A stretch of 61,679 nt of DNA from a bacterium (GTDB taxonomy: Bacteria; Armatimonadota; UBA5829). Shown piece after piece: positions 1 through 61,679 of the stretch; position 1 is the first letter of the stretch; every line of letters starts with the position of its first letter. The DNA is taken from assembly GCA_021373255.1 (NCBI GenBank), contig JAJFTD010000021.1, positions 1 through 61,679 of the forward strand, read 5' to 3'. Under the pieces are notes generated by a model. The model was not told the DNA's origin and made no database searches. It was given only the letters and a program-made list of their open reading frames with translations. The translations under genes were made by a program, and so were the position numbers.

Positions 1-191
1 CCGAATCGATAAGATCGCGTGGCACTTGACCCTCGGCTGCAAGTAAGCAGGTTTAGCATCCCGGACGATCAGGTATAGATTCCTTTGAACCCACATTATT
101 GACGAACTGCGCTTACGGCAAGCAATACTGACGTAAGCGCAATTTCACCATGAATGAGCAGAGGATTTGTCGAGCTTGGTCGGAGGGGCAA

Positions 192-563
192 ATGTCGATA
201 TCCGGTAGCGAGGAAATCTTCACCACTTGGGCGAGTGACTTAGACGAGCACGAGCTTTCCACAGTGTGCTTGTGCGGGGAACTAGACGCGTCATCAGCGC
301 CGGCGTTCATATCCGATATGAAGAAAATCATTAGCCGCCGGCGCAATGTGATAATGGACGTCCACCTGCTCGACTACATCGACAGCACCGGCGTCGCGGC
401 CATAATATCTACCAAGAACGCCATAGAGGCCACAGGGCACAAACTCGGGCTAGTCGGCTGCCACGGCCTGCTCACAAAAATCCTGCATATAACCCGCATA
501 GAAGATGAACTGCGCTGCTTTGAAGACATAGACCAGGCGATTGCGGGTCTAAAGTTAACATAA
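192..563 (+). CDS. STAS-domain anti-sigma factor antagonist-like protein
   Basis: A 124-residue single STAS domain. The strand LCGELDASS and the loop DYIDSTG are typical of SpoIIAA/RsbV-type antagonists; the serine of DSTG (about residue 65) is the site phosphorylated by partner anti-sigma kinases in this family. Such proteins release sigma factors by partner switching in the cytoplasm. An in-frame ATG exists at 150, but the ATG at 192 has GGAGG five bases upstream and removes a poorly conserved extension, so I chose 192. No anti-sigma kinase gene is adjacent, so the partner is unknown. The 3' end overlaps the convergent ndk gene by 9 bp. Confidence 0.85.
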
Positions 564-962
564 CTCAGGGAACCACAGCACAATCTCACAAGCAGCGGTA
601 TCAGCGGAGTCTGAGCCATGCACCAGATTCTCCCGGGTGCTGATAGTGAGGTCACCACGGATTGTCCCAGGCATTGCATCTTCGGGTTTTGTCGCACCCA
701 TAAGATTGCGCATCAGCTTTATCGCATTATCACCCTCAACTACCATAGCCACCACTGGGCCTGAGGTTATGAACTCCAGCAGCCCCTCATAAAACTCCTT
801 GCCCTTGTGGACAGCATAATGCTGCTCGGCAAGTTCACGGCTGGGAGTAAGCATCTTCATTGCTACGATAGAAAAGTTTCGCCTTTCGATCCTGCGGACT
901 ATCTCCCCAACAAGTTTACGCCGCACACCGTCCGGCTTAACCATGATAAAAGTTCTCTCCAA
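555..962 (-). CDS. ndk: Nucleoside diphosphate kinase
   Basis: Transfers the gamma phosphate from ATP to nucleoside diphosphates through a phosphohistidine. The 135-residue length is usual. The N-terminal MVKPDGVRR motif and NLVHGSDS, holding the catalytic histidine (H115), are intact. The start is TTG at 962, preceded by AGGAG seven bases upstream; the ATG seven codons further in would remove the conserved first strand. A TGgTATAGT extended -10-like element lies on this strand around 995-1003. Its stop codon overlaps the 3' end of the convergent STAS gene. Confidence 0.97.
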
Positions 963-1120
963 GGCCTGTCTCCTGTTCTCACATTTTATACGAGACTATA
1001 CCAGATAGGGGTGGTGGCGGGCAAGCGGTGGTTACGCACAGCAATGGGGGTTTGGTCGATGAAAGGATATGCAGCCGGCAGTCGATTACAACATTCCTGA
1101 TAATAGTATGTGTATCCGAT

Positions 1121-1150
1121 TTGTAATTGTATCGACAAATCAGTTATAAT
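1121..1150 (+). promoter_or_regulatory. Sigma70-type promoter for the EngB-type GTPase gene
   Basis: TTGTAA at 1121-1126 (-35-like) and a perfect TATAAT at 1145-1150 (-10) are separated by 18 bases. This would give a leader of about 70 nt before the start at 1226. Confidence 0.6.
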
Positions 1151-1225
1151 AGTTATGCACTGTACAATTCCTGAGTAGGTGCAAAGCGGCTGGTTTTATG
1201 TCACCAGCTAGGAGTGGATAACATT

Positions 1226-1840
1226 ATGCGGATTACTGCGGAATTTGTCACCAGTGTGGCTCGCCTCGATCAATTGCCTCGTGAGAATTTGCCCGAAATC
1301 GCACTGACTGGGCGGTCTAACGTGGGCAAGTCTTCGATGATCAATACTCTTGTAGGCAAAGCGGGACTGGCTAGGACATCTAATACACCTGGGCGCACCC
1401 AGACCTTGAATTATTACCTGATCACCCCCGAGGGGAAGAACGGGAAACCTTTCTTCCTTGTCGATATGCCGGGATATGGCTTTGCGGCTGCCAGCAAGGG
1501 GAGCCGTGCTCAATGGCAGAACCTTGTTGAGCAATACCTCAATACGCGGCCGATGCTGCGCGGCGTTATGCAGGTCATTGATTTGCGCCACCTGCCTCAG
1601 CCGCTCGATCATGCTATGTCGGAATGGCTGCGTGACAATGGGCACAATTACTTGATCGTTGGCACCAAAGCAGACAAGATGCCGAAAGGGAAAGTCCCTG
1701 GATTGCTGACGCAGGTCGCAAAAAGTTTGAGTGTCGATATCCAGGACACGATGGCATTCTCTGCGGAGACAGGGTTAGGGCGCGATCAGCTATGGCATTG
1801 GGTGATGAACGCGACAACTGCCACTCGTCCGGCGTTATAA
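1226..1840 (+). CDS. engB: Ribosome biogenesis GTPase EngB/YsxC
   Basis: A small GTPase of about 204 residues needed for late assembly of the large ribosomal subunit in bacteria. Visible motifs are the P-loop GRSNVGKSS, switch I with TPGRTQ, G3 DMPGYGFA, G4 TKAD and a G5-like FSAETG near the end. The ATG at 1226 lies 11 bases after AGGAG (1210-1214). A GTG at 1214 is also in frame but overlaps that ribosome binding site, so I prefer 1226. It is transcribed alone from the promoter at 1121-1150. Confidence 0.95.
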   Translation: MRITAEFVTSVARLDQLPRENLPEIALTGRSNVGKSSMINTLVGKAGLARTSNTPGRTQTLNYYLITPEGKNGKPFFLVDMPGYGFAAASKGSRAQWQNLVEQYLNTRPMLRGVMQVIDLRHLPQPLDHAMSEWLRDNGHNYLIVGTKADKMPKGKVPGLLTQVAKSLSVDIQDTMAFSAETGLGRDQLWHWVMNATTATRPAL

Positions 1841-1951
1841 CTGATGTATCGATAGCCAGTATTTGCCCTGTATGCTGATTCATTACTGTGTTATACTGGC
1901 TATGCTTGTGCTGTTGAGCTGAAGCAAATCCCTCGTTTTAAGGCCGTTTAA

Positions 1952-3193
1952 TTGCATCTGGGCACATTAGTCTTCATTCTGACGTACATACTGATCTGTT
2001 TGGGAGAGAATAGCCCTCGTAAGCTCGACCGTCCGACTGCGGCGCTGCTTGGAGCGGTCTTGATGGTAATGACGGGGTCCCTGACTCGTGTGGAAGCGGC
2101 AAGGGCTATTGATCTCAGCACTATCTCCCTCCTGTTCGGAATGATGGTCCTCCTGTCAGTGCTGATCCAAAGCAAGACTCCAGTATTCTTCGCACACAGG
2201 GCTCTGGGACGCTGCCAATCGGCGCATAAGCTGCTGGCTGGAGTTATCTTCGCCTCTGGGATAGCATCCGCACTTATGTTGAACGATACGGTGTGCCTGT
2301 TGGGCACGCCTATTCTGCTGGAAGTGGTGATACAAGCAGGCCTACCAGCTACACCGTTTCTCCTCGCGCTAGCGACCAGCTCGAACATCGGCAGCGCAAT
2401 GACGCTTATCGGCAACCCACAGAACATGATAATAGGCCACCTCTCCGGCTGGAGCTGGTCTGGATTTGTTCTCAGGATGCTTCCCATAGGTTTGGTCTGC
2501 CTTGTAGTTGACTGGCTCATAATCTCCTTTATGTTCCGAAAGGAACTGGCAGCCGTTGATATGCAAGCCGTATGCATGCCGGATAAAGAAATAGAAATAA
2601 AACGCAAGCCGGCTACCCGAAGCCTAATCATGTTCGCTGCATTTATTTTTGCGATCATATTGGGAGCGCCGATGGATTTCGCGGCAGTCGCTGCAGCCGC
2701 ACTGCTCCTCGTTTGGGTAAATCGTCCACCGAAACTCACTCTGGAGATGGTAGACTGGTCGCTCCTGCTGTTCTTCGCCGGGTTGTTCGTTGTCGTGGAA
2801 GGCTTACTAAAAGCTGACCGTACGATTCTAGAGGCTTGTCTCAACGCGCTTGGAACTCACTCCGGACTAGGAAATATAGTCAGATGGAGCGCAACGACAG
2901 TAATTGGCAGCAATATTTTTTCCAACGTACCGTTCGTCCTCATTGCCAGCCATTGGATCGACAAAGTAAGTGACCCCAAATTTTTCTGGCTGATACTGTC
3001 ACTCACAAGCACGCTTGCGGGAAATTTGACACTCTTCGGAAGCGTGGCAAACGTGATAGTAGCCCAACGCTCGCAGAGTAAATCACCGCTGTCATTCTGG
3101 GACTTTTTCCGCGTGGGGGTGCCAGTTACCATTATCACCACGGCAATCGGCGTAGGCATGCTGTGGGCGTTTCATCTACTCGGATGGGTTTGA
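1952..3193 (+). CDS. ArsB/NhaD (SLC13/CitM-like) ion transporter
   Basis: An inner-membrane protein of 413 residues with about ten to eleven hydrophobic segments. The motif SNIGSAMTLIGNPQN (around residue 150) and a matching segment NVPFVLIASHW ... TLAGNLTLFGSVANVIV in the second half are the paired re-entrant signatures of the ArsB/NhaD/CitM superfamily. Members move arsenite, citrate, sulfate or Na+/H+. The substrate cannot be read from sequence, and the arsenic operon lies 36 kb away with its own Acr3 pump, so arsenite is not implied. The start is TTG at 1952; no ATG alternative preserves the first membrane segment. Confidence 0.85.
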   Translation: MHLGTLVFILTYILICLGENSPRKLDRPTAALLGAVLMVMTGSLTRVEAARAIDLSTISLLFGMMVLLSVLIQSKTPVFFAHRALGRCQSAHKLLAGVIFASGIASALMLNDTVCLLGTPILLEVVIQAGLPATPFLLALATSSNIGSAMTLIGNPQNMIIGHLSGWSWSGFVLRMLPIGLVCLVVDWLIISFMFRKELAAVDMQAVCMPDKEIEIKRKPATRSLIMFAAFIFAIILGAPMDFAAVAAAALLLVWVNRPPKLTLEMVDWSLLLFFAGLFVVVEGLLKADRTILEACLNALGTHSGLGNIVRWSATTVIGSNIFSNVPFVLIASHWIDKVSDPKFFWLILSLTSTLAGNLTLFGSVANVIVAQRSQSKSPLSFWDFFRVGVPVTIITTAIGVGMLWAFHLLGWV

Positions 3194-3298
3194 TGGCTAC
3201 CGTTGTGCGTTGGCGCGTTATGCGTTATGCGTTGGTTGGTTCCGTTCACATTGTACGTCCGGCTCTCGCAGTTCTTTCAGAACTACTGTCGCCCAAGG

Positions 3299-3399
3299 GG
3301 CGGCTTCGGCAGCTCCGCTACGCTTCGCGGTCCGAAGCAACGCACGTTATCTCCTTGTCCTATTTCGCATTTTCGCCCTTTCGTGTTGTCGCGATTAAA
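3299..3399. repeat. Dispersed composite repeat (hairpin plus TTTCGC-rich tract), copy 1
   Basis: A GCTTCGG...CCGAAGC hairpin region is followed at 3363-3399 by an alternating tract of TTTCGC, TTTTCGCCC, TTTCGTG and GCGATTAAA units. The same order recurs at 22784-22878, and partial copies lie at 7689, 10315 and 33866. All copies are intergenic. It fills most of the 291-bp gap before the first GH2 gene, and no convincing gene is seen there. Confidence 0.7.
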
Positions 3400-3484
3400 T
3401 CCCTTCGTCTCTTGAACCAGCCAGCCGTATCCTGTTATACTTCGTGGGTAAAGACTTCCGTGATTACTCCCTGAGAGGTTAGAT

Positions 3485-5875
3485 ATGAAGAATACTTTGT
3501 CACTTAACGGTTCCTGGCAGCTTGTCGGTGCACAGCCGGGGGCGGACTGGTCGCGGCCGGATGCTTTGGTCCCCGAGGGGGCGCAGCCGATTATGGCCCA
3601 GGTGCCCGGAGAGGTGCATGTGGACTTACTCCGCTCAGGTCTTATCCCCGATCCCTTCTACGGCACGAATGCTGATGAGGCACAGTGGGTCGAGGATAAG
3701 GAGTGGTGGTATAAGCGGTCGTTTGAAGTTGATGAGGATTTTCTTATTCGGCAGACGTTTATTGAATTTGATGGGCTGGATACGCTGGCAACTGTTTTCT
3801 TGAATGGCGAAGAGGTCGGCCGAGCGGAGAATATGTTCATTTCGCACCGGTTCGATGTTAGCGACTACATCCGGGTTGGCAGGAACACAGTGGCAGTACG
3901 TTTTGCTCCGGCGGCAAAGTCCGACCCCACCTGCCTTAGAAAAATGCAGACCGCGTTTGGTGATGATTTCAGCCCCAGGCTTGTGGGAGCGGGAATATGG
4001 CGCGAGGTCCGACTGGTGTCACACGATCTTGTTTCTATCTCGGATATCCACATTGAGCCCGAAATCGAAGGCGCGTGGGCCAATGCTTGGGTTTTCATAG
4101 AAGTTGAGAACCATACCGATGATGACCAGCAGGTGGCAGCGTCCGTAGTGGTGACTAAAGGTGAGAACCGCGAGAAAATCGAGGTGGTTGACTGGATCTC
4201 GCCATTTGGAGGGGTAATTGAAGCGGTAGTCCGCATTGAGGAGCCTGAGCTTTGGTGGCCCAATGAGATGGGTGAGCAGAACCTGTACGGGTGCATGGTC
4301 GGTCTATCCGCCGAGGGTGAAGTCCAGGATGTAGCTGAGACCAGGTTCGGGGTGCGCGATGTGCACTTCCTTGAGCATGGCGATGACGGTGAGCCGACAC
4401 TTGCGCTTGTGGTGAATGAGGAAAAGGTGTTCTGCAAAGGCGCAAACTGGCTGCCGGCGGATGTGTTCCCGTGCAACGTCACCCCTGAGCGTTGTCATGA
4501 CCTGGTAAAGCAGGCAAAAGACGCTAACATCAACATGCTTCGAGTGTGGGGTGGTGGCATCTACGAAGACCCCGAGTTCTACCGAGCCTGCGATGAGATG
4601 GGCGTAATGGTGTGGCAGGATTTCATGTTCACAGGTGGAACCTATGCTGATGATCCAGGCTTCAAGAAGAATGTGACTGACGAGGTGCGAGTAGCGATAA
4701 AGCAGCTTCGGAGCCACCCATCAATAGTGGTCTGGTGCGGCGGAAGGGAATGCGATGCCGACCTATCGCAACCCGCGCAAAATGATTGGCTTTACACTGA
4801 GTTGATTCCAAATGTGTTGCGTGGGCTGGACCGCACCCGTCCTTACAGAGCCTCCAGCCCATGTCCTGTAGATGAATGCAACTCATGGTTCAGGGCTTTT
4901 GATGAAGACTACACCCTGTGGCGGCAGTATGTCGAGGAACAAAATGGGCTGTTTGTCAGCGACTTCTTCGCACAGGGGCCGCCCGAGCTGCCCAGTCTGC
5001 GTGAGTTCATACCTGAGGAAAGCCTATCCGCCACCGGCAGTGAGACTTGGCTGCGCCACACAAGCGGAGGGAATGTAGATCGAAATATAGTGGACGAGTT
5101 GACCCACCGGATGATGGGTGAGTGGGACAACATGGAGCAGTTCACGGCATACGCGGGTATATTGCAGGGCGAATTCATCCGTGCGCAGATCGAGCACTAC
5201 CGCCGCGAGAAGTGGGCGACATCTGGGGCGTTGTTCTGGAGCCTGAATGATTCGTGGCCGGGGATCGGGTGGAGTATAGTTGACTATTTCGCACGGCCAA
5301 AACCTGCCTATTACTTCGCTAAGCGCGCATGCGAGCCTGTTATCGTATCATTCAAGCCCGTAGGAGACAGGGTACAGGTGCACGTAACCAGCGATGAGCG
5401 CATCCGCGACATCGACGGCATACTCCAAATCGGGGTTATGACTTTTGGCGCCTGTGGGTTTGGCGTCCAGGAAGCGCCTGTAAAGCTCAGCGCCAATTCG
5501 TCTGCGGGGATATGGGAAAGTGAGCCTGTTAGTGAGCTGTTCGCTGACCCGGCGCGGCAGTGTCTGATAGCCATATTGCAGGTGCGTGGCGAGGTTGTAG
5601 CGCGCGGGATTTACTTCCAGCGGCCCTGGAGTGAGATGGAGTTTCCACAACCCAAGCTGCTGGTCGGCCGTGAGCAGACTTCAGATACCTGTCATGAGAT
5701 CCTTATCTCGGCTGATGCTTTCGCACGTAATGTAGTTATAAGTAATCTCCCTGCCGAAGCTCGTCTATCGGATAATTACTTCGATGTATTGCCTGGCGAG
5801 CAGCATATTGTCAAAATCGAAAACATTACCGCAGAGCAGGCCAAGGAGCTTAAGCTCAATGTATGGAGAAGATAA
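3485..5875 (+). CDS. GH2 beta-mannosidase-like protein with altered active site
   Basis: A 796-residue protein with the GH2 order: sugar-binding jelly roll, Ig-like sandwich, TIM barrel (about residues 290-620) and C-terminal sandwich domains. It has no signal peptide, so it is probably cytoplasmic, where relatives release mannose from short beta-mannosides. The barrel signatures RVWGGGIYE and WQDFMFTGG are present. Against the two paralogues in this window, the Asn-Glu acid/base pair reads GGRE (R421, E422) instead of GDNE. The nucleophile position reads SDFF (D493) instead of Ser-Glu. Both changes affect normally invariant residues, so activity may be lost or altered. The start ATG has GAGAGG upstream. 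Confidence 0.9.
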   Translation: MKNTLSLNGSWQLVGAQPGADWSRPDALVPEGAQPIMAQVPGEVHVDLLRSGLIPDPFYGTNADEAQWVEDKEWWYKRSFEVDEDFLIRQTFIEFDGLDTLATVFLNGEEVGRAENMFISHRFDVSDYIRVGRNTVAVRFAPAAKSDPTCLRKMQTAFGDDFSPRLVGAGIWREVRLVSHDLVSISDIHIEPEIEGAWANAWVFIEVENHTDDDQQVAASVVVTKGENREKIEVVDWISPFGGVIEAVVRIEEPELWWPNEMGEQNLYGCMVGLSAEGEVQDVAETRFGVRDVHFLEHGDDGEPTLALVVNEEKVFCKGANWLPADVFPCNVTPERCHDLVKQAKDANINMLRVWGGGIYEDPEFYRACDEMGVMVWQDFMFTGGTYADDPGFKKNVTDEVRVAIKQLRSHPSIVVWCGGRECDADLSQPAQNDWLYTELIPNVLRGLDRTRPYRASSPCPVDECNSWFRAFDEDYTLWRQYVEEQNGLFVSDFFAQGPPELPSLREFIPEESLSATGSETWLRHTSGGNVDRNIVDELTHRMMGEWDNMEQFTAYAGILQGEFIRAQIEHYRREKWATSGALFWSLNDSWPGIGWSIVDYFARPKPAYYFAKRACEPVIVSFKPVGDRVQVHVTSDERIRDIDGILQIGVMTFGACGFGVQEAPVKLSANSSAGIWESEPVSELFADPARQCLIAILQVRGEVVARGIYFQRPWSEMEFPQPKLLVGREQTSDTCHEILISADAFARNVVISNLPAEARLSDNYFDVLPGEQHIVKIENITAEQAKELKLNVWRR

Positions 5876-6026
5876 ATCGCAATACGCACTGGAATGTCTT
5901 TGTCATATATAGTGTAATCGTCTTCGGCTTTCTAACTTTATGACCTTGTGACTTTCTGAACTTTTGACCTATGGCGCAGCCCCGCCGTTTGACCTTCGGT
6001 CTTGCTCCTGGTACCATGGGGGTGCA

Positions 6027-7319
6027 ATGTTAACAATCGCTTATCACACCCTTGGATGCAAGGTTAATCAATACGAAACAGAAAAGATGCGCGAGGCGTT
6101 GGAGACGGCGGGATTTAGGACGGTGCCGTTTAGCGGCTGCGCGGATGCTTATATTATCAACACGTGCAGTGTGACTTCCGTAGCTGACGGCAAGTCACGC
6201 GCAGCAATCCGGCGGGCGCTCAGGCTTAACCCGGACGCGTTTGTTGTGGTGGCAGGATGCTACGCCGCGCTGGAACCGGCGCAGGTGCAGGCTATTGAGG
6301 GCGTTGATCTGGTGGTGCCTCATGGGGAAAAGGAGCTTATCCCCGAGAGAATTAGGGCACATTTCGGAGCTTCCACGCCCACCGACCCCCACCCCACAAC
6401 TCCCAAGCCCCGAATGCGCACGCGAGCGGTGGTAAAAGTGCAGGACGGCTGCGACCAGTTCTGCGCGTATTGTGTCATCCCCTACGCTCGAACGGGCAGG
6501 ACTTCACGTCCGATGGCGAGTATAATGGACGAGTTGCGGGCGCTGGCGGGGTTTGGATATAGAGAAATTGTGCTCGCGGGAATCAGGCTGGGGTCATATG
6601 ATGCTGATGAGATTCGACTGCCGGAGTTGATTAGTTGTGCAGCAGAAATCGACGGCATCGAAAGGATCAGGCTCAGTTCCATTGAACCGTGGGAAGTCGA
6701 TGATGCACTGCTGGACGCAATGAGCAGCCCCAAGGTGTGCCGACACCTGCATATCCCACTTCAAAGTGGCGATGATGCCGTGCTGGGGCGTATGGGTCGG
6801 CCGTATCGCTCGGAGGAATACCGCACGATTATATCGAAGGTAAGAGATCGGATAGAGGGCGTAGGCATTACTACGGATGTGATAGTGGGCTTTCCGGGTG
6901 AGACGGACGAAGAGTTCGAGAATACGTGCAACTTAATTAGGTCTGTGGATTTCTCAAGGCTTCACGTCTTTCGCTACTCCCCTCGCCCACGCACTAGAGC
7001 CGCGAGTATGCCGGACCAGGTTGAGGCAGGAGTTAAGAAGCTCCGCGCTGATAAGCTGATTGATTTGGGAAAACTAGCCACAACACGCTTCGCTTCCTCT
7101 CAAGTAGGGAAGGAACTCAGCGTGCTGGTGGAATCCGAAGTTTCGGGACAAGGGTGTCCCGAAACAATTGGCATAGCAACTAATAAGCATTTCACTGGCT
7201 TTGGTGATAATTACGTGGAAGTCGTGCTCCCGGGCGACTCATCGCTGAAGAAAAACATAGTAAAGGTGCTTATCACAGGGGTGGACCAGGATGGTCGAGC
7301 CCTTGGAACGCTGACATAA
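6027..7319 (+). CDS. mtaB: tRNA t6A37 methylthiotransferase MtaB
   Basis: A radical-SAM methylthiotransferase that converts t6A37 to ms2t6A37 in tRNAs. The 430-residue protein shows the N-terminal UPF0004 domain (start MLTIAYHTLGCKVNQYE, with further cysteines in NTCSVT and GCYA). The radical-SAM cluster motif is DGCDQFCAYCVIPY (CxxxCxxC). A C-terminal TRAM-like region follows. The spacing VTSVADGKSR and the cluster context favour MtaB over MiaB or RimO. An upstream in-frame ATG at 5964 lies in non-conserved sequence, so I start at 6027. The HIT gene follows 12 bp after the stop, suggesting co-transcription. Confidence 0.92.
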   Translation: MLTIAYHTLGCKVNQYETEKMREALETAGFRTVPFSGCADAYIINTCSVTSVADGKSRAAIRRALRLNPDAFVVVAGCYAALEPAQVQAIEGVDLVVPHGEKELIPERIRAHFGASTPTDPHPTTPKPRMRTRAVVKVQDGCDQFCAYCVIPYARTGRTSRPMASIMDELRALAGFGYREIVLAGIRLGSYDADEIRLPELISCAAEIDGIERIRLSSIEPWEVDDALLDAMSSPKVCRHLHIPLQSGDDAVLGRMGRPYRSEEYRTIISKVRDRIEGVGITTDVIVGFPGETDEEFENTCNLIRSVDFSRLHVFRYSPRPRTRAASMPDQVEAGVKKLRADKLIDLGKLATTRFASSQVGKELSVLVESEVSGQGCPETIGIATNKHFTGFGDNYVEVVLPGDSSLKKNIVKVLITGVDQDGRALGTLT

Positions 7320-7331
7320 GGAGGATATGAT

Positions 7332-7676
7332 TTGACAGATTGCATATTCTGCAAGATCGCGAATAAGGAGATCGGCAAACTTGTCTACGAAGACGACACC
7401 GTCGTCGCGTTTGATGATCTGAACCCACAGGCTCCAGTTCACGTTCTGGTCATTCCGAAGAAGCACATCGCTCGCATCTCTGACATCAGAGATGGAGAAG
7501 ATGCCAACCTTGTGGGCCATATAATGGTGGTTGCCGGCAAGATTGCCGCAGAGCGTGGAATCGCAGATGATGGCTACCGGGTGGTCGCTAACTGCAACGA
7601 GGGTGCTGGGCAATCGGTATGGCACATCCATTTTCACCTGCTCGGTGGACGCAACCTCGGCTGGCCTCCAGGATAG
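7332..7676 (+). CDS. HIT-family nucleotide hydrolase
   Basis: A 114-residue histidine-triad protein of the HINT branch, which hydrolyses purine nucleoside phosphoramidates and related adenylated compounds. The family features FCKIANKEI, VIPKKHI and the triad WHIHFHLLGG (H98, H100, H102) are intact. The start is TTG at 7332, seven bases after AGGAGG (7319-7324), which itself overlaps the mtaB stop. An out-of-frame ATG-ATT-TGA minimal reading frame (7327-7335) overlaps the TTG. Confidence 0.95.
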   Translation: MTDCIFCKIANKEIGKLVYEDDTVVAFDDLNPQAPVHVLVIPKKHIARISDIRDGEDANLVGHIMVVAGKIAAERGIADDGYRVVANCNEGAGQSVWHIHFHLLGGRNLGWPPG

Positions 7677-7688
7677 CTTCAGCGTCTC

Positions 7689-7726
7689 TTAATCGCGACA
7701 GCGCGAAAGGGCGAAAGCGCGAAATG
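7689..7726. repeat. Dispersed CGCGAAAG-tract repeat, inverted copy
   Basis: TTAATCGCG followed by GCGCGAAAG, GGCGAAAG and CGCGAAAT units. It is the reverse-complement orientation of the tract at 3363-3399 and lies between two convergent genes. Confidence 0.65.
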
Positions 7727-7739
7727 AAAATAGAAACGA

Positions 7740-9191
7740 TCAATTTTTAATTAGGATATTGCTTTCTTCTATTTGTGGGTCGGAATTGGAGTCTGTAATA
7801 GTCTCGATTTGGATTGAGTGGAAGCCATTGGGGACACGGGTGGAGTCCCAGTCGTATCTGTAGGGATATGTGCTGGTAGTGCAGACTGGGGCGCTGTCGA
7901 TGTAGAAGCTCACAATGGCTTCCAGTTTGGGCTTTTTAGGTTGCAATGGAATTATGCCCCGCACTGCTTTCATGGACGATTTGGCAGTTTCGGCAGTGTA
8001 GGCGGCTGACTCGCAGCGCAGTTGATCCTCCATCAGCTTCGCATCATATGGTGGAAAGAGCAGGCGCACAGCGGTAAGCCCCTTTTGTACCTGCCTGGGC
8101 TTACCGAGCTTGGTGAAATACTGCGTCAAATAGGTGGGCGTAAATGCGTCGTTCACCTTGCCCACTATCTCCGGCACATTCTCCCAGTCTTCATCATCAA
8201 TCTTCACCTGAGCCCTGCATGAGAGTTCGGGCTTATCAGGAAGCCACATCAGGTTGATATAGCCGCCATACATCGGGGGCATCCCCTCCAGCCTTGGCCC
8301 GAACGTTTCAGTAGGCTTGATTACCATCACCTGCGGGCTGGTTTCCCTCTGCTCTGCCGCGTGCTTATTAGGCTGCACCATAAATCCGCCGCGTGTCTCT
8401 ACCGGTCCACCCTCTTGCGTGCCGATTGGGCACACCGGGGCTGTGGAGATTGTGAGCACGCCTCCATGGTTTGTATTGATCGCTCCGACGCCGGTGAACG
8501 TTGTGGCGTCATACCTGCCTACGGCGCTCACGGGCCTCACCACCGTGGCGATGATATCTGACTTGTCATCAGAATACTTCACTGTCACGCTGCCACCGGT
8601 GTGATTTTCGAACTCGATCCCCAGTGGCATCACGCTTGGTCGCTTAACGATTATGACGAAGGTTTCTCCCACAATCGGTATATAGTCCTCAGGGACGGGC
8701 TGCAAGCTGTGGTCGTGTTCTACAAACACCGGGTTACCAACATAGGGAGAAAAGCAGCGGAATATGGATTGGCCGGTGTGGATGTCTGTGATGATGCCGG
8801 ATGATCTGGCGATGTGCCCACCGAACCCGTGGGGAATAGCCGCAAACTCGGCAGGTGTAATGCTGAATATCAGGGGGATCTGTGCCTTGCCCAGCCCCGA
8901 AGCGGACTGGCCGGTCTTAACGCGAATTCCATGCACTGCGGTTGCCGCCACAGTGCCCTCGGGGGTATATGACGACGCCGCAAACCCGGTAATCCGTGCG
9001 TTAGCGGCAATCTTTACACGACCGACTGTGCTATAGGTATTGCCGAAGTCCAGGCTCACTTGAACAAGCCCGCCGACCTGATTATGTATGCGTATCCTGT
9101 AGACCTCGGTGGCGGGGAAGTCGAATTGTGAAGCCAATACAGCGCTCCCAGCAATCAGCATGTAGAGGATAAATATGATCTTCTTCAACAT
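7740..9191 (-). CDS. Secreted protein of unknown function with C-terminal Ig-like domain
   Basis: A 483-residue protein I do not recognise. It begins with a signal peptide (KK, then a hydrophobic run ending AVLASQ), so it is exported. The N-terminal half is beta-rich with repeated strands such as YRIRIHNQVGGLVQVSLDFG. The last roughly 60 residues (FYIDSAPVCTTS...YRYDWDSTRVPNGFHSIQI) resemble a bacterial Ig-like domain with a D-x-x-x-V/L-P-N-G-x-H pattern. An ORF extension to 9287 is unlikely because the signal peptide starts at the methionine at 9191. It is divergent from the cytochrome gene; the two starts are 83 bp apart. Confidence 0.7.
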   Translation of the reverse strand: MLKKIIFILYMLIAGSAVLASQFDFPATEVYRIRIHNQVGGLVQVSLDFGNTYSTVGRVKIAANARITGFAASSYTPEGTVAATAVHGIRVKTGQSASGLGKAQIPLIFSITPAEFAAIPHGFGGHIARSSGIITDIHTGQSIFRCFSPYVGNPVFVEHDHSLQPVPEDYIPIVGETFVIIVKRPSVMPLGIEFENHTGGSVTVKYSDDKSDIIATVVRPVSAVGRYDATTFTGVGAINTNHGGVLTISTAPVCPIGTQEGGPVETRGGFMVQPNKHAAEQRETSPQVMVIKPTETFGPRLEGMPPMYGGYINLMWLPDKPELSCRAQVKIDDEDWENVPEIVGKVNDAFTPTYLTQYFTKLGKPRQVQKGLTAVRLLFPPYDAKLMEDQLRCESAAYTAETAKSSMKAVRGIIPLQPKKPKLEAIVSFYIDSAPVCTTSTYPYRYDWDSTRVPNGFHSIQIETITDSNSDPQIEESNILIKN

Positions 9192-9274
9192 AGTAAATAC
9201 ATCCAGTTGATTATAGCACAGTCGAATGTTTTGGGTAGCATGGGCAGTAGAATGATTCACGGGGAGGGATGCGT

Positions 9275-9748
9275 ATGAAACCATCACTTCTGCTCATTGT
9301 AGCAATTATCGCGCTCATAACCCTGGCTGTGATTGCCGATTCCCAAACACACAAGGCGGCTGTGAGCCGTGGAAGCTATATAGTAAACCGAGTAGCCATG
9401 TGCGCCGACTGCCATACCCCTGTTCGTTCTAACAGACAGCCAGATCAGTCCCGCAGGCTTTCCGGGGCACGTATCAGTTTCAAGCCCACTAAACGCGTTC
9501 CTGAGTGGGCTTCCATCGCCATAAATCTGACCCCCGCCGGACTTTTGGCCAAGTGGTCTGATAAACAACTGGTGAAGTTCATAATGACCGGAATCGGCCC
9601 CACCGGGCACAGAGCTGATCCTCCAATGCCTCAATATAGACTGAATGAGGCTGATGCTAAAGCCGTCACAGCTTATTTACGGTCACTAAAGCGGGTAAAG
9701 TCACCATATATCCATATGCATGGACACGAAGACCACGATCACCACTGA
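9275..9748 (+). CDS. Exported c-type cytochrome with histidine-rich tail
   Basis: A 157-residue protein with an N-terminal membrane or signal segment and one haem-attachment motif CADCH (C43, C46, H47). A likely axial methionine lies in PPMPQY, followed by the YLRSLK helix typical of class I cytochromes c. It should act in electron transfer outside the inner membrane; the partner is unknown. The last residues, HMHGHEDHDHH, are unusually rich in histidine and could bind metal. The ATG at 9275 is six bases after GGAGGG, whereas the ATG at 9269 abuts it, so 9275 is preferred. Confidence 0.85.
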   Translation: MKPSLLLIVAIIALITLAVIADSQTHKAAVSRGSYIVNRVAMCADCHTPVRSNRQPDQSRRLSGARISFKPTKRVPEWASIAINLTPAGLLAKWSDKQLVKFIMTGIGPTGHRADPPMPQYRLNEADAKAVTAYLRSLKRVKSPYIHMHGHEDHDHH

Positions 9749-9755
9749 TATGACA

Positions 9756-9778
9756 CGGGCGGGGACTTGCCCCGCCCG
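9756..9778. terminator. Bidirectional GC-rich hairpin between convergent genes
   Basis: A perfect 9-bp stem CGGGCGGGG/CCCCGCCCG with a 5-base loop lies between the stops of the cytochrome and msrB genes. T-rich sequence follows on the plus strand, though without a pure T run. Confidence 0.65.
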
Positions 9779-9780
9779 GT

Positions 9781-10194
9781 CTATTCTTCTTTGTCTGATT
9801 TTTCAGGCTCGAATTCCAGTGCTTCGGAGTCTATGCAGTATCTCATACCCGTAGGCTCCGGTCCATCTTCGAATACGTGCCCAAGGTGAGCCTCACACCG
9901 GCTGCAAAGCACTTCTGTACGGATCATGCCGTGGGTAGTATCACTCTCAGCATCGACGTTTTCCTCATCAACAGGCCGTATAAAACTGGGCCACCCGCTC
10001 CCGGAATCGAACTTATCCTCTGATTTGAACAGGGGCTGGCCACAGCACACGCACTTGAATGTTCCCTCGCGCTCCTCGTGCAGGAGCTTACCAGTAAATG
10101 CCGGCTCAGTGCCTTTCTCTCGCGTTATTCTATATTGCTCAGGAGTGAGCTGTTCGCGCCACTCCTTATCTGTCTTCTTAATTTTCTCTACCAT
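9781..10194 (-). CDS. msrB: Peptide-methionine (R)-S-oxide reductase
   Basis: Repairs the R-epimer of methionine sulfoxide in proteins. The 137-residue single domain has the zinc cysteines C48, C51, C97 and C100 in two CxxC pairs, GSGWPSF, HLGHVF and the catalytic cysteine C120 in RYCID. No signal peptide is seen, so it is cytoplasmic. GGAGG lies five bases before the ATG. The tail is acidic and not conserved. Confidence 0.97.
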   Translation of the reverse strand: MVEKIKKTDKEWREQLTPEQYRITREKGTEPAFTGKLLHEEREGTFKCVCCGQPLFKSEDKFDSGSGWPSFIRPVDEENVDAESDTTHGMIRTEVLCSRCEAHLGHVFEDGPEPTGMRYCIDSEALEFEPEKSDKEE

Positions 10195-10314
10195 GTCAGC
10201 CTCCGATGGCTCCCGTAGTATGAATTCTCACATAATGTACTACGTTTTACCCCCGCGAGGAGTGCCATCGCGCTGATTGACTACAACACCGTTCACTCAG
10301 CGCATACGAGAGGC

Positions 10315-10352
10315 TTTTAATCGCGAAAACGCGAAAGAGCGAAAGCACGAAA
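10315..10352. repeat. Dispersed CGCGAAAG-tract repeat, inverted copy
   Basis: TTTTAATCGCG is followed by AAAACGCGAAAG, AGCGAAAG and CACGAAAA units. It is the same family as at 3363, 7689, 22841 and 33866. Confidence 0.65.
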
Positions 10353-10401
10353 AGGGAAGGGATGGTTAGAAGGTCAAAAAGTTAAGAAAGGAAAATCTAT
10401 A

Positions 10402-10539
10402 GTTCGGGCAGATCTCTGATCTGCGCCGAAAGAGGCAAAATGGGATCTCTGATCCCACCACGTCTTACTTATGAACATACGTTATGGCATCAGAGATGCC
10501 ACTTGGTCAATGCGGGCCAGATCAGAGATCTGCCCGAAC
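10402..10539. repeat. Four-hairpin MITE-like element, copy 1
   Basis: A 138-bp element bounded by perfect 22-bp terminal inverted repeats (10402-10423 and 10518-10539) that begin GTTCGGGCAGATC. It contains four small palindromes: GCAGATCTCTGATCTGC, GGGATCTCTGATCCC, GGCATCAGAGATGCC and CAGATCAGAGATCTG. A second full copy is at 39136-39274. It encodes no protein. Confidence 0.8.
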
Positions 10540-10574
10540 CTTAGGTGTTCCATTCCGGCACCCAGCACCTCTCC

Positions 10575-11798
10575 CTACAGATCACCGGCAGGGAAAAGCA
10601 CGCTTTGTTGGAACGCCACATCTTTTGCTCGCTCGAGCATCTCTTCGGCTAGCTTGCGCCATTCACTCTTTGGATAGCGGGTGAGGAAAGAGTTTATAGT
10701 GGCGATAGACGCGGATGGGTCAGCCAGCGTGCTCAGTTGCAGGTGGCCTATCTTGATCAGCGACATCTGCGCTTCGGGAGACTGCGGATCACGGTCTGCT
10801 ATATCACGAAATGTTTGAATCGCCCGCTCATACTTGCCCACTTCAGCCATGTAGCTTGCCAGTCTGAATCTTCTGGCGGTGCTTAACCTCGCATGAGGCC
10901 AGCGACGCTTCATGTCTTCATTAACCGCCAGCGCTTCATCTTCTTTACCCTGGCTGGTGTAGAGCTTTATTGCGTTGCGATAATAGGGCAGCGACTGCGT
11001 CTCTTCATCCATCATCGCCCAGAGTCTGGCAAGATTTGCGTGGGCGGAAGCGTTATCGGGATCGTATTTGATAAGAGTCTCGTAGTTTTGTGCGGCACCG
11101 AGGAGATTGCCCTCATTCTCGTTGCGGCGGCTTTCGCTGGTAAGATACTCACGCTCTCCCTGCAAGGCCATATTGGCGATGAGGGCAGTAATAATCCCAA
11201 AAGCGAAGCCTCCGAGGTGGCTCCAATAGGCGACGTGCCTGAGCCGCAGGCCGAGGAAATCATCTGCGTAAAGAGCAATTACACCCATTATGAGCTGAAG
11301 CACAAGCCAGATGATTATCAAGAATAGCGCTGACACTTCCACACCGCCGACCCTGAACATCTTTCTGTGGAACCGGACTGCATAAAGGCCCATAACCCCA
11401 GCTACCGCGCCCGATGCGCCTACCACCGCGCGTGTGGCATAATACGGCGGCAGAGATGCAAACACGATGGCGATATGCGTGAGCGAAGACGCAAAACATG
11501 CACCTATGTAGAACAGGCCGAACTCCAGCTTTCCCACTGTCCGCTCCAGCCTGCTGCCGAATATATAGAGCAGGATCATGTTCATCGAAAGATGGAGAAA
11601 GCCATCGTGAATAAACGCAGACGTGATCAGCCTGCCCATGCGGAACTGCGAGGGGATTATACCATAGTCACGCGCAGCGTTATCGAACCCGTGGCGCAGC
11701 ACAACAGTCAGGACCACATTGGCGGCAATAATGCCCAAAGTAGCCAATGGAAAGTCCTGGAATTTCCCAGCTTTAGATTGGGGAGATTTCCTGATCAT
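10575..11798 (-). CDS. Rhomboid intramembrane serine protease with TPR tail
   Basis: A 407-residue inner-membrane protein. The first about 215 residues form the six-helix rhomboid core with HLSMNM in helix 2, the catalytic serine S129 in GASGAVAG and the catalytic histidine H194 in SHLGGFAFG. The remaining cytoplasmic part carries TPR-like repeats (NYETLIKYDPDNASAHANLA and later helices), probably for substrate or partner binding. Rhomboids cleave transmembrane segments; the substrate here is unknown. It starts at ATG 11798 and is not closely linked to its neighbours. Confidence 0.92.
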   Translation of the reverse strand: MIRKSPQSKAGKFQDFPLATLGIIAANVVLTVVLRHGFDNAARDYGIIPSQFRMGRLITSAFIHDGFLHLSMNMILLYIFGSRLERTVGKLEFGLFYIGACFASSLTHIAIVFASLPPYYATRAVVGASGAVAGVMGLYAVRFHRKMFRVGGVEVSALFLIIIWLVLQLIMGVIALYADDFLGLRLRHVAYWSHLGGFAFGIITALIANMALQGEREYLTSESRRNENEGNLLGAAQNYETLIKYDPDNASAHANLARLWAMMDEETQSLPYYRNAIKLYTSQGKEDEALAVNEDMKRRWPHARLSTARRFRLASYMAEVGKYERAIQTFRDIADRDPQSPEAQMSLIKIGHLQLSTLADPSASIATINSFLTRYPKSEWRKLAEEMLERAKDVAFQQSVLFPAGDL

Positions 11799-11885
11799 AG
11801 TCCGCCGTAGGTAAGTTGGTCAGTCACAATTATACACCAGGCCCGCAAGGTAGATAAAGCGAGCGGCTCTAGCAGGATAATCGAC

Positions 11886-13514
11886 TTATATCTTATAACC
11901 CGATCTAAACTCGCCGTTTACCGCATCATCATACTCAGCTTGAAGCGCAGAAACCGTGGCTGACCAGTCTCCTACGATGACTGAACGATCGGTGACGACT
12001 CTGAATTCGGTACGGTGGGACGAATCGAGGTCCGCGATCTCCTGGTACTTGCCAAGCGCCCGTGCCATGTGATCCAACGCTTCGGTATTATCACCCCGGG
12101 CATGTGCAAGGGCGGCCTTGAACCTCTCAATATAGAACTCACCCAACCAACCCATACACAGTGCATCGCGCGACAGCCCCGGCAGCTCTCTTTCACCGGA
12201 ATTGTTGCGCATTCCCTTCTCTCCGGCAGTTATCGACTGTTCTGCAAGGTCAGCCAACTCCTCTATTAACTCCTCAGGTCCGTAGGCGTTCTCGGGGGTA
12301 CCTGATTGGATATATTGGCTAATGTGGACTACCTGATCGCAGGTCACTTCCTGCCACCAGTCCGATGCCGGCATATCTTCTAGATGCAGCATATCTTCTA
12401 TGGAAAGAAGCCTACCCAAGCCGCCCTCATCATCTCTTATCGAGCAAAACTGCGGACGCCAGCGGTCCTGCTTGTCCCCGGCAATATACAGGCTCAACAA
12501 CTCTAAAATCCGCGACCCAGCTGAAAAGCCCTCAATCACACGCTTATTGCGCAGCAGCCACTTTGGCTGAGCCTCGTGCAGCAATTCTTCCAAGCTAGCG
12601 CCACCCCAGATGCTATACCACACCAAGTCTCGCTGCCATTGGAACTTGAAGAACGTGTCTGATGCCTTTGGCCAGTCATAAAGTGACAACGGCTGCAGTG
12701 CAAAGCCGTCACACTCAACATCTTCCAGATTTTGTACAATGCCCTCGGTGGTGTCGAAAGACAAACTGGTCCATGGCTCAAAGTTGCAAACCCTGAAATC
12801 GGCTGCAATATTCGGCGCACCCGCTGTGTCTATCCATTTCGTAAACGATGGATCAGGGTTCGAATCTACAAGGTGGTCTCCAGTGTACTTCACCAGATAA
12901 TGCACCTGCCGCCCCGCACGCCTCTTGACTGAATCCATCAGCTTGTCGGGGTCACCATCGCCGCTGCGCAGGTAAAGCGCCGCATCCGGCCGCGCCGCAT
13001 CCAGCGCATCAACTACACCCTGCTGAAGCAGTTCGATCCGATGTGCATCAGCGATCAGACCGGACAGTTCAGGATAGGTCTCCAACAAACGCCGGACGCA
13101 ATGATGCATGTATTCCATCCCCAAACCATCAGGCAATGTGCCCTTGCCGGGGTCAATACCATTGGCCTGCAATAGCGTATCCGGGTAATAGCCAGGGAAG
13201 AAAAGCACATAAGGCGCGATCTCATAATCCAGAGCGGTCTCAAATACCCAGTGGTGCATCTGCTGATAACCGGCCAGCGCGGCATCCTCAATCACCTTCG
13301 CTCCCTGATAATCCGATACATCTATCATAAACGGGAACGGGTGCGTGTTCGCCAGGATAATGGCATTGAACCCACATCCATTCATCGTGCGAAACATCTT
13401 TTGCCAAACGCTCTTATCAAAGAACCACTTGTTGTTCGCGTAGGCGAATGGCTCATCAAATGTATTATATGTCCCGCTTGCCACGGGGTCCCACGTCCAG
13501 AAAGCTCGAAGCAT
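11886..13514 (-). CDS. TIM-barrel glycosidase-like protein of unknown function
   Basis: A 542-residue soluble protein without a signal peptide. I cannot assign a family. The first about 330 residues alternate strands and helices as in a TIM barrel (CGFNAIILANTHPFPFMIDV, then GYYPD, LSGLIADAHRIELL and CNFEPWTSLS). This resembles alpha-glucuronidase or hexosaminidase-type barrels and is rich in surface aromatics. The C-terminal about 200 residues are helical. It lies 8 bp downstream of the metallophosphoesterase stop with GGGGGAT as ribosome binding site, so the two are co-transcribed. A carbohydrate role is inferred from fold impression and neighbourhood only. Confidence 0.6.
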   Translation of the reverse strand: MLRAFWTWDPVASGTYNTFDEPFAYANNKWFFDKSVWQKMFRTMNGCGFNAIILANTHPFPFMIDVSDYQGAKVIEDAALAGYQQMHHWVFETALDYEIAPYVLFFPGYYPDTLLQANGIDPGKGTLPDGLGMEYMHHCVRRLLETYPELSGLIADAHRIELLQQGVVDALDAARPDAALYLRSGDGDPDKLMDSVKRRAGRQVHYLVKYTGDHLVDSNPDPSFTKWIDTAGAPNIAADFRVCNFEPWTSLSFDTTEGIVQNLEDVECDGFALQPLSLYDWPKASDTFFKFQWQRDLVWYSIWGGASLEELLHEAQPKWLLRNKRVIEGFSAGSRILELLSLYIAGDKQDRWRPQFCSIRDDEGGLGRLLSIEDMLHLEDMPASDWWQEVTCDQVVHISQYIQSGTPENAYGPEELIEELADLAEQSITAGEKGMRNNSGERELPGLSRDALCMGWLGEFYIERFKAALAHARGDNTEALDHMARALGKYQEIADLDSSHRTEFRVVTDRSVIVGDWSATVSALQAEYDDAVNGEFRSGYKI

Positions 13515-13522
13515 TAATCCCC

Positions 13523-14437
13523 CTAATTTTCTTTTCCCATAATATCAAACACAGCCACCTCGGGGCGGCACCAGAATCTGACTGGTGCAATAGACTCCGT
13601 TCCTATGCCCCGGCTGACATAGAGCAGCGAGTGCCCTTTCTTATAAAAACCAGCCTGGTATTCGTCAATCAGCGAACGGATGGGCATTAGCGTGCCGAAT
13701 ATCGGTAGCCGCACCTGCCCACCGTGGGTATGACCGACCAGCATCAAGTCTATTCCCTTTCGCTGTGCATCAGAAAACGACCACGGCGTATGGCACAATA
13801 ACACCTTGAACAGCGGTTTATAATCAGGCGGATATGGCACTACCGATGTTGTGCCCCACCACTGCCCGCCCAGGGCAAACTTGTTTCCTTTGACCGTGAC
13901 CTCCGTCCAACCCATCTGATAATGAGCACCGACTCGAACCAACTCCTCCATATCAGGATAGTCTTCCCAATTGCCTCCGACAGCATATACCGGAGCGATT
14001 CGGGTCAGGTTTCTGATAAGCCCCAATAGCACAACCCTCGCGGCAGGAGTTCTAGCATTAAGATAATCACCTGTCAGGACAATTATGTCTGGTTGCTGCT
14101 TTTGAGTCAAGCGGAGTACTCTGGTCTCCCGCGCGCCATGGTCCATAACATGAAGATCTGAGAGCTGTACCACACGTACTCGGCTACCTGCCGGGAGTTT
14201 GTAGGTCTGTATAGTATGATGAGTAACTTGCACCCAGTTCGGCTCTATATAAACCGAGTCCAAAGCACAAATAACCACTAACGCTGCAAGAGATGGCCAT
14301 AATATCTTTGTTGACAGGCTCATTTTTCGCCTGAGGATCGCCAGGCAGAGAATACGTAAATTCTCATAAGCAACTATCCATAACAGCCCCATTATGATTA
14401 TAATTGCGATTACTCTTGAGACGACAAATTGCTCCAT
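13523..14437 (-). CDS. Membrane-anchored calcineurin-like metallophosphoesterase
   Basis: A 304-residue protein with two N-terminal membrane segments followed by a metallophosphoesterase domain. Metal-binding motifs are QLSDLHV, LTGDYLN, GGNWEDY and LVGHTHGGQVRLP, in the order seen in the YkuE/YaeI group. The methionine at 14437 has AGAGGAA about eight bases upstream; the longer frame to 14503 has no such support. The group includes UDP-2,3-diacylglucosamine hydrolase-like and lipid-related phosphoesterases, but the substrate is not evident. It forms a two-gene operon with the 542-residue protein. Confidence 0.85.
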   Translation of the reverse strand: MEQFVVSRVIAIIIIMGLLWIVAYENLRILCLAILRRKMSLSTKILWPSLAALVVICALDSVYIEPNWVQVTHHTIQTYKLPAGSRVRVVQLSDLHVMDHGARETRVLRLTQKQQPDIIVLTGDYLNARTPAARVVLLGLIRNLTRIAPVYAVGGNWEDYPDMEELVRVGAHYQMGWTEVTVKGNKFALGGQWWGTTSVVPYPPDYKPLFKVLLCHTPWSFSDAQRKGIDLMLVGHTHGGQVRLPIFGTLMPIRSLIDEYQAGFYKKGHSLLYVSRGIGTESIAPVRFWCRPEVAVFDIMGKEN

Positions 14438-14594
14438 TATCTTATTCCTCTGGATATATCTACCACATTCGGCTGCCTGCCTGTTCCCGCAGGAGGAATT
14501 CATTTGAACATGCGGAACTCACGAAATGTACCCCGTTATTACACCTGCAGTATTAACCCGGGTGCATATAAACTCCCTGGGAGATAGAATCGTA

Positions 14595-15419
14595 ATGGCA
14601 AATAAACTGAGTATAGGCGTCATGACCTCGCTTGAGCATGACCCAGCGAGCGAAATGGGTAATGTTAGAAACCTCAGTCTGGACAGCACGCAACTGGCTT
14701 GTTGGTCACCGGAAAGATATACCCCTGATATCTCGGCTGCACTGGACAAAGCCCGAAAAGAATTTAATATCGAAATAACCACGCTTTGGACCGGTTATCC
14801 TGGCCCTGCAGAATGGAACTTTGCCAGTGGCCCGACAACTATCGGCCTGGTGCCCCCGGAGTACAGGCAGATGCGAGTGGCGGCGCTGATAGGAGGCGCG
14901 GAGTTCGCAGCGCGGCTGGGCATATCTTCCATCACCACCCACGCCGGTTTCATCCCCGAAAATCCCAAGGACCCGCTATATGCAGGCACAATAGAGGCCC
15001 TGACCACTGTTGCCAAGCGATGCAGCGAGCTTGGTATATACTTCTGCTTTGAAACCGGTCAGGAGACGCCCACTACACTCCTCAGAGCGATAACCGACAT
15101 TGGCACCGGCAACCTCGGCGTTAACCTGGACCCTGCCAACCTGCTGATGTACGGCAAGGCGAACCCCGTGGACGCGTTGGACATCCTCGGCCCGTACGTG
15201 AAGGGTGTGCACGCAAAAGATGGCGAATATCCGACTACTCCAAGAGAGCTGGGCGTCGAAAAGCCACTCGGCGAGGGACGAGTAAACTTCCAAATGTTAG
15301 TGCCTAAGCTCAAGTCATTCGGCTACAGCGGCGCACTGACAATAGAGCGCGAGATCAGCGGTGATCAGCAGATCAAAGACATTAAAAGGGCGATAGAGAT
15401 ACTTGAACCTTTATGCTAG
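14595..15419 (+). CDS. Sugar phosphate isomerase/epimerase family protein
   Basis: A 274-residue AP-endonuclease-2/xylose-isomerase-like TIM barrel. Motifs are ITTHAGFIPE, FETGQETPTTL, GVNLDPANLLMYG, VKGVHAKDG and a terminal LTIEREISGD, with the Glu/Asp/His metal ligands typical of the family. Relatives isomerise or epimerise sugars or inositols; the substrate is unknown, though the setting fits sugar catabolism. ATG 14595 has GGGAG 11 bases upstream. An in-frame ATG at 14526 would add an unconserved leader. Confidence 0.88.
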   Translation: MANKLSIGVMTSLEHDPASEMGNVRNLSLDSTQLACWSPERYTPDISAALDKARKEFNIEITTLWTGYPGPAEWNFASGPTTIGLVPPEYRQMRVAALIGGAEFAARLGISSITTHAGFIPENPKDPLYAGTIEALTTVAKRCSELGIYFCFETGQETPTTLLRAITDIGTGNLGVNLDPANLLMYGKANPVDALDILGPYVKGVHAKDGEYPTTPRELGVEKPLGEGRVNFQMLVPKLKSFGYSGALTIEREISGDQQIKDIKRAIEILEPLC

Positions 15420-15437
15420 CCTGATGCAGGCTACATA

Positions 15438-16340
15438 TCAACGCATCCAATAATCGAGTATGCGCTTTTCCGTGAGGTCCCGGAACTTCATCGCGGACCT
15501 CACGGCGTTCACAATCGCCTCTTCACGCATAGCCCCTATCAGCTCAGACTCCAGCACATCCACACCAAGAGCTTTCGCCTCACGCTCCACGAATGAATAT
15601 ACATCGTATATGTTAATGAGATCCGGCCGGGTGATATTCATAGAAACTTGAGCTATGCCTCGTGAGCGCAGGTAAACACCTATCGCCTTCACCCCAGGCA
15701 TTCCTTCTCCAGAGTCTCTCAACCGCCTGATCTCAGCGGCAATCTTCCGCGCAACGTGGATATTGTTGGTAGCAAGGTTGATATTATACGCAATCAATGG
15801 CCCACGTGCGCCTACCACCGTGGCTCCGGCTGTGGGATGGAGTTCGCGAGGACCCAAATCGGGCTCACGATCACCTACCAACCCTGTGTCCCTCAGCGAC
15901 TCATATCCACCCCTGCGGATATTAGCCAGGTTCACACAATGGCCCCTCAGAGCGCATTCTTCGTAAAAATACACAGGTACCTTGAGCTGATCAGCTATAT
16001 CCCCGCCTATATTGTGCGCAAGCGCGACAGTTTCATCCATTGTGATGTCCTGCAGCGGTACCACCGGCACCACATCCACCGCGCCTATGCGTGGGTGACC
16101 ACCCTCGTGGAGGTTCATATCTATGAGTTCAACAGCAACTCGTGCTCCGGCAAGCATCGACACTCTAACGTCATCAGGCTCCCCAATGAACGTGACCACA
16201 CAGCGATTGTGATCCAAGTCCATGGAATAGTCTACAACCTTGACTACTGACGCGGATGCAATGGCCTCCACGATCTTCTCGACGACTTCCGGCCGCCGCC
16301 CCTCACTAAAGTTAGGCACGCACTGAACAAATCTAGCCAA
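15438..16340 (-). CDS. ftcD: Glutamate formimidoyltransferase
   Basis: Transfers a formimino group from formiminoglutamate to tetrahydrofolate in histidine breakdown. The 300-residue protein has both transferase subdomains (VPNFSEGR at the start, HEGGHPRIGAVDVVP in the middle, ARGPLIAYNINLAT and SMNITRP later). It lacks the cyclodeaminase half found in fused forms. The start is TTG at 16340 with GGGGGTG upstream. No other histidine-degradation genes are present, so it may serve folate one-carbon supply. Confidence 0.93.
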   Translation of the reverse strand: MARFVQCVPNFSEGRRPEVVEKIVEAIASASVVKVVDYSMDLDHNRCVVTFIGEPDDVRVSMLAGARVAVELIDMNLHEGGHPRIGAVDVVPVVPLQDITMDETVALAHNIGGDIADQLKVPVYFYEECALRGHCVNLANIRRGGYESLRDTGLVGDREPDLGPRELHPTAGATVVGARGPLIAYNINLATNNIHVARKIAAEIRRLRDSGEGMPGVKAIGVYLRSRGIAQVSMNITRPDLINIYDVYSFVEREAKALGVDVLESELIGAMREEAIVNAVRSAMKFRDLTEKRILDYWMR

Positions 16341-16355
16341 TTGACACCCCCGCAG

Positions 16356-17576
16356 TTACTTGGCGAGCATACCTGCAACATACCCGCTGGACCAGGCCCA
16401 TTGCAAGTTAAATCCCCCGGAGTCACCATCAACATCAATGATTTCACCGGCGAAGTATAAACCTTTTACTATTTTTGACTGCAGAGATCGAGCATTGATC
16501 TCTTCGGCATTGAGTCCGCCTGATGTGACCTGAGCTTCTTTAAGCGGACGCAGCTTTGAGACAGTCAGAGTTATATCTTTTAGAATTCTAACAATATCCA
16601 GCCGCTTACGCTCCGGGATTGCCCCGGCTTGCTTGAGCTCGCCAATGCCTGAGAATTTGAGAATGAGTGTGATCATGCTGTTGGGTAAAAGCCCAACCAA
16701 AGAGTCTTTAACTGTAGTTTTACCGCTGTTCTGCAGGATGTGCAGAACTATTTGGTCCAACTGTCCTTCCGTCATGTCTGGAAATAAATCGATATGAAGC
16801 ACTACCTGGGATGTTTTGAGCAGGGGAGCGATATTCCCGGCTTGAGCCATAACGGCAGGACCTGAGACTCCATAGCTGGTAAACAAAAGATCCCCGGCAC
16901 CTTCGCTGATCTTTTTGTTATTGCTCGTTGCCCAAACACGGGCATCAACTTTTACACCCTGAATATCCTTGGGCCACTGCTCAACGGTCTCGATAGGGAC
17001 GAGAGCCGCATAAATCGCGGTAAGTGAGTGCCCCAGCTTCTTTGACCAATACAATCCGTCGCCGGTAGAACCCAGTTGATGGGCAGCCCTTCCACCTGTC
17101 GCTATTATTAATTGATCGGATACAACCTGCCTGCCATTGGCCAGGGATATTTTCCATGCGGCTGATCTCTCGATTCCCGTGACTTGCGACTCTAATAGAA
17201 CGTCAACATTGCTGCGGGAGAGGCTTTGTTGCAGAATTTCAACAACGCTGGAAGCCTGGTTAGTCCGTGGAAAGATCCTGCCGTTATCTTCTTCTTTCAG
17301 AACCAGCCCTAAATTCTGAAAGAACTCCATAGTCGCGTATTGGTCGAATTGGCTGATTACGGTCTCGATAAACGCCGGGGTAGCGCCATGATACCGATCC
17401 ATGGTGATATTTCTATTGGTCAGATTACAGCGTCCATTACCGGTGGATAAAAGCTTCCTGCCAACTTGATGATTCTTCTCTATCAAAACAACACGCTTTC
17501 CATTTCGTGAAGCAATGATAGACGCCATTATTCCAGCAGGACCAGCCCCAATAATCGCTACATCATACTTTTTCAT
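16356..17576 (-). CDS. HI0933/YhiN-family FAD-dependent oxidoreductase
   Basis: A 406-residue flavoprotein with an N-terminal dinucleotide fold (VAIIGAGPAGIMAS) and the family signature EKNHQVGRKLLSTGNGRCNLTN. A second signature, LYFAGEIIDVDGDSGGFNLQWAWSSG, lies at the C-terminus. Family members are aminoacetone/BaiN-like flavoproteins of uncertain physiological substrate. It lies between the O-antigen-ligase gene (22 bp upstream) and ftcD (15 bp downstream), all on the minus strand, so these three probably form an operon without an obvious functional theme. Confidence 0.9.
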   Translation of the reverse strand: MKKYDVAIIGAGPAGIMASIIASRNGKRVVLIEKNHQVGRKLLSTGNGRCNLTNRNITMDRYHGATPAFIETVISQFDQYATMEFFQNLGLVLKEEDNGRIFPRTNQASSVVEILQQSLSRSNVDVLLESQVTGIERSAAWKISLANGRQVVSDQLIIATGGRAAHQLGSTGDGLYWSKKLGHSLTAIYAALVPIETVEQWPKDIQGVKVDARVWATSNNKKISEGAGDLLFTSYGVSGPAVMAQAGNIAPLLKTSQVVLHIDLFPDMTEGQLDQIVLHILQNSGKTTVKDSLVGLLPNSMITLILKFSGIGELKQAGAIPERKRLDIVRILKDITLTVSKLRPLKEAQVTSGGLNAEEINARSLQSKIVKGLYFAGEIIDVDGDSGGFNLQWAWSSGYVAGMLAK

Positions 17577-17598
17577 TGACTAGATTCCCTGCCCCATA

Positions 17599-19737
17599 CT
17601 AATCCACATCCACCTTTTCAGCCTTCTTCTCATACTCATCTGCACAGCGTTTGTTACCGGTGGTGGTGTAGGCTTGGGACAGGCTGGAATAGCTATCGCG
17701 GAGGAGTTGAATGAGTTCGGTTTCCTCTTCGCTGCTCAACATGCCTGAGAATTTTGAAACTGCCAATATCTGCTTGTTCGATCGCCATCGTTCCAGACGC
17801 TCGACTACTGCGGCGAACTCGGATATCGCGCCCTGGTAGTCTTTCTTCGCCAGGTCTTTGCTGCCGAAATACGCGTGAGCACGAGCAAATGTAGTGTCTA
17901 CCATTTCAGGTGCACCTTTGATCTGCTCATACTCGCTGTTTTCTATGTTCAGCAACTTATGGAGCGTGGATTCGTAGCCTTTTTCATTCCCCATGCTCTG
18001 CTGTGCCAATGCCAGTTGGTAGAGAGTCTGCGTGTTGTTCGGATTATACTTATGAGCGAGGAGGAAGTATTTGACCGCTGTTTTGAAATCTCCCCAATGA
18101 ACTGCCATGAGCGCGCGGGTTTGGTAGTTGGCAGCGTTTGCCGGGTCCAGTCGAATCGCTTTGTTAATCTCACTTACACCTGCGTGACTGTCTGTGTCCG
18201 TAGCCGATAGATAACCAGCCATCTTACGATGATAATCGGGATTAAGCGGGGAAATTTGACTTGCGAGCTGGTAGCTTGCAAGGATTTCCTCCGTGGACCC
18301 GTTGGGATGGATATCATCGGGTGCGAGTAAGTCACCCAGACCAAATGATAAACCAAGCAGGACCAGCACTCCGCACACTGCCGCAATTCCGTTTCTGGCC
18401 CGTTTGGATATGTTTATATTCTCACTGGCTGCTCCTGACTGAGCCATCAGCACCCCGGCGAGCGCCCAGAACGGCAGCGCAATACCTATTACATACCAGT
18501 CCGAATCAACCAGGCTCCTGACCGCCGAGCCTGTCAGCGAGCCGAATATCGCACAGTTAACAAGCCGCCACCCGCTGAACGGCACGAAATCCGTCCACGA
18601 TATGTTGGATTGGTTCTCGGACGACTTGCTGGGCCGGTCAGCAACCTCAACCTGGCCTTTCCATATAGCCCGTAAAGACCTCCATGCCAGCGCCACCAGA
18701 CCTAAAAGCAAAGCTCCTAGCGCGAATACGCCGCTCTCTGCCGCAACCTGCAGGTAGGACTGATGTGCATACTTGGTAGGCCCCGCGATTGTGTAGCGTG
18801 GATAAGCTGTGCTGTAAACTCCCGGCCCCACCCCCAGCCAGAGGTTATGCTTTATCATATCCGCTGTAGCGCGCCATGTATAGACTCTGAAGACCGTGGA
18901 GTGGACCTGTGTGCCGCCTGTCTCTGCCGCAGTTATCCTTGAACGAACCGGACCTGAGAACAATATCATAAGCGGCAGCAAAACTACCGCCAGCGCCAGC
19001 AGCCGGGTAAACCTCGAGCGCCTCATCGACCTCGTCACAATCGCCAGCATGAAGAACACCAGCAGAGCCACCACGCCTGCCACTATGCCGAACTTTGTGC
19101 CGGTGAGCATCAGGGCCAAAATTTCAGTGACAAACGCCATACCCACGAGCACCGCGAGGAGCGTCCGCCGCGTCACCATATACACGCCAAGGGTAAGTGG
19201 CAGTATCAATACAAGGAATCCCGCGAAGAAACCGGGGTTAACGAACGAGCCGAAAAGCCGCATGTGCTCGCCTGTGCTGAGCAAGGCTTCCCAGAACTTG
19301 GCTCCCCCACCCGTGCTGATGGCATATTGCCTGATGCTGATCACGCATATCGCCAGCGCGGAGAGCACTGCACCGGTCACCATCGCCGCAGCGGTACGCG
19401 AGTCTTTACCAAGCGACGCCGCCAGAGCATAAGCACCGAGGCACGCGGCAATGAACAGCACCTGGTTCAAGGTCGGGTAAATCGACTCAGTGAAGAATGC
19501 CGAGAGTAAAACTATGAAGAAGAACGCGGCAAGAGGAATGAGCCCGGGGATGCGCGCCCATTTACCGCCATCGTGTCTGGGAACGAGCAGGTGGATGATG
19601 ACCCCGCCCAGGACCAGTATCTGCAGAATCGTGTTGGTCAGCTCTCCGAACCCGCCTCCAATTACCGGCGCGAGCACGAGGGCAACCATCAGCATCGCGG
19701 CGCTAACCAATTGTGCCATCCTTTGCGTATCCCGCAC
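17599..19737 (-). CDS. O-antigen ligase/polymerase-like membrane protein with TPR domain
   Basis: A 712-residue protein with about ten to eleven membrane helices in the first 480 residues. It has the Wzy/WaaL periplasmic-loop pattern FGSFVNPGFFAGF and GVGPGVYST...HQSYLQVAAESG. The C-terminal about 220 residues are TPR-like helices (YQTRALMAVHWGDF, NNTQTLYQLALAQQ). This family ligates or polymerises lipid-linked glycans at the inner membrane. The GTG at 19737 and an ATG at 19719 are both possible starts; neither has a strong ribosome binding site. It suggests a surface polysaccharide in this diderm cell. Confidence 0.85.
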   Translation of the reverse strand: MRDTQRMAQLVSAAMLMVALVLAPVIGGGFGELTNTILQILVLGGVIIHLLVPRHDGGKWARIPGLIPLAAFFFIVLLSAFFTESIYPTLNQVLFIAACLGAYALAASLGKDSRTAAAMVTGAVLSALAICVISIRQYAISTGGGAKFWEALLSTGEHMRLFGSFVNPGFFAGFLVLILPLTLGVYMVTRRTLLAVLVGMAFVTEILALMLTGTKFGIVAGVVALLVFFMLAIVTRSMRRSRFTRLLALAVVLLPLMILFSGPVRSRITAAETGGTQVHSTVFRVYTWRATADMIKHNLWLGVGPGVYSTAYPRYTIAGPTKYAHQSYLQVAAESGVFALGALLLGLVALAWRSLRAIWKGQVEVADRPSKSSENQSNISWTDFVPFSGWRLVNCAIFGSLTGSAVRSLVDSDWYVIGIALPFWALAGVLMAQSGAASENINISKRARNGIAAVCGVLVLLGLSFGLGDLLAPDDIHPNGSTEEILASYQLASQISPLNPDYHRKMAGYLSATDTDSHAGVSEINKAIRLDPANAANYQTRALMAVHWGDFKTAVKYFLLAHKYNPNNTQTLYQLALAQQSMGNEKGYESTLHKLLNIENSEYEQIKGAPEMVDTTFARAHAYFGSKDLAKKDYQGAISEFAAVVERLERWRSNKQILAVSKFSGMLSSEEETELIQLLRDSYSSLSQAYTTTGNKRCADEYEKKAEKVDVD

Positions 19738-19883
19738 TGTTCAGACCAGTAAGACGGGCTATGGTAGATACTGATACAGATTACGGCTGAAATGGTTCTG
19801 TGTCAAGAACTGACTCAATGCCCACACATAACGAAGCCGTGCCACAGTGTGATCTGTAGCACGGCTTCGGCTAATTGTTCTGA

Positions 19884-22439
19884 TTATCCTTCAGCGTTCC
19901 AGCAACTGACGCCTATCTCCGGTGATTCTTTCGACCCCAACGGGTCGGACCAAGTGACGACCTTTTTCTCGCCCGGAAGCAGCTCAAAATAGTTGTCCGA
20001 GAAGTCGAGGTCTGCGTCAAGTGTTACCACCCGGCCGTAGGTGTCGCTGGAAATAGTGATCTTGCCTGAACCGCTGCCGTCCTCACGATTTACCTGGAGT
20101 TTGGCTGCAGGCGGGTTCATCTGATATGGCATACCGACATAATAGAACGCGCGGTCTGTGCCTGCGTCACATGTTAGGTCACATACCAAAACCGAGTTCA
20201 AGTCCAGCTTTCCATTGAAGTCACTGTTAGATAGTTCAAGCACTGGCGATGATGTGTTGATCTCGGCGCTAAACGTGCACTTCTTCTCCCAACTCGCCTT
20301 GCCCTGCCATGGCTGCACCCGGATGCTCAATTCTCCCGAAACAGGCTTCAGGGAATCATTACACACCCAGATTCGATACCCATTCTCGGTATTCTCGATA
20401 GATGCAATGACCGGCTTGGAGGCGCGCTTGATTGCGTAATAGCCTGCTTTCGGGAAGCCGTAATAATCCACCATGCTCCAACCACTGGCTGGCCAGCAGT
20501 CGTTATACATCCAGAATTGAATGCCACTGCAATACCACTTGCTCCTTCGCGCAGACTCGACTGCAATCCGAATCCATTCGTACTGGGCATATCCCATTCG
20601 TTTGACTTTAGCTTCGATATCATCAGTAGGCCCAAGCAGCGAGTCTGAAAGGCATCTGAGCAGCCCGTGGAGGGTGTACTTGATATAATCCGGCTTGTGC
20701 GGATTATCTTTCGTATGATAATCCCACATAGCGGCGCTGGGATCAGCGATATCTTCCGGGGTCATAAATTTCAACAGCGACCGCATCGGAGGCGCGCCAC
20801 ATATAGCCGACTCACTCATAAATCGCCCAACGGTCTTGACCCGGTCGCGATAGTTTGTCATGCCCGCATCTGTGATGAACTTCCAATCCTCGTCCCAGAA
20901 CGCGGTGAAATGGCAGTCACCTATGGTAAGACTGGTGTTAGGGCGGCCACCGTAGGGACTTGTAGGCATGAACGGGCGCGAGGGGTCGAGTTCGCGAATG
21001 ACCGGCTCACATATCTCATCGGCAATCTTCCTGCCGGGATACGCGCAATTATCGAAGTCGTCGTGCATGCCGTTTTCATTGTCACCGGTCCACCAGACGA
21101 GGCTGGGGTTGTTTCGCAGCTTGCGAACCATTGCCGGAATTTCTTTCCGCATCTCATCCATGAACTCCGGCATATCTTCAGGGTAACGCGCACAGGCCAT
21201 TTGGAAGTCCTGCGAGATCATCACACCATAGCGATTACACGCATCCCAGAACTCCTGAGGCTCGTAGATTCCACCTCCCCAACAACGAAGCAAATTGATG
21301 TTGCCGTCACTCGCCAGCTTGATCAGCCTGTCGTAGTGCTCCGGGGTGATTCGTGATGGGAACGGGTCCGCGGGCACCCAGTTGCCGCCCTTGCACATAA
21401 TGCGCTCGCCGTTGACAATTAGGGTGAAGCCGCTGCCGGGGCAGTCGGTGTTCCTCTTGTCCGCACCTGGCCAGTCATTCTTGCGCAAGTCCTCACTCCG
21501 CTGCCACTCCGGTGTGCCCGGCTGATCCTCAAGCCGCTCAACGCGGACAGTGCGGATTCCGAATGTAGTCTCACGTGTATCCAGGCAATCTCCACCGGCA
21601 GTGTTGAGGGCTACTTTGCATGTGTAGAGGGGTTGATCACCGCTTCCGACCGGCCACCACAACTTGGGATCGGGTACATCTACCGAAATCCGGGTCATTT
21701 CACGAACGATGGGTGTCCGTCCTTTCCATACAAGCTCACCCTGAGGTCCGAGTATCTGGATATCAGCACTCAATGCTTCTTCGGTTTTCTTTTCTACTTC
21801 GATATCCATCTTCAGCGCTGCACTGGTCCGGTCGATGGCGTGGGTGTAGACGAACAAGTCGCTGACACGAGCGGTGTCATAGGAGTAGAGGTTCACTGAT
21901 CTCCATATACCTGCGCTCACGAATCTGTGCACCCAGTCCCAGTAGAACGTGCACTGCATCCTGCGGACGTGGACCCTGTCAGAAATGAAGAATGCGGCAG
22001 GATAGCAGTCCAGCGGCTTACCAGCTATCATCCTCTTGTATGGAGAGAAGTGGACTTCGATCTGGTTGCGTCCCGGCTTGAGAATCTTACCAACTTCATA
22101 CCGATAAGGCAGGTGCATGTTCGTCGTCTGGCCGATTACCTGGCCATTAAGTTTGATCTCACCATAGGTGTCCAACCCCTGGAACTCAAGGACAGCCCAT
22201 TCTCGGTTGAAGTCTTTATCGACCGTAAATTCCCTGGAGTAGACCCAATCCCAATCTTCGACCCACTGGCACTGTTCGGCCTGATCGCGCCAGAATGGGT
22301 CGGGAATCTTGCCGGCCTTGAGCAAATCGACATGAATGTGTCCTGGCACGGTGGCTTTGATGTCTATGGCTGGTTTCTGGGCTGGGTCGATTCCAGTGAC
22401 GTTCCAGCCGCCATTCAGTGAGATCACTTGCTTGTTCAT
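19884..22439 (-). CDS. GH2 beta-mannosidase
   Basis: An 851-residue glycoside hydrolase family 2 enzyme, cytoplasmic by lack of a signal peptide, expected to release mannose from the non-reducing end of beta-1,4-mannosides. The N-terminal galactose-binding-like domain (SLNGGW, VPGHIHVDLL, PDPFWRDQ) leads to the barrel with LLRCWGGGIYE. The acid/base E455 is in WTGDNENG and the nucleophile E543 in SESAICG. Both catalytic residues are intact, unlike the paralogue at 3485. AGGAG lies eight bases before the ATG. Confidence 0.93.
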   Translation of the reverse strand: MNKQVISLNGGWNVTGIDPAQKPAIDIKATVPGHIHVDLLKAGKIPDPFWRDQAEQCQWVEDWDWVYSREFTVDKDFNREWAVLEFQGLDTYGEIKLNGQVIGQTTNMHLPYRYEVGKILKPGRNQIEVHFSPYKRMIAGKPLDCYPAAFFISDRVHVRRMQCTFYWDWVHRFVSAGIWRSVNLYSYDTARVSDLFVYTHAIDRTSAALKMDIEVEKKTEEALSADIQILGPQGELVWKGRTPIVREMTRISVDVPDPKLWWPVGSGDQPLYTCKVALNTAGGDCLDTRETTFGIRTVRVERLEDQPGTPEWQRSEDLRKNDWPGADKRNTDCPGSGFTLIVNGERIMCKGGNWVPADPFPSRITPEHYDRLIKLASDGNINLLRCWGGGIYEPQEFWDACNRYGVMISQDFQMACARYPEDMPEFMDEMRKEIPAMVRKLRNNPSLVWWTGDNENGMHDDFDNCAYPGRKIADEICEPVIRELDPSRPFMPTSPYGGRPNTSLTIGDCHFTAFWDEDWKFITDAGMTNYRDRVKTVGRFMSESAICGAPPMRSLLKFMTPEDIADPSAAMWDYHTKDNPHKPDYIKYTLHGLLRCLSDSLLGPTDDIEAKVKRMGYAQYEWIRIAVESARRSKWYCSGIQFWMYNDCWPASGWSMVDYYGFPKAGYYAIKRASKPVIASIENTENGYRIWVCNDSLKPVSGELSIRVQPWQGKASWEKKCTFSAEINTSSPVLELSNSDFNGKLDLNSVLVCDLTCDAGTDRAFYYVGMPYQMNPPAAKLQVNREDGSGSGKITISSDTYGRVVTLDADLDFSDNYFELLPGEKKVVTWSDPLGSKESPEIGVSCWNAEG

Positions 22440-22939
22440 CGAGCCTACTCCTTTTGTCTAGTACACTTTTGTTATACAGCTTATTGTGTTGAGCACTGAG
22501 TGATACAATTCATATTACACATCCATCGTAACCCCATATAATGGATGAGTCAACCCATAAAATGAGATTAATTGCCGATAAAAATACGCTCCAGCCCATA
22601 CTACAAAGCCACGACCGGCTTCTAAAATATTGTATCAGTCACTTGAGCATGATAAGAGGAGTTTTATTGCCTACCATTGAATGCATCTATTGTATTTTCA
22701 GCACTAAGTAATGTCCGTTAATTACTGTAAGCTGAGAGCAGAGGGCAGAGAGCCGGGATGGCTATGTCAGATCACGTTGTGCGTCCGGTGGCTTCGGCAG
22801 CTTCGCAATCCGAAGCAACACCAGTTGTCTCTTCGCCCCATTTCGTGTTTTCGCCCTTTCGCGCTTTCGCGATTAAAAGTTAGTTCGCATCAAGCAACGG
22901 AAACTACTTAACAACCATCGCATGAGGTAACACAAAGCA
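22440..22939. promoter_or_regulatory. Divergent intergenic region between two GH2 genes
   Basis: No gene is supported in these 500 bases. Two inverted near-identical boxes, TGAGTGATACAAT (22497-22509) and ATTGTATCAGTCA (22629-22641), lie 119 bases apart and could be paired regulator sites. The composite dispersed repeat occupies about 22784-22878. Confidence 0.5.
22784..22878. repeat. Dispersed composite repeat, copy 2
   Basis: GGCTTCGGCAGC...CCGAAGC hairpin followed at 22841-22878 by the tract TTTCGTG, TTTTCGCCC, TTTCGCGC, TTTCGCGATTAAAA. The order and spacing match the copy at 3299-3399, and both sit about 60-90 bp before a GH2 gene. Confidence 0.7.
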
Positions 22940-25237
22940 ATGGACTTTAGAAAAGGACAACCCGCCATAGACCTGAGCGGCAAGTGGTCGTTCGCCTACA
23001 GTGAAGGAAATGAGACACGCCCATTCGCATCAGCCGCTGAGCTGGAATCAGCAGGCTACAAGACCTACCCCTGCAGCGTGCCCGGCAACCTTGAGCTGGA
23101 CCTGCATGCCAACGGTATCGTCGGCGATCCGTTCTACGGGATGAATATCGCCCACCTGGCACGATTTGAGAAGTCACATGTGTGGTACGCAACCCGTTTC
23201 AAGGGAGCAGACCGGCCGGGATTTGATGCGGAGCTTGTATTCCATGGCCTCGATTGCTTTGCTGATATATACTTGAACGGCAAGCTGATCGGTGGCACCG
23301 ACAATATGCTGATCGAGCACATTTTTGATGTGAACAATCTGCTCAAAGAAGACAATGAGCTGCTGGTGCACATCCGCCCGGCAGTTGAAGAAGCAAAAAA
23401 GTTCGACTACCCGCCCTACGTCGCTGCCCTCGGTGATTTCGCTGAGGCACTATACGTCCGCAAGGCCCCACACATGTATGGCTGGGATATAATGCCTCGC
23501 GCGGTGTCTGCGGGAATCTGGCGGCCTGCCGAGATCAGATTCAGGCCAAAGGAACGGCTGGAATCTGCATTCCTTGAGACCGCGAACATAGCTCCCGACC
23601 ACAGCTCGGCATTCATGAGGCTGCATTATGTAACCAAGATCAGTGATGGTCCTGATGATATTTACGAAGTGGAAGTCGAGGGTGTGTGCGGCGACTCGAA
23701 GTTCTCGTCCAGAAAGCCGACCGGCGTAATTGGCGGACGCATCCAGATCAGTTTGAGCAATCCGAAGCTGTGGTGGCCTCGTGGGCGCGGTGAGCAGAAC
23801 CTGTATGACGTGACCGTGCGATTATACAAGAATGGGAAGCAGATCGACAGCCTCACATTCACACACGGCATAAAGAAAGTCGAGTTATCACGCACGAGCT
23901 TAACTGACCAATACGGCAACGGTGAGTTCTGCTTCAAGATCAATGGTGAAAAGCTGTTTGTACTCGGTACCAATTGGGTTCCGGCGGACGCGTATCACTC
24001 GCGAGATGTCGAACGTATTCCGCAGATCCTTGATATGGTGGAAGACATCGGGTGCAATATGATCCGGTGCTGGGGCGGTAACGTCTATGAGAATGATCTC
24101 TTCTTCGAAATCTGCGACCGTAAGGGGATACTCATTTGGCAGGACTTCGCAATGGCCTGCCGCATCCCTCCGCAAGACCTGGATCATCAGCGTGTTATAG
24201 AACGCGAGGCGAGAGCGGTAGTCCGCAGGCTTCGGCAGCATGCGTGCCTGGCACTGTGGGCTGGTGACAACGAGATCGATGCAGCATTGGCGGGCAATGA
24301 GCACAGAGATCCGAACAAGAATGTGCTGACCCGCAAGGTGCTCCCTGCTGTCCTTTCAGACGAGGATTGGACCATCCCCTACATCCCCAGTTCGCCATAT
24401 ATCGATGAAGAGGCGTTTGAGGCCGGGTGGGAGTTCGTCCCGGAGAACCACCCGTGGGGGCCGAGGGACTATTACAAGGGAGACTACTACAAGAACGTGG
24501 TCTGCCACTTCGCCAGTGAGATAGGCTATCACGGCTGCCCCTCGCCGGAGTCTATCCGCAAGTTCATTTCACCAGAGAAAGTATGGCCTTACAAAAACAA
24601 CGATGAATGGACGCTCCACTGCACCGACCCCGTGCCCGGCGTCAACAACTTCGGCTATCGAGTGGAACTGATGGAAAAGCAGGTGCGTGAGCTATTTGGG
24701 GTGGTGCCGGATAACCTTGATGATTATTCCTTAGCAAGCCAGGTATCGCAAGCCGAAGCAAAGAAGTTCTTCGTCGAGATGTTCCGCACGGGCAAGTGGC
24801 GCAAGACTGGGCTCATCTGGTGGAACATCATGGATGGATGGCCACAGTTCTCCGACGCCGTCGTGGGCTATTACTTCGATAAGAAGCTGGCTTACGACTA
24901 CATAAAACGGTCCCAGCGCCCCCTGCTAATTGCCCTGCGAGAGCCACAGAGCTGGCGTCAGGACGTGGTCGCATGCAACGACACCAGGAATGATATGGAG
25001 ATGGAGTTCACCCTTCGCGATATCGACTCCGGCGAGGTGCTTCTACAGGGGAACACCACAGCCAAGGCGGATGCAGTAACGCCACTCGGCAGCATCCCGT
25101 TCTCGAACTCCAAACAGAGGTTCATTCAGATCGAGTGGACCGACTCGCTGGGCCGCGCAACAAATCACTATCTAGCTGGTTATCCGCCATTCGACCTGAA
25201 CACATACAAGGGGTGGCTGAAGAAGAGCCAGGGTTAG
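22940..25237 (+). CDS. GH2 beta-mannosidase
   Basis: A 765-residue family 2 glycosidase and third paralogue in the window. It shows LSGKWSF, VPGNLELDLH, DPFYGMN, MIRCWGGNVYE, acid/base E445 in WAGDNEID and nucleophile E527 in ASEIGYHG, so it appears catalytically intact. It is shorter at the C-terminus than its 851-residue paralogue. It has no signal peptide. GAGGT lies about 11 bases before the ATG. It likely acts on oligosaccharides imported into the cytoplasm. Confidence 0.92.
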   Translation: MDFRKGQPAIDLSGKWSFAYSEGNETRPFASAAELESAGYKTYPCSVPGNLELDLHANGIVGDPFYGMNIAHLARFEKSHVWYATRFKGADRPGFDAELVFHGLDCFADIYLNGKLIGGTDNMLIEHIFDVNNLLKEDNELLVHIRPAVEEAKKFDYPPYVAALGDFAEALYVRKAPHMYGWDIMPRAVSAGIWRPAEIRFRPKERLESAFLETANIAPDHSSAFMRLHYVTKISDGPDDIYEVEVEGVCGDSKFSSRKPTGVIGGRIQISLSNPKLWWPRGRGEQNLYDVTVRLYKNGKQIDSLTFTHGIKKVELSRTSLTDQYGNGEFCFKINGEKLFVLGTNWVPADAYHSRDVERIPQILDMVEDIGCNMIRCWGGNVYENDLFFEICDRKGILIWQDFAMACRIPPQDLDHQRVIEREARAVVRRLRQHACLALWAGDNEIDAALAGNEHRDPNKNVLTRKVLPAVLSDEDWTIPYIPSSPYIDEEAFEAGWEFVPENHPWGPRDYYKGDYYKNVVCHFASEIGYHGCPSPESIRKFISPEKVWPYKNNDEWTLHCTDPVPGVNNFGYRVELMEKQVRELFGVVPDNLDDYSLASQVSQAEAKKFFVEMFRTGKWRKTGLIWWNIMDGWPQFSDAVVGYYFDKKLAYDYIKRSQRPLLIALREPQSWRQDVVACNDTRNDMEMEFTLRDIDSGEVLLQGNTTAKADAVTPLGSIPFSNSKQRFIQIEWTDSLGRATNHYLAGYPPFDLNTYKGWLKKSQG

Positions 25238-25362
25238 GAGCTGCCTTGGGCTGATGGTTGTCACCTTTGAATCGCTGAAGGGATGAATAAAATGAAACGC
25301 TGAATGACTAACGTTAAGCACATGCGCTTCCTCATTCAGCGTTTTCATATTCTTTCAGTGCC

Positions 25363-26508
25363 TCAGCGATTCAGGGAGCCCGCTTTCTTTGCAACACTAT
25401 CGTACATCAGTGCGATTGATTTAGAAGACACATCGACTTGCAAATTATGGGCGGAGGCGAATATATACCCTCCGTCTTTCCACGGGTGCATAACTCCAAG
25501 CAGATGCTCTACAGCGCCTTCGATTTCTACAGGATCACCGGCAGGGAGTACGTCTTGGGTGTCTAGTCCACCGTGGAAGGTGATTTTGTCACCGTAGTTG
25601 GATTTTAGCCTCTCCGGGGCCATTCCTTCGGCGGCGGGCTGGATGGGGTTCAGGATGCGGACACCTATCTCCGCGAGGTCGGGAATGATATCATAGATTG
25701 CTCCGCAGGAATGGTGCATGTAGACTGCATCGGTGAACTTCGCGGTATAGGCGATTCGCTCGGCCATGTAAGGTTTTACGAACTCTCGCCACATACCCGG
25801 CGACATGAACAGGCTCTTTTGCGTGCCGAAGTCATCGCCGCTGGTGGTTAGGTGAATATAGCGACCGATTTTCTCGTAGTATGCTCGCAGTGTGCGCTTT
25901 TGGAACTCCAGTATTTTGCTGAAGAGCAGGTGGACTGTGTCGGGGTCCAGGGCTAGCATCATCATCAGGGTGTCATAGCCACACAGCCAGCATGCAAGCT
26001 CTAAAACGCCCAACACCGGGTGCTCACCTACGATGACATAGGGGCTCTCTTCGTAGAGCTTCTTCGCCCGGGCCTCGCAGTCGTCGAGTACTGGGAGCAT
26101 TTGGTCAAGCGTGGGAAACTCATAGGCGATGATGTCATCTCTGGTGGCGTTTTGGAGCGGGCTGGCTACTATATCGTAGTATAATCCTGTGAAAGCGCGC
26201 CGAATGCCATATTCATCAATGGACTCGGTATCGGACACTTCCTGGTTATATTTAGTTTTGAACGGTATCAGCACACCGACCCGCCGGAAGTCTATATCCC
26301 AGTGTTCCAGGATGCGGCGGTCGAACTTATCGTAATCATCAGGCATCACGCCGTTAAATCCCAGGTACTCAGCCAGCAGCTTAACTGAATCCCAACTATC
26401 CATCGTTGACTGCGGCGTGCCACCGAGGTCTATAGGACAGCGGTCGACGGGTTTGTGCTGCAGTGTCAGGTTAAATCTTTCTCTATATATGCTGTTATTC
26501 TCAGCCAA
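25363..26508 (-). CDS. URO-D-superfamily protein (methyltransferase-like), third gene of binding-protein operon
   Basis: About 381 residues with the uroporphyrinogen decarboxylase fold. It is more like corrinoid-dependent methyltransferases (MtaA/CmuA group) than HemE: the metal-site motif HHSCGAIYDIIPD is present, and a second HGGLDTQ loop follows. A GTG frame reaches 26541. The TTG at 26508 has GGAGGG five bases upstream and overlaps the upstream gene's stop (TTGGCTGA), so translational coupling from TTG is more likely. The substrate is unknown. Confidence 0.82.
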   Translation of the reverse strand: MAENNSIYRERFNLTLQHKPVDRCPIDLGGTPQSTMDSWDSVKLLAEYLGFNGVMPDDYDKFDRRILEHWDIDFRRVGVLIPFKTKYNQEVSDTESIDEYGIRRAFTGLYYDIVASPLQNATRDDIIAYEFPTLDQMLPVLDDCEARAKKLYEESPYVIVGEHPVLGVLELACWLCGYDTLMMMLALDPDTVHLLFSKILEFQKRTLRAYYEKIGRYIHLTTSGDDFGTQKSLFMSPGMWREFVKPYMAERIAYTAKFTDAVYMHHSCGAIYDIIPDLAEIGVRILNPIQPAAEGMAPERLKSNYGDKITFHGGLDTQDVLPAGDPVEIEGAVEHLLGVMHPWKDGGYIFASAHNLQVDVSSKSIALMYDSVAKKAGSLNR

Positions 26509-27469
26509 TTCGACCCTCCGAAGCGTCTCTGAATGCTTCACATATCCACTGGTAGGTTTGTTCGCTCATACCAAGCGAGGGATAATTCTCTATATAGGCA
26601 ATAAACCCGCCCTTGAACGCTCCTAGCTTCTCGACCAGGAGCTTTGCATAGTCTCGTATCTCCTGCCGGGTTCCCGAGATAGCCTTTCGCTGGTGATCGA
26701 TTGAACAGCAGAAGCAGATATCGCCGCCGAACTCTTTTGCCAATTGCTCGACGCCGAAGATGTCGGGCTGGAGCAGTTCAATCACATCCAAACCGATATC
26801 GATCATGTCTGGGATGATCTCATGAACATTTCCGCAGGAATGGAACCATGTCTTCTTCCCGCTCTTTCGCGCCATCTCGAACTGTTCGGCATATCGGGGC
26901 TTGAACTCATCGCGCCAAAGTTCCGGGGATATCATCAACCCCTGTTGAGTGCCCCAGTCATCGGAAAATTTAACCGCATCCACCTCGTGCTTTACAACCT
27001 GCTCAACCAGTCCGTTCTCGAAATTGAACACGAAATCCAGAGCCTTTGCGGCAAGCGCGCGATCAGTATAGAGGTCGGTGAGAAGATTCTCGAAACCACG
27101 CAAAAATGTTGCCGAGTTGAAACCGGTAATCCCCAGTGTGAACACCAGAAACTGCTCTTTGTTTTCTGCGATAAACGCATCGACGTGGTCCAGCCTACCC
27201 AGAGCCCAAGGATCAGGTGCGACGTATGACTTGAAGTCAGCGGGTTCGGCAAGGGGCACTCCTTGTGGCTGACCCATTGTGCCGTCCAGCGTCTGCCAGA
27301 TATAACCCCACTCGGTTTGACCCAGCATATCCGGGCTGAAGTCCACAGCCGTTGAGTAGCAGGTGGCAACGACATCCGATCTTGCAAAATCACGGTTAAA
27401 GTAGTAGATCGGAACCTTCGGTGGATTTCTAAACTCTATCGCGCTGTAAACGAGTTCTTTGCTCTGCAT
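26501..27469 (-). CDS. URO-D-superfamily protein (methyltransferase-like), second gene of binding-protein operon
   Basis: A 322-residue URO-D-fold protein paralogous to its downstream neighbour. It carries HSCGNVHEIIPD (His-x-Cys metal motif) and FCCSIDHQ further on, giving the cysteine set expected for a zinc-dependent methyl transfer site. The ATG at 27469 follows a G-rich ribosome binding site. A GTG at 27484 overlapping the preceding stop (GTGA) is an alternative. It is sandwiched between the solute-binding protein gene and a second URO-D gene with overlapping ends, so all three should be co-expressed. Confidence 0.82.
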   Translation of the reverse strand: MQSKELVYSAIEFRNPPKVPIYYFNRDFARSDVVATCYSTAVDFSPDMLGQTEWGYIWQTLDGTMGQPQGVPLAEPADFKSYVAPDPWALGRLDHVDAFIAENKEQFLVFTLGITGFNSATFLRGFENLLTDLYTDRALAAKALDFVFNFENGLVEQVVKHEVDAVKFSDDWGTQQGLMISPELWRDEFKPRYAEQFEMARKSGKKTWFHSCGNVHEIIPDMIDIGLDVIELLQPDIFGVEQLAKEFGGDICFCCSIDHQRKAISGTRQEIRDYAKLLVEKLGAFKGGFIAYIENYPSLGMSEQTYQWICEAFRDASEGRIG

Positions 27470-27480
27470 GTCCCCCCCTG

Positions 27481-28821
27481 TCACTTCAGGAAATTTGGAT
27501 TGGCAAGGTTGCGCCGGATTACTTCATCTGCGCGCTTCGCGATCTTGTCGCATGCCTGTTCTGGAGTCTGTTCGCCCAGCCACATCCGGCCGAACTCAAA
27601 GTCGGCAATAGAACTGAAGTCTGTGCCGTTGATGAATGGAGAATCCTCTGCCGGACGCCCATATTTCAACTCATCAACGTATATCTGGTTGTTCTTTTCC
27701 TTCGGGTATTGAGGGTTATAAAGAAAACCCTTGACTATCTCTTTGTTGCGCCTGGTCGGCAGACCATCGCCGTAGTTGGCTATCAAGAGTTGGTTTTCTT
27801 TGCTCAGGATGTGAAGCACGAACTTAACCGCGGCTTCTTTATGAGCACTCGATTTCGGAATGGCGTAGGATTTTCCGCCGAAGATATTTACATGCACCGG
27901 CCCTCGTGGCAAATAGGCGACATCCCAATCCAGGTCTTTTTGAAGCCGGTATTGAGTGATCATAAACCTGCCGATCATCACCATAGCCACTTTTTCCTGT
28001 TTGAAGAGGAGCATGTCTCCTCCATAATCGCCGGTAGGAGCCATGCTTTGTGCCTCAGAGGAAGACGGGGCGACATGGTATTTAAGGCGCAAATCCGCCA
28101 GGAACCGGATACCCTGCTTTGCTTCATCCGTATTCAACAGGCAGTGCTTATGGTCTTTGCTGAAGACATTGCCTCCCCAGCTCCACACAAAACAAGGCCA
28201 CCAGGCATCCGGCACAAGGATTCCTTTTTGTATCGGAACCTTTCTCCCATTCACAACCTTATATTTCGTGAGCTTCTTCGCGGCTTCCAGACAATCTTGC
28301 CAGGTCCAGTCGGGTTTGGGATAAGGCACTCCCGCCTGCCTGAACAGCTTTTTGTTATAAAACAAATTATAGGTTCCGCAGTTTTCGGGGATAGCTACGA
28401 TTTTGTCCTTGTAGTAGACCATCGGGGCGAGGCCGGGGTAGAGGTCATCCACGGGAATGTGCATCTTCTTCACATAAGGACGCAGGTCCAGCAGAAGATC
28501 ATTCTGCGCAAACATCCTCAACTGCTCTGCTGTGTACATTGCCATTACATCCGGCGCGATCCCTCCTGCGATCTGTGTCAGCAGCCTTTGCTGGCTGGCG
28601 TCCGGATCGTTCATCACTTCAATTTTAGGATTTCTTTTTTCAAAGAGTGCGATTGTTACTTTACGGATGGGATGAGCATCTACCGCCCAACGGATGATAG
28701 TCTTACCATTGGTATTCTCATGGCTTGTAGCAGCCAGGTAAATACCAAGCCCGACAAGAGCCAGCAGGCCAGTTATTGTGGCTACCAGCGTAATTGTATG
28801 GTGCAATGATTCACTTCGCAT
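27481..28821 (-). CDS. Family 1 extracellular solute (sugar) binding protein
   Basis: A 446-residue ABC-type binding protein held by an uncleaved or late-cleaved N-terminal hydrophobic segment (residues 9-31). Typical family 1 features are FEKRNPKIEV, GGIAPDVMAMYTAEQ, NCGTYNLFYNKKLF and PDWTWQDCLEAAKKL. It should capture an oligosaccharide for an ABC importer, but no permease or ATPase gene is in the window. The ATG has no ribosome binding site and lies only six bases after a good -10 box, implying a leaderless mRNA. Confidence 0.9.
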   Translation of the reverse strand: MRSESLHHTITLVATITGLLALVGLGIYLAATSHENTNGKTIIRWAVDAHPIRKVTIALFEKRNPKIEVMNDPDASQQRLLTQIAGGIAPDVMAMYTAEQLRMFAQNDLLLDLRPYVKKMHIPVDDLYPGLAPMVYYKDKIVAIPENCGTYNLFYNKKLFRQAGVPYPKPDWTWQDCLEAAKKLTKYKVVNGRKVPIQKGILVPDAWWPCFVWSWGGNVFSKDHKHCLLNTDEAKQGIRFLADLRLKYHVAPSSSEAQSMAPTGDYGGDMLLFKQEKVAMVMIGRFMITQYRLQKDLDWDVAYLPRGPVHVNIFGGKSYAIPKSSAHKEAAVKFVLHILSKENQLLIANYGDGLPTRRNKEIVKGFLYNPQYPKEKNNQIYVDELKYGRPAEDSPFINGTDFSSIADFEFGRMWLGEQTPEQACDKIAKRADEVIRRNLANPNFLK

Positions 28822-28827
28822 GTCTGT

Positions 28828-28857
28828 ATTCTATGTATGCAATTAGCGCAATGTCAA
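28828..28857 (-). promoter_or_regulatory. Promoter of the binding-protein operon, implying a leaderless mRNA
   Basis: On the minus strand, TTGACA (28857-28852) and TAGAAT (28833-28828) are separated by 18 bases. The ATG starts six bases after the -10 box, so transcription would begin at or within a base or two of the start codon. Confidence 0.7.
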
Positions 28858-28907
28858 GGGGAATATGTTAAACTTACCTCGAGAATTCTATATTTTTGCA
28901 AGACCAC

Positions 28908-28936
28908 TTGACAGAATACTAATATTAGACTATACA
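28908..28936 (+). promoter_or_regulatory. Promoter of the GntR-type regulator gene
   Basis: TTGACA at 28908-28913, a 17-base spacer and TATACA at 28931-28936. The start codon is about 52 bases downstream of the predicted transcription start. Confidence 0.65.
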
Positions 28937-28945
28937 TAAACTGTT

Positions 28946-28965
28946 TCGTGCACTTGCGTGTACGA
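28946..28965. promoter_or_regulatory. Candidate operator (imperfect palindrome) of the GntR-type regulator
   Basis: TCGTGCAC-TTGC-GTGTACGA has arms matching at 7 of 8 positions. It lies just downstream of the expected transcription start, a position suited to autorepression. Confidence 0.5.
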
Positions 28966-28994
28966 GGCAATTACAGACCAGTGAGGTGATCCTG

Positions 28995-30149
28995 TTGCGC
29001 AAGACCTTGCGGCATAGAATCGCTGATTCAATTCTTTCGGATTACATAAGCAATGGAAAATTGAACGCCGGTGAGGTGTTGCCCACCGTTCGCGATCTCC
29101 AACGTGAATACGGCGTTTCGTGCAGTACTGTGCTTAGCGCTATATCCATTCTTGAGACCCAGGGTCTGGTGGAATCCAGGCACGGGAGCGGATGCTACAT
29201 CGCCGAAAACAAGAATGAGATCATGCAGGGGAACACAGCGAAAAGTGGCACTCGCAGCCTTGGTTTGATCTGCAATAGCCGCATCGACCTCTTCCAGAGC
29301 CAACTTCACAGGGGCATGGACACAGTTTGCCGGGAGCAAGGCTACGGAGTAATGGTAGCGGCAACCAACTACGTGTATGAAGAAGAGCAGTTACAGGTGC
29401 AACGCCTGATAGATGCGGGCTGTGAAGGTATAGCCCTTTACCCAGTGGTCAGAACCAAAGCGCAGGTGAAATCCGATTACCTGAACTCCAGGTTCACGGA
29501 CTTCCCCATAGTGGTTGTAGACCTCGCCTTACCGGGGCAGAAACGCCCGCAAGTCCTGTTCGATAACTACAGGCTCGGGCGGGATATGACCAGATACCTG
29601 CTGAACAAAGGCCACAAGCGCATTGCATTCATGGACTACCGCACACAGGACAGCGAGTTTGTCCATCGCTCCACAATGGACCGGTATAAGGGTTATCTTG
29701 ATGCTATGAAAGCCGCAGGTCGGCCAGTGGAAGAATCAGACCGGTGGATGCTCGACAAATCCATGCAGCAAGACGCGACGGATTCTGTTGCACGGCTTCT
29801 GCATAGCTGGCTGGAGCAGAAAGATCACCCAACTGCACTGATCGCACTTGAAGACAGCCGGGCAGCCCTTACCATAACTGTTGCCCGCGAACTGGGCATT
29901 AATGTTCCTGATGACCTCGAAGTGGTCGGCTTTGATGACCATCCCGCCGGACGTGTGATCAGACCACATTTCACCACCACATGTCCCGACTTTACCCGTG
30001 CAGGTGAAATAGCAGCCGATGTATTGATGCAGCTCATCAGGGGTGAGCAGGACACACAAATTGTATACATGCTTTCGGTGCCCATCAAGCAACGAGAAAC
30101 CTTGTCCGTCAGCAGGGAGGCGCTTGAGTGGCGCGAGGATGCTGTTTAG
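28995..30149 (+). CDS. GntR-type regulator with LacI-like ligand domain
   Basis: About 384 residues. An N-terminal GntR winged helix (LPTVRDLQREYGVSCSTVLSAISILE, ending HGSGCYI) is joined to a periplasmic-binding-protein-like sensor of the LacI/AraR type (GLICNSR, GHKRIAFMDY, ALIALEDSRAA, VVGFDDHPAGRVIRP). Such AraR-like repressors respond to sugars. The start is TTG at 28995, placed after GAGGTGATC, a near-perfect match to the 16S rRNA tail; the GTG at 28986 lies inside it. It is divergent from the sugar-binding-protein operon and probably controls it. Confidence 0.9.
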   Translation: MRKTLRHRIADSILSDYISNGKLNAGEVLPTVRDLQREYGVSCSTVLSAISILETQGLVESRHGSGCYIAENKNEIMQGNTAKSGTRSLGLICNSRIDLFQSQLHRGMDTVCREQGYGVMVAATNYVYEEEQLQVQRLIDAGCEGIALYPVVRTKAQVKSDYLNSRFTDFPIVVVDLALPGQKRPQVLFDNYRLGRDMTRYLLNKGHKRIAFMDYRTQDSEFVHRSTMDRYKGYLDAMKAAGRPVEESDRWMLDKSMQQDATDSVARLLHSWLEQKDHPTALIALEDSRAALTITVARELGINVPDDLEVVGFDDHPAGRVIRPHFTTTCPDFTRAGEIAADVLMQLIRGEQDTQIVYMLSVPIKQRETLSVSREALEWREDAV

Positions 30150-30191
30150 GCAACCGATCCAACCCCGTCACAAGTGAGAGAAAATCAAAGA

Positions 30192-31028
30192 ATGAGCGAG
30201 AACAGCAAGACAACTAATTATATACTCGGGCCTGATTCGCAGGTACAAGACGGTGTTCCAAAAGGCGCTCTGATCCAGCGTGAGTGGACCAGCCGCATAT
30301 ATCCGGGAACGGTTCGCGATTATTGGGTCTACGTTCCTGAACAATACAACGCAGCCGAGCCTGCATGCGTGATGGTGTTTCAGGATGGTTGGGGCTATGC
30401 GGACCCCAAGGGCAGCGTGCGCACAACTGTTGTACTCGACAACCTGATCCACAAGAAAGAAATACCTGTCATTATCGGCGTGTTTATCAACCCGGGACGC
30501 GAATCAGAAGATTTTCTGAACGATCCTCGGGACCACTTCGGCAAATACGAGTTCAGCCAGCGCGCGCTCGAATACGACACCGTGAGCGACACCTACGCAT
30601 GGTTTCTTCTGGAAGAAATTTTGCCTGAAGTCGGCAAGGATTACAACCTGCGCCAGGACGCCAATGGCCGGGGCATTTGTGGAAGCAGTTCGGGTGGACT
30701 TTGCGCCTGGGTTGCAGCATGGGAGAAGCCGGATGCATTCAGTAAAGTTTTGAGCCATGTCGGCAGTTTTACGAACATCCGTGGAGGACACGTCTGCCCT
30801 TATCTGATCCGCAGGGCAGAACGAAAGCCGATTCGAGTGTTCCTGCAGGGCGGCTCCAACGATATGGACTGCGTGTGGGGCGACTGGGCGCTGGCAAACC
30901 AGGAGATGGCCTCGGCGCTGCGATTCAAGGGTTATGATTATAGATTTGAGTTTGGTAATGGCGGCCATGACCTGCGGCACGGTGGTTCTATCTTTCCCGA
31001 GTCATTGAGATGGCTGTGGCGGGAGTAA
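30192..31028 (+). CDS. Enterochelin-esterase-like alpha/beta hydrolase
   Basis: A 278-residue esterase of the Fes/esterase D group without a signal peptide. The nucleophile elbow is GICGSSSGG; a histidine in GNGGHDLRHGG near the end and an acidic residue complete the triad. VYVPEQY and VMVFQDGWGY are typical strands. Relatives deacylate carbohydrates or hydrolyse siderophore esters; the context favours a carbohydrate ester. ATG 30192 is chosen over the GTG at 30174. Confidence 0.85.
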   Translation: MSENSKTTNYILGPDSQVQDGVPKGALIQREWTSRIYPGTVRDYWVYVPEQYNAAEPACVMVFQDGWGYADPKGSVRTTVVLDNLIHKKEIPVIIGVFINPGRESEDFLNDPRDHFGKYEFSQRALEYDTVSDTYAWFLLEEILPEVGKDYNLRQDANGRGICGSSSGGLCAWVAAWEKPDAFSKVLSHVGSFTNIRGGHVCPYLIRRAERKPIRVFLQGGSNDMDCVWGDWALANQEMASALRFKGYDYRFEFGNGGHDLRHGGSIFPESLRWLWRE

Positions 31029-31110
31029 TATTATCAGTTTTTCTGGGGATCGCTGATGAACCTTTTCGCAGCGCGTACCGCGCCGCTGTCAGGCTCATCG
31101 CGAAGGGAAC

Positions 31111-31135
31111 GAAAATGGCAAAGAACGCCATTTTC
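31111..31135 (+). terminator. Hairpin between the esterase and GH32-like genes
   Basis: GAAAATGGC (31111-31119) pairs with GCCATTTTC (31127-31135) around a 7-base loop, followed by TTAG. It could attenuate or terminate transcription between the two genes. Confidence 0.5.
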
Positions 31136-31162
31136 TTAGAAGTTTGAGTAAGGAGATCAGTA

Positions 31163-32566
31163 TTGAGCATTTTTTACACACCGCCTAACAGTATAGCGGG
31201 AGACGTGATCCCTTATTACTGGAAAGGCGAATATCACCTGTTTCACATACAGCCGCGGCCCGAGCCCGGGTCACCGTGGAACCACATGGTCACCCGTGAC
31301 TTTGTAGTATTCCAGGACTGGGGGGAAGCGGTACCACCAGGGAAGCAGGATGAGCAGGATGCCGATATCTGGACTGGGTCGGTCTTCGAGCACAACAGCA
31401 CATTCCACATCTTCTACACCGGTCACAATGGGTCGTTTCCTGCTGTAGGCAAGTTGGATCAAGTAATAATGCACGCCACCAGCCCCGACCTGCGCACGTG
31501 GACTAAGGACCCAAACTTTGTCATCCCACCACCCGAGGACAAGGGCTACGAGCGCAGCGCATGGCGTGATGCTTTTGTGTTCCGCAATGAAGAAGCCGGG
31601 GAATTTTGGATGCTGGTCACGGCTCGCCGAGCATCCGATATACCTATGCGGCGCAGAGGGTGTGTCGCTCTGTTAGCGAGCACCGATCTGCAGAGTTGGG
31701 AACTCCGTAATCCTCTCTGGGCACCGGAGGAGTGCGATTCCCATGAGTGCCCGGACTTGTTCAAGATGGGAGACTGGTGGTACCTGGTTTACTCAACGTA
31801 CATCGGCAAGTGGACTACGCACTACCGCATGAGCAAATCCCCTAATGGCCCCTGGATCGCGCCGCCTGTGGATACGTTCGATGGCGATGGCTTCTACGCA
31901 GCAAAGACTGCCGGAGACGATAAGCAGCGTTATGTAATCGCCTGGGTATCCAGACGACCCGATGACAAAGACGAGAATCCGCTTGCCTGGGGCGGAACGG
32001 TAATCGCTCACGAGATCGTCCAGAGGCCCGATGGCACCCTGGCCGTCAAAATCCCCGAAGGTCTGGCTAAGCATTTTACCAAGAAACAGGAACTTACCCC
32101 GAAGCAGGCCATCAACCAGTGGAAAGTGAACAACAGCAGCTATACAGTAAACAGCACCAGCAGATTCTCACTGCTCGGGTTCGGTATGATGCCGGAAACA
32201 TGTCTGGTAGAGGCTACTGTTACATTTGAGACTGGCACTTCGAGTTGCGGGCTGGTGCTTCGCGCGGATGAGGAGTTCGATAGTTATTATCAACTTATCC
32301 TCGAACCCTCCCGGCAGCGGTTTGTCTTTCTGCGTGATGGCTCCGCGCCGGTCCAACGTGCTTTTGAGCAGGAACGACCGCTGACTATACATGCAGGTGA
32401 GCCTGTGAAGCTCCGCATTCTGATAGACGGCAGCGTAATAGTGATTTATGCAAACGATGAAGTAGCACTCTCAGGCAGGATGTATGACCTGGCCAGTGGC
32501 CGTCTGGGCCTTATGGTCACCGAAGGAAAGGCCACGTTTGCGGATGTGTCTATCCGCACTGAATAG
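31163..32566 (+). CDS. GH32-like beta-propeller glycosidase
   Basis: A 467-residue protein with a five-bladed propeller (about residues 1-310) and a C-terminal beta sandwich (about 335-467, SSCGLVLRADEEFDSYYQLILE), the GH32 architecture. The catalytic set appears as D14 (SIAGDVIPYYW), the RD motif at R135-D136 (WRDAF) and E195 in HECPDLF, matching the EC motif. The first motif departs from the usual WMNDPNG, so the substrate may not be a fructan; GH43/GH130-like specificities are possible. It is cytoplasmic. The start is TTG at 31163, with AGGAG seven bases upstream. Confidence 0.8.
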   Translation: MSIFYTPPNSIAGDVIPYYWKGEYHLFHIQPRPEPGSPWNHMVTRDFVVFQDWGEAVPPGKQDEQDADIWTGSVFEHNSTFHIFYTGHNGSFPAVGKLDQVIMHATSPDLRTWTKDPNFVIPPPEDKGYERSAWRDAFVFRNEEAGEFWMLVTARRASDIPMRRRGCVALLASTDLQSWELRNPLWAPEECDSHECPDLFKMGDWWYLVYSTYIGKWTTHYRMSKSPNGPWIAPPVDTFDGDGFYAAKTAGDDKQRYVIAWVSRRPDDKDENPLAWGGTVIAHEIVQRPDGTLAVKIPEGLAKHFTKKQELTPKQAINQWKVNNSSYTVNSTSRFSLLGFGMMPETCLVEATVTFETGTSSCGLVLRADEEFDSYYQLILEPSRQRFVFLRDGSAPVQRAFEQERPLTIHAGEPVKLRILIDGSVIVIYANDEVALSGRMYDLASGRLGLMVTEGKATFADVSIRTE

Positions 32567-32590
32567 AGTAAGAATGGGATGGAGGAACAA

Positions 32591-33808
32591 ATGAGAACTG
32601 TTTTCGCATTAATCGCGGCTGTATTTGCGTTAGTAATATGCGGCCCCACCCACGCTGATGGCTTTGTAAAAGCCAACGGTTCCAGCTTGACCCTTAACGG
32701 CAAGCCCTATCGAGCCATGGGCGCAAATGCGCCTGATCTATTCTCGGCCTATGCAGGCTTGGGCATCAAACCCGAAGAGAAAGCGGCACGGCGCCAGAGC
32801 ATGATCGACTCAATCCTTGACGCTGAAAAGAGCAAAATAGCTTTCTTCCGCTTCTGGGCAACGGGTTTCTGGCCCAAAGATATGCAATTATACTTCGACA
32901 ACCCTGACCAATACTGGAAAAGTATGGACGAGGTGATGAGCCTCTGCCGCCGGCACCATATCAAAGTCGTGCCCTCGATCTTCTGGAATATCGTCATGTG
33001 GCCGATGGCTTGCGAAGAAGATCAGTCCGCAATTATAGACCCCAATTCCAAGACTTATAAGGCGATGCACAAATACGCCAAAGAGATCGTCACCCGCTAT
33101 AAAGATGACACGAACGTACTCATGTGGGAACTCTACAACGAAGGCTTCCTGGGAGCCGATGTGCAGGCTGAAGGCAGAGATGCACCGCCTGCTGAGGTAT
33201 ACCTGCCAAACCCCAAGCTGATCAAGCAGAAGTGGACTAAGGCTGATAGCCTCAGCACCCCAATAATCCGGCAGTTTTATGTTGAAATGACCAAATACAT
33301 CAAGAGCATCGACCCGAACCATCTGGTAGAAAGTGGCGATGCGGGTGTGCGCGATTGCAGCAAGAGCCTGCGCGAGAGCTTCCCTGAGCAGGTATGGGTT
33401 AGAGACACACTTCGCGATCATATAGCCAGCCTGCTCGCCTCCCAGCCGGAACCGCTGGATGTATTCTGCCAGCATCTGTATGGAAGTGGAAGCGGCAAAG
33501 TAGATTGGCAAATCGTAAACAATATGACTATCCTCGATTACAATCGATACCTCATTCGCGCAGCCGAGGCTACCAGGACACCTATGTATGTCGGCGAATT
33601 CGGCCAGACCAATCCATCGTTCAAGGAAGATCCCAAGGCTCTCTACACTCGCCAGTTCATCGACGTGATGGACAAAGAGGGCGTCGCCCTTGCAAGTGTA
33701 TGGGCCTGGCACTTCCCCTGGCAGCCGGAGAACAACGTTACAAGCAAGACTCACCCGCTGTTGGTTAAGCGCATAACGGAGTTCAATAAGAAATACGCTG
33801 GAATGTAG
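32591..33808 (+). CDS. Secreted GH5-type mannanase/cellulase-like enzyme
   Basis: A 405-residue protein with a signal peptide (FALIAAVFALVICGPTHADG) and one GH5-type (clan A) barrel. The acid/base E184 is in ELYNEGF and the nucleophile E336 in VGEFGQT; FRFWATGFW and CRRHHIKVVPS are further barrel strands. GH5 enzymes of this shape (GH5_7-like or near relatives) cut beta-mannan. No carbohydrate-binding module is present. ATG 32591 lies five bases after GGAGG. It is a close tandem paralogue of the gene at 33913. Confidence 0.88.
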   Translation: MRTVFALIAAVFALVICGPTHADGFVKANGSSLTLNGKPYRAMGANAPDLFSAYAGLGIKPEEKAARRQSMIDSILDAEKSKIAFFRFWATGFWPKDMQLYFDNPDQYWKSMDEVMSLCRRHHIKVVPSIFWNIVMWPMACEEDQSAIIDPNSKTYKAMHKYAKEIVTRYKDDTNVLMWELYNEGFLGADVQAEGRDAPPAEVYLPNPKLIKQKWTKADSLSTPIIRQFYVEMTKYIKSIDPNHLVESGDAGVRDCSKSLRESFPEQVWVRDTLRDHIASLLASQPEPLDVFCQHLYGSGSGKVDWQIVNNMTILDYNRYLIRAAEATRTPMYVGEFGQTNPSFKEDPKALYTRQFIDVMDKEGVALASVWAWHFPWQPENNVTSKTHPLLVKRITEFNKKYAGM

Positions 33809-33865
33809 AGTGCGTCCGGCGTCTTGGGTCACGCGTCGAGCGTCATTATATACATGCGTTATCTC

Positions 33866-33888
33866 TTTTTCGCGTTATCGCGATTAGG
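33866..33888. repeat. Dispersed TTTCGC-tract repeat, short copy
   Basis: TTTTTCGCG, TTATCGCGATTAGG. This truncated copy sits between the two GH5 genes and ends about 25 bp before the second start. Confidence 0.5.
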
Positions 33889-33912
33889 AAAGTAGTTCAG
33901 GTGGAGGATAAC

Positions 33913-35142
33913 ATGAAGTTGGTCAGATTAGCAGTATTGGCAGCATTTGTTCTTGCGTTATGCGGAACAGCTTTCGCGGAGGGATTCGTGAAGGCAGACG
34001 GTCCGAGGCTGATGCTCGATGGCAAAGAATACAGGGCCATCGGTGTGAACATACCGATCTTGCATGCGGCATATAACGGCACGTTCCACCACACACAGCA
34101 CGACTATGGCACACCCGCAAAGGCTAAACAGGCGATGATAGATGCAATCATCGACGCCGAGAAGAGCCACGTCGCTTTTGTGCGATTCTTCGCAAGCCCT
34201 GGTTACCCCAGCGATATCGACATGTTTTATGCCAAGGACAAGGATAAGTATTGGCAGCAGATGGACGAGGTCATTTCCCTGTGCCGTCGACATCATCTCA
34301 AGCTGATACCTTCGCTTAACATGACACGCACCTGGCAGCCATATTACAATGAAGTGGGGCAGGCTATACTGGACCCGAACTCCAAGACCTACAAGGCGTC
34401 TTATGAGTATATTAGAGAGTTCGTCACCCGCTACAAGGACGACCCGATTATCCTGATGTGGGAGATTGCTAATGAGAGCATGCTTGGCGCTGATGTGGAC
34501 TGTCAGGGTGCAGACTTCCTGCCATCGGAATGCTACACCCCAGGCAAGCAGTTCCGTGAGAAGCAGGTTCGCGAAGATAGCTTTACTTGGGACATGGTCC
34601 TGCGCATATATAAAGAGCAGACCGCGTTTATCAAGAGCATCGACAAGAACCACCTGGTCACAAGCGGAGACGCTTCCGTCCGGGCAGAGTGCACCAGCAG
34701 GCGCGAGACTTTCCCTAATTACAAATTCCGCACAGACACTCTGCGTGAGTGGATAGCCAATAACCTGGCGTCTCAGCCTGAACCGCTGGATGTATTCAGC
34801 TATCACATGTATGGAAGTTTGGCTGATAAGAAATCCTGGGAGGGTGCTTTCAATATCCCGCCACTCGATTTCGACAGATCATTAATCCGTGCCACCCACG
34901 CTGCGCGAGTACCGGTGTTCATAGGCGAGTTTGGACAGTACAACCCGGCGCCGACATCAGAGTCTGCAGCCAGCTTCACATGCAAGTTTATAGACATGCT
35001 CGAGACAGAGCATGTTTCACTGGCAGCCTTCTGGGCCTGGCACTTCCCTTGGCAGCCGGAGAACGATGTCACCAGCAGCACAAACCCGCCGCTGGCTAAG
35101 CGCATTGCCGCATTTAACAAGAAATACGCTGGAATGAAGTAG
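33913..35142 (+). CDS. Secreted GH5-type mannanase/cellulase-like enzyme
   Basis: A 409-residue tandem paralogue of the preceding gene, with a signal peptide (LAVLAAFVLALCGTAFAEG) and a GH5-type barrel. Catalytic residues are E188 in EIANESM and E339 in IGEFGQYN. Both proteins start mature with EGFVKADG/DGFVKANG and end FNKKYAGM, so they arose by duplication. Differences in the loop after the acid/base suggest altered specificity. GGAGG is five bases before the ATG at 33913. Confidence 0.88.
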   Translation: MKLVRLAVLAAFVLALCGTAFAEGFVKADGPRLMLDGKEYRAIGVNIPILHAAYNGTFHHTQHDYGTPAKAKQAMIDAIIDAEKSHVAFVRFFASPGYPSDIDMFYAKDKDKYWQQMDEVISLCRRHHLKLIPSLNMTRTWQPYYNEVGQAILDPNSKTYKASYEYIREFVTRYKDDPIILMWEIANESMLGADVDCQGADFLPSECYTPGKQFREKQVREDSFTWDMVLRIYKEQTAFIKSIDKNHLVTSGDASVRAECTSRRETFPNYKFRTDTLREWIANNLASQPEPLDVFSYHMYGSLADKKSWEGAFNIPPLDFDRSLIRATHAARVPVFIGEFGQYNPAPTSESAASFTCKFIDMLETEHVSLAAFWAWHFPWQPENDVTSSTNPPLAKRIAAFNKKYAGMK

Positions 35143-35175
35143 GTATCGACCGGCAGCAACCACATCGTTAATCAC

Positions 35176-35209
35176 CGAATGCCTCCGCGTACTACAGCGG
35201 AGGCATTCG
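35176..35209. terminator. Strong bidirectional hairpin terminator
   Basis: A perfect 13-bp stem CGAATGCCTCCGC/GCGGAGGCATTCG with an 8-base loop lies between the convergent GH5 and aldolase genes. No long T run follows on either strand. Confidence 0.7.
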
Positions 35210-35243
35210 TGGGTAATGCGTTGAAATTAAGGATAGTAGGAAG

Positions 35244-35969
35244 CTATCCCTCTTCCAAACCGAAATATAGAGACTCCAGCGATGCGTTTACGCCTGCCGC
35301 GCCGAATAGCGGCAGGTCGCGCGTCGTCATTACATTGCCGAGGTCTTTCACATCTTCCCGGCTGAGTTCCCTAAGATTGCCGGTCGAAACCGCTCGCAAG
35401 ATCGAATCCACAGAACTCTCCAGCAATTCCACGGTCAGCAGGGTCCAGTATATGTCGCCGCGTGTCATAGTGACTAATCCGTGGTTCGCCATTACAAAAG
35501 AGTTGAACTTTTGCAGGAATGGGGCGAAATTGTCAGCTAGTTCCTGCGTGAGAGGCTGCGCATAAGGCACCACCGGGACCGGTCCCACTTCGGTTGTGGT
35601 TTCCGGGTAATATGGCCGCATCAATAGATTTGGATCTTCCAGAATGGCTGCCGCGCACACGCAGGGAGGATGGCAGTGGACCACTGATTCGACATCGGGG
35701 CGATCTTGGAAGAACCTCAAGTACATCGGCTTCTCACCGGTCGGCTTGCGTGTTCCTTCTACAGTATCTCCGGCTTTGTTGATAAACACGACATCATCGG
35801 GTGTGACATCGCCTTTGTTCATTTGGGTCGGCGTGATTAATATGAGGTCATCGCTCAGTTTCCAGGCCGCGTTGCCGCCAAACGCAGTTACGAACCTGCT
35901 ATCGGCGAGCCGGTGGCAGACTTTAATAAACATCTCGACTTCTGATGCATATCGTTGTTTCAAACCCAT
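35244..35969 (-). CDS. Class II aldolase/adducin-family protein
   Basis: A 241-residue zinc-dependent aldolase of the FucA/AraD/RhaD fold. FGGNAAWKL, TPTQMNKGD, the metal-binding HCHPP and MANHGLVT are present. Members cleave fuculose-, rhamnulose- or related sugar phosphates, or epimerise ribulose phosphate; the substrate is not clear. ATG 35969 has GAGGAAT about seven bases upstream and a strong promoter at 36024-36052. It is divergent from the DeoR-type gene, the likely regulator. Confidence 0.88.
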   Translation of the reverse strand: MGLKQRYASEVEMFIKVCHRLADSRFVTAFGGNAAWKLSDDLILITPTQMNKGDVTPDDVVFINKAGDTVEGTRKPTGEKPMYLRFFQDRPDVESVVHCHPPCVCAAAILEDPNLLMRPYYPETTTEVGPVPVVPYAQPLTQELADNFAPFLQKFNSFVMANHGLVTMTRGDIYWTLLTVELLESSVDSILRAVSTGNLRELSREDVKDLGNVMTTRDLPLFGAAGVNASLESLYFGLEEG

Positions 35970-36023
35970 TCTAATTCCTCTCTTTCCAACATCCAACTTG
36001 CAGCCGGGCTTGGCTCACTGCTC

Positions 36024-36052
36024 AGTATAGCTCGATGTCGCGTTACAGTCAA
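36024..36052 (-). promoter_or_regulatory. Promoter of the class II aldolase gene
   Basis: On the minus strand, TTGACT (36052-36047) and TATACT (36029-36024) are separated by 17 bases, a strong sigma70-type match. Confidence 0.75.
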
Positions 36053-36080
36053 TGTCATGTAGTCTTTCTTACATCTGACA
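36053..36080. promoter_or_regulatory. Candidate DeoR operator between divergent promoters
   Basis: Inverted arms TGTCA-TGTA and TACATC-TGACA flank 8 bases, next to the -35 box of the aldolase promoter and before that of the DeoR gene. The arms differ by a 2-base insertion. Confidence 0.4.
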
Positions 36081-36093
36081 CCTACAGTGACTA

Positions 36094-36121
36094 TTCACTG
36101 GACAATAATAGATGCTATAAT
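36094..36121 (+). promoter_or_regulatory. Promoter of the DeoR-type regulator gene
   Basis: TTCACT at 36094-36099 and perfect TATAAT at 36116-36121 with a 16-base spacer, about 40 bases before the start at 36161. Confidence 0.6.
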
Positions 36122-36160
36122 GGCAACGTAAGATGTGGCATTCAAGCCGGAGGAGCACCG

Positions 36161-36922
36161 ATGTCTTCTTCAGTGTCGAGAACCGAACGTCTAGACTACA
36201 TACTGCAATCGATCGATAAAGGGCGTTTTGTATCACTGCGCGAGGTAGCGGAACGCTTTGGAGTGGACATCCAGACAGCTCGCAGGGACATATCACACCT
36301 CGCCGAGCAAAGCCTGGTTTCGAAAGTCCATGGAGGAGCAGTCCAGCACAGCGAGCCTGATACGCTCAGTGTGGAAGAGCGCCTTGCAGTTAATGACAAT
36401 GAGAAACGGCTTATAGCCGAAGCTGCAGCCGCGATGGTGGACGATGGTGAAGTTGTGTTCCTTGACGGCGGCTCCACCACCACGTTGATGACCCCTTTTC
36501 TTCTGGGTAAGCGCATTCACGTGGTCACCAACTCTTTGTCCATAGCCGGTTCACTGAAGCGAGGATGGCCTGATGTGGAAGTGATCCTGACGGGTGGCTG
36601 CTACTATCCAAAATCGGAGCTTCTGCTTGGCCCACCCGCTGTTCAAAGCATCCAAAACAGCCGTTTCAACAAAGCCTTTCTCAGCGCCGCCGGGATTACA
36701 GCCGAGGGGATTTATAACGCTAACGTGCTAGTGGTGGAACTCGAACAAGCCGTAATTGCACGTGCTAATGAGAAGTATCTTCTTGCAGACTCCTCCAAAC
36801 TTGGCCGTACTTCGCTGGTCCGGGTATGCGATTTACAAGATATAACCACATTGCTTACCGCAGGAGATATACCAGACTTTATTAGCGAGTGCAGTATTAA
36901 CTGCAAAGTTGCCGACCGTTAG
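36161..36922 (+). CDS. DeoR-family transcriptional regulator
   Basis: A 253-residue repressor. The N-terminal helix-turn-helix (VSLREVAERFGVDIQTARRDISHL) ends with the family wing KVHGGA. The C-terminal sugar-phosphate sensor shows DGGSTTTLM, VVTNSL, LTGGCYYP and LLADSSKLG. It probably senses a sugar phosphate and controls the divergent aldolase and itself. ATG 36161 has GGAGGAG five bases upstream. Its stop TAG directly abuts the stop of the convergent AraC gene, with no base between. Confidence 0.93.
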   Translation: MSSSVSRTERLDYILQSIDKGRFVSLREVAERFGVDIQTARRDISHLAEQSLVSKVHGGAVQHSEPDTLSVEERLAVNDNEKRLIAEAAAAMVDDGEVVFLDGGSTTTLMTPFLLGKRIHVVTNSLSIAGSLKRGWPDVEVILTGGCYYPKSELLLGPPAVQSIQNSRFNKAFLSAAGITAEGIYNANVLVVELEQAVIARANEKYLLADSSKLGRTSLVRVCDLQDITTLLTAGDIPDFISECSINCKVADR

Positions 36923-37828
36923 CTATTTATCAGTATGATCTGCCCAAAAACCGATTGATTCCCGGTATTCCTGCGGCGATACACCCTCAATTCGCTTGAA
37001 AACGCGCCGGAAGTAGCCTGGTTCATTGATGCCAATGCTTTCAGCGATAGAACGTATAGAATTTCGAGAAGACAACATAGCACGCTTGGCCGCTCTGATT
37101 TTGATGATGTTGAAATACTCCACTGGGGAACAGCCCGTATAATGCTTAAAGAGCCGCCGGATATGTGTCTGGCTGTAACCTGTATCAGCTATGGTCTGGG
37201 AAAGGTCAAAATAGGACTCGCCCACACGTTCGTGCATCGTGCGCAGGATGTGCTCCACTGCCGCAAGTCCGGCTCCCGCGACGGGTGAGGGAAGCTCCGC
37301 ACACGCAAGAGTAGAACAGACAAGTGACAGCCCAACTGCCGACAGACGTGACTCCAGGCGCGGGTTTCGCGACCGGGCCAGTTCCATGACCTGCATCCAA
37401 AGTCTGCGAATATCCGGATCTGTAGCGGTCTGAAAGACAGCATTGGCTGGCGACAGCAACCCGTTGGTCTTATACATATCAGGAATGTCGCCTTCAAACA
37501 GCATAAAGTATTCCAACCACTCCTCGCCAGCCTCCGGCCCGTAGGAATGCCCCACTCCCGGCATTAGAAAAAACGCCGACCCCGGCTGCAAGCGAACTCT
37601 ACCGGTCGGCTCAGATTGGAAAAAGCCTCCACCTTCGGCCAGGTAGACTATAGCATACCAACCGACATTCTCCGCGTTGCGTCTGGCTACGGTGCCTGCT
37701 TTAGCGTCGGTTGATGCATCAAACACCCATATTCCAAATCCTGTCGTTCCGTTCACAGCCTTACTCCGGAAATTGATGGTCGAAAAGTGCCCCATAATGG
37801 ATGAAAAGTGACTCTTAGTCAGACACAT
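36923..37828 (-). CDS. AraC-family transcriptional regulator
   Basis: A 301-residue regulator with an N-terminal cupin-like sensor (GRVRLQPGSAFFLMPGVGHSYG) and a C-terminal double helix-turn-helix (SQTHIRRLFKHYTGCSPVEYF, then SIAESIGINEPGYFRRVFK). Such proteins usually activate sugar-use genes. The ATG at 37828 has no ribosome binding site and lies only 10 bases after a -10 box, implying a nearly leaderless mRNA. A second ATG at 37795 also lacks a ribosome binding site. It is divergent from the URO-D-type gene at 37940, its likely target. Confidence 0.9.
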   Translation of the reverse strand: MCLTKSHFSSIMGHFSTINFRSKAVNGTTGFGIWVFDASTDAKAGTVARRNAENVGWYAIVYLAEGGGFFQSEPTGRVRLQPGSAFFLMPGVGHSYGPEAGEEWLEYFMLFEGDIPDMYKTNGLLSPANAVFQTATDPDIRRLWMQVMELARSRNPRLESRLSAVGLSLVCSTLACAELPSPVAGAGLAAVEHILRTMHERVGESYFDLSQTIADTGYSQTHIRRLFKHYTGCSPVEYFNIIKIRAAKRAMLSSRNSIRSIAESIGINEPGYFRRVFKRIEGVSPQEYRESIGFWADHTDK

Positions 37829-37838
37829 TCAACGTGAT

Positions 37839-37867
37839 ATCATATTATGCAAGCGATAGTCTGTCAA
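37839..37867 (-). promoter_or_regulatory. Promoter of the AraC gene, near-leaderless
   Basis: On the minus strand, a perfect TTGACA (37867-37862) and TATGAT (37844-37839) are separated by 17 bases. Only about 3 bases of leader would precede the ATG. Confidence 0.75.
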
Positions 37868-37939
37868 CATCACAATGGTCACCACAGCCCCCATAGAGGG
37901 TAGACCGGCAACTGCTGGATTATACCGGAGGAACTGAGT

Positions 37940-39103
37940 ATGTGCTTTGATGGTATTCACGGAATGGTGCCTCGCGAGAAGATGACACCAGCCGTCCGCA
38001 AGAAACGTGACTTCTACACAATGGTCCCTGGGGCCCCGATCTACCACCGGGAGTTCGGTTTCTACAGTCTTGACCGATGGAAGGCAGAGGGACATCTACC
38101 CCAGGACGCCAGTGGTGAATATCTGGCTGAGCTTTTCATGTTTGATGAGCCAGCCTCATTCGATATATCCGGGATGGGATGGTGCGAGGCGCCGTTTGTG
38201 CCGGAGTTTGAGACAGTAGTAATCGAGGACCGTGGGGACTACGAACTCGTCCAAGACTTCGCGGGGCGGCATGTGCTCTACTTCAAGGGCAGGCGGAGTG
38301 GGTTCATGCCAGAATATATGGACCATCCGGTAAAGGACATGCGCACTTGGCAGGAGAATTGCAAGTGGCGTATGGACCCATCTACCCCTGAACGCTGGAA
38401 AGATTTCGATGATAAGATGGCAGCAGCCAAAGACGCAGCCGGCAAGGGAATGGTCGTAGCCCAGTTGGTAATTGGCGGCTATATGTATCTCCGCAGCCTG
38501 ATCGGGCCAAGTGAGCTGCTTTACGCATTCTATGACATGCCCGAGGTGGTACACGACTGCATGCAGACGTGGCTAGACTTGGCAGAGATATATGTTGCTC
38601 GAGTGCAGGAGCATGTGACGCTTGATGAGGTGTTCTTTGGCGAGGATATCTGCTACAATCACGGCTGCCTGATCTCACCCGACGCGATGAAGGAGTTCCT
38701 GTTCCCCTACTATCAGCAGTTGATATCAAATATCAAAAAGCGTCAGATAGACCGTTCGCGGAAACTCAATGTCAGCATCGACACCGACGGTTATGCCTTA
38801 CCGGTGGTTGATATCTACCGCAAAGAGATAGGTATGAACTACATGAGCCCATTTGAAGTGGCATCGGGGTGTGATGTCGTGGAAGTGGCCCAGCGTTGGC
38901 CGGATTTGCTGATACACGGTGGGATTGACAAGCGCATACTCGCACAAGGGCCCGACGCAATCGACCGTGAACTCGAACGGATCATCCCCATAATGCGGCA
39001 ACGCGGTGGCTACATACCCACATGCGACCACGGCGTGCCCGAGGAAGTGTCATTCGAGAACTACATGCACTACAGGCACCGGTGTGTGGAGTTGGGCGGC
39101 TAG
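37940..39103 (+). CDS. URO-D-superfamily protein lacking the usual metal motif
   Basis: A 387-residue URO-D-fold protein. The order of strands (LYAFYDMPEVVHDCM, FFGEDICYNHGCLISPDAM, LLIHGGIDKRIL, YIPTCDHGVPEE) matches the superfamily. At the place where the two paralogues in the 25-27 kb operon have His-Ser-Cys-Gly, this protein reads SIDTDG, so the methyltransferase-type zinc ligands are missing. Its substrate is unknown, and a decarboxylase or isomerase role is possible. CGGAGGA precedes the ATG by about 7 bases. It is divergent from the AraC gene. Confidence 0.8.
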   Translation: MCFDGIHGMVPREKMTPAVRKKRDFYTMVPGAPIYHREFGFYSLDRWKAEGHLPQDASGEYLAELFMFDEPASFDISGMGWCEAPFVPEFETVVIEDRGDYELVQDFAGRHVLYFKGRRSGFMPEYMDHPVKDMRTWQENCKWRMDPSTPERWKDFDDKMAAAKDAAGKGMVVAQLVIGGYMYLRSLIGPSELLYAFYDMPEVVHDCMQTWLDLAEIYVARVQEHVTLDEVFFGEDICYNHGCLISPDAMKEFLFPYYQQLISNIKKRQIDRSRKLNVSIDTDGYALPVVDIYRKEIGMNYMSPFEVASGCDVVEVAQRWPDLLIHGGIDKRILAQGPDAIDRELERIIPIMRQRGGYIPTCDHGVPEEVSFENYMHYRHRCVELGG

Positions 39104-39135
39104 GGACTAAAGGTCAGAAGGTTGGGAAGAGAAAG

Positions 39136-39274
39136 GTTCGGGCAGATCTCTGATCTGCGCCGAAAAGGACAAGATGGGATCTCTTGATCCCACCACGTAT
39201 TAATCACGAACACACGTGGTGGCATCGGAGATGCCATTTTGCCAATGCGGGCCACATCAGAGATGTGCCCGAAC
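39136..39274. repeat. Four-hairpin MITE-like element, copy 2
   Basis: A 139-bp element matching 10402-10539 module by module. The fourth palindrome is CACATCAGAGATGTG, where copy 1 has CAGATCAGAGATCTG. The two changes compensate each other and keep the local stem while spoiling the pairing between the element's ends. Confidence 0.8.
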
Positions 39275-39358
39275 GCTGTGTGTTTGCGCCGAACCTTAAC
39301 CCGCACGTTGTACGTCTGTTCGAACCTTAACGTGACCAGCAAACGACAGCATAAACCG

Positions 39359-39409
39359 TTGACAAACATTGATGCTGGGGTGTAGTATATTAGTATATCT
39401 GCATATACT
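39359..39409 (+). promoter_or_regulatory. ars operon promoter and ArsR operator
   Basis: TTGACA (39359-39364), an 18-base spacer and TAGTAT (39383-39388). Just downstream is the perfect palindrome AGTATAT-CTGC-ATATACT (39392-39409) across the expected transcription start, a classic ArsR repression layout. Confidence 0.75.
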
Positions 39410-39433
39410 GTTTTATCATGGAGAATTTCTACT

Positions 39434-39766
39434 TTGGAAGAAGCATTCAAAGCTCTGGGAGACGCCACGCGCGCTCGTATTGTACGTATGTTGGCTGAGA
39501 ATGGGGAGTTGTGTGTTTGCGTGCTTATGGAGCATCTTGGTATGGGACAGTCTGCAGTGTCGCACCACATGGCGGCTCTCAGGCACGCGGGGCTGGTGAG
39601 CTTTCGGAAAGAGGGACAGTGGGTTTATTACTCGCTGAATATTGATGCATTTGAAGCCGGGCCGCTCGCGTTTCTTCACGAAATCATGCAAGCAGCAAGG
39701 GCATCTGCGGACAAACGAGCAATCTCGACCTGTTGCAAAGCCGAGCAGTGCAAGGGGATAAAGTAA
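39434..39766 (+). CDS. arsR: ArsR-type arsenite-responsive repressor
   Basis: A 110-residue winged-helix repressor. The metal site ELCVC (C27, C29) lies at the start of the helix before the recognition helix [17 protein letters not shown], as in arsenite-sensing ArsR. A further cysteine group, CCKAEQC, is near the C-terminus. The start is TTG at 39434, with GGAG about nine bases upstream. It is the first gene of arsR-acr3-arsM and should be released from the palindrome at 39392-39409 by As(III). Confidence 0.93.
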
Positions 39767-39768
39767 AT

Positions 39769-40824
39769 ATGGATAAAGTAACAAATAGGCTCTCATTTCT
39801 GGACAGATATCTTACGCTCTGGATATTCATGGCGATGGCTGTGGGCGTGGGTGCGGGATATTTCGTCTCCGGCGCGGCGAGCTTCTGGAACCACTTTTCC
39901 GTGGGCACTACCAACATTCCCATTGCTATCGGCTTGATCCTGATGATGTATCCCCCACTTGCCAAGGTTAAGTATGAAGAGCTTGGAGAAGTTTTCCGCA
40001 ATTATAAGATCCTGGCTCTATCGCTCGTGCAGAACTGGATTGTGGGACCCATATTCATGTTTCTCCTGGCAATCACGTTCCTCAGGGGATACCCGGAGTT
40101 CATGGTCGGGTTGATTATGATCGGCCTCGCACGCTGCATCGCAATGGTCATCGTGTGGAACGAGCTCGCAAAGGGTGATACAGAATACGCAGCGGGGCTT
40201 GTTGCATTCAATTCTATCTTCCAGGTGCTGTTCTTTTCCGTCTACGCCTATGTCTTCATCACTGTGCTGCCCCCGGTCTTCGGGCTCAAAGGGAGCACTG
40301 TGCACGTTACCATAGGTGAAATTGCCAAGAGCGTATTTATTTACCTCGGTATTCCATTTATCGCAGGTGTGCTTAGCAGGATTATTGGGATCAAGACGAA
40401 AAGCCGCGAGTGGTATGAACAGCATTTCATCCCCCGTATCAGCCCAATCACGCTGATAGCGCTGCTGTTCACGATAATTGTGATGTTCTCTCTCAAGGGT
40501 GAATATATAGTCAGGCTCCCGCTGGATGTGGTAAGGATAGCCATTCCGCTTCTGATCTACTTTGTGGTTATGTTCCTGGTATCGTTCTACATGGGCAAGA
40601 AGATCGGCGCGGACTACTCCAAGACGGCGACTCTTTCATTCACAGCAGCGAGTAATAACTTCGAACTAGCAATTGCAGTTGCGGTTGCGGTGTTTGGAAT
40701 CAACTCAGGCGTAGCTTTCGCAGCGGTAATCGGCCCATTGATAGAGGTGCCTGCGCTCATCGGGTTGGTGAATGTGGCGCTGTACTTTCAAAAACGGTAT
40801 TTCAAAGCAGAGTCAGCTTTATAA
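39769..40824 (+). CDS. acr3: Arsenite efflux pump, Acr3 family
   Basis: A 351-residue inner-membrane exporter with ten hydrophobic segments. The invariant cysteine in [16 protein letters not shown] and the glutamate in [15 protein letters not shown], both needed for arsenite transport in the family, are present. It begins 2 bases after the arsR stop with AGGGG upstream, so translation is probably coupled. An upstream in-frame ATG at 39733 lies inside arsR and is not preferred. Confidence 0.95.
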
Positions 40825-40839
40825 AAAGGAGATGCAGAT

Positions 40840-41721
40840 ATGAGTGAATCAAAGAGTTGCTGCTGTGGCGGCGGTGGAACTACGTCCGGCGAGGACGTCA
40901 AAGCGTTCGTTAAGCAGAAATATGGCCAGGTGGCTGAGAACGCCGCAAACGGCTGCGAGACCAGTTGCGGATGCAGTTGCACGAACAAAGATGCCATAAC
41001 TCGTGACTTATACTCGGAGGCCGAGACCGCTGGGATTCCCGTGGAGGCACTGCTTGCGTCGATGGGCTGTGCCAATCCTATCGCTCTTGCGCGTCTCAAC
41101 CCTGGCGAGGTTGTACTGGACCTGGGAAGCGGCGGCGGGATCGACGTCCTGCTCTCCGCAAAGCGAGTCGGGCCAACCGGAAAAGCCTACGGCCTGGATA
41201 TGACCGATGAGATGCTCAACCTCGCTCGCAAAAATCAGGCGGAAGCCGGCATAGAGAACGTGCAGTTCCTTAAAGGAGAGATCGAGAACATACCTCTGCC
41301 TGATAGTTCGGTGGATGTAATCATCAGCAACTGCGTGATCAACCTTTCTACTGACAAGGATCAGGTATTGCGCGAGGCGTTTCGAGTATTAAAGCCAGGT
41401 GGAAGATTCGCCGTAGCTGATATCGTCCTCACCAAACACCTGCCGGAAGTAGCTCAGCAGCATCTGGCGATGTGGGCAGGTTGTGTCGCGGGCGCTTTGG
41501 AAATGACCGACTACAAAGTCAAGCTCCTGCAAACTGGTTTCGCTAACGCTGATGTTGAAGTAGCAAAGACCTATTCCGAAGCCGACGCGCATGACTTGAT
41601 ACCTAACGAAATAATCCAAGAGCTTGGCCAAAATGGAACCGCTGAGTTGATGGAGTCATTTGTCAGTGCTTTCGTCCGCGCGGAGAAGCCCAGGCGAAGT
41701 TGTTGCTGCTGCGGCGGCTAA
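40840..41721 (+). CDS. arsM: Arsenite S-adenosylmethionine methyltransferase
   Basis: A 293-residue enzyme that methylates As(III), giving volatile or less retained species. The SAM-binding motif [16 protein letters not shown] and the conserved cysteines in [16 protein letters not shown] and [10 protein letters not shown] are present. Both ends carry cysteine clusters (KSCCCGGGG and RRSCCCCGG) that could bind arsenite before transfer. AAGGAG is eight bases before the ATG. It is the last gene of the ars operon, 15 bp after acr3. Confidence 0.95.
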
Positions 41722-41770
41722 GCTAAGGCTTATATGTAGTAAGGTTGCTTTGGCAATTGCACAACGTATT

Positions 41771-41819
41771 TCCTCTCAGGCGACAGCATTTCCTTCGGAA
41801 ACGCTGTCGCCTGAGAGGA
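41771..41819. terminator. Long perfect hairpin after the ars operon
   Basis: A 17-bp perfect stem TCCTCTCAGGCGACAGC (41771-41787) with its complement (41803-41819), one mismatch, then five more pairs closed by a UUC/UUCG-type tip. There is no T run, but it is placed to protect or terminate the ars mRNA and could act on both strands. Confidence 0.65.
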
Positions 41820-41828
41820 GAGGATTAA

Positions 41829-41896
41829 GGTGAGGGGGCTCTGTCTCTTCGGAGCAACACTGCGCCCTCACCCCAGCCCTCTCCCCCAGGAGAGGG
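41829..41896. repeat. Intergenic palindromic repeat of the CCCTCACCC/CCCTCTCC type
   Basis: GGTGAGGG (41829-41836) pairs with CCCTCACC (41865-41872). A second hairpin, CCCTCTCC-CCCA-GGAGAGGG (41877-41896), follows. This type of sequence is a common intergenic repeat in many bacterial genomes. Confidence 0.6.
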
Positions 41897-41915
41897 AGCA
41901 GGTTGTGCGTATATA

Positions 41916-42554
41916 CTAAGCCTGCTGTTTCGCAAGAGCTTCCTTACCCAGCTTGAGCATTAAACCGTGTTCTGTAACCCTCTTGCCGGTGAATCTTGCC
42001 ACTGCCAGGTCTGCTTCAGTTGGTGGTTGGTCAGCATTCGGGCCGCTCACTGAACTCGCTCCGTAGGGTGTGCCTGCCTGGAACATGATCGGATCGGCAT
42101 AACCTGGAGTGACCACGATCATTCCCAGGTGCATAAGTGGATTGAGCATTGCAATGATGGTCGACTCGTTTCCACCGTGAATTGTGCTGGTGCTGGTGAA
42201 TACTGATGCTACCTTATCCACGAGGGCTCCTTGCACCCACAAGGGACCCGTTTTATCTATAACAAGTTTCATCTCCGCTGTCGGGTTTCCGTATCTGGTA
42301 GGAGTGCCAAAGAAGATAACATCTGCCCATGCCAGATCATCATTGGTGGGTTCGGAATATGCTTCTGTCATTTCCTTGCGCGCAGCAGCCCAGCGTGGAT
42401 CATGAGCTATTACCTCCTCGGGCGCCAAGTCCGCAGCCCGTCTCATTCGAATATTTACGCCTTGAACCTCTCTTGCTCCCTCGGCTATCGTTTCGGCTAA
42501 AGCTCGCACGTTTCCGTAACGGCTGTAGAATGCAATCAGAACATTAACTTCCAT
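41916..42554 (-). CDS. wrbA: NAD(P)H:quinone oxidoreductase, WrbA type
   Basis: A 212-residue flavodoxin-like enzyme that reduces quinones by two electrons. The FMN loop FYSRYGNVRALAETIAEG, the insert motif FGTPTRYGNP and FTSTSTIHGGNE are diagnostic. ATG 42554 lies six bases after GGGAGG; the longer frame to 42581 lacks support. It is convergent with the ars operon, with two hairpin elements in between. Confidence 0.94.
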   Translation of the reverse strand: MEVNVLIAFYSRYGNVRALAETIAEGAREVQGVNIRMRRAADLAPEEVIAHDPRWAAARKEMTEAYSEPTNDDLAWADVIFFGTPTRYGNPTAEMKLVIDKTGPLWVQGALVDKVASVFTSTSTIHGGNESTIIAMLNPLMHLGMIVVTPGYADPIMFQAGTPYGASSVSGPNADQPPTEADLAVARFTGKRVTEHGLMLKLGKEALAKQQA

Positions 42555-42709
42555 TATCGGCCTCCCCGAACTTGATATCATACTGATGAGTTATTAATAC
42601 CACCATGTGCAAATGCGTAAACAAATACTTCAGATCGATCACTCATTCTTGCTAAAAAGGCATTTGTGGAATACCCATATATCGGAATCCGCCATGGAGG
42701 TAGAGTCCT

Positions 42710-44392
42710 TTGGATGAGCAGGTAAATACCACTCACAGCCGGAGTACAAAAACTATTCCCATGATAGCCCTTATAATGCTGGTAGCGGCTTCGGGAATAG
42801 GCGCATACATTATGATAGCGCGTTATATGAACGTCGCTGTAGACCCTGCGACCTACATACCCAGGGATGTGACAGCGGCGGTGACTGTTGACGTCAGGCC
42901 AACCAAAGGGAAGTATGACGCATATAAAATAATCGAGAGTCTGTTTGTTAAAGCAGGAGTGAAGCATCCAGAGGACAATATTCTCAAGAAAATCGACGAT
43001 AGCCTCGGCATCGACACCAGGCGCGATGCACTCTGCCACCTCAGTGGAGTAGGAGCTGCAGCAGTGCTCACTGGATTAACTGAGGATAATACCCCTCAGA
43101 TTGTCGCAATGATCGGCACACGAGGCGATGGCCACTCCCGCACCCTGATGGCCACATTCGGCACAAAGCTAAATGCCAAGGAGATCGAGTTCAGGCGCTC
43201 GCAATACCGCGATTTTTATTACTATTACATTCCCTCACAGCCCGACCTTGGCCGTTATTCCCGGCAGATCAGCAACTATGTCGGCGCAGTGAGGAGTGCC
43301 ATAGTCTACTCAAACAGTGAGGATGGCTTCAAGAAAGTCGTAGACACAGTTATGGGTAAGCCAAGCCTGCTTTCGGATGCCAATTTCACTCGACTCCGCA
43401 AAGCTGACGGAGCCACCCTCGCCAACACATACTTCTCTGGAGCAAGCTATTATAAACTGATAAGCCCGATCATTAACCGCACTTCGACACAAATCACCAC
43501 TGGTGCGCCGGACACTTTACGCAAGTCGATGGAAAACAACGTAGCCGCCGTGGGCAACATCAGCATTGACAGCAGCGGCATAAAGTTCGAACTCAAAGGC
43601 ATTACCAAAGAGCCCTGCCCCGTGCTCAGTAAGTCGTCGATTGATGAACTCGTGTTTAATGCGCCCATAGATTCCGCTATTGTCTTTGCCGTCGGTGGAT
43701 GGGACGAGATGTGGGAACAGTTCCGCCAGGAGGTGGAGTCCAGCCCCGAGATGAGTTCGCGGATGACTCTGCTCACGTCCCAGGTAAAGAATTACACCGG
43801 CGTGGACCCAGTTCGCGATGTGCTCGATCGCATCACGATGGTAACCGGCTACTACACCCCCGCCCCCACCCCTTCATCTGCATTTCCAGGCAGCCTCACG
43901 TTTGTCCTGAGAGTAGACAGGCCGGATATCGTTAAGGCGTCGATGAAAAAGATTCACACTGTCCTGGGAGTATCAGGCGGATCAACCCCCATATATTCCG
44001 CCATTGACCCAAGCGCAACCACTATTGTGCCGCTTGGACCTGGAGGTGAATCATTTGGGGACACCATAACGGGAAATAATGTACTGCTGAACATAAGTGG
44101 CTCAAATGGCACCAGGTGCCTGCAAAACGCTGTAAGAACATGCCATGGCGAAACTCCGAATCTAATAACTTCACCACGCTTCCGCAAGCTAAAGCCGCGT
44201 CTCCTGCAGCGAGCAGATACATTGATCTATATTGATACCGACATTATGATGAGTGCGTTCAAAAAATCGATGTCACCCAAGGACCGCAAGCTCACCGATG
44301 CAATAACATTCAAAATCAACGCCATAGGTATAACCGCCGCAGCCACAGGCACCGAATACGAAATGCGGGCGATAGCACCGTTCAGGAAGTGA
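42710..44392 (+). CDS. DUF3352-like membrane-anchored protein
   Basis: A 560-residue protein with a short cytoplasmic start, one membrane helix (residues 17-37) and a large periplasmic part. It opens with the DUF3352-type pattern YIPRDVTAAVTVDV and continues with repeated segments scoring a fit to such domains (SAIVFAVGGWDEMW, FPGSLTFVLRV, LIYIDTDIMMSAFK). The function of this family is unknown. The start is TTG at 42710, with GGAGGT eight bases upstream. It stands alone. Confidence 0.7.
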   Translation: MDEQVNTTHSRSTKTIPMIALIMLVAASGIGAYIMIARYMNVAVDPATYIPRDVTAAVTVDVRPTKGKYDAYKIIESLFVKAGVKHPEDNILKKIDDSLGIDTRRDALCHLSGVGAAAVLTGLTEDNTPQIVAMIGTRGDGHSRTLMATFGTKLNAKEIEFRRSQYRDFYYYYIPSQPDLGRYSRQISNYVGAVRSAIVYSNSEDGFKKVVDTVMGKPSLLSDANFTRLRKADGATLANTYFSGASYYKLISPIINRTSTQITTGAPDTLRKSMENNVAAVGNISIDSSGIKFELKGITKEPCPVLSKSSIDELVFNAPIDSAIVFAVGGWDEMWEQFRQEVESSPEMSSRMTLLTSQVKNYTGVDPVRDVLDRITMVTGYYTPAPTPSSAFPGSLTFVLRVDRPDIVKASMKKIHTVLGVSGGSTPIYSAIDPSATTIVPLGPGGESFGDTITGNNVLLNISGSNGTRCLQNAVRTCHGETPNLITSPRFRKLKPRLLQRADTLIYIDTDIMMSAFKKSMSPKDRKLTDAITFKINAIGITAAATGTEYEMRAIAPFRK

Positions 44393-44512
44393 TTGGGCCG
44401 TTATCACGTTTAGCAGCACTGTCGATCGGACAACAACGTATCTATAGCACCCAGATATGCACGGCTGCATTTTCGAACTCCGTCTAATGTCGCTATAGAA
44501 TGAGCTGCAATT

Positions 44513-47062
44513 ATGGCCAACGAGTTTGACATCGGGACCATTTCCGGCCTTTCGGAACAGGAAGCTGCCGACAGGCTGAAACAGAATGGATATAATGAGC
44601 TCCCTACGGCCAAACGAAATAACATCTTTGCAATAGCATTCAGCGTTATTCGTGAACCTATATTCCTTCTACTGGTCGGTGGCGGGTTAGTGTATCTCTT
44701 GCTTGGTGATGTCCAAGAGGCGTTGATGCTGCTGGGGTTTGTTGTCGCTGTGATCAGCATCACCGTATATCAAGAACGCAAAACCGAACGGGCACTCGAA
44801 GCGCTGAGAGACCTGTCCAGCCCGAGAGCACTGGTCATTCGGGATGGAAAACAAAAGCGAATTGCAGGTCGAGATGTCGTGCGTGGAGATATACTGGTGG
44901 TCGCGGAAGGGGACCGAGTGGCTGCCGATGCGGTAACTCTCTCCGCAACCAATCTCTTCGCTGATGAGTCTCTATTAACCGGCGAATCAGTCCCGACACG
45001 CAAGGTCGGATGGGACGGTGTAACCGAGATGGGTGCTCCCGGTGGAGACGATCTACCTTTTATATACTCAGGAACGCTGATCGTCAGTGGGCAGGGAGTA
45101 GCCGAAGTGCGATCCACCGGCGCGCATACGGAAATCGGCCGTATCGGCACTGCGCTGCGCACGGTAACATCGGAAGATACGCTGCTGCAACGAGAGACAA
45201 GACGCCTTGTCCGCAACCTCGCGCTGGTAGGTATACTCCTCTCCCTATTCCTGGTAATTGCTTACGGAGTCACCAGAGGCCACTGGATTAGAGCAATACT
45301 AAGCGGAATTACCCTGGCTATGGCCATCTTGCCGGAAGAATTTCCCGTTGTGCTCACTGTCTTCCTTGCCCTTGGCGCGTGGCGCATCTCGCGGAAGCAA
45401 GTGCTTACCCGGCGCATGCCCGCAGTCGAGACACTAGGAGCCGCAACTGTGCTATGCGTAGACAAGACCGGCACGTTAACACTTAATAAGATGTCGGTCA
45501 GGAAGCTGTTTGCTGATGAAGAATTCTACGACATCAACCCACAAGGTCAGGATAGCCTGCCGGAAACATTTCACTTGCTAGTAGAGTTCAGCATTCTAGC
45601 AAGCCAGAGGGACCCATTCGATCCAATGGAGCGGGCGATTAAAGAGCTTGGTGAGCTTTGCCTGGCTGCAACCGAGCACATTCACGGAGATTGGACTCTG
45701 ATCCGCCAATACCCACTGTCCCCTGAACTTCTGGCAATGTCGCATGTATGGCAATCGCCTGGCGGATTCGACTACGTGATTGCCAGTAAAGGTGCGCCCG
45801 AGGCGATTTTTAACCTCTGCCACCTGGATGAGAATGAGTGTGCAAGGTTGATGGGCCGTGTCACTTCCATGGCAGACGAAGGCCTGCGGGTGCTGGGCAT
45901 CGCGAGATCATCTTTCAGGCACCCTCCGCTTCCAGGCGAGCAGCACGATTTTGATTTTGAGTTCCTTGGGCTCATCGGCCTGGCTGATCCTATACGCCCT
46001 TCGGTGCCTGAAGCAGTAAAAGAGTGCTATAACGCAGGGGTTCGGGTCGTTATGATTACAGGTGACTACCCCGGCACAGCCCGCAGTATCGCCAAGCAAA
46101 TCGGACTGCAGCCATCAGATGAGTGCATTACCGGACAAGAACTCAATAATATGAGCGAAGCTGAACTCCAACAACGCATCAGAAACACAACCATCTTTGC
46201 CCGAGTCGTGCCTGAACAGAAGTTACGACTTGTACAGGCTCTGAAGGCGAATGGGGAGATAGTTGCTATGACTGGTGACGGTGTTAACGATGCCCCAGCT
46301 CTTAAAGCAGCGCATATCGGCATCGCGATGGGCGGACGGGGAACCGATGTAGCTCGAGAATCGGCGGCACTGGTCCTACTCGATGATGACTTTTCATCCA
46401 TCGTCGCAGCAATCAAACTGGGCAGGCGAATATTCGACAACTTAAAGAAAGCGACTGCATATATATTCTCGATCCACGTGCCGATTGTGGGCATGTCGCT
46501 GCTTCCCATCTTCCTAGGGTGGCCGCTGGTCCTGATGCCGGTCCACATTGCATTCTTAGAATTAATCATCGATCCAGCGTGTTCAATTGTTTTTGAAGCA
46601 GAGCCGGAAGAGCCTGATGTTATGCGGCGTCCTCCACGCGACCCGCGAGAACCTTTATACGGAAAACGGATAGTCGGACTGAGCCTGTTGCAAGGCGCGA
46701 GCGTGCTACTAATAGTTGCTATGGTCTACAACACCACATGTTGTGTGGTAGGAAAAGGAATGATGGAAGCTCGAGCCCTGGCATTCACCAGTTTGATCAT
46801 CGCCAATCTTGCACTGATACTTGCTAACCGCTCATGGTCTCGAATCAGCATAGACATGCTTCGCTCTCCAAACCGTGCATTCTGGTGGGTGCTGGGAGGA
46901 GCGATCATTTTCCTGGCAATGGTTCTATATATACCGGCTCTGCGCGCGCTGTTCAGTTTCTCGACACTACATGTTGGTGATATTTTAATCTGCATTGGGG
47001 CCGGATTGGTCAGTATAGTCTGGTTTGATATTCTCAAGAAATTATGGCTCGGACGCAGATAA
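44513..47062 (+). CDS. P-type cation-transporting ATPase
   Basis: An 849-residue inner-membrane pump. Motifs in order are the N-terminal cation-ATPase domain (LSEQEAADRLKQNGYNEL), LLTGESVP, the phosphorylation site D317 in CVDKTGTLT, MITGDYPGTA and MTGDGVNDAP, with eight or more membrane helices. The ion-binding segment in helix 4 reads PEEFP where Ca2+ pumps have PEGLP. The helix-6 motif is also not the calcium type, so the ion is uncertain. The length fits P2-type pumps. No metal-binding N-terminal domain is seen. Confidence 0.9.
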   Translation: MANEFDIGTISGLSEQEAADRLKQNGYNELPTAKRNNIFAIAFSVIREPIFLLLVGGGLVYLLLGDVQEALMLLGFVVAVISITVYQERKTERALEALRDLSSPRALVIRDGKQKRIAGRDVVRGDILVVAEGDRVAADAVTLSATNLFADESLLTGESVPTRKVGWDGVTEMGAPGGDDLPFIYSGTLIVSGQGVAEVRSTGAHTEIGRIGTALRTVTSEDTLLQRETRRLVRNLALVGILLSLFLVIAYGVTRGHWIRAILSGITLAMAILPEEFPVVLTVFLALGAWRISRKQVLTRRMPAVETLGAATVLCVDKTGTLTLNKMSVRKLFADEEFYDINPQGQDSLPETFHLLVEFSILASQRDPFDPMERAIKELGELCLAATEHIHGDWTLIRQYPLSPELLAMSHVWQSPGGFDYVIASKGAPEAIFNLCHLDENECARLMGRVTSMADEGLRVLGIARSSFRHPPLPGEQHDFDFEFLGLIGLADPIRPSVPEAVKECYNAGVRVVMITGDYPGTARSIAKQIGLQPSDECITGQELNNMSEAELQQRIRNTTIFARVVPEQKLRLVQALKANGEIVAMTGDGVNDAPALKAAHIGIAMGGRGTDVARESAALVLLDDDFSSIVAAIKLGRRIFDNLKKATAYIFSIHVPIVGMSLLPIFLGWPLVLMPVHIAFLELIIDPACSIVFEAEPEEPDVMRRPPRDPREPLYGKRIVGLSLLQGASVLLIVAMVYNTTCCVVGKGMMEARALAFTSLIIANLALILANRSWSRISIDMLRSPNRAFWWVLGGAIIFLAMVLYIPALRALFSFSTLHVGDILICIGAGLVSIVWFDILKKLWLGRR

Positions 47063-47125
47063 AATAACCATCCCTGCTATTATTGCTCTGATTTACATCG
47101 TCTACATACCCCCACGCATTTTTTA

Positions 47126-47155
47126 TTGACACGCTCAGATCGTGTCTGCTATACT
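47126..47155 (+). promoter_or_regulatory. tRNA-Glu promoter
   Basis: Perfect TTGACA (47126-47131), an 18-base spacer and TATACT (47150-47155). The tRNA starts 12 bases after the -10 box. Confidence 0.85.
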
Positions 47156-48919
47156 ATACTTGCTGTGGCCCCGTCGTCTAGCGGTCCAGGACATCGCCCT
47201 CTCACGGCGGAGATCGAGGGTTCGAATCCCTTCGGGGCTACCAACCGACTGACCAAATTGAGAGTCCATTCCCAATTGCGGGAGTGGACTTTTGATTTTT
47301 ACGAGGATCTCTTTCTTGTCTGGGTGCACAGTTATACCTCTAAGGAACTGCTGAAGAACCATTTTCTTCTGCATGTTGTCCGTGCATTCCAGTCTTTCTC
47401 TTAATTCGCGTGCCTGCTTATGAAGATCCTCAGCAAGAATTCTCTTGGGGATTTGCACGCTACCTAGTTCCTCCAGACGCTGCTTCTTAGCGGATAGTTC
47501 TGATACGGACTTGGAGACTTCATTCGCCGGTAGCCCTTCAGCGACAGCTGTCATCAGCCGCTCGATCTTCACGTTTATTGTCTCTATCGCCTTTATGCGC
47601 TGTCTTTCAGTTTCCTGATATCGTCCACGTTGCTCATTAACCCAGTTGTTGTAGTGCTTTACCGACTCGCCCAGCTTAGCGCCGTCCTCCGGCAGCACAT
47701 CCTCAAGCACACCGAAGATTGCCGCTTCCAAATCATCTTTTCGAACGTGCCAGCACGTAGAACAGCCCTCTCCGCGGCGATAAAGATAGCTGCCGCAGAG
47801 GTAGTAGTCTATGCCTCGTTTAGTTCTCCCTGCCAGCGGTGAGCCACAGCTACTGCAAACCATGATCCCGCCAGAGAGCAAGTAGCGTCCAGGAGTACTT
47901 CCTTTGTTCACGACGACCTGCGTTCGATTCTTGCCAAGAGCATAGATTGCATCCGCCTCTTCCACCGAAATGATAGCCGGATGAGCATTCTCAACAACCT
48001 TCCACTCGTCGAGATCCCTCTGACGCTTGCCACCATTCTGGAAGCTGCGACGATTGTAGAAACCATAGCCTGCGTACTGGAGCAGTTTGTCCTTTTGAAG
48101 AAGATAATAGACGCTGCTCGCTGACCATGGGCCACCACGTCGTGGTGATGGTATTCCGGCTGCTGTGAGTGCACCGGCTATGGCATCAATGCCCATGCCT
48201 TGCCCAAGGCGCCAATCAATAAGCATTGTTCGTGCCCACTCCCAGATCGCGTGGCCGTTGATGATCTCTTCATCCAAGAGCCATATACAATGGCTAATTC
48301 TCTGATATTTTCGGTCTACGTCGGCATAGATTCGTTCATTGCGGTAACCAAACTGCGCCATGCCGCCATTCTTATAAGCATAGCCAGTATTCTGATCTCT
48401 ACATGTGCAGTTCTCCAGTAGGCTCTTATGAATCAGTTGCGATAGCTCCATACTGCGAACCTGATTCATTGCCTCGCCGATGCTGTCGAAGATAACGCCC
48501 TCTCGTGTGTCGGGGTCATAAGGTTCAGTGACCGAAAGTACCTTTACTCCACACTTTGCTAATTCGCCCTTGGAAGCCGCCGCAGTATATTTGTTACGGG
48601 AGAACCTATCAGACTTCCAGACAAGCACGAGTGATATGGAAGCATCGCGTTTTGCCCTTGCAAGCATATTCTTGAAGCCGATCCTCTTGTGTTCGTCTTT
48701 GTATGCGGAGACGCCAAGATCCTCAAACCACTCAACGATCTCAATGCCTTTGTGCTCCGCGAACCTGGCAATCTCGCGCCGCTGCACAGCTATGCTCGCC
48801 CCCCGCTCTGCACTATCTTCATGGCTGACTCTCACATAAGCCACAGCATATTGAGTGCGAGATTCGAGAGCGCGTTTGTTCTTCGGCATATTTGTGAGAT
48901 CATCAAGTATTTGGCTCAA
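47135..48919 (-). CDS. Large serine recombinase (integrase) whose 3' end runs antisense through tRNA-Glu
   Basis: A 594-residue site-specific recombinase. The resolvase domain has the catalytic serine S32 in YVRVSHEDS and SDRFSRN. A recombinase DNA-binding domain (SPRRGGPWSASSVYYLL), a zinc ribbon (CSSCGSPLAG...YYLCGS...GCSTC) and a coiled coil follow. The start is TTG at 48919, with GAGGAGG six bases upstream. Residues about 559-584 (GSPEGIRTLDLRRERAMSW...) are encoded by the complement of the tRNA-Glu gene. The stop lies in the tRNA promoter, so the integrated state determines this end of the protein. It is the likely integrase of the island. Confidence 0.92.
   Translation of the reverse strand: MSQILDDLTNMPKNKRALESRTQYAVAYVRVSHEDSAERGASIAVQRREIARFAEHKGIEIVEWFEDLGVSAYKDEHKRIGFKNMLARAKRDASISLVLVWKSDRFSRNKYTAAASKGELAKCGVKVLSVTEPYDPDTREGVIFDSIGEAMNQVRSMELSQLIHKSLLENCTCRDQNTGYAYKNGGMAQFGYRNERIYADVDRKYQRISHCIWLLDEEIINGHAIWEWARTMLIDWRLGQGMGIDAIAGALTAAGIPSPRRGGPWSASSVYYLLQKDKLLQYAGYGFYNRRSFQNGGKRQRDLDEWKVVENAHPAIISVEEADAIYALGKNRTQVVVNKGSTPGRYLLSGGIMVCSSCGSPLAGRTKRGIDYYLCGSYLYRRGEGCSTCWHVRKDDLEAAIFGVLEDVLPEDGAKLGESVKHYNNWVNEQRGRYQETERQRIKAIETINVKIERLMTAVAEGLPANEVSKSVSELSAKKQRLEELGSVQIPKRILAEDLHKQARELRERLECTDNMQKKMVLQQFLRGITVHPDKKEILVKIKSPLPQLGMDSQFGQSVGSPEGIRTLDLRRERAMSWTARRRGHSKYSIADTI
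47167..47243 (+). tRNA. tRNA-Glu (anticodon CTC)
   Basis: A full cloverleaf with acceptor GGCCCCG/CGGGGCT (G1-U72), an anticodon loop CTCTCAC giving CTC, the T loop TTCGAAT, and an encoded CCA at 47241-47243. It is the likely attachment site of the island: its 3' part is the last host sequence before the recombinase gene. Confidence 0.96.
47263..47300 (+). terminator. Intrinsic terminator for tRNA-Glu inside the recombinase gene
   Basis: AGTCCATTCCC (47263-47273) pairs with GGGAGTGGACT (47280-47290, one G-T pair) around a 6-base loop, then TTTTGATTTTT. It ends transcription 20-55 bases after the tRNA and lies antisense within the recombinase coding sequence. Confidence 0.75.
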
Positions 48920-49014
48920 GCTTTGCCTCCTCTAATTCCTTTATGCGTCCGCCCCCTTCAGTCTATCATGAAAGCAGTTCGTGTGTATCCTGGTACATGA
49001 GAGCAGCAGTTTAA

Positions 49015-49272
49015 TCAGTCTGTGTCTCCAAGAGCTGCCATTCTTCGCTGAAGCTTTTCAATCTCGTGCTGAATCCTCAACCGTTCCTCAGCCACTTCAT
49101 CAAGTTCATTCTTATCATCTTTATTGAGCGACGATGCGATCTCAGCAACTTCGGCGTGCAAAGACTCAAGATTCGGATTGGTTATTGCAGAAAGAAGCAG
49201 ATCCATAAGATTGCTCCAATCAAGGCATTCTTCTTTTTCGACTATCAAGTTGAGATTGCAGCGACTAGGCAA
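49015..49272 (-). CDS. Small coiled-coil protein upstream of the recombinase
   Basis: An 85-residue acidic protein, largely helical with a C-terminal coiled coil (EVAEERLRIQHEIEKLQRRMAAL). I do not recognise it. The start is TTG at 49272, with AGAGGGG seven bases upstream. It precedes the recombinase by 95 bp on the same strand, so it may be an accessory or control factor, but that is inferred from position only. Confidence 0.55.
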   Translation of the reverse strand: MPSRCNLNLIVEKEECLDWSNLMDLLLSAITNPNLESLHAEVAEIASSLNKDDKNELDEVAEERLRIQHEIEKLQRRMAALGDTD

Positions 49273-49354
49273 TGTCCGCCCCTCTCTGCGCGGACATGAT
49301 GCGATGATGGCATTTAGCTTTATGCTTTACATGCTGCATAGGAAGACTACTCAT
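49265..49354 (-). CDS. Predicted 29-residue leader peptide
   Basis: ATG at 49354 has GAGGAG eight bases upstream and reads MSSLPMQHVKHKAK..., a basic, His-rich peptide. Its stop overlaps the TTG start of the 85-residue gene by 8 bases, so it could couple translation. It is too short to be assigned, and only the ribosome binding site and overlap support it. Confidence 0.4.
   Translation of the reverse strand: MSSLPMQHVKHKAKCHHRIMSAQRGADIA
49273..49296 (-). promoter_or_regulatory. Hairpin enclosing the ribosome binding site of the 85-residue gene
   Basis: TGTCCGC and GCGGACA (7-bp stem) flank a 10-base loop that contains the AGAGGG ribosome binding site. The stem abuts the TTG start, so folding could block initiation unless the leader is translated. 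Confidence 0.4.
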
Positions 49355-49648
49355 TGCTTTTTCTCCTCGCGTGAAAGAATCAGCGCTGATAGTTCACAAA
49401 TTTGGTGCTAATAGGAACTTCAAATGCGCTCAAAATCTTAAGCGCGATTTTTTGCGTCGCATGAGCGATTAGGCTGGTCGCGAGGAAAAATGCCGCTAGC
49501 TGCCCAACTGCAGTATAGAAGAATGCGAGAAGTGAAAAAGGCATTTCATTGTCACAGCCACAGATGTTTCAAGCTGTTTGTAATGAGACCGACTACGCAG
49601 CTATCTACTGTATGAGTAGATCGTCACAATTACCAGAGGTGTATATAG
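49355..49648. other. Gene-free interval upstream of the recombinase operon
   Basis: Apart from the ribosome binding site of the leader ORF at 49363-49368, the only feature I see is the perfect palindrome ATCAGCGCTGAT at 49379-49390. It is shared with 57466-57477, upstream of the second recombinase gene. No clear promoter hexamers were found. Confidence 0.5.
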
Positions 49649-50005
49649 AACTTTGCAGAGGTTGTTTCTATAGTTCTCACCAAGCCAGGTCATACTGGTG
49701 CCACGTATGAATTATGCGGGCCTGAGAATCTGTCTCTGGCCGATATGCTGGCCGCTTTCAAGCAGCTTTTTGGGCGTGAAGTCAAAGTTCAAAAAATCCC
49801 AGATGAGCTCCGTGCAGCGCAACTAAGGAAGCACGGGCCAAGAGATTATCAAGTCGAGACACTATCAACGATGTTCCATCACTACAATGAATATTAGTTT
49901 AATGGTAACCTAAATGTCTTGACGTGGATACTGGGCAGAAGACCAGAGGATTTTGCATCTTTTATTCATAGGACGATGCAAGAAAAAGGGCAATCTCAGC
50001 ATTAG
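49649..50005 (+). pseudogene. Decayed NmrA-type NAD(P)-binding oxidoreductase fragment
   Basis: Conceptual translation gives FAEVVSIVLTKPGHTGATYELCG, then ENLSLADMLAAFKQLFG, MFHHYNEY, a stop (TAG at 49895), then in the same frame NVLTWILGRRPEDFASFIHRTMQ. This matches the C-terminal third of NmrA/SDR-like oxidoreductases. The N-terminal two thirds are absent and an in-frame stop interrupts the rest. It shows the region has gained and lost cargo. Confidence 0.8.
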
Positions 50006-50152
50006 AAAGAAGCTCAGGAGACTGCGGTCTCTGAGATGCGTGGTGGTAGGGTGTAGCCGATAGACGCTTGGTAGATCACAATGCTAGGACTGTACTCATA
50101 CTTATGCTCGTACTTATTTGATGGCAGTAGCTGCTATCAACAAAGTCAACTC

Positions 50153-53100
50153 CTAAATAAACAGCCGGTAGTCGTAAGACACAGACCCAAAGCGTTCCAG
50201 AAGAGTACCAATGCGAGCAATGGCATTGGATGACTTGATTGTCGCTGGCATCTTCGTATAAAGATCAAACGAGTTCCAATCCATCTTGGACAATCCGAGT
50301 ATCTCAGTAGCTAATGTGCCGAAATCAGAGGCTCCGTAATGCCGGGTCACGACAAGCGGAGCCGGAATCCGGCTCTTGCCTTGATAATAGCTTGGTTTCC
50401 TTGGATTGACTTCAGGCCTTGCTGTTCCGTGAACCCAGAGTAATGCCTTGTGATCGTCTAAGACTAGCGCCGCTCCTCTTCTGATTGGAAACGCATCACC
50501 GAAAAGCTTCCCGGATTCGATATGGCATGCTGTGTACCTAAGAGCGGGGTCACGGGTTATTTCCAGCATGTCCACAGTCCTGACACCAGACAAGCCGTCA
50601 AGTAGTCCCTCCTGTTCGTCCTTGGTGAACGGAGTTCGCTTGTGCATAACGACTCGATCCGGCAAACGCTGCATAGATTCGTAGCATAACTGACGGATAC
50701 TCTCTCCTACACGACGGGAATCATCGCGCGACATAAAGGGGTTGTCGCCACGAATGATTGGGTTTTCGATCTTACTGAGATTGTACCGTAGGCCAAGTCC
50801 CCCTGTGTTGTAGATGTGGCTGCACCCAAGAACGATGTGATTGCCAGTCTTACTTGCCTGGTCAATACTAAAACCTAGCCCTGCAAATGCTGTTTCGGGA
50901 CCCAATGATTCCAAAACCCAGGGAGTGCGCATCGATTTAACATAGAAAGACAGCGCAAGCCACCAAATGATCTCGCATTGATACTGCTTGGACAGGGTAG
51001 CTTCTTTTAAGAACTGAGTCGTGATGCCCTCTTGGACGCAGGCAGCTTTGATGTGGTCATGCAAATCCTGAGTTACACCATCGACATTGCAGCGTTCTAG
51101 CTGAAACCACCGCCTGGGGATATAGACAAGTACAACACTTGGATGGCTTGACGCACGAAGCGCCCTGATACAGGAAATGAGATTGCGAGCAAGCTCGACA
51201 GCACTTTCCGAAACGTCGTTGCTCTTACTGGGCTCTGGAGACGCGATCCAGCCATTGTCGTTTGGCTGCGCAACTTCGAGCGGAAGTCCAAACGCAGCAT
51301 CAAAACCAGGATAGTCCAGCAGGTATTCCTCCTTGCTGTCTGGTTGCTTCTTCATGTAGAGGCTGTTAAGGAATCTCGACAACTTTGCTGAATCGGCAGC
51401 AGGACAAACCACCCCTACCCGAATACTGGTCGAAAAGCCCTTTTTTGTCAGTGCGTAGTCGTAAGGCTGGTTTTGCACAATGCCTCTCATAGGATGCTTA
51501 TCACCCACATAACCGTTTCCTCCAGTATTGGAGAATATCAGCTTTGGTTCATCGAAGCATTGTCCATTAAGAGATATGAGCTTCTTCATCGGCTGAGGTA
51601 CGGCTAGAGAGCGTCTGCCATTGGGAACGCAAAGGCCAGCCAATGCCGAAACCGATGAGATAGTAAATCTAAATGTGGAACCGCAATTCGGAGGAGCTTC
51701 AAACATTACAGTTTGATTCTTTCTCTCCTCTTTAGGCATTATGCGATTGCGCCACTGATTTACCGCCTCATAGAACTGTTGGTTGTACTGATATGTGAGG
51801 ATGCTTCGCTTCAATTCTTGATCTATGTCATCCGGCAATTCGTTGCCGTCTTCAGTCGTGCCTCTGATGGTTGGCAATATAGTCAAATACTGCTTGTCCT
51901 TGTGCCGCCGCAGATGAAGCGAAGCTGCAGTGCAGACTTTACATCTGATGCCGTTGACAACCTTGGTATACGACGATTCATCGGTCCACAGTAGGCTTTT
52001 CCCATCAATTTGAAAACCACGCTTTGCTGCAATCGCTCTTGTAAGAGCCTGCGTCATCAATGAAACCACAGCACTCTTTTCATTAGCAAGCTCCTCAACA
52101 CCAATGGGACTTCGCGTAATGTCGCCGACAATCTGTTTACCAAAGGCAGCCTTCACATCGTCTACCGTGCCTATTGCCAATGTATTTCCTTTCAATGGAA
52201 CTGCAATAACATTTGTTCCTTCAGTTCTTCGGCGCAACGCTCTCCAAGCACCCGGCTGGCAAGACTCAAGCGTTCTAAACTGCAGCACCTCCGAAGGACA
52301 TTCTACAGGGAATGCGTTGCTTAGCATCAGATCAGTAACTGCCGAGTTGGATATGCTGAACGGCAAGGTCTTGACAGGCTGAACAGTTTCTGCACTAATG
52401 ATCTTACGAGCAGTGTCAAGATTGTCGTCCGCAAGGCAGTGTAAGGCGATCCGCACGAGAAGATCATCGAACCCAGATGTACAAGAGTAAAACGCATCCC
52501 TGTTGTGCGCTTTGGCTGTTGCGAGCAATGCGCGAACCGAATCAGACGGTTCAGATTCCCCATAGCCACACCAGTATAGCCTGCCGGTTCCAGGCTGCGA
52601 GTAAGCTTCAGCAAGCGATTCCATCACAGAAGCATCATTACCGCTGTAACCTGCCACAATCAAATTAGCATCCTGTAGGTTTTGAGTCAGCTTCTTCCTT
52701 AGTTCCTCATCCTGCTGCTTTATCTCTTTATCAGTATTCTTTAGAAGATCATAGCGGTAGTCACCGTGAATCGCCACGCAAAGCAATTCTCCTTGAACCG
52801 GCTGCCTATATGCCCTATCAGTACAATCAAGCCCGACCTCAATAACAGTAAGCCCAGAGGAAGCTCCGGTTCTTCCGACAAGCCCATCAAAGTTAGTCGT
52901 CCAGACTTCAGTGACCAACCCGGCACTTGCCAAGAGGCACAGGAGCTTATAGCCTATGCGAGGTTGGGCTTCCTTAGCCAATTGAGAGAAATATCGCCTT
53001 CGATCTTGCGGAATTGGAAAGCAGTATTCCGCATAGAAGCCATATTCCCCGGATGATCCAAGTTCCGGGAACTTGCATTCCTTGTCTAGCCACCGCTGTA

Positions 53101-53335
53101 TCCTATCGCGGACGCTCTCCAGACTAAGCTCGCTGAACTGATCTTCAAGCCCAGGGTTATTCGTCAGAAATACTCTTCGTTTCCACTCCCAGATACACAT
53201 TTGCGCAGAGCGAACACCGGAACTGATCGACGATCCAGCACCTAAGAAGAAGACAAACGGCGTACCGCGATTGACACCTATCGAACGCACAAGGGCATCT
53301 AGAGGTAATGCTGACTCACAGTTGTCTTCTTGCAT
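50153..53335 (-). CDS. Single-chain SIR2-APAZ-Argonaute defence protein
   Basis: 1060 residues. The N-terminal SIR2 domain has GAGSS (32-36), TTNFDG (N148, D150), H190 in IHGDY and GYSGND (229-234). A middle region (about 320-600) has the size and place of an APAZ domain, and the C-terminal half is MID-PIWI-like (VVLVYIPRRW, ending DWNSFDLYTKMP...IARIGTLLERF). PIWI nuclease positions look lost: GLGFS at about 819-823 and MHKRTPF at about 897-903 lack the aspartates. By analogy with SPARSA-type short Argonautes, guide-directed recognition would trigger NAD+ depletion and growth arrest. Usually these are two proteins; here they are one. ATG 53335 has AGGT upstream. Confidence 0.88.
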   Translation of the reverse strand: MQEDNCESALPLDALVRSIGVNRGTPFVFFLGAGSSISSGVRSAQMCIWEWKRRVFLTNNPGLEDQFSELSLESVRDRIQRWLDKECKFPELGSSGEYGFYAEYCFPIPQDRRRYFSQLAKEAQPRIGYKLLCLLASAGLVTEVWTTNFDGLVGRTGASSGLTVIEVGLDCTDRAYRQPVQGELLCVAIHGDYRYDLLKNTDKEIKQQDEELRKKLTQNLQDANLIVAGYSGNDASVMESLAEAYSQPGTGRLYWCGYGESEPSDSVRALLATAKAHNRDAFYSCTSGFDDLLVRIALHCLADDNLDTARKIISAETVQPVKTLPFSISNSAVTDLMLSNAFPVECPSEVLQFRTLESCQPGAWRALRRRTEGTNVIAVPLKGNTLAIGTVDDVKAAFGKQIVGDITRSPIGVEELANEKSAVVSLMTQALTRAIAAKRGFQIDGKSLLWTDESSYTKVVNGIRCKVCTAASLHLRRHKDKQYLTILPTIRGTTEDGNELPDDIDQELKRSILTYQYNQQFYEAVNQWRNRIMPKEERKNQTVMFEAPPNCGSTFRFTISSVSALAGLCVPNGRRSLAVPQPMKKLISLNGQCFDEPKLIFSNTGGNGYVGDKHPMRGIVQNQPYDYALTKKGFSTSIRVGVVCPAADSAKLSRFLNSLYMKKQPDSKEEYLLDYPGFDAAFGLPLEVAQPNDNGWIASPEPSKSNDVSESAVELARNLISCIRALRASSHPSVVLVYIPRRWFQLERCNVDGVTQDLHDHIKAACVQEGITTQFLKEATLSKQYQCEIIWWLALSFYVKSMRTPWVLESLGPETAFAGLGFSIDQASKTGNHIVLGCSHIYNTGGLGLRYNLSKIENPIIRGDNPFMSRDDSRRVGESIRQLCYESMQRLPDRVVMHKRTPFTKDEQEGLLDGLSGVRTVDMLEITRDPALRYTACHIESGKLFGDAFPIRRGAALVLDDHKALLWVHGTARPEVNPRKPSYYQGKSRIPAPLVVTRHYGASDFGTLATEILGLSKMDWNSFDLYTKMPATIKSSNAIARIGTLLERFGSVSYDYRLFI

Positions 53336-53491
53336 CTGTACCTAGCCTCACATTCAATATGAAACACACCACAACAAAGAACGGCAGCATGGCGCTTAGT
53401 CTTATTGTTCAAGACACGTTAACAATTCTCCTGCTTGGAAAACCTTACCTCAAAGCAGTATATGATAGGTGAACGATCAAGTGCCGACACA

Positions 53492-53854
53492 TCAACCCCT
53501 TGGCTGTGACTTGATGTATCGGACTGATGCCTGCAACTGGTCTAACACATACTCCAGATCATCCTTCTTCAGGGACTCCAGCAACCATGCGATTTCCTGC
53601 GCCTTATTCAGCCACGTATAGCCCGTTCCAACAGCCATCAATTCAAAAGGCTGTGCTCCAAGCGCCTTAGCAATAGATATCAACGCAGGAAGTGACGGCG
53701 TATTACTTCCGATCTCCAGTCGGGCTATGTAGTTGGGACTTAGTCCGGCCCGTTCTGCCAGTTGTTCCTGGGTGATACCTATAGCTTTACGTCGAACTCG
53801 TATGTGCTCAGCCAGTACATTCAACAATTCATTGAGTTCTGCTTGTTTTCTCAT
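53492..53854 (-). CDS. XRE-family DNA-binding regulator next to the SIR2-Argonaute gene
   Basis: A 120-residue protein with one helix-turn-helix (RKAIGITQEQLAERAGLSPN, then YIARLEIGSNTPS) and a helical C-terminal half. It is the first gene upstream of SIR2-Argonaute on the same strand, 156 bp away, so it may control that system or the island. The ATG at 53854 lacks a ribosome binding site and overlaps a possible -10 (TATCAT), with TTGACA 16 bases before, so the true start could lie a few codons later. Confidence 0.85.
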   Translation of the reverse strand: MRKQAELNELLNVLAEHIRVRRKAIGITQEQLAERAGLSPNYIARLEIGSNTPSLPALISIAKALGAQPFELMAVGTGYTWLNKAQEIAWLLESLKKDDLEYVLDQLQASVRYIKSQPRG

Positions 53855-53889
53855 GATAAGGCAGTTTACGGCTATGTCAAAGTTGAAAC

Positions 53890-53919
53890 AATTGACTGAT
53901 GCGGAAACTGTAATTGACT
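53890..53919. promoter_or_regulatory. Direct repeats AATTGACT upstream of the XRE gene
   Basis: AATTGACT occurs at 53890-53897 and 53912-53919, 22 bp apart (about two helical turns), in the divergent region between the XRE gene and the small exported-protein gene. It is a candidate binding site. Confidence 0.35.
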
Positions 53920-54112
53920 ATACAGATATACCCAATATGCCTATTCAGACGTCAAAGAACTGGTCGTATCGGTCAAAAACGCATTGTAGAACGTTTCAAA
54001 TACCAACTACTAAATATCAGCTTATGAAATACTACATTACGTGGTAAGATATTATTGATGGCATTTGTGGTAAAGAAGAATTTGCTGATTTTTACATACG
54101 AGGAGGCTATCT

Positions 54113-54442
54113 ATGAATACAAATGGTTCAGCCGGTTGGTTCCTTATTATACCAATAGGTGCAATTCTAGCTTTTATGGGTTTTGGTTCACATCCGGGTG
54201 GGACAACAGCAGACGAGCCGGAAGAAAAAGTTGTCACGATTGGTGAATACAACCAGGTCAGGACAGGAATGACTACAGGTGAAGTCGAGTCCATTGTCGG
54301 CAGCAGCGGCGAGGAAGCTGCAAGTGGTGGAGACTGCGAGAATCACTGCCGAATTGTATCTTGGCAGAACTCTGACGGTTCAAATATGATCGTCACATTT
54401 CAGAATGGTGCTGTAAGCGATAAAGCTCAAAGCGGGCTTTAG
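54113..54442 (+). CDS. Small membrane-anchored DUF3862-like protein
   Basis: A 109-residue protein with one N-terminal membrane segment (residues 7-25) and an outside domain YNQVRTGMTTGEVESIVGSSGEE...SDGSNMIVTFQNGAVSDKAQSGL. This fits the DUF3862/SmpA-like fold pattern of small envelope proteins. GAGGAGG is six bases before the ATG. Its role on the island is unknown. Confidence 0.75.
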   Translation: MNTNGSAGWFLIIPIGAILAFMGFGSHPGGTTADEPEEKVVTIGEYNQVRTGMTTGEVESIVGSSGEEAASGGDCENHCRIVSWQNSDGSNMIVTFQNGAVSDKAQSGL

Positions 54443-54461
54443 CATCTTTTGGGGGCAAAAA

Positions 54462-54656
54462 ATGAACGACATGCAGTGCATTTTCTGGATGTTGGTATGG
54501 GCGGTATTCTGGGGACGCATTGCATATGCAATTGGCAAACCTAAAGGCGAGGGGCCAACAGCATGCATCGGCGGGGTATTGCTCGGGCCGATTGGTGTGC
54601 TGATGGCTCTCGCTCCAAGAGCAATCGGGTCTCTTGTCCGTTTTGCAGGTCGCTGA
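54462..54656 (+). CDS. Small two-helix membrane protein
   Basis: A 64-residue protein with two hydrophobic segments (residues 5-24 and 33-57, the latter GGVLLGPIGVLMALAP). I do not recognise it. A G-rich ribosome binding site lies six bases upstream, and it follows the DUF3862-like gene by 19 bp. A membrane role is all that can be said. Confidence 0.6.
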   Translation: MNDMQCIFWMLVWAVFWGRIAYAIGKPKGEGPTACIGGVLLGPIGVLMALAPRAIGSLVRFAGR

Positions 54657-54728
54657 TAGACCCGACAGCCTCAGTCTGGTCACATTGCCAGAGGGATATT
54701 CCCGAGAATACGACAAATGGAAGGAGCA

Positions 54729-57122
54729 ATGCGTGATGTGGAGACTATAGCTTCCACAGCTTCTTGTGTCAACAATTGGCTAACATGTGGCAATATTGTA
54801 ATATGGGAGTTTGTCTATTTCCCAGACTTTGCTGCATGGGGTTGTCGTGAATTGAGATCAGTCAAAGATGATGACGTTACGCTTGAGACTTTGCTTCAGG
54901 AATTTCTGGGTGAACTGGAGCTTCCGTATACTCTGTCCGGCGCCACCATATATCCAAGCTGGAAGATGCCACTGTTGTTTCATCAGGTGGCTGGCCGATT
55001 CCTGGAAAGGCAAAAAAGCCAGTTTGCCCCACGTAAGAACGAAGTCGAAGTGCGTTTGAGTGCTCTTTCTTTGGAACCTGCAGAATTGGATCGGGCGCGG
55101 CGTATCGTTGGACGAATCTATGGGTGCATGGGCAAGCCCGCAATTTATTATCTTGATGGAGAGCCGCAGCCATATACATACCAATGGTGGCCGATCCTCC
55201 ATTGCCTTGACCTGGAACAAGCCATCCAGTATCTGGGAGTTAAAAAGGCTCTTACGCTATTCGAAAATACATCATTGCCAGAACTGGCAGTACGTGCGTC
55301 TTTCTTCGCGTTTCTGCACTGCGGCAATACTCCTCTTTATACCTTGGATGAATTGGCAGATCTGCTTGATCAGTTTGCAGATTATCTCACGAGTAACCGT
55401 AACGCCGTCCTTGAGACTGGTTACCCGGGCTGCAGCTTTGCTCAGTCATTCTGGCTTGGTAATCAGTTGGGTCGTCTCTACTTTGCTGCGTTCCCTAATC
55501 TTGTTATTACTCCACTAGAAAACCCAGCAAATCAAAGCTATCTGTTTCTTGAGGAATCAGAAGAGCAACGAGACGAGGCTCCCGAGGATGCGGTCCCAAT
55601 CTTTGGTGCAAATTACAAAGGCGCTGTTAGGAAAGGCGACTTCATATATCTGCCTCAATGGAAGTATTTTCCTGATCTCGATGAACAAGGCAATATGCTG
55701 CAATGTAAGGGCTGGATTACATATCATGAGAGAAAGCTAGATAACACAACTCACACACTGATTTTGGAGCCAGAACAATTTGAGCACCTGGTTACCCTGC
55801 GTGAAAAGGTGCTCTCAGCAAAACAATGTGTGCTGCAACTTCTTGCCGCAGCACTTCGAAAAAGAGATGCAAACAATCTGCTAGACAGATGCCTTGATGT
55901 TATGTCAGAGAAAATCACTGCAGATGAAATGGAATTCCTGTTTTCAATAGATCGCTTGTTCTCCTTATACAGCTTTGATAGATGCTATGGAAGCTACGAT
56001 GCTAACACACTGCCAGCGGGAGGCGTGAGTGACATTCTGACGCTGGTAGGTCATTGCCAGAAAGAGATCGAAATCGGTACGTATGCGGCAATATGCGAAG
56101 AGATGCGTGGTCTGCTCAGTCCTAACCTAGCCTATCCCAGGCTCCTTGCAGGCAACTATTATGAGATCATTGAGAAAGAAGCTACCGAAGAGTTAGAGAA
56201 AGCATATGGAATTATTCAATCGAATTATCACGATGAGCTCAGATTCTGGGACAACTACATAGGTCAAGTGAATGACATTGTCGCCGAAGAGTTTATGGAG
56301 AGAGTCGTAATCGAGCAACTCGTTAAGAGAAAGCATGTCAACAGCTTCATACCTAAGGCAAAACAAGTTACAGACTACATCAGAGCGAGTATGGAACTGA
56401 CAGGCGACACTCCGCATATATCGACTTCGCTAGACGCAGTTAGTTCTGCTCCTCATGCAAAGGAATGCGACTGCATATTTCAGCAGCACGGCGACATGTG
56501 GACGGTAAGATTTAGCGGCGACACAAAACTTGTAAGAGACCTCGACGGTATGCACTATATAAAGTTACTTCTGGAATCACCAGGGAATGAATTCCGAGCA
56601 GACCAGCTGTATTATCTGGTCCATCCGGTGGAATTCAAACAAGACAACAGCCCAAATAAGTTGAGTATGGATGAACTGATCAGTGAATATCAAGTGCTTC
56701 AAAGTATAGGTACACAGATCTCTGATCCAGAAGATTATAAGGAGTTCAAGTTTGTTTCGGATAAGCGCCAGCTCTGCAAGGAGGAATTGCTCGATGCCAT
56801 TGAAGCTGGGGATCAGAAAGCTGCAGCAGCGCTCCGCGAGAAAGTAAGAGCTTTGGACGACTTTATTACTTCGCATTATGATCACAAAGGCCGATCACGT
56901 ACAGTATCGGATCCATTGAAGAATCAGCGCCAGACAGTTAGCAAATCAATAGTCCTTGCATTGAAGAAGATGAAGAAGATCCATCCTAGCTTGGCGGATC
57001 ACTTAAGGTCAATCAAGACAGGAACATACTGCTCATACGATGGCGGCTTGGACTGGCAAACCGACGATGCGCCCCATGCAGATCAACTCCGAGGTAATAT
57101 CCACAACAAGCAATGCGCGTAA
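54729..57122 (+). CDS. 797-residue protein with a regulator-type C-terminal module; function unknown
   Basis: The first about 570 residues match nothing I know and have no ATPase, nuclease or membrane signature. Residues about 585-635 (WTVRFSGDTKLVRDLDGMHYIKLLLESPGNEFRADQLYYL) and the tail (LREKVRALDDFI...VSKSIVLALKKMKKIHPSLADHLRSIKTGTYCSYDG) match a C-terminal module common in large ATPase/LuxR-type regulators. AAGGAG immediately precedes ATG 54729; ATG 54717 and GTG 54738 are alternatives. It lies on the island between the SIR2-Argonaute block and the second recombinase. Confidence 0.7.
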   Translation: MRDVETIASTASCVNNWLTCGNIVIWEFVYFPDFAAWGCRELRSVKDDDVTLETLLQEFLGELELPYTLSGATIYPSWKMPLLFHQVAGRFLERQKSQFAPRKNEVEVRLSALSLEPAELDRARRIVGRIYGCMGKPAIYYLDGEPQPYTYQWWPILHCLDLEQAIQYLGVKKALTLFENTSLPELAVRASFFAFLHCGNTPLYTLDELADLLDQFADYLTSNRNAVLETGYPGCSFAQSFWLGNQLGRLYFAAFPNLVITPLENPANQSYLFLEESEEQRDEAPEDAVPIFGANYKGAVRKGDFIYLPQWKYFPDLDEQGNMLQCKGWITYHERKLDNTTHTLILEPEQFEHLVTLREKVLSAKQCVLQLLAAALRKRDANNLLDRCLDVMSEKITADEMEFLFSIDRLFSLYSFDRCYGSYDANTLPAGGVSDILTLVGHCQKEIEIGTYAAICEEMRGLLSPNLAYPRLLAGNYYEIIEKEATEELEKAYGIIQSNYHDELRFWDNYIGQVNDIVAEEFMERVVIEQLVKRKHVNSFIPKAKQVTDYIRASMELTGDTPHISTSLDAVSSAPHAKECDCIFQQHGDMWTVRFSGDTKLVRDLDGMHYIKLLLESPGNEFRADQLYYLVHPVEFKQDNSPNKLSMDELISEYQVLQSIGTQISDPEDYKEFKFVSDKRQLCKEELLDAIEAGDQKAAAALREKVRALDDFITSHYDHKGRSRTVSDPLKNQRQTVSKSIVLALKKMKKIHPSLADHLRSIKTGTYCSYDGGLDWQTDDAPHADQLRGNIHNKQCA

Positions 57123-57503
57123 TGTAGACTACAAAGATTCGGCTGCGCAAACTGCCTGGTTTGATATCCCCAACGGCTGTTCATATGTGCAGCTATTATT
57201 AGGCACGCCAACGCTATACGACATTACGCTGAATTCTTACAGGACTTCCTACCTCGAGCTCTTGAATCAGCCACGCCTTTGACGATGCATATTTAATCAT
57301 TGCTCCTCATGACAGTGATTAGGTGTCTAAATACACTGCCCTCTAAAAAACTCCAATCATTTTCCATGCGACCCCAATCTTCGCCTGCGCGCCTTAGTAA
57401 GTCGCGCTTTTGGTATTGAGCGCACCTGATGGTTGCCAGTAGCACTGCGTTAGCTGCGGCGACTTATCAGCGCTGATACCAAAAGTGAAAGGAGGAGCTT
57501 GCG
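57123..57503. promoter_or_regulatory. Intergenic region with interleaved inverted repeats
   Basis: No gene is supported in these 381 bases. At 57398-57485 two inverted-repeat pairs interleave: TAAGTCGC (57398) with GCGACTTA (57459), and CTTTTGGTAT (57407) with ATACCAAAAG (57476). The palindrome ATCAGCGCTGAT lies at 57466-57477. The block ends at the ribosome binding site of the next gene. Confidence 0.55.
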
Positions 57504-57698
57504 ATGAGTAATCTCCCAGATCCGGATGAAGTGCACCAGCTAAAGCGTAGCGAGGCACCTCAAAGACTGGATCAAACAAGTCCTGAAATTCAGCAGCGAC
57601 TGAGAACTGCAGCCCGGATTCTTGCAAACGGTGCGATAAGGGCTGCGGCAAAAAAGGCACAGACTGGCGACCTGGGCTGCAGCAGTGGTTCGAGCTAA
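57504..57698 (+). CDS. Small helical protein preceding a recombinase gene
   Basis: A 64-residue protein with a central alanine-rich helix (SPEIQQRLRTAARILANGAI). AAAGGAGGAG lies eight bases before the ATG, one of the best ribosome binding sites in the window. It is 127 bp upstream of the second recombinase homologue. It weakly resembles the 51-residue ORF at 59994 in its helical segment. Function unknown. Confidence 0.6.
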   Translation: MSNLPDPDEVHQLKRSEAPQRLDQTSPEIQQRLRTAARILANGAIRAAAKKAQTGDLGCSSGSS

Positions 57699-57825
57699 TC
57701 AGGTTCTATCACTGAGCCAGCCAAGACAGGCGCACCAACCAAAACTGCAGTCCACTTTGCACCGCGGGCTGCACGAATTATCAGCAGCAATGATCACATT
57801 GCTACTATATCACAGGAGGAAAGAA

Positions 57826-58752
57826 ATGATATACGAGATTGACATCAAAAACGAAGAAGATGCTCATCTGCATCAAGACATACTAGCAACAAGAGATGGT
57901 CTGCAGCATGTAGCAGGCTACATACGAACAGCATGTGTCTGCCAGGAAGATGAATCCTCAGTAGAAATGCAGCGTCAGGTGATCCGAGATTTCTGCATGC
58001 AAAGGTTTCCGGAAGGTTGTCGCTTATTCTGGATCTCAGATATCCCAGCCTCTGGCACGCTTCCATGGAAACGCGATGGCCTAAAATCAGGAGAATACCG
58101 CGAAGGCCTAACTGTTCTTGTAGATCTTGTGAAACGGGGACTGGTCTGGTACGTTTGCACTTCCCGCATCGATCGACTCGCAAGATCGGCCAAGCTGCTC
58201 ATCGAGTTTGTGGACGAATGCATCAAACCGCTTGGCATCAGCTTGTATTCCGTAACTGAGATGGCTGCGCTTGAACGCAGCAACGATCTACTGCCTACGA
58301 CACTTCTCGCATTGGAACAACATCGTCTTGCCTCAGGTGAGGTTCGTATTATCGATGGCCCGCCATCGAGACTTGACCAGGGTTATATCGTAGGACGACC
58401 ACCTTACGGATGGGCATGGGAAGATGCGGGATCAATTCCGCATGCGCGCCGCGTCGGTATTCAGCCCAGAGTAAAAAATGCTGCGGTAGTTCGCAGGATT
58501 GTTGAGGCGTTCATTGCAGGTGGCACTGTTTCCCAGATAGCCCAGCAACTCACTTCAGATAATGTGCCAACCCCCGGCGGCGCGCAAAGGTGGTCACCAA
58601 AAATGATTAGGAGGGTCCTCTGCTGCCCCGTCCATTACGGCCTTATCCACTCGGCTGATGGGACTTTAGTTCGCGGTGCGCATTTCGATAGGCGTCTGTT
58701 TAACGAGTCAGTTTATGATCAGATCACGAAGATATTCCGCCGGAGAGGCTGA
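57826..58752 (+). CDS. Serine-recombinase homologue lacking the catalytic serine
   Basis: A 308-residue protein with a resolvase-like domain and a recombinase DNA-binding domain (GYIVGRPPYGWAWE, VVRRIVEAFIAGGTVSQIAQQL, PGGAQRWSPKMIRRVL), but no zinc ribbon. The active-site strand reads YIRTA with alanine A36 where recombinases have serine, while R34, R117 and R120 (DRLAR) are kept. Strand exchange should therefore be impossible alone. ATG 57826 follows AGGAGG by six bases. It may bind att sites as a regulator, or work with a partner. Confidence 0.85.
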   Translation: MIYEIDIKNEEDAHLHQDILATRDGLQHVAGYIRTACVCQEDESSVEMQRQVIRDFCMQRFPEGCRLFWISDIPASGTLPWKRDGLKSGEYREGLTVLVDLVKRGLVWYVCTSRIDRLARSAKLLIEFVDECIKPLGISLYSVTEMAALERSNDLLPTTLLALEQHRLASGEVRIIDGPPSRLDQGYIVGRPPYGWAWEDAGSIPHARRVGIQPRVKNAAVVRRIVEAFIAGGTVSQIAQQLTSDNVPTPGGAQRWSPKMIRRVLCCPVHYGLIHSADGTLVRGAHFDRRLFNESVYDQITKIFRRRG

Positions 58753-59036
58753 CATTCAGAGGTGCGCGCAGGCTATGGTATCTATTGTCGCCCGTGCAGA
58801 AACAGTATCTGAGATACGACTGGTATTTAATGCGGCATAGATACATCTCTCCTCATCAAATACCAGGAGTTTGGATGAGCGATGTTACCTGCAGTTGTAG
58901 AGACAGGACGGGTCGCAGCTACTAGTTGCGATGCACATTCCAGACTCTGGAGTTGCAATCGTTATCAGCCGCAGGATTGCCAATGACCCAGTGAAACAAA
59001 TTCTCAAAACGCACAAACTATAAATGGAGGAAGAGT

Positions 59037-59567
59037 ATGATCATCATTCATCAAACCAAACATCACAATCTCAAAGGTCACGAGGAGGATCTTAAGTTTC
59101 CCGATGGCCTGCCTATTGCTGTAGGCTATGTCCGAACATCGAGCACCGATGATGTGGGCCGTTGCAGCGCCCATTCTCAGGTTCAGGGAATCGTATACAC
59201 TTGCGACGCGAAATTTCCAGAAGGATGTCACCTGGTCTTGGTCTATGATTTAGGAACCTCGGGATATACCTGGACACCAAAGGGCGATGACAACCGACAC
59301 AGGACGATGTCCAGCGGGCTTAAGATGGTTGCGGAATTGCTGGAGCAGGGCATTGCCAAGCACGTATTCGTGCGCGATATCAGCCGTATCAGCCATTCAC
59401 CTTTCGCGATAATCGAATTCTCGAGTATCCTAGACCATGCGAAGGCCTGCGTGGTATCTACTTATGAGGGAGAGTTTGTTCCTGCTAGTCTTGCAGCTGC
59501 TGCCAGCACAGAGTGTGTGCTGGCAGCCCTAGGATTGCTTGCACAGATGACCCTCGAGCAATCCTAG
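59037..59567 (+). CDS. Stand-alone resolvase catalytic domain
   Basis: A 176-residue protein comprising only the serine-recombinase catalytic domain. The catalytic serine is present (S35 in YVRTSS), as is R117, but the second arginine of the DRLAR motif is histidine (H120 in SRISH). It has no DNA-binding domain. It shares the FPEGC...SG stretch with the 308-residue homologue, so the two are related. GGAGGAAG precedes the ATG. It is not truncated by a frameshift; the stop is followed by an 11-bp hairpin. Confidence 0.8.
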   Translation: MIIIHQTKHHNLKGHEEDLKFPDGLPIAVGYVRTSSTDDVGRCSAHSQVQGIVYTCDAKFPEGCHLVLVYDLGTSGYTWTPKGDDNRHRTMSSGLKMVAELLEQGIAKHVFVRDISRISHSPFAIIEFSSILDHAKACVVSTYEGEFVPASLAAAASTECVLAALGLLAQMTLEQS

Positions 59568-59581
59568 ACCTATAAACTTAT

Positions 59582-59621
59582 CTGCGGCGCGATACTTGCT
59601 ACACCACGTCTCGCGCCGCAG
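59582..59621 (+). terminator. Hairpin after the resolvase-domain gene
   Basis: CTGCGGCGCGA (59582-59592) pairs with TCGCGCCGCAG (59611-59621), an 11-bp GC-rich stem with an 18-base loop. It lies 14 bases after the stop and has no T run. Confidence 0.5.
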
Positions 59622-59854
59622 TTGCAAGTCTTGCACCTCCAGTTGCATCTCTTCATTTCTTTTGACAGGACGATTTCTGCCCAACACACTTAACTGCTAC
59701 TGAAGCAACTCCCATTGCGCAAGTCCACCGTTTTCTTGAGTTTCTTCCCTCTTGCGACCTGCATGGTCGTCAGTGCGACCCGCAGAATCGCGCGTAGCAT
59801 TCTAAGCTCGCCAGATCTGGCACGAGCATCCTAGAGACAAAGGAGCTCCTAGCA

Positions 59855-60010
59855 ATGAGACGGTTACCAAGTTACGAAGAACGGCAAAATGTCAATGCGG
59901 CAGCGAATGCCACGCTACAAGGCCTTGGATCAGAAGCAATGAATAGGCTTCGGGAAGCTGCGGCGCAAAGGCTGAGTGAAAGCGGGGCGGCAAATGATGG
60001 CAAAGCATAA
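59855..60010 (+). CDS. Predicted 51-residue protein A
   Basis: ATG 59855 with AAGGAG nine bases upstream. The sequence is helical and alanine-rich (NVNAAANATLQGLGSEAMNR). Its end overlaps the next small ORF by 17 bases. No known function; support comes from the ribosome binding site and coding-like composition. Confidence 0.5.
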   Translation: MRRLPSYEERQNVNAAANATLQGLGSEAMNRLREAAAQRLSESGAANDGKA

Positions 60011-60149
60011 GCCTCAACATGGCATGCTGCCTGAGGAAAGACGGCTCCTCGAAGCTCTCGATATCCTGATAGCTGCGGCGCTCGATGCGACTGCACAGCC
60101 CAGCATCGATGAACATGTCGATGAGGAACCTGCTGACGAGGAGGAGTAG
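59994..60149 (+). CDS. Predicted 51-residue protein B, overlapping protein A
   Basis: Starts at ATG 59994 inside the previous ORF in another frame. A helix (PEERRLLEALDILIAAALDAT) is followed by a very acidic tail ending DEEPADEEE. It is probably translated by coupling with protein A. Function unknown; an acidic tail can mimic DNA, but that is speculation. Confidence 0.45.
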   Translation: MMAKHKPQHGMLPEERRLLEALDILIAAALDATAQPSIDEHVDEEPADEEE

Positions 60150-60490
60150 AACACGGGCTGCGGCACACATGTAATTCGTGCTTGCGCCGCAGCCAAAAAA
60201 GAGGTGTTTGGCCGAAATGCCGTTTCTATATGGCCGCCAAAACACCCAGATTCTGCCCTGTTTTAAGCGCAATCACAATCACAGGGGTGTCAGATTGAGC
60301 ACGATTCATACTACTACATGCATTGCATGTATTTGTATCTTGAGTACTCTGTGGGAACTTACCATATAAAAACCATGTGTTGAGCGTCCATAACGCGATG
60401 CTAGCTTAGTGTGAACTTACGCCCAACACTCATCTTCGCAGCAAGATAGATTATAACGCCATACAACGCCACTACCCAAAACCATGGCTG
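60150..60490. other. Gene-free interval at the probable right end of the island
   Basis: It contains two inverted repeats: GGCTGCGGC (60156-60164) with GCCGCAGCC (60186-60194), and GGTGTTTGGC (60203-60212) with GCCAAAACACC (60236-60246, one-base bulge). The second could be an attachment-type site or RNA hairpin. No gene is seen. Confidence 0.5.
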
Positions 60491-61679
60491 TCAATAGTTG
60501 TATGATGCTTGGATCTGGAGCGTCCTGCCTTCCTGCGGAATCTTATCCATCCTGATTCTGGAAGATCCGGGCACATATACGGTCTTGTTGAGCAGATTGT
60601 GTATTCTGAGCGAGAGGCCTAACCCTTTGCTATCTTTGGTTTTCATTGTGAGATTGCAGACCAAAGCCGACCCGGTCTCATTACCGGCGAGTGTTTTTTC
60701 TGATCCGACAAGCTGTAAATCGGGTGAGATGATATACTTCTTTGCCATTGGCAATGATAGCCCGGCCGTGACAAGATAGTTCGGTGAATTGCTGATATGT
60801 TCATCGGTGGCTGCGTCACGTGTACGCAGTAGCGAGAAGCCCAGGTAGCCATCGATCCCGTCCATCACTCTCGACTCCAGTTGTGTCTCGATTCCATCGC
60901 TGGTGACTCCCGCCGAATTAACATATTGAATGTTGCCGTCTATATCTGTTGCCTGAGTGATGACCTGATCCAGGTCATAATGGAAAATACTTGTGACGAG
61001 GCGGCTGTGAGTTCCCAGTGCGCGCTCTAGCACGAACTCGGTAGTGGCAATCTCTTCCGGGTCCAGATTGTAGCCTTCGTTCAGGCATGGAGCCCTGAAT
61101 GCCTGACCATAAAGCATTTTCATCGTAGTAGATTGAGAAGCGTTATAGATGAAGGCGAACCTTGGGCTTAGATTGGTTCCGAATGCAGACGCTTTGTCGA
61201 GCCTGAGTCCGACAACCATTCGCAATGGATCGGCTATGGTCAGGTCAGCCTGGGTATAGCACGATTTCATATCGGTGCTGTCAGTTGAGTTCGCATACTC
61301 CTGGTAATATGGCGCGGCATCATGATCTTCTTGCCGCATTCTGGAATGGGTATACTCCAGGCCGGACGTAAGCGATAACCTGGGATTTATATCCACGCTA
61401 TAACGAGTCTCAATTCCGAACCAATTCATGTTCGCATAATCAAACTCCGTAACAAGTGTGGGGTACCCGTAATCATAAATGTAGTTACCGTGGTAAATGT
61501 ATCGGTTGTTGTAGAGTTGCACAGTGAGCAGGTCATTGCGCTTAGCTGAACACTTAGTCTCATAGCACAGGCTCATGACCGATCTGTAGTCATCCGTCCA
61601 AACGCCGGGCTGGTTGAATTCTGTGTCGTAAATAGCGGTCGGTATATCTTTACGCCGGTCTCCGGCGTTAAAAAGCATC
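60491..61679 (-). CDS. TonB-dependent receptor, C-terminal part (cut by window edge)
   Basis: At least 395 residues of an outer-membrane beta barrel. Alternating strands such as LRMVVGLRLDKAS, LSPRFAFIYNAS, KMLYGQAFRAPCLNEGY, SLRIHNLLNKTVYVPG and the terminal strand LQIQASYNY are typical of TonB-dependent receptors. The FRAPCLNE stretch is a family hallmark. The plug domain and signal peptide would lie beyond 61679. It probably imports a siderophore, cobalamin or glycan with TonB, and shows the cell has an outer membrane. Confidence 0.88.
   Translation of the reverse strand, partial: MLFNAGDRRKDIPTAIYDTEFNQPGVWTDDYRSVMSLCYETKCSAKRNDLLTVQLYNNRYIYHGNYIYDYGYPTLVTEFDYANMNWFGIETRYSVDINPRLSLTSGLEYTHSRMRQEDHDAAPYYQEYANSTDSTDMKSCYTQADLTIADPLRMVVGLRLDKASAFGTNLSPRFAFIYNASQSTTMKMLYGQAFRAPCLNEGYNLDPEEIATTEFVLERALGTHSRLVTSIFHYDLDQVITQATDIDGNIQYVNSAGVTSDGIETQLESRVMDGIDGYLGFSLLRTRDAATDEHISNSPNYLVTAGLSLPMAKKYIISPDLQLVGSEKTLAGNETGSALVCNLTMKTKDSKGLGLSLRIHNLLNKTVYVPGSSRIRMDKIPQEGRTLQIQASYNY

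Follow-up and report, generated by a model that had tools for sequence, protein, structure and literature searches.

A divergent single-chain SIR2-APAZ-Argonaute of the S1A type on a candidate mobile island in an Armatimonadota genome

The short pAgos closest to the protein described here are those of the S1A type, which are SIR2-APAZ-pAgo fusions by definition (PMC12205087; PMC11156904). They are represented by PADLOC model PDLC02384 and by APAZ group Ia of Ryazansky et al. (2018), whose single branch of APAZ-bearing short pAgos has 106 members, 102 of them also carrying SIR2 (PMC6299218). The solved counterpart is SPARSA (S1B), exemplified by the Geobacter GsSir2/Ago system (PDB 8in8, 8jkz, 8y80), in which SIR2-APAZ and pAgo are encoded by separate genes of one operon. 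In SPARTA and SPARDA the short pAgo is accompanied by TIR-APAZ and nuclease-APAZ, respectively. A first-pass annotation of the present locus held that fused forms are known from surveys, and this agrees with the S1A group and its full-length PADLOC model. At least one fused Sir2-Ago was reportedly included in the work of Zaremba et al. in 2022.

The gene considered here (P0001) lies in a window of 61,679 nucleotides, the whole stretch of DNA that was analysed, and its position is given with those of the surrounding features in Table 1. Its reading frame is uninterrupted from ATG to stop over 1060 codons, whereas 200 shufflings of these bases gave no open frame longer than 228 codons. PDLC02384, the PADLOC model for fused pAgos, spans residues 8-1060 with 1298 bits. 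Pfam SIR2_2 matches residues 143-263 at 37.7 bits, above its cut-off of 24.5, and Pfam Piwi gives a weak match of 16.4 bits, below its cut-off of 28.9. In sequence searches the protein matches both chains of the SPARSA complex 8in8, first Sir2-APAZ at residues 27-406 (E 2e-26) and then Ago at residues 596-1059 (E 1.5e-47).

An AlphaFold2 model built from 46 single-chain sequences has a mean pLDDT of 86 and a pTM of 0.83, and its top PDB matches are SPARSA Ago and SPARSA Sir2-APAZ. In the predicted structure, residues 584-1060 align to SPARSA Ago 8y7z_B over 447 residues (Z 40.5, rmsd 2.3) and residues 7-566 to SPARSA Sir2-APAZ 8jl0_A (Z 28). The structural search against SPARSA, proposed when the locus was first annotated, places a MID-PIWI fold in the last 450 residues. 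The initial description of SIR2 and Argonaute halves in one 1060-residue chain is borne out by the intact frame, the PADLOC model, the 8in8 matches, the predicted structure and the phylogeny given below. Another kind of SIR2 defence protein (DSR2-, ThsA- or SIR2-HerA-like), resembling Argonaute by chance, might be suspected from the sub-threshold Piwi score and from the SIR2 domain, which alone matches many phage-carried SIR2 proteins. Such an identity has a close to negligible probability given the match of the C-terminal half to SPARSA Ago, at the E value above and with Z 40 across some 450 residues, and is refuted by the MID-PIWI fold. SPARTA and SPARDA also share this fold with the fused protein (Z about 30-38), but their effectors are TIR and a nuclease, respectively, rather than SIR2.

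There is no PAZ domain, as the best alignments assign the chain to SIR2-APAZ and then to MID-PIWI and leave no room for PAZ. From residue 325 onward there is also an alignment of the model to complete Argonautes, SIWI and Piwi among them. This alignment leads to a reading of the model in which the APAZ and MID-PIWI parts together are a PAZ-less Argonaute preceded by a SIR2 domain.

Table 1. Positions in the window of the fused gene, its domains and key residues, and the neighbouring features
Feature	Position	Strand	Evidence
Fused SIR2-APAZ-MID-PIWI gene (P0001, 1060 aa)	50153..53335	-	ORF; PADLOC PDLC02384; 8in8 chains B and C
SIR2 NADase domain, about residues 12-316	52388..53302	-	Pfam SIR2_2; structure match 8jl0_A
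APAZ (N-L1-L2-like) region, about residues 325-566	51638..52363	-	Structure alignment to SPARSA Sir2-APAZ and whole Argonautes
MID-PIWI Argonaute half, residues 584-1060	50156..51586	-	Z 40.5 to 8y7z_B
N148, catalytic Asn (GsSir2 N142)	52892..52894	-	Asn in 98/98 relatives
H190, catalytic His (GsSir2 H186)	52766..52768	-	His in 98/98 relatives
N233, codon AAT (GsSir2 R229 equivalent)	52637..52639	-	Arg in 96/98 relatives
Guide 5'-phosphate pocket H759, K763, Q774 (GsAgo H166, K170, Q181)	51014..51061	-	Invariant in 98/98 relatives
XRE/Cro-type HTH regulator, 120 aa, 156 bp upstream of the fused gene	53492..53854	-	Pfam HTH_3 4.9e-15
Large serine recombinase, 594 aa ORF	47135..48919	-	Pfam Resolvase, Recombinase and Zn ribbon
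tRNA-Glu(ctc), candidate left end of element	47167..47243	+	ARAGORN
Second, shorter serine recombinase, 355 aa	57685..58752	+	Pfam Resolvase and part of Recombinase; PHROG integrase

The fused SIR2-APAZ-Argonaute form is not rare and is common in many phyla, since just the 80 best of 412 candidate relatives in one genome-contig scan, together with one scan of viral contigs, already gave 86 intact single-chain genes (1038-1173 aa). One more fused locus (L099) is frameshifted; two distant relatives from a subsequent scan bring the single-chain genes to at least 88 besides the one described here. A scan of viral contigs with the present protein alone as query returned no relatives, but alignment-based scans did find some. 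The single-chain relatives come from about 15 phyla, with 15 named ones represented in the tree, including Bacteroidota, Pseudomonadota, Acidobacteriota, Planctomycetota, Nitrospirota and Gemmatimonadota. Best-segment identity of the protein to any relative found is at most about 51%. The gene is present as a single copy in its own genome, and a search of 291 genomes from its phylum gave no other full-length match. Horizontal transfer is therefore the probable origin of the gene.

In a tree of the Argonaute half, all 87 fused proteins fall on one side of a branch that separates them from ten two-gene systems (support 100), and the split persists at a support of 99 once the two distant fused relatives are added (89 rows). 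The protein lies inside the fused side, where it clusters (98) with sequences of Rhodothermota, Actinomycetota, Gemmatimonadota and Verrucomicrobiota. A phylogeny of the PIWI part, likewise proposed at first annotation, therefore joins it to the fused short-Argonaute clade. The relatives in the tree were collected by similarity. Branching details within that clade are unsure because the tree was made by a quick search under a simple model and long branches meet. The protein resembles S1A members in domain order, length, inactive PIWI site, retained NADase and 5'-phosphate residues and position in the tree, and is a further member of this already catalogued type.

Residue conservation was counted over 98 relatives, comprising 88 single-chain and ten two-gene systems. 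Ala mutants of GsSir2 at N142, H186, F143, D144, Y226 and F287 lose all NADase activity (PMC10781750). The equivalents of all six are present in the fused protein as N148, H190, F149, D150, Y230 and F289. D150 and F289, like N148, H190 and the guide-pocket residues H759, K763 and Q774, differ in at most one of the 98 relatives, and F149 and Y230 are kept in nearly all. The motifs originally listed for the SIR2 domain (GAGSS, N148/D150 and H190) are all there as stated, with the catalytic Asn and His unsubstituted. GYSGND, listed alongside them, is indeed present as a string but is not standard. The family carries GYSGRD, and the protein departs from most of its S1A relatives in having Asn rather than Arg at residue 233.

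Arg occupies this position in 86 of the 88 single-chain and all ten two-gene relatives. The exceptions are two distant single-chain relatives, L187 with Asn and L177 with Ser, and the idea that N233 is unique to the present protein was rejected once these turned up. The Arg of GYSGRD is usual, not defining, for the group. In the solved complex the side chain of its GsSir2 equivalent, R229, touches the NAD+ pyrophosphate, and R229 is not among the mutants listed in the passage on these contacts, where the pyrophosphate contacts S227 and S38 are described as mutated without loss of activity (PMC10781750). A single sequencing error at codon 233 is unlikely, as AAT is two changes away from any Arg codon.

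The change at residue 233 raises a second reading, in which the protein is an S1A member with weakened or lost NADase activity, N233 having removed the pyrophosphate contact, and is now either a decaying copy or an effector-less guide-directed DNA binder. This would be in keeping with the prevalence of Arg and the pyrophosphate contact of R229, with a codon that is hard to explain by one sequencing error, and with some decay of the element suggested by degenerate remnants of recombinase and oxidoreductase genes nearby. It is nonetheless quite improbable, as the reading frame is open over all 1060 codons, the six Ala-sensitive positions are all intact, GsSir2 tolerates mutation of S227 and S38 without loss, and L187 and L177 also lack the Arg. 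With two distant relatives varying at this position and other pyrophosphate-contact mutants active, N233 should not by default be read as a loss of function.

In the Argonaute half, H759, K763 and Q774 correspond to H166/K170/Q181, the 5'-phosphate pocket of GsAgo (PMC10781750). The second of these is printed as K70 in the source; K170 was taken from the alignment of the fused protein to 8in8. GsAgo N184, R190 and N195, which make base-specific contacts to the guide, correspond to K777, K783 and E788, positions that vary within the fused clade. As these contacts are not kept, the 5'-AU guide preference cannot be transferred to the fused protein. In the PIWI domain, motif alignment puts G821 at the position of the first Asp and K899 at that of the RDG Asp, the latter being Lys in all 98 relatives. 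The catalytic tetrad (DEDX) thus appears to be lost, as was already suspected at first annotation.

Compared with SPARSA, the protein has the same domains, order, fold and catalytic and guide-pocket residues, but it is one chain, has other residues at the three guide contacts and shares about 24% identity. It may be that the single-chain clade, and this protein especially, is functionally unlike two-gene SPARSA, with K777, K783 and E788 conferring another guide 5' preference and N233 changing the handling of NAD+ (rate, activation threshold or substrate). Such a divergence in function is considered rather unlikely.

Very probably, the gene encodes a single-chain S1A short pAgo that recognises invader DNA with a guide RNA, depletes NAD+ and brings about abortive infection. 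The chemistry of its guide and target, the hydrolysis of NAD+, target-triggered activation and the role in abortive infection are all modelled on characterised SPARSA. The MID domain would hold a 5'-phosphorylated small RNA guide, which would pair with single-stranded invader DNA in the PAZ-less Argonaute channel formed by APAZ and MID-PIWI. The paired DNA would be left uncut, since the catalytic residues of PIWI appear to be missing. PIWI would instead sense the duplex and relay this to the covalently attached SIR2 domain, with target-driven activation probably involving oligomerisation. Activated SIR2 would then hydrolyse NAD+, and the infected or plasmid-invaded cell would die or stop growing, protecting the population.

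The XRE gene upstream had been pointed out initially as a neighbour of the fusion. Its location stands, but it is not a conserved neighbour, as a comparable HTH protein occurs at only seven of the 86 fused loci, in varied positions; the query was one XRE sequence, with which distant HTH families would be missed. A toxin-antitoxin-like pair, with the XRE protein as an essential partner of the fusion and not an ordinary regulator, might be read from the shared strand, the short spacing and a promoter-like site at the XRE gene start (TTGACA-16-TATCAT, 11/12), and DNA-binding proteins are found in about a third of the operons of this group (PMC6299218). With the strands and distances of the seven similar HTH genes varied and the largest neighbour family confined to 12 loci, this pairing is very improbable. 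On these counts the XRE gene is possibly a local regulator at most.

A search for a conserved partner gene across the 86 fused loci found none, and the largest neighbour family (12/86) is restriction-related. Other fused loci adjoin type I restriction genes, serine recombinases, helicases and conjugative-transposon genes, named by eye from their sequences, and these neighbours are consistent with defence cargo. In L081, L082, L083, L084 and L086, an ORF of one family stops where the fused gene begins or runs into it; this ORF is helicase-like and 863-884 aa long in four loci and 349 aa in L081. These loci are a possible coupled sub-lineage. On viral contig IMGVR_UViG_2841319695_000005 (L178, L182) the fused gene appears split at about residue 485, with some 11 kb between its two parts, as though another element had inserted.

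The region was first annotated as an integrative island, which is plausible. In its favour, the 3' end of the large serine recombinase ORF runs through the tRNA-Glu gene, and G+C is 0.45-0.50 over 46.5-57 kb compared with about 0.52 elsewhere. However, no flanking att repeat was found, nor was a second copy of the tRNA-Glu 3' end (a tRNA-derived attR) in the window or the genome, and no tRNA lies within 20 kb of the start of the adjoining contig. An empty site, sought via the P-type ATPase and TonB receptor genes in four congeneric genomes, was likewise not found: there was no matching neighbourhood, and the flanking genes were too diverged. At 57685-59567 there are two partial serine recombinase genes, with an 18-nt inverted match to integrase sequence past the first stop, and these are probably decayed copies.

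Several further features were noted in the window and next to it. Broken fragments at 49400-50000 (+) resemble, by eye, the C-terminal part of an NmrA/SDR-type oxidoreductase. A small protein at 54113-54442 has a weak BLIP/BamE-like match just below the Pfam cut-off and a PHROG match at 4e-9. An 801-aa protein at 54717-57122 (+) has no Pfam, NCBIfam, PHROG or PADLOC match; its homologues elsewhere are fragments only. Part of its C-terminal region recurs on actinobacterial plasmids and in three genomes from the same class, and another part of it is matched on contig C96 of the same genome. Contig C128 (locus L165) begins with the same 141 bases that end the window (61539-61679); the two contigs are therefore probably adjacent, with the TonB receptor gene at 60491 continuing into C128. 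A prepilin-type protein at 17548-18309 of L165 has the N-terminus GFTLIELLVVIAIIAILAAILFPVFA, a style of prepilin N-terminus that may point to Armatimonadota as the host phylum.

The protein leaves the picture of the field unchanged, being a divergent addition to a widespread clade that is biochemically little described in the open-access literature. The change at residue 233 and the altered guide contacts are its sole unusual points. Through these it flags two testable contrasts with solved SPARSA, namely the contacts to the guide 5' end and the Arg of GYSGRD.
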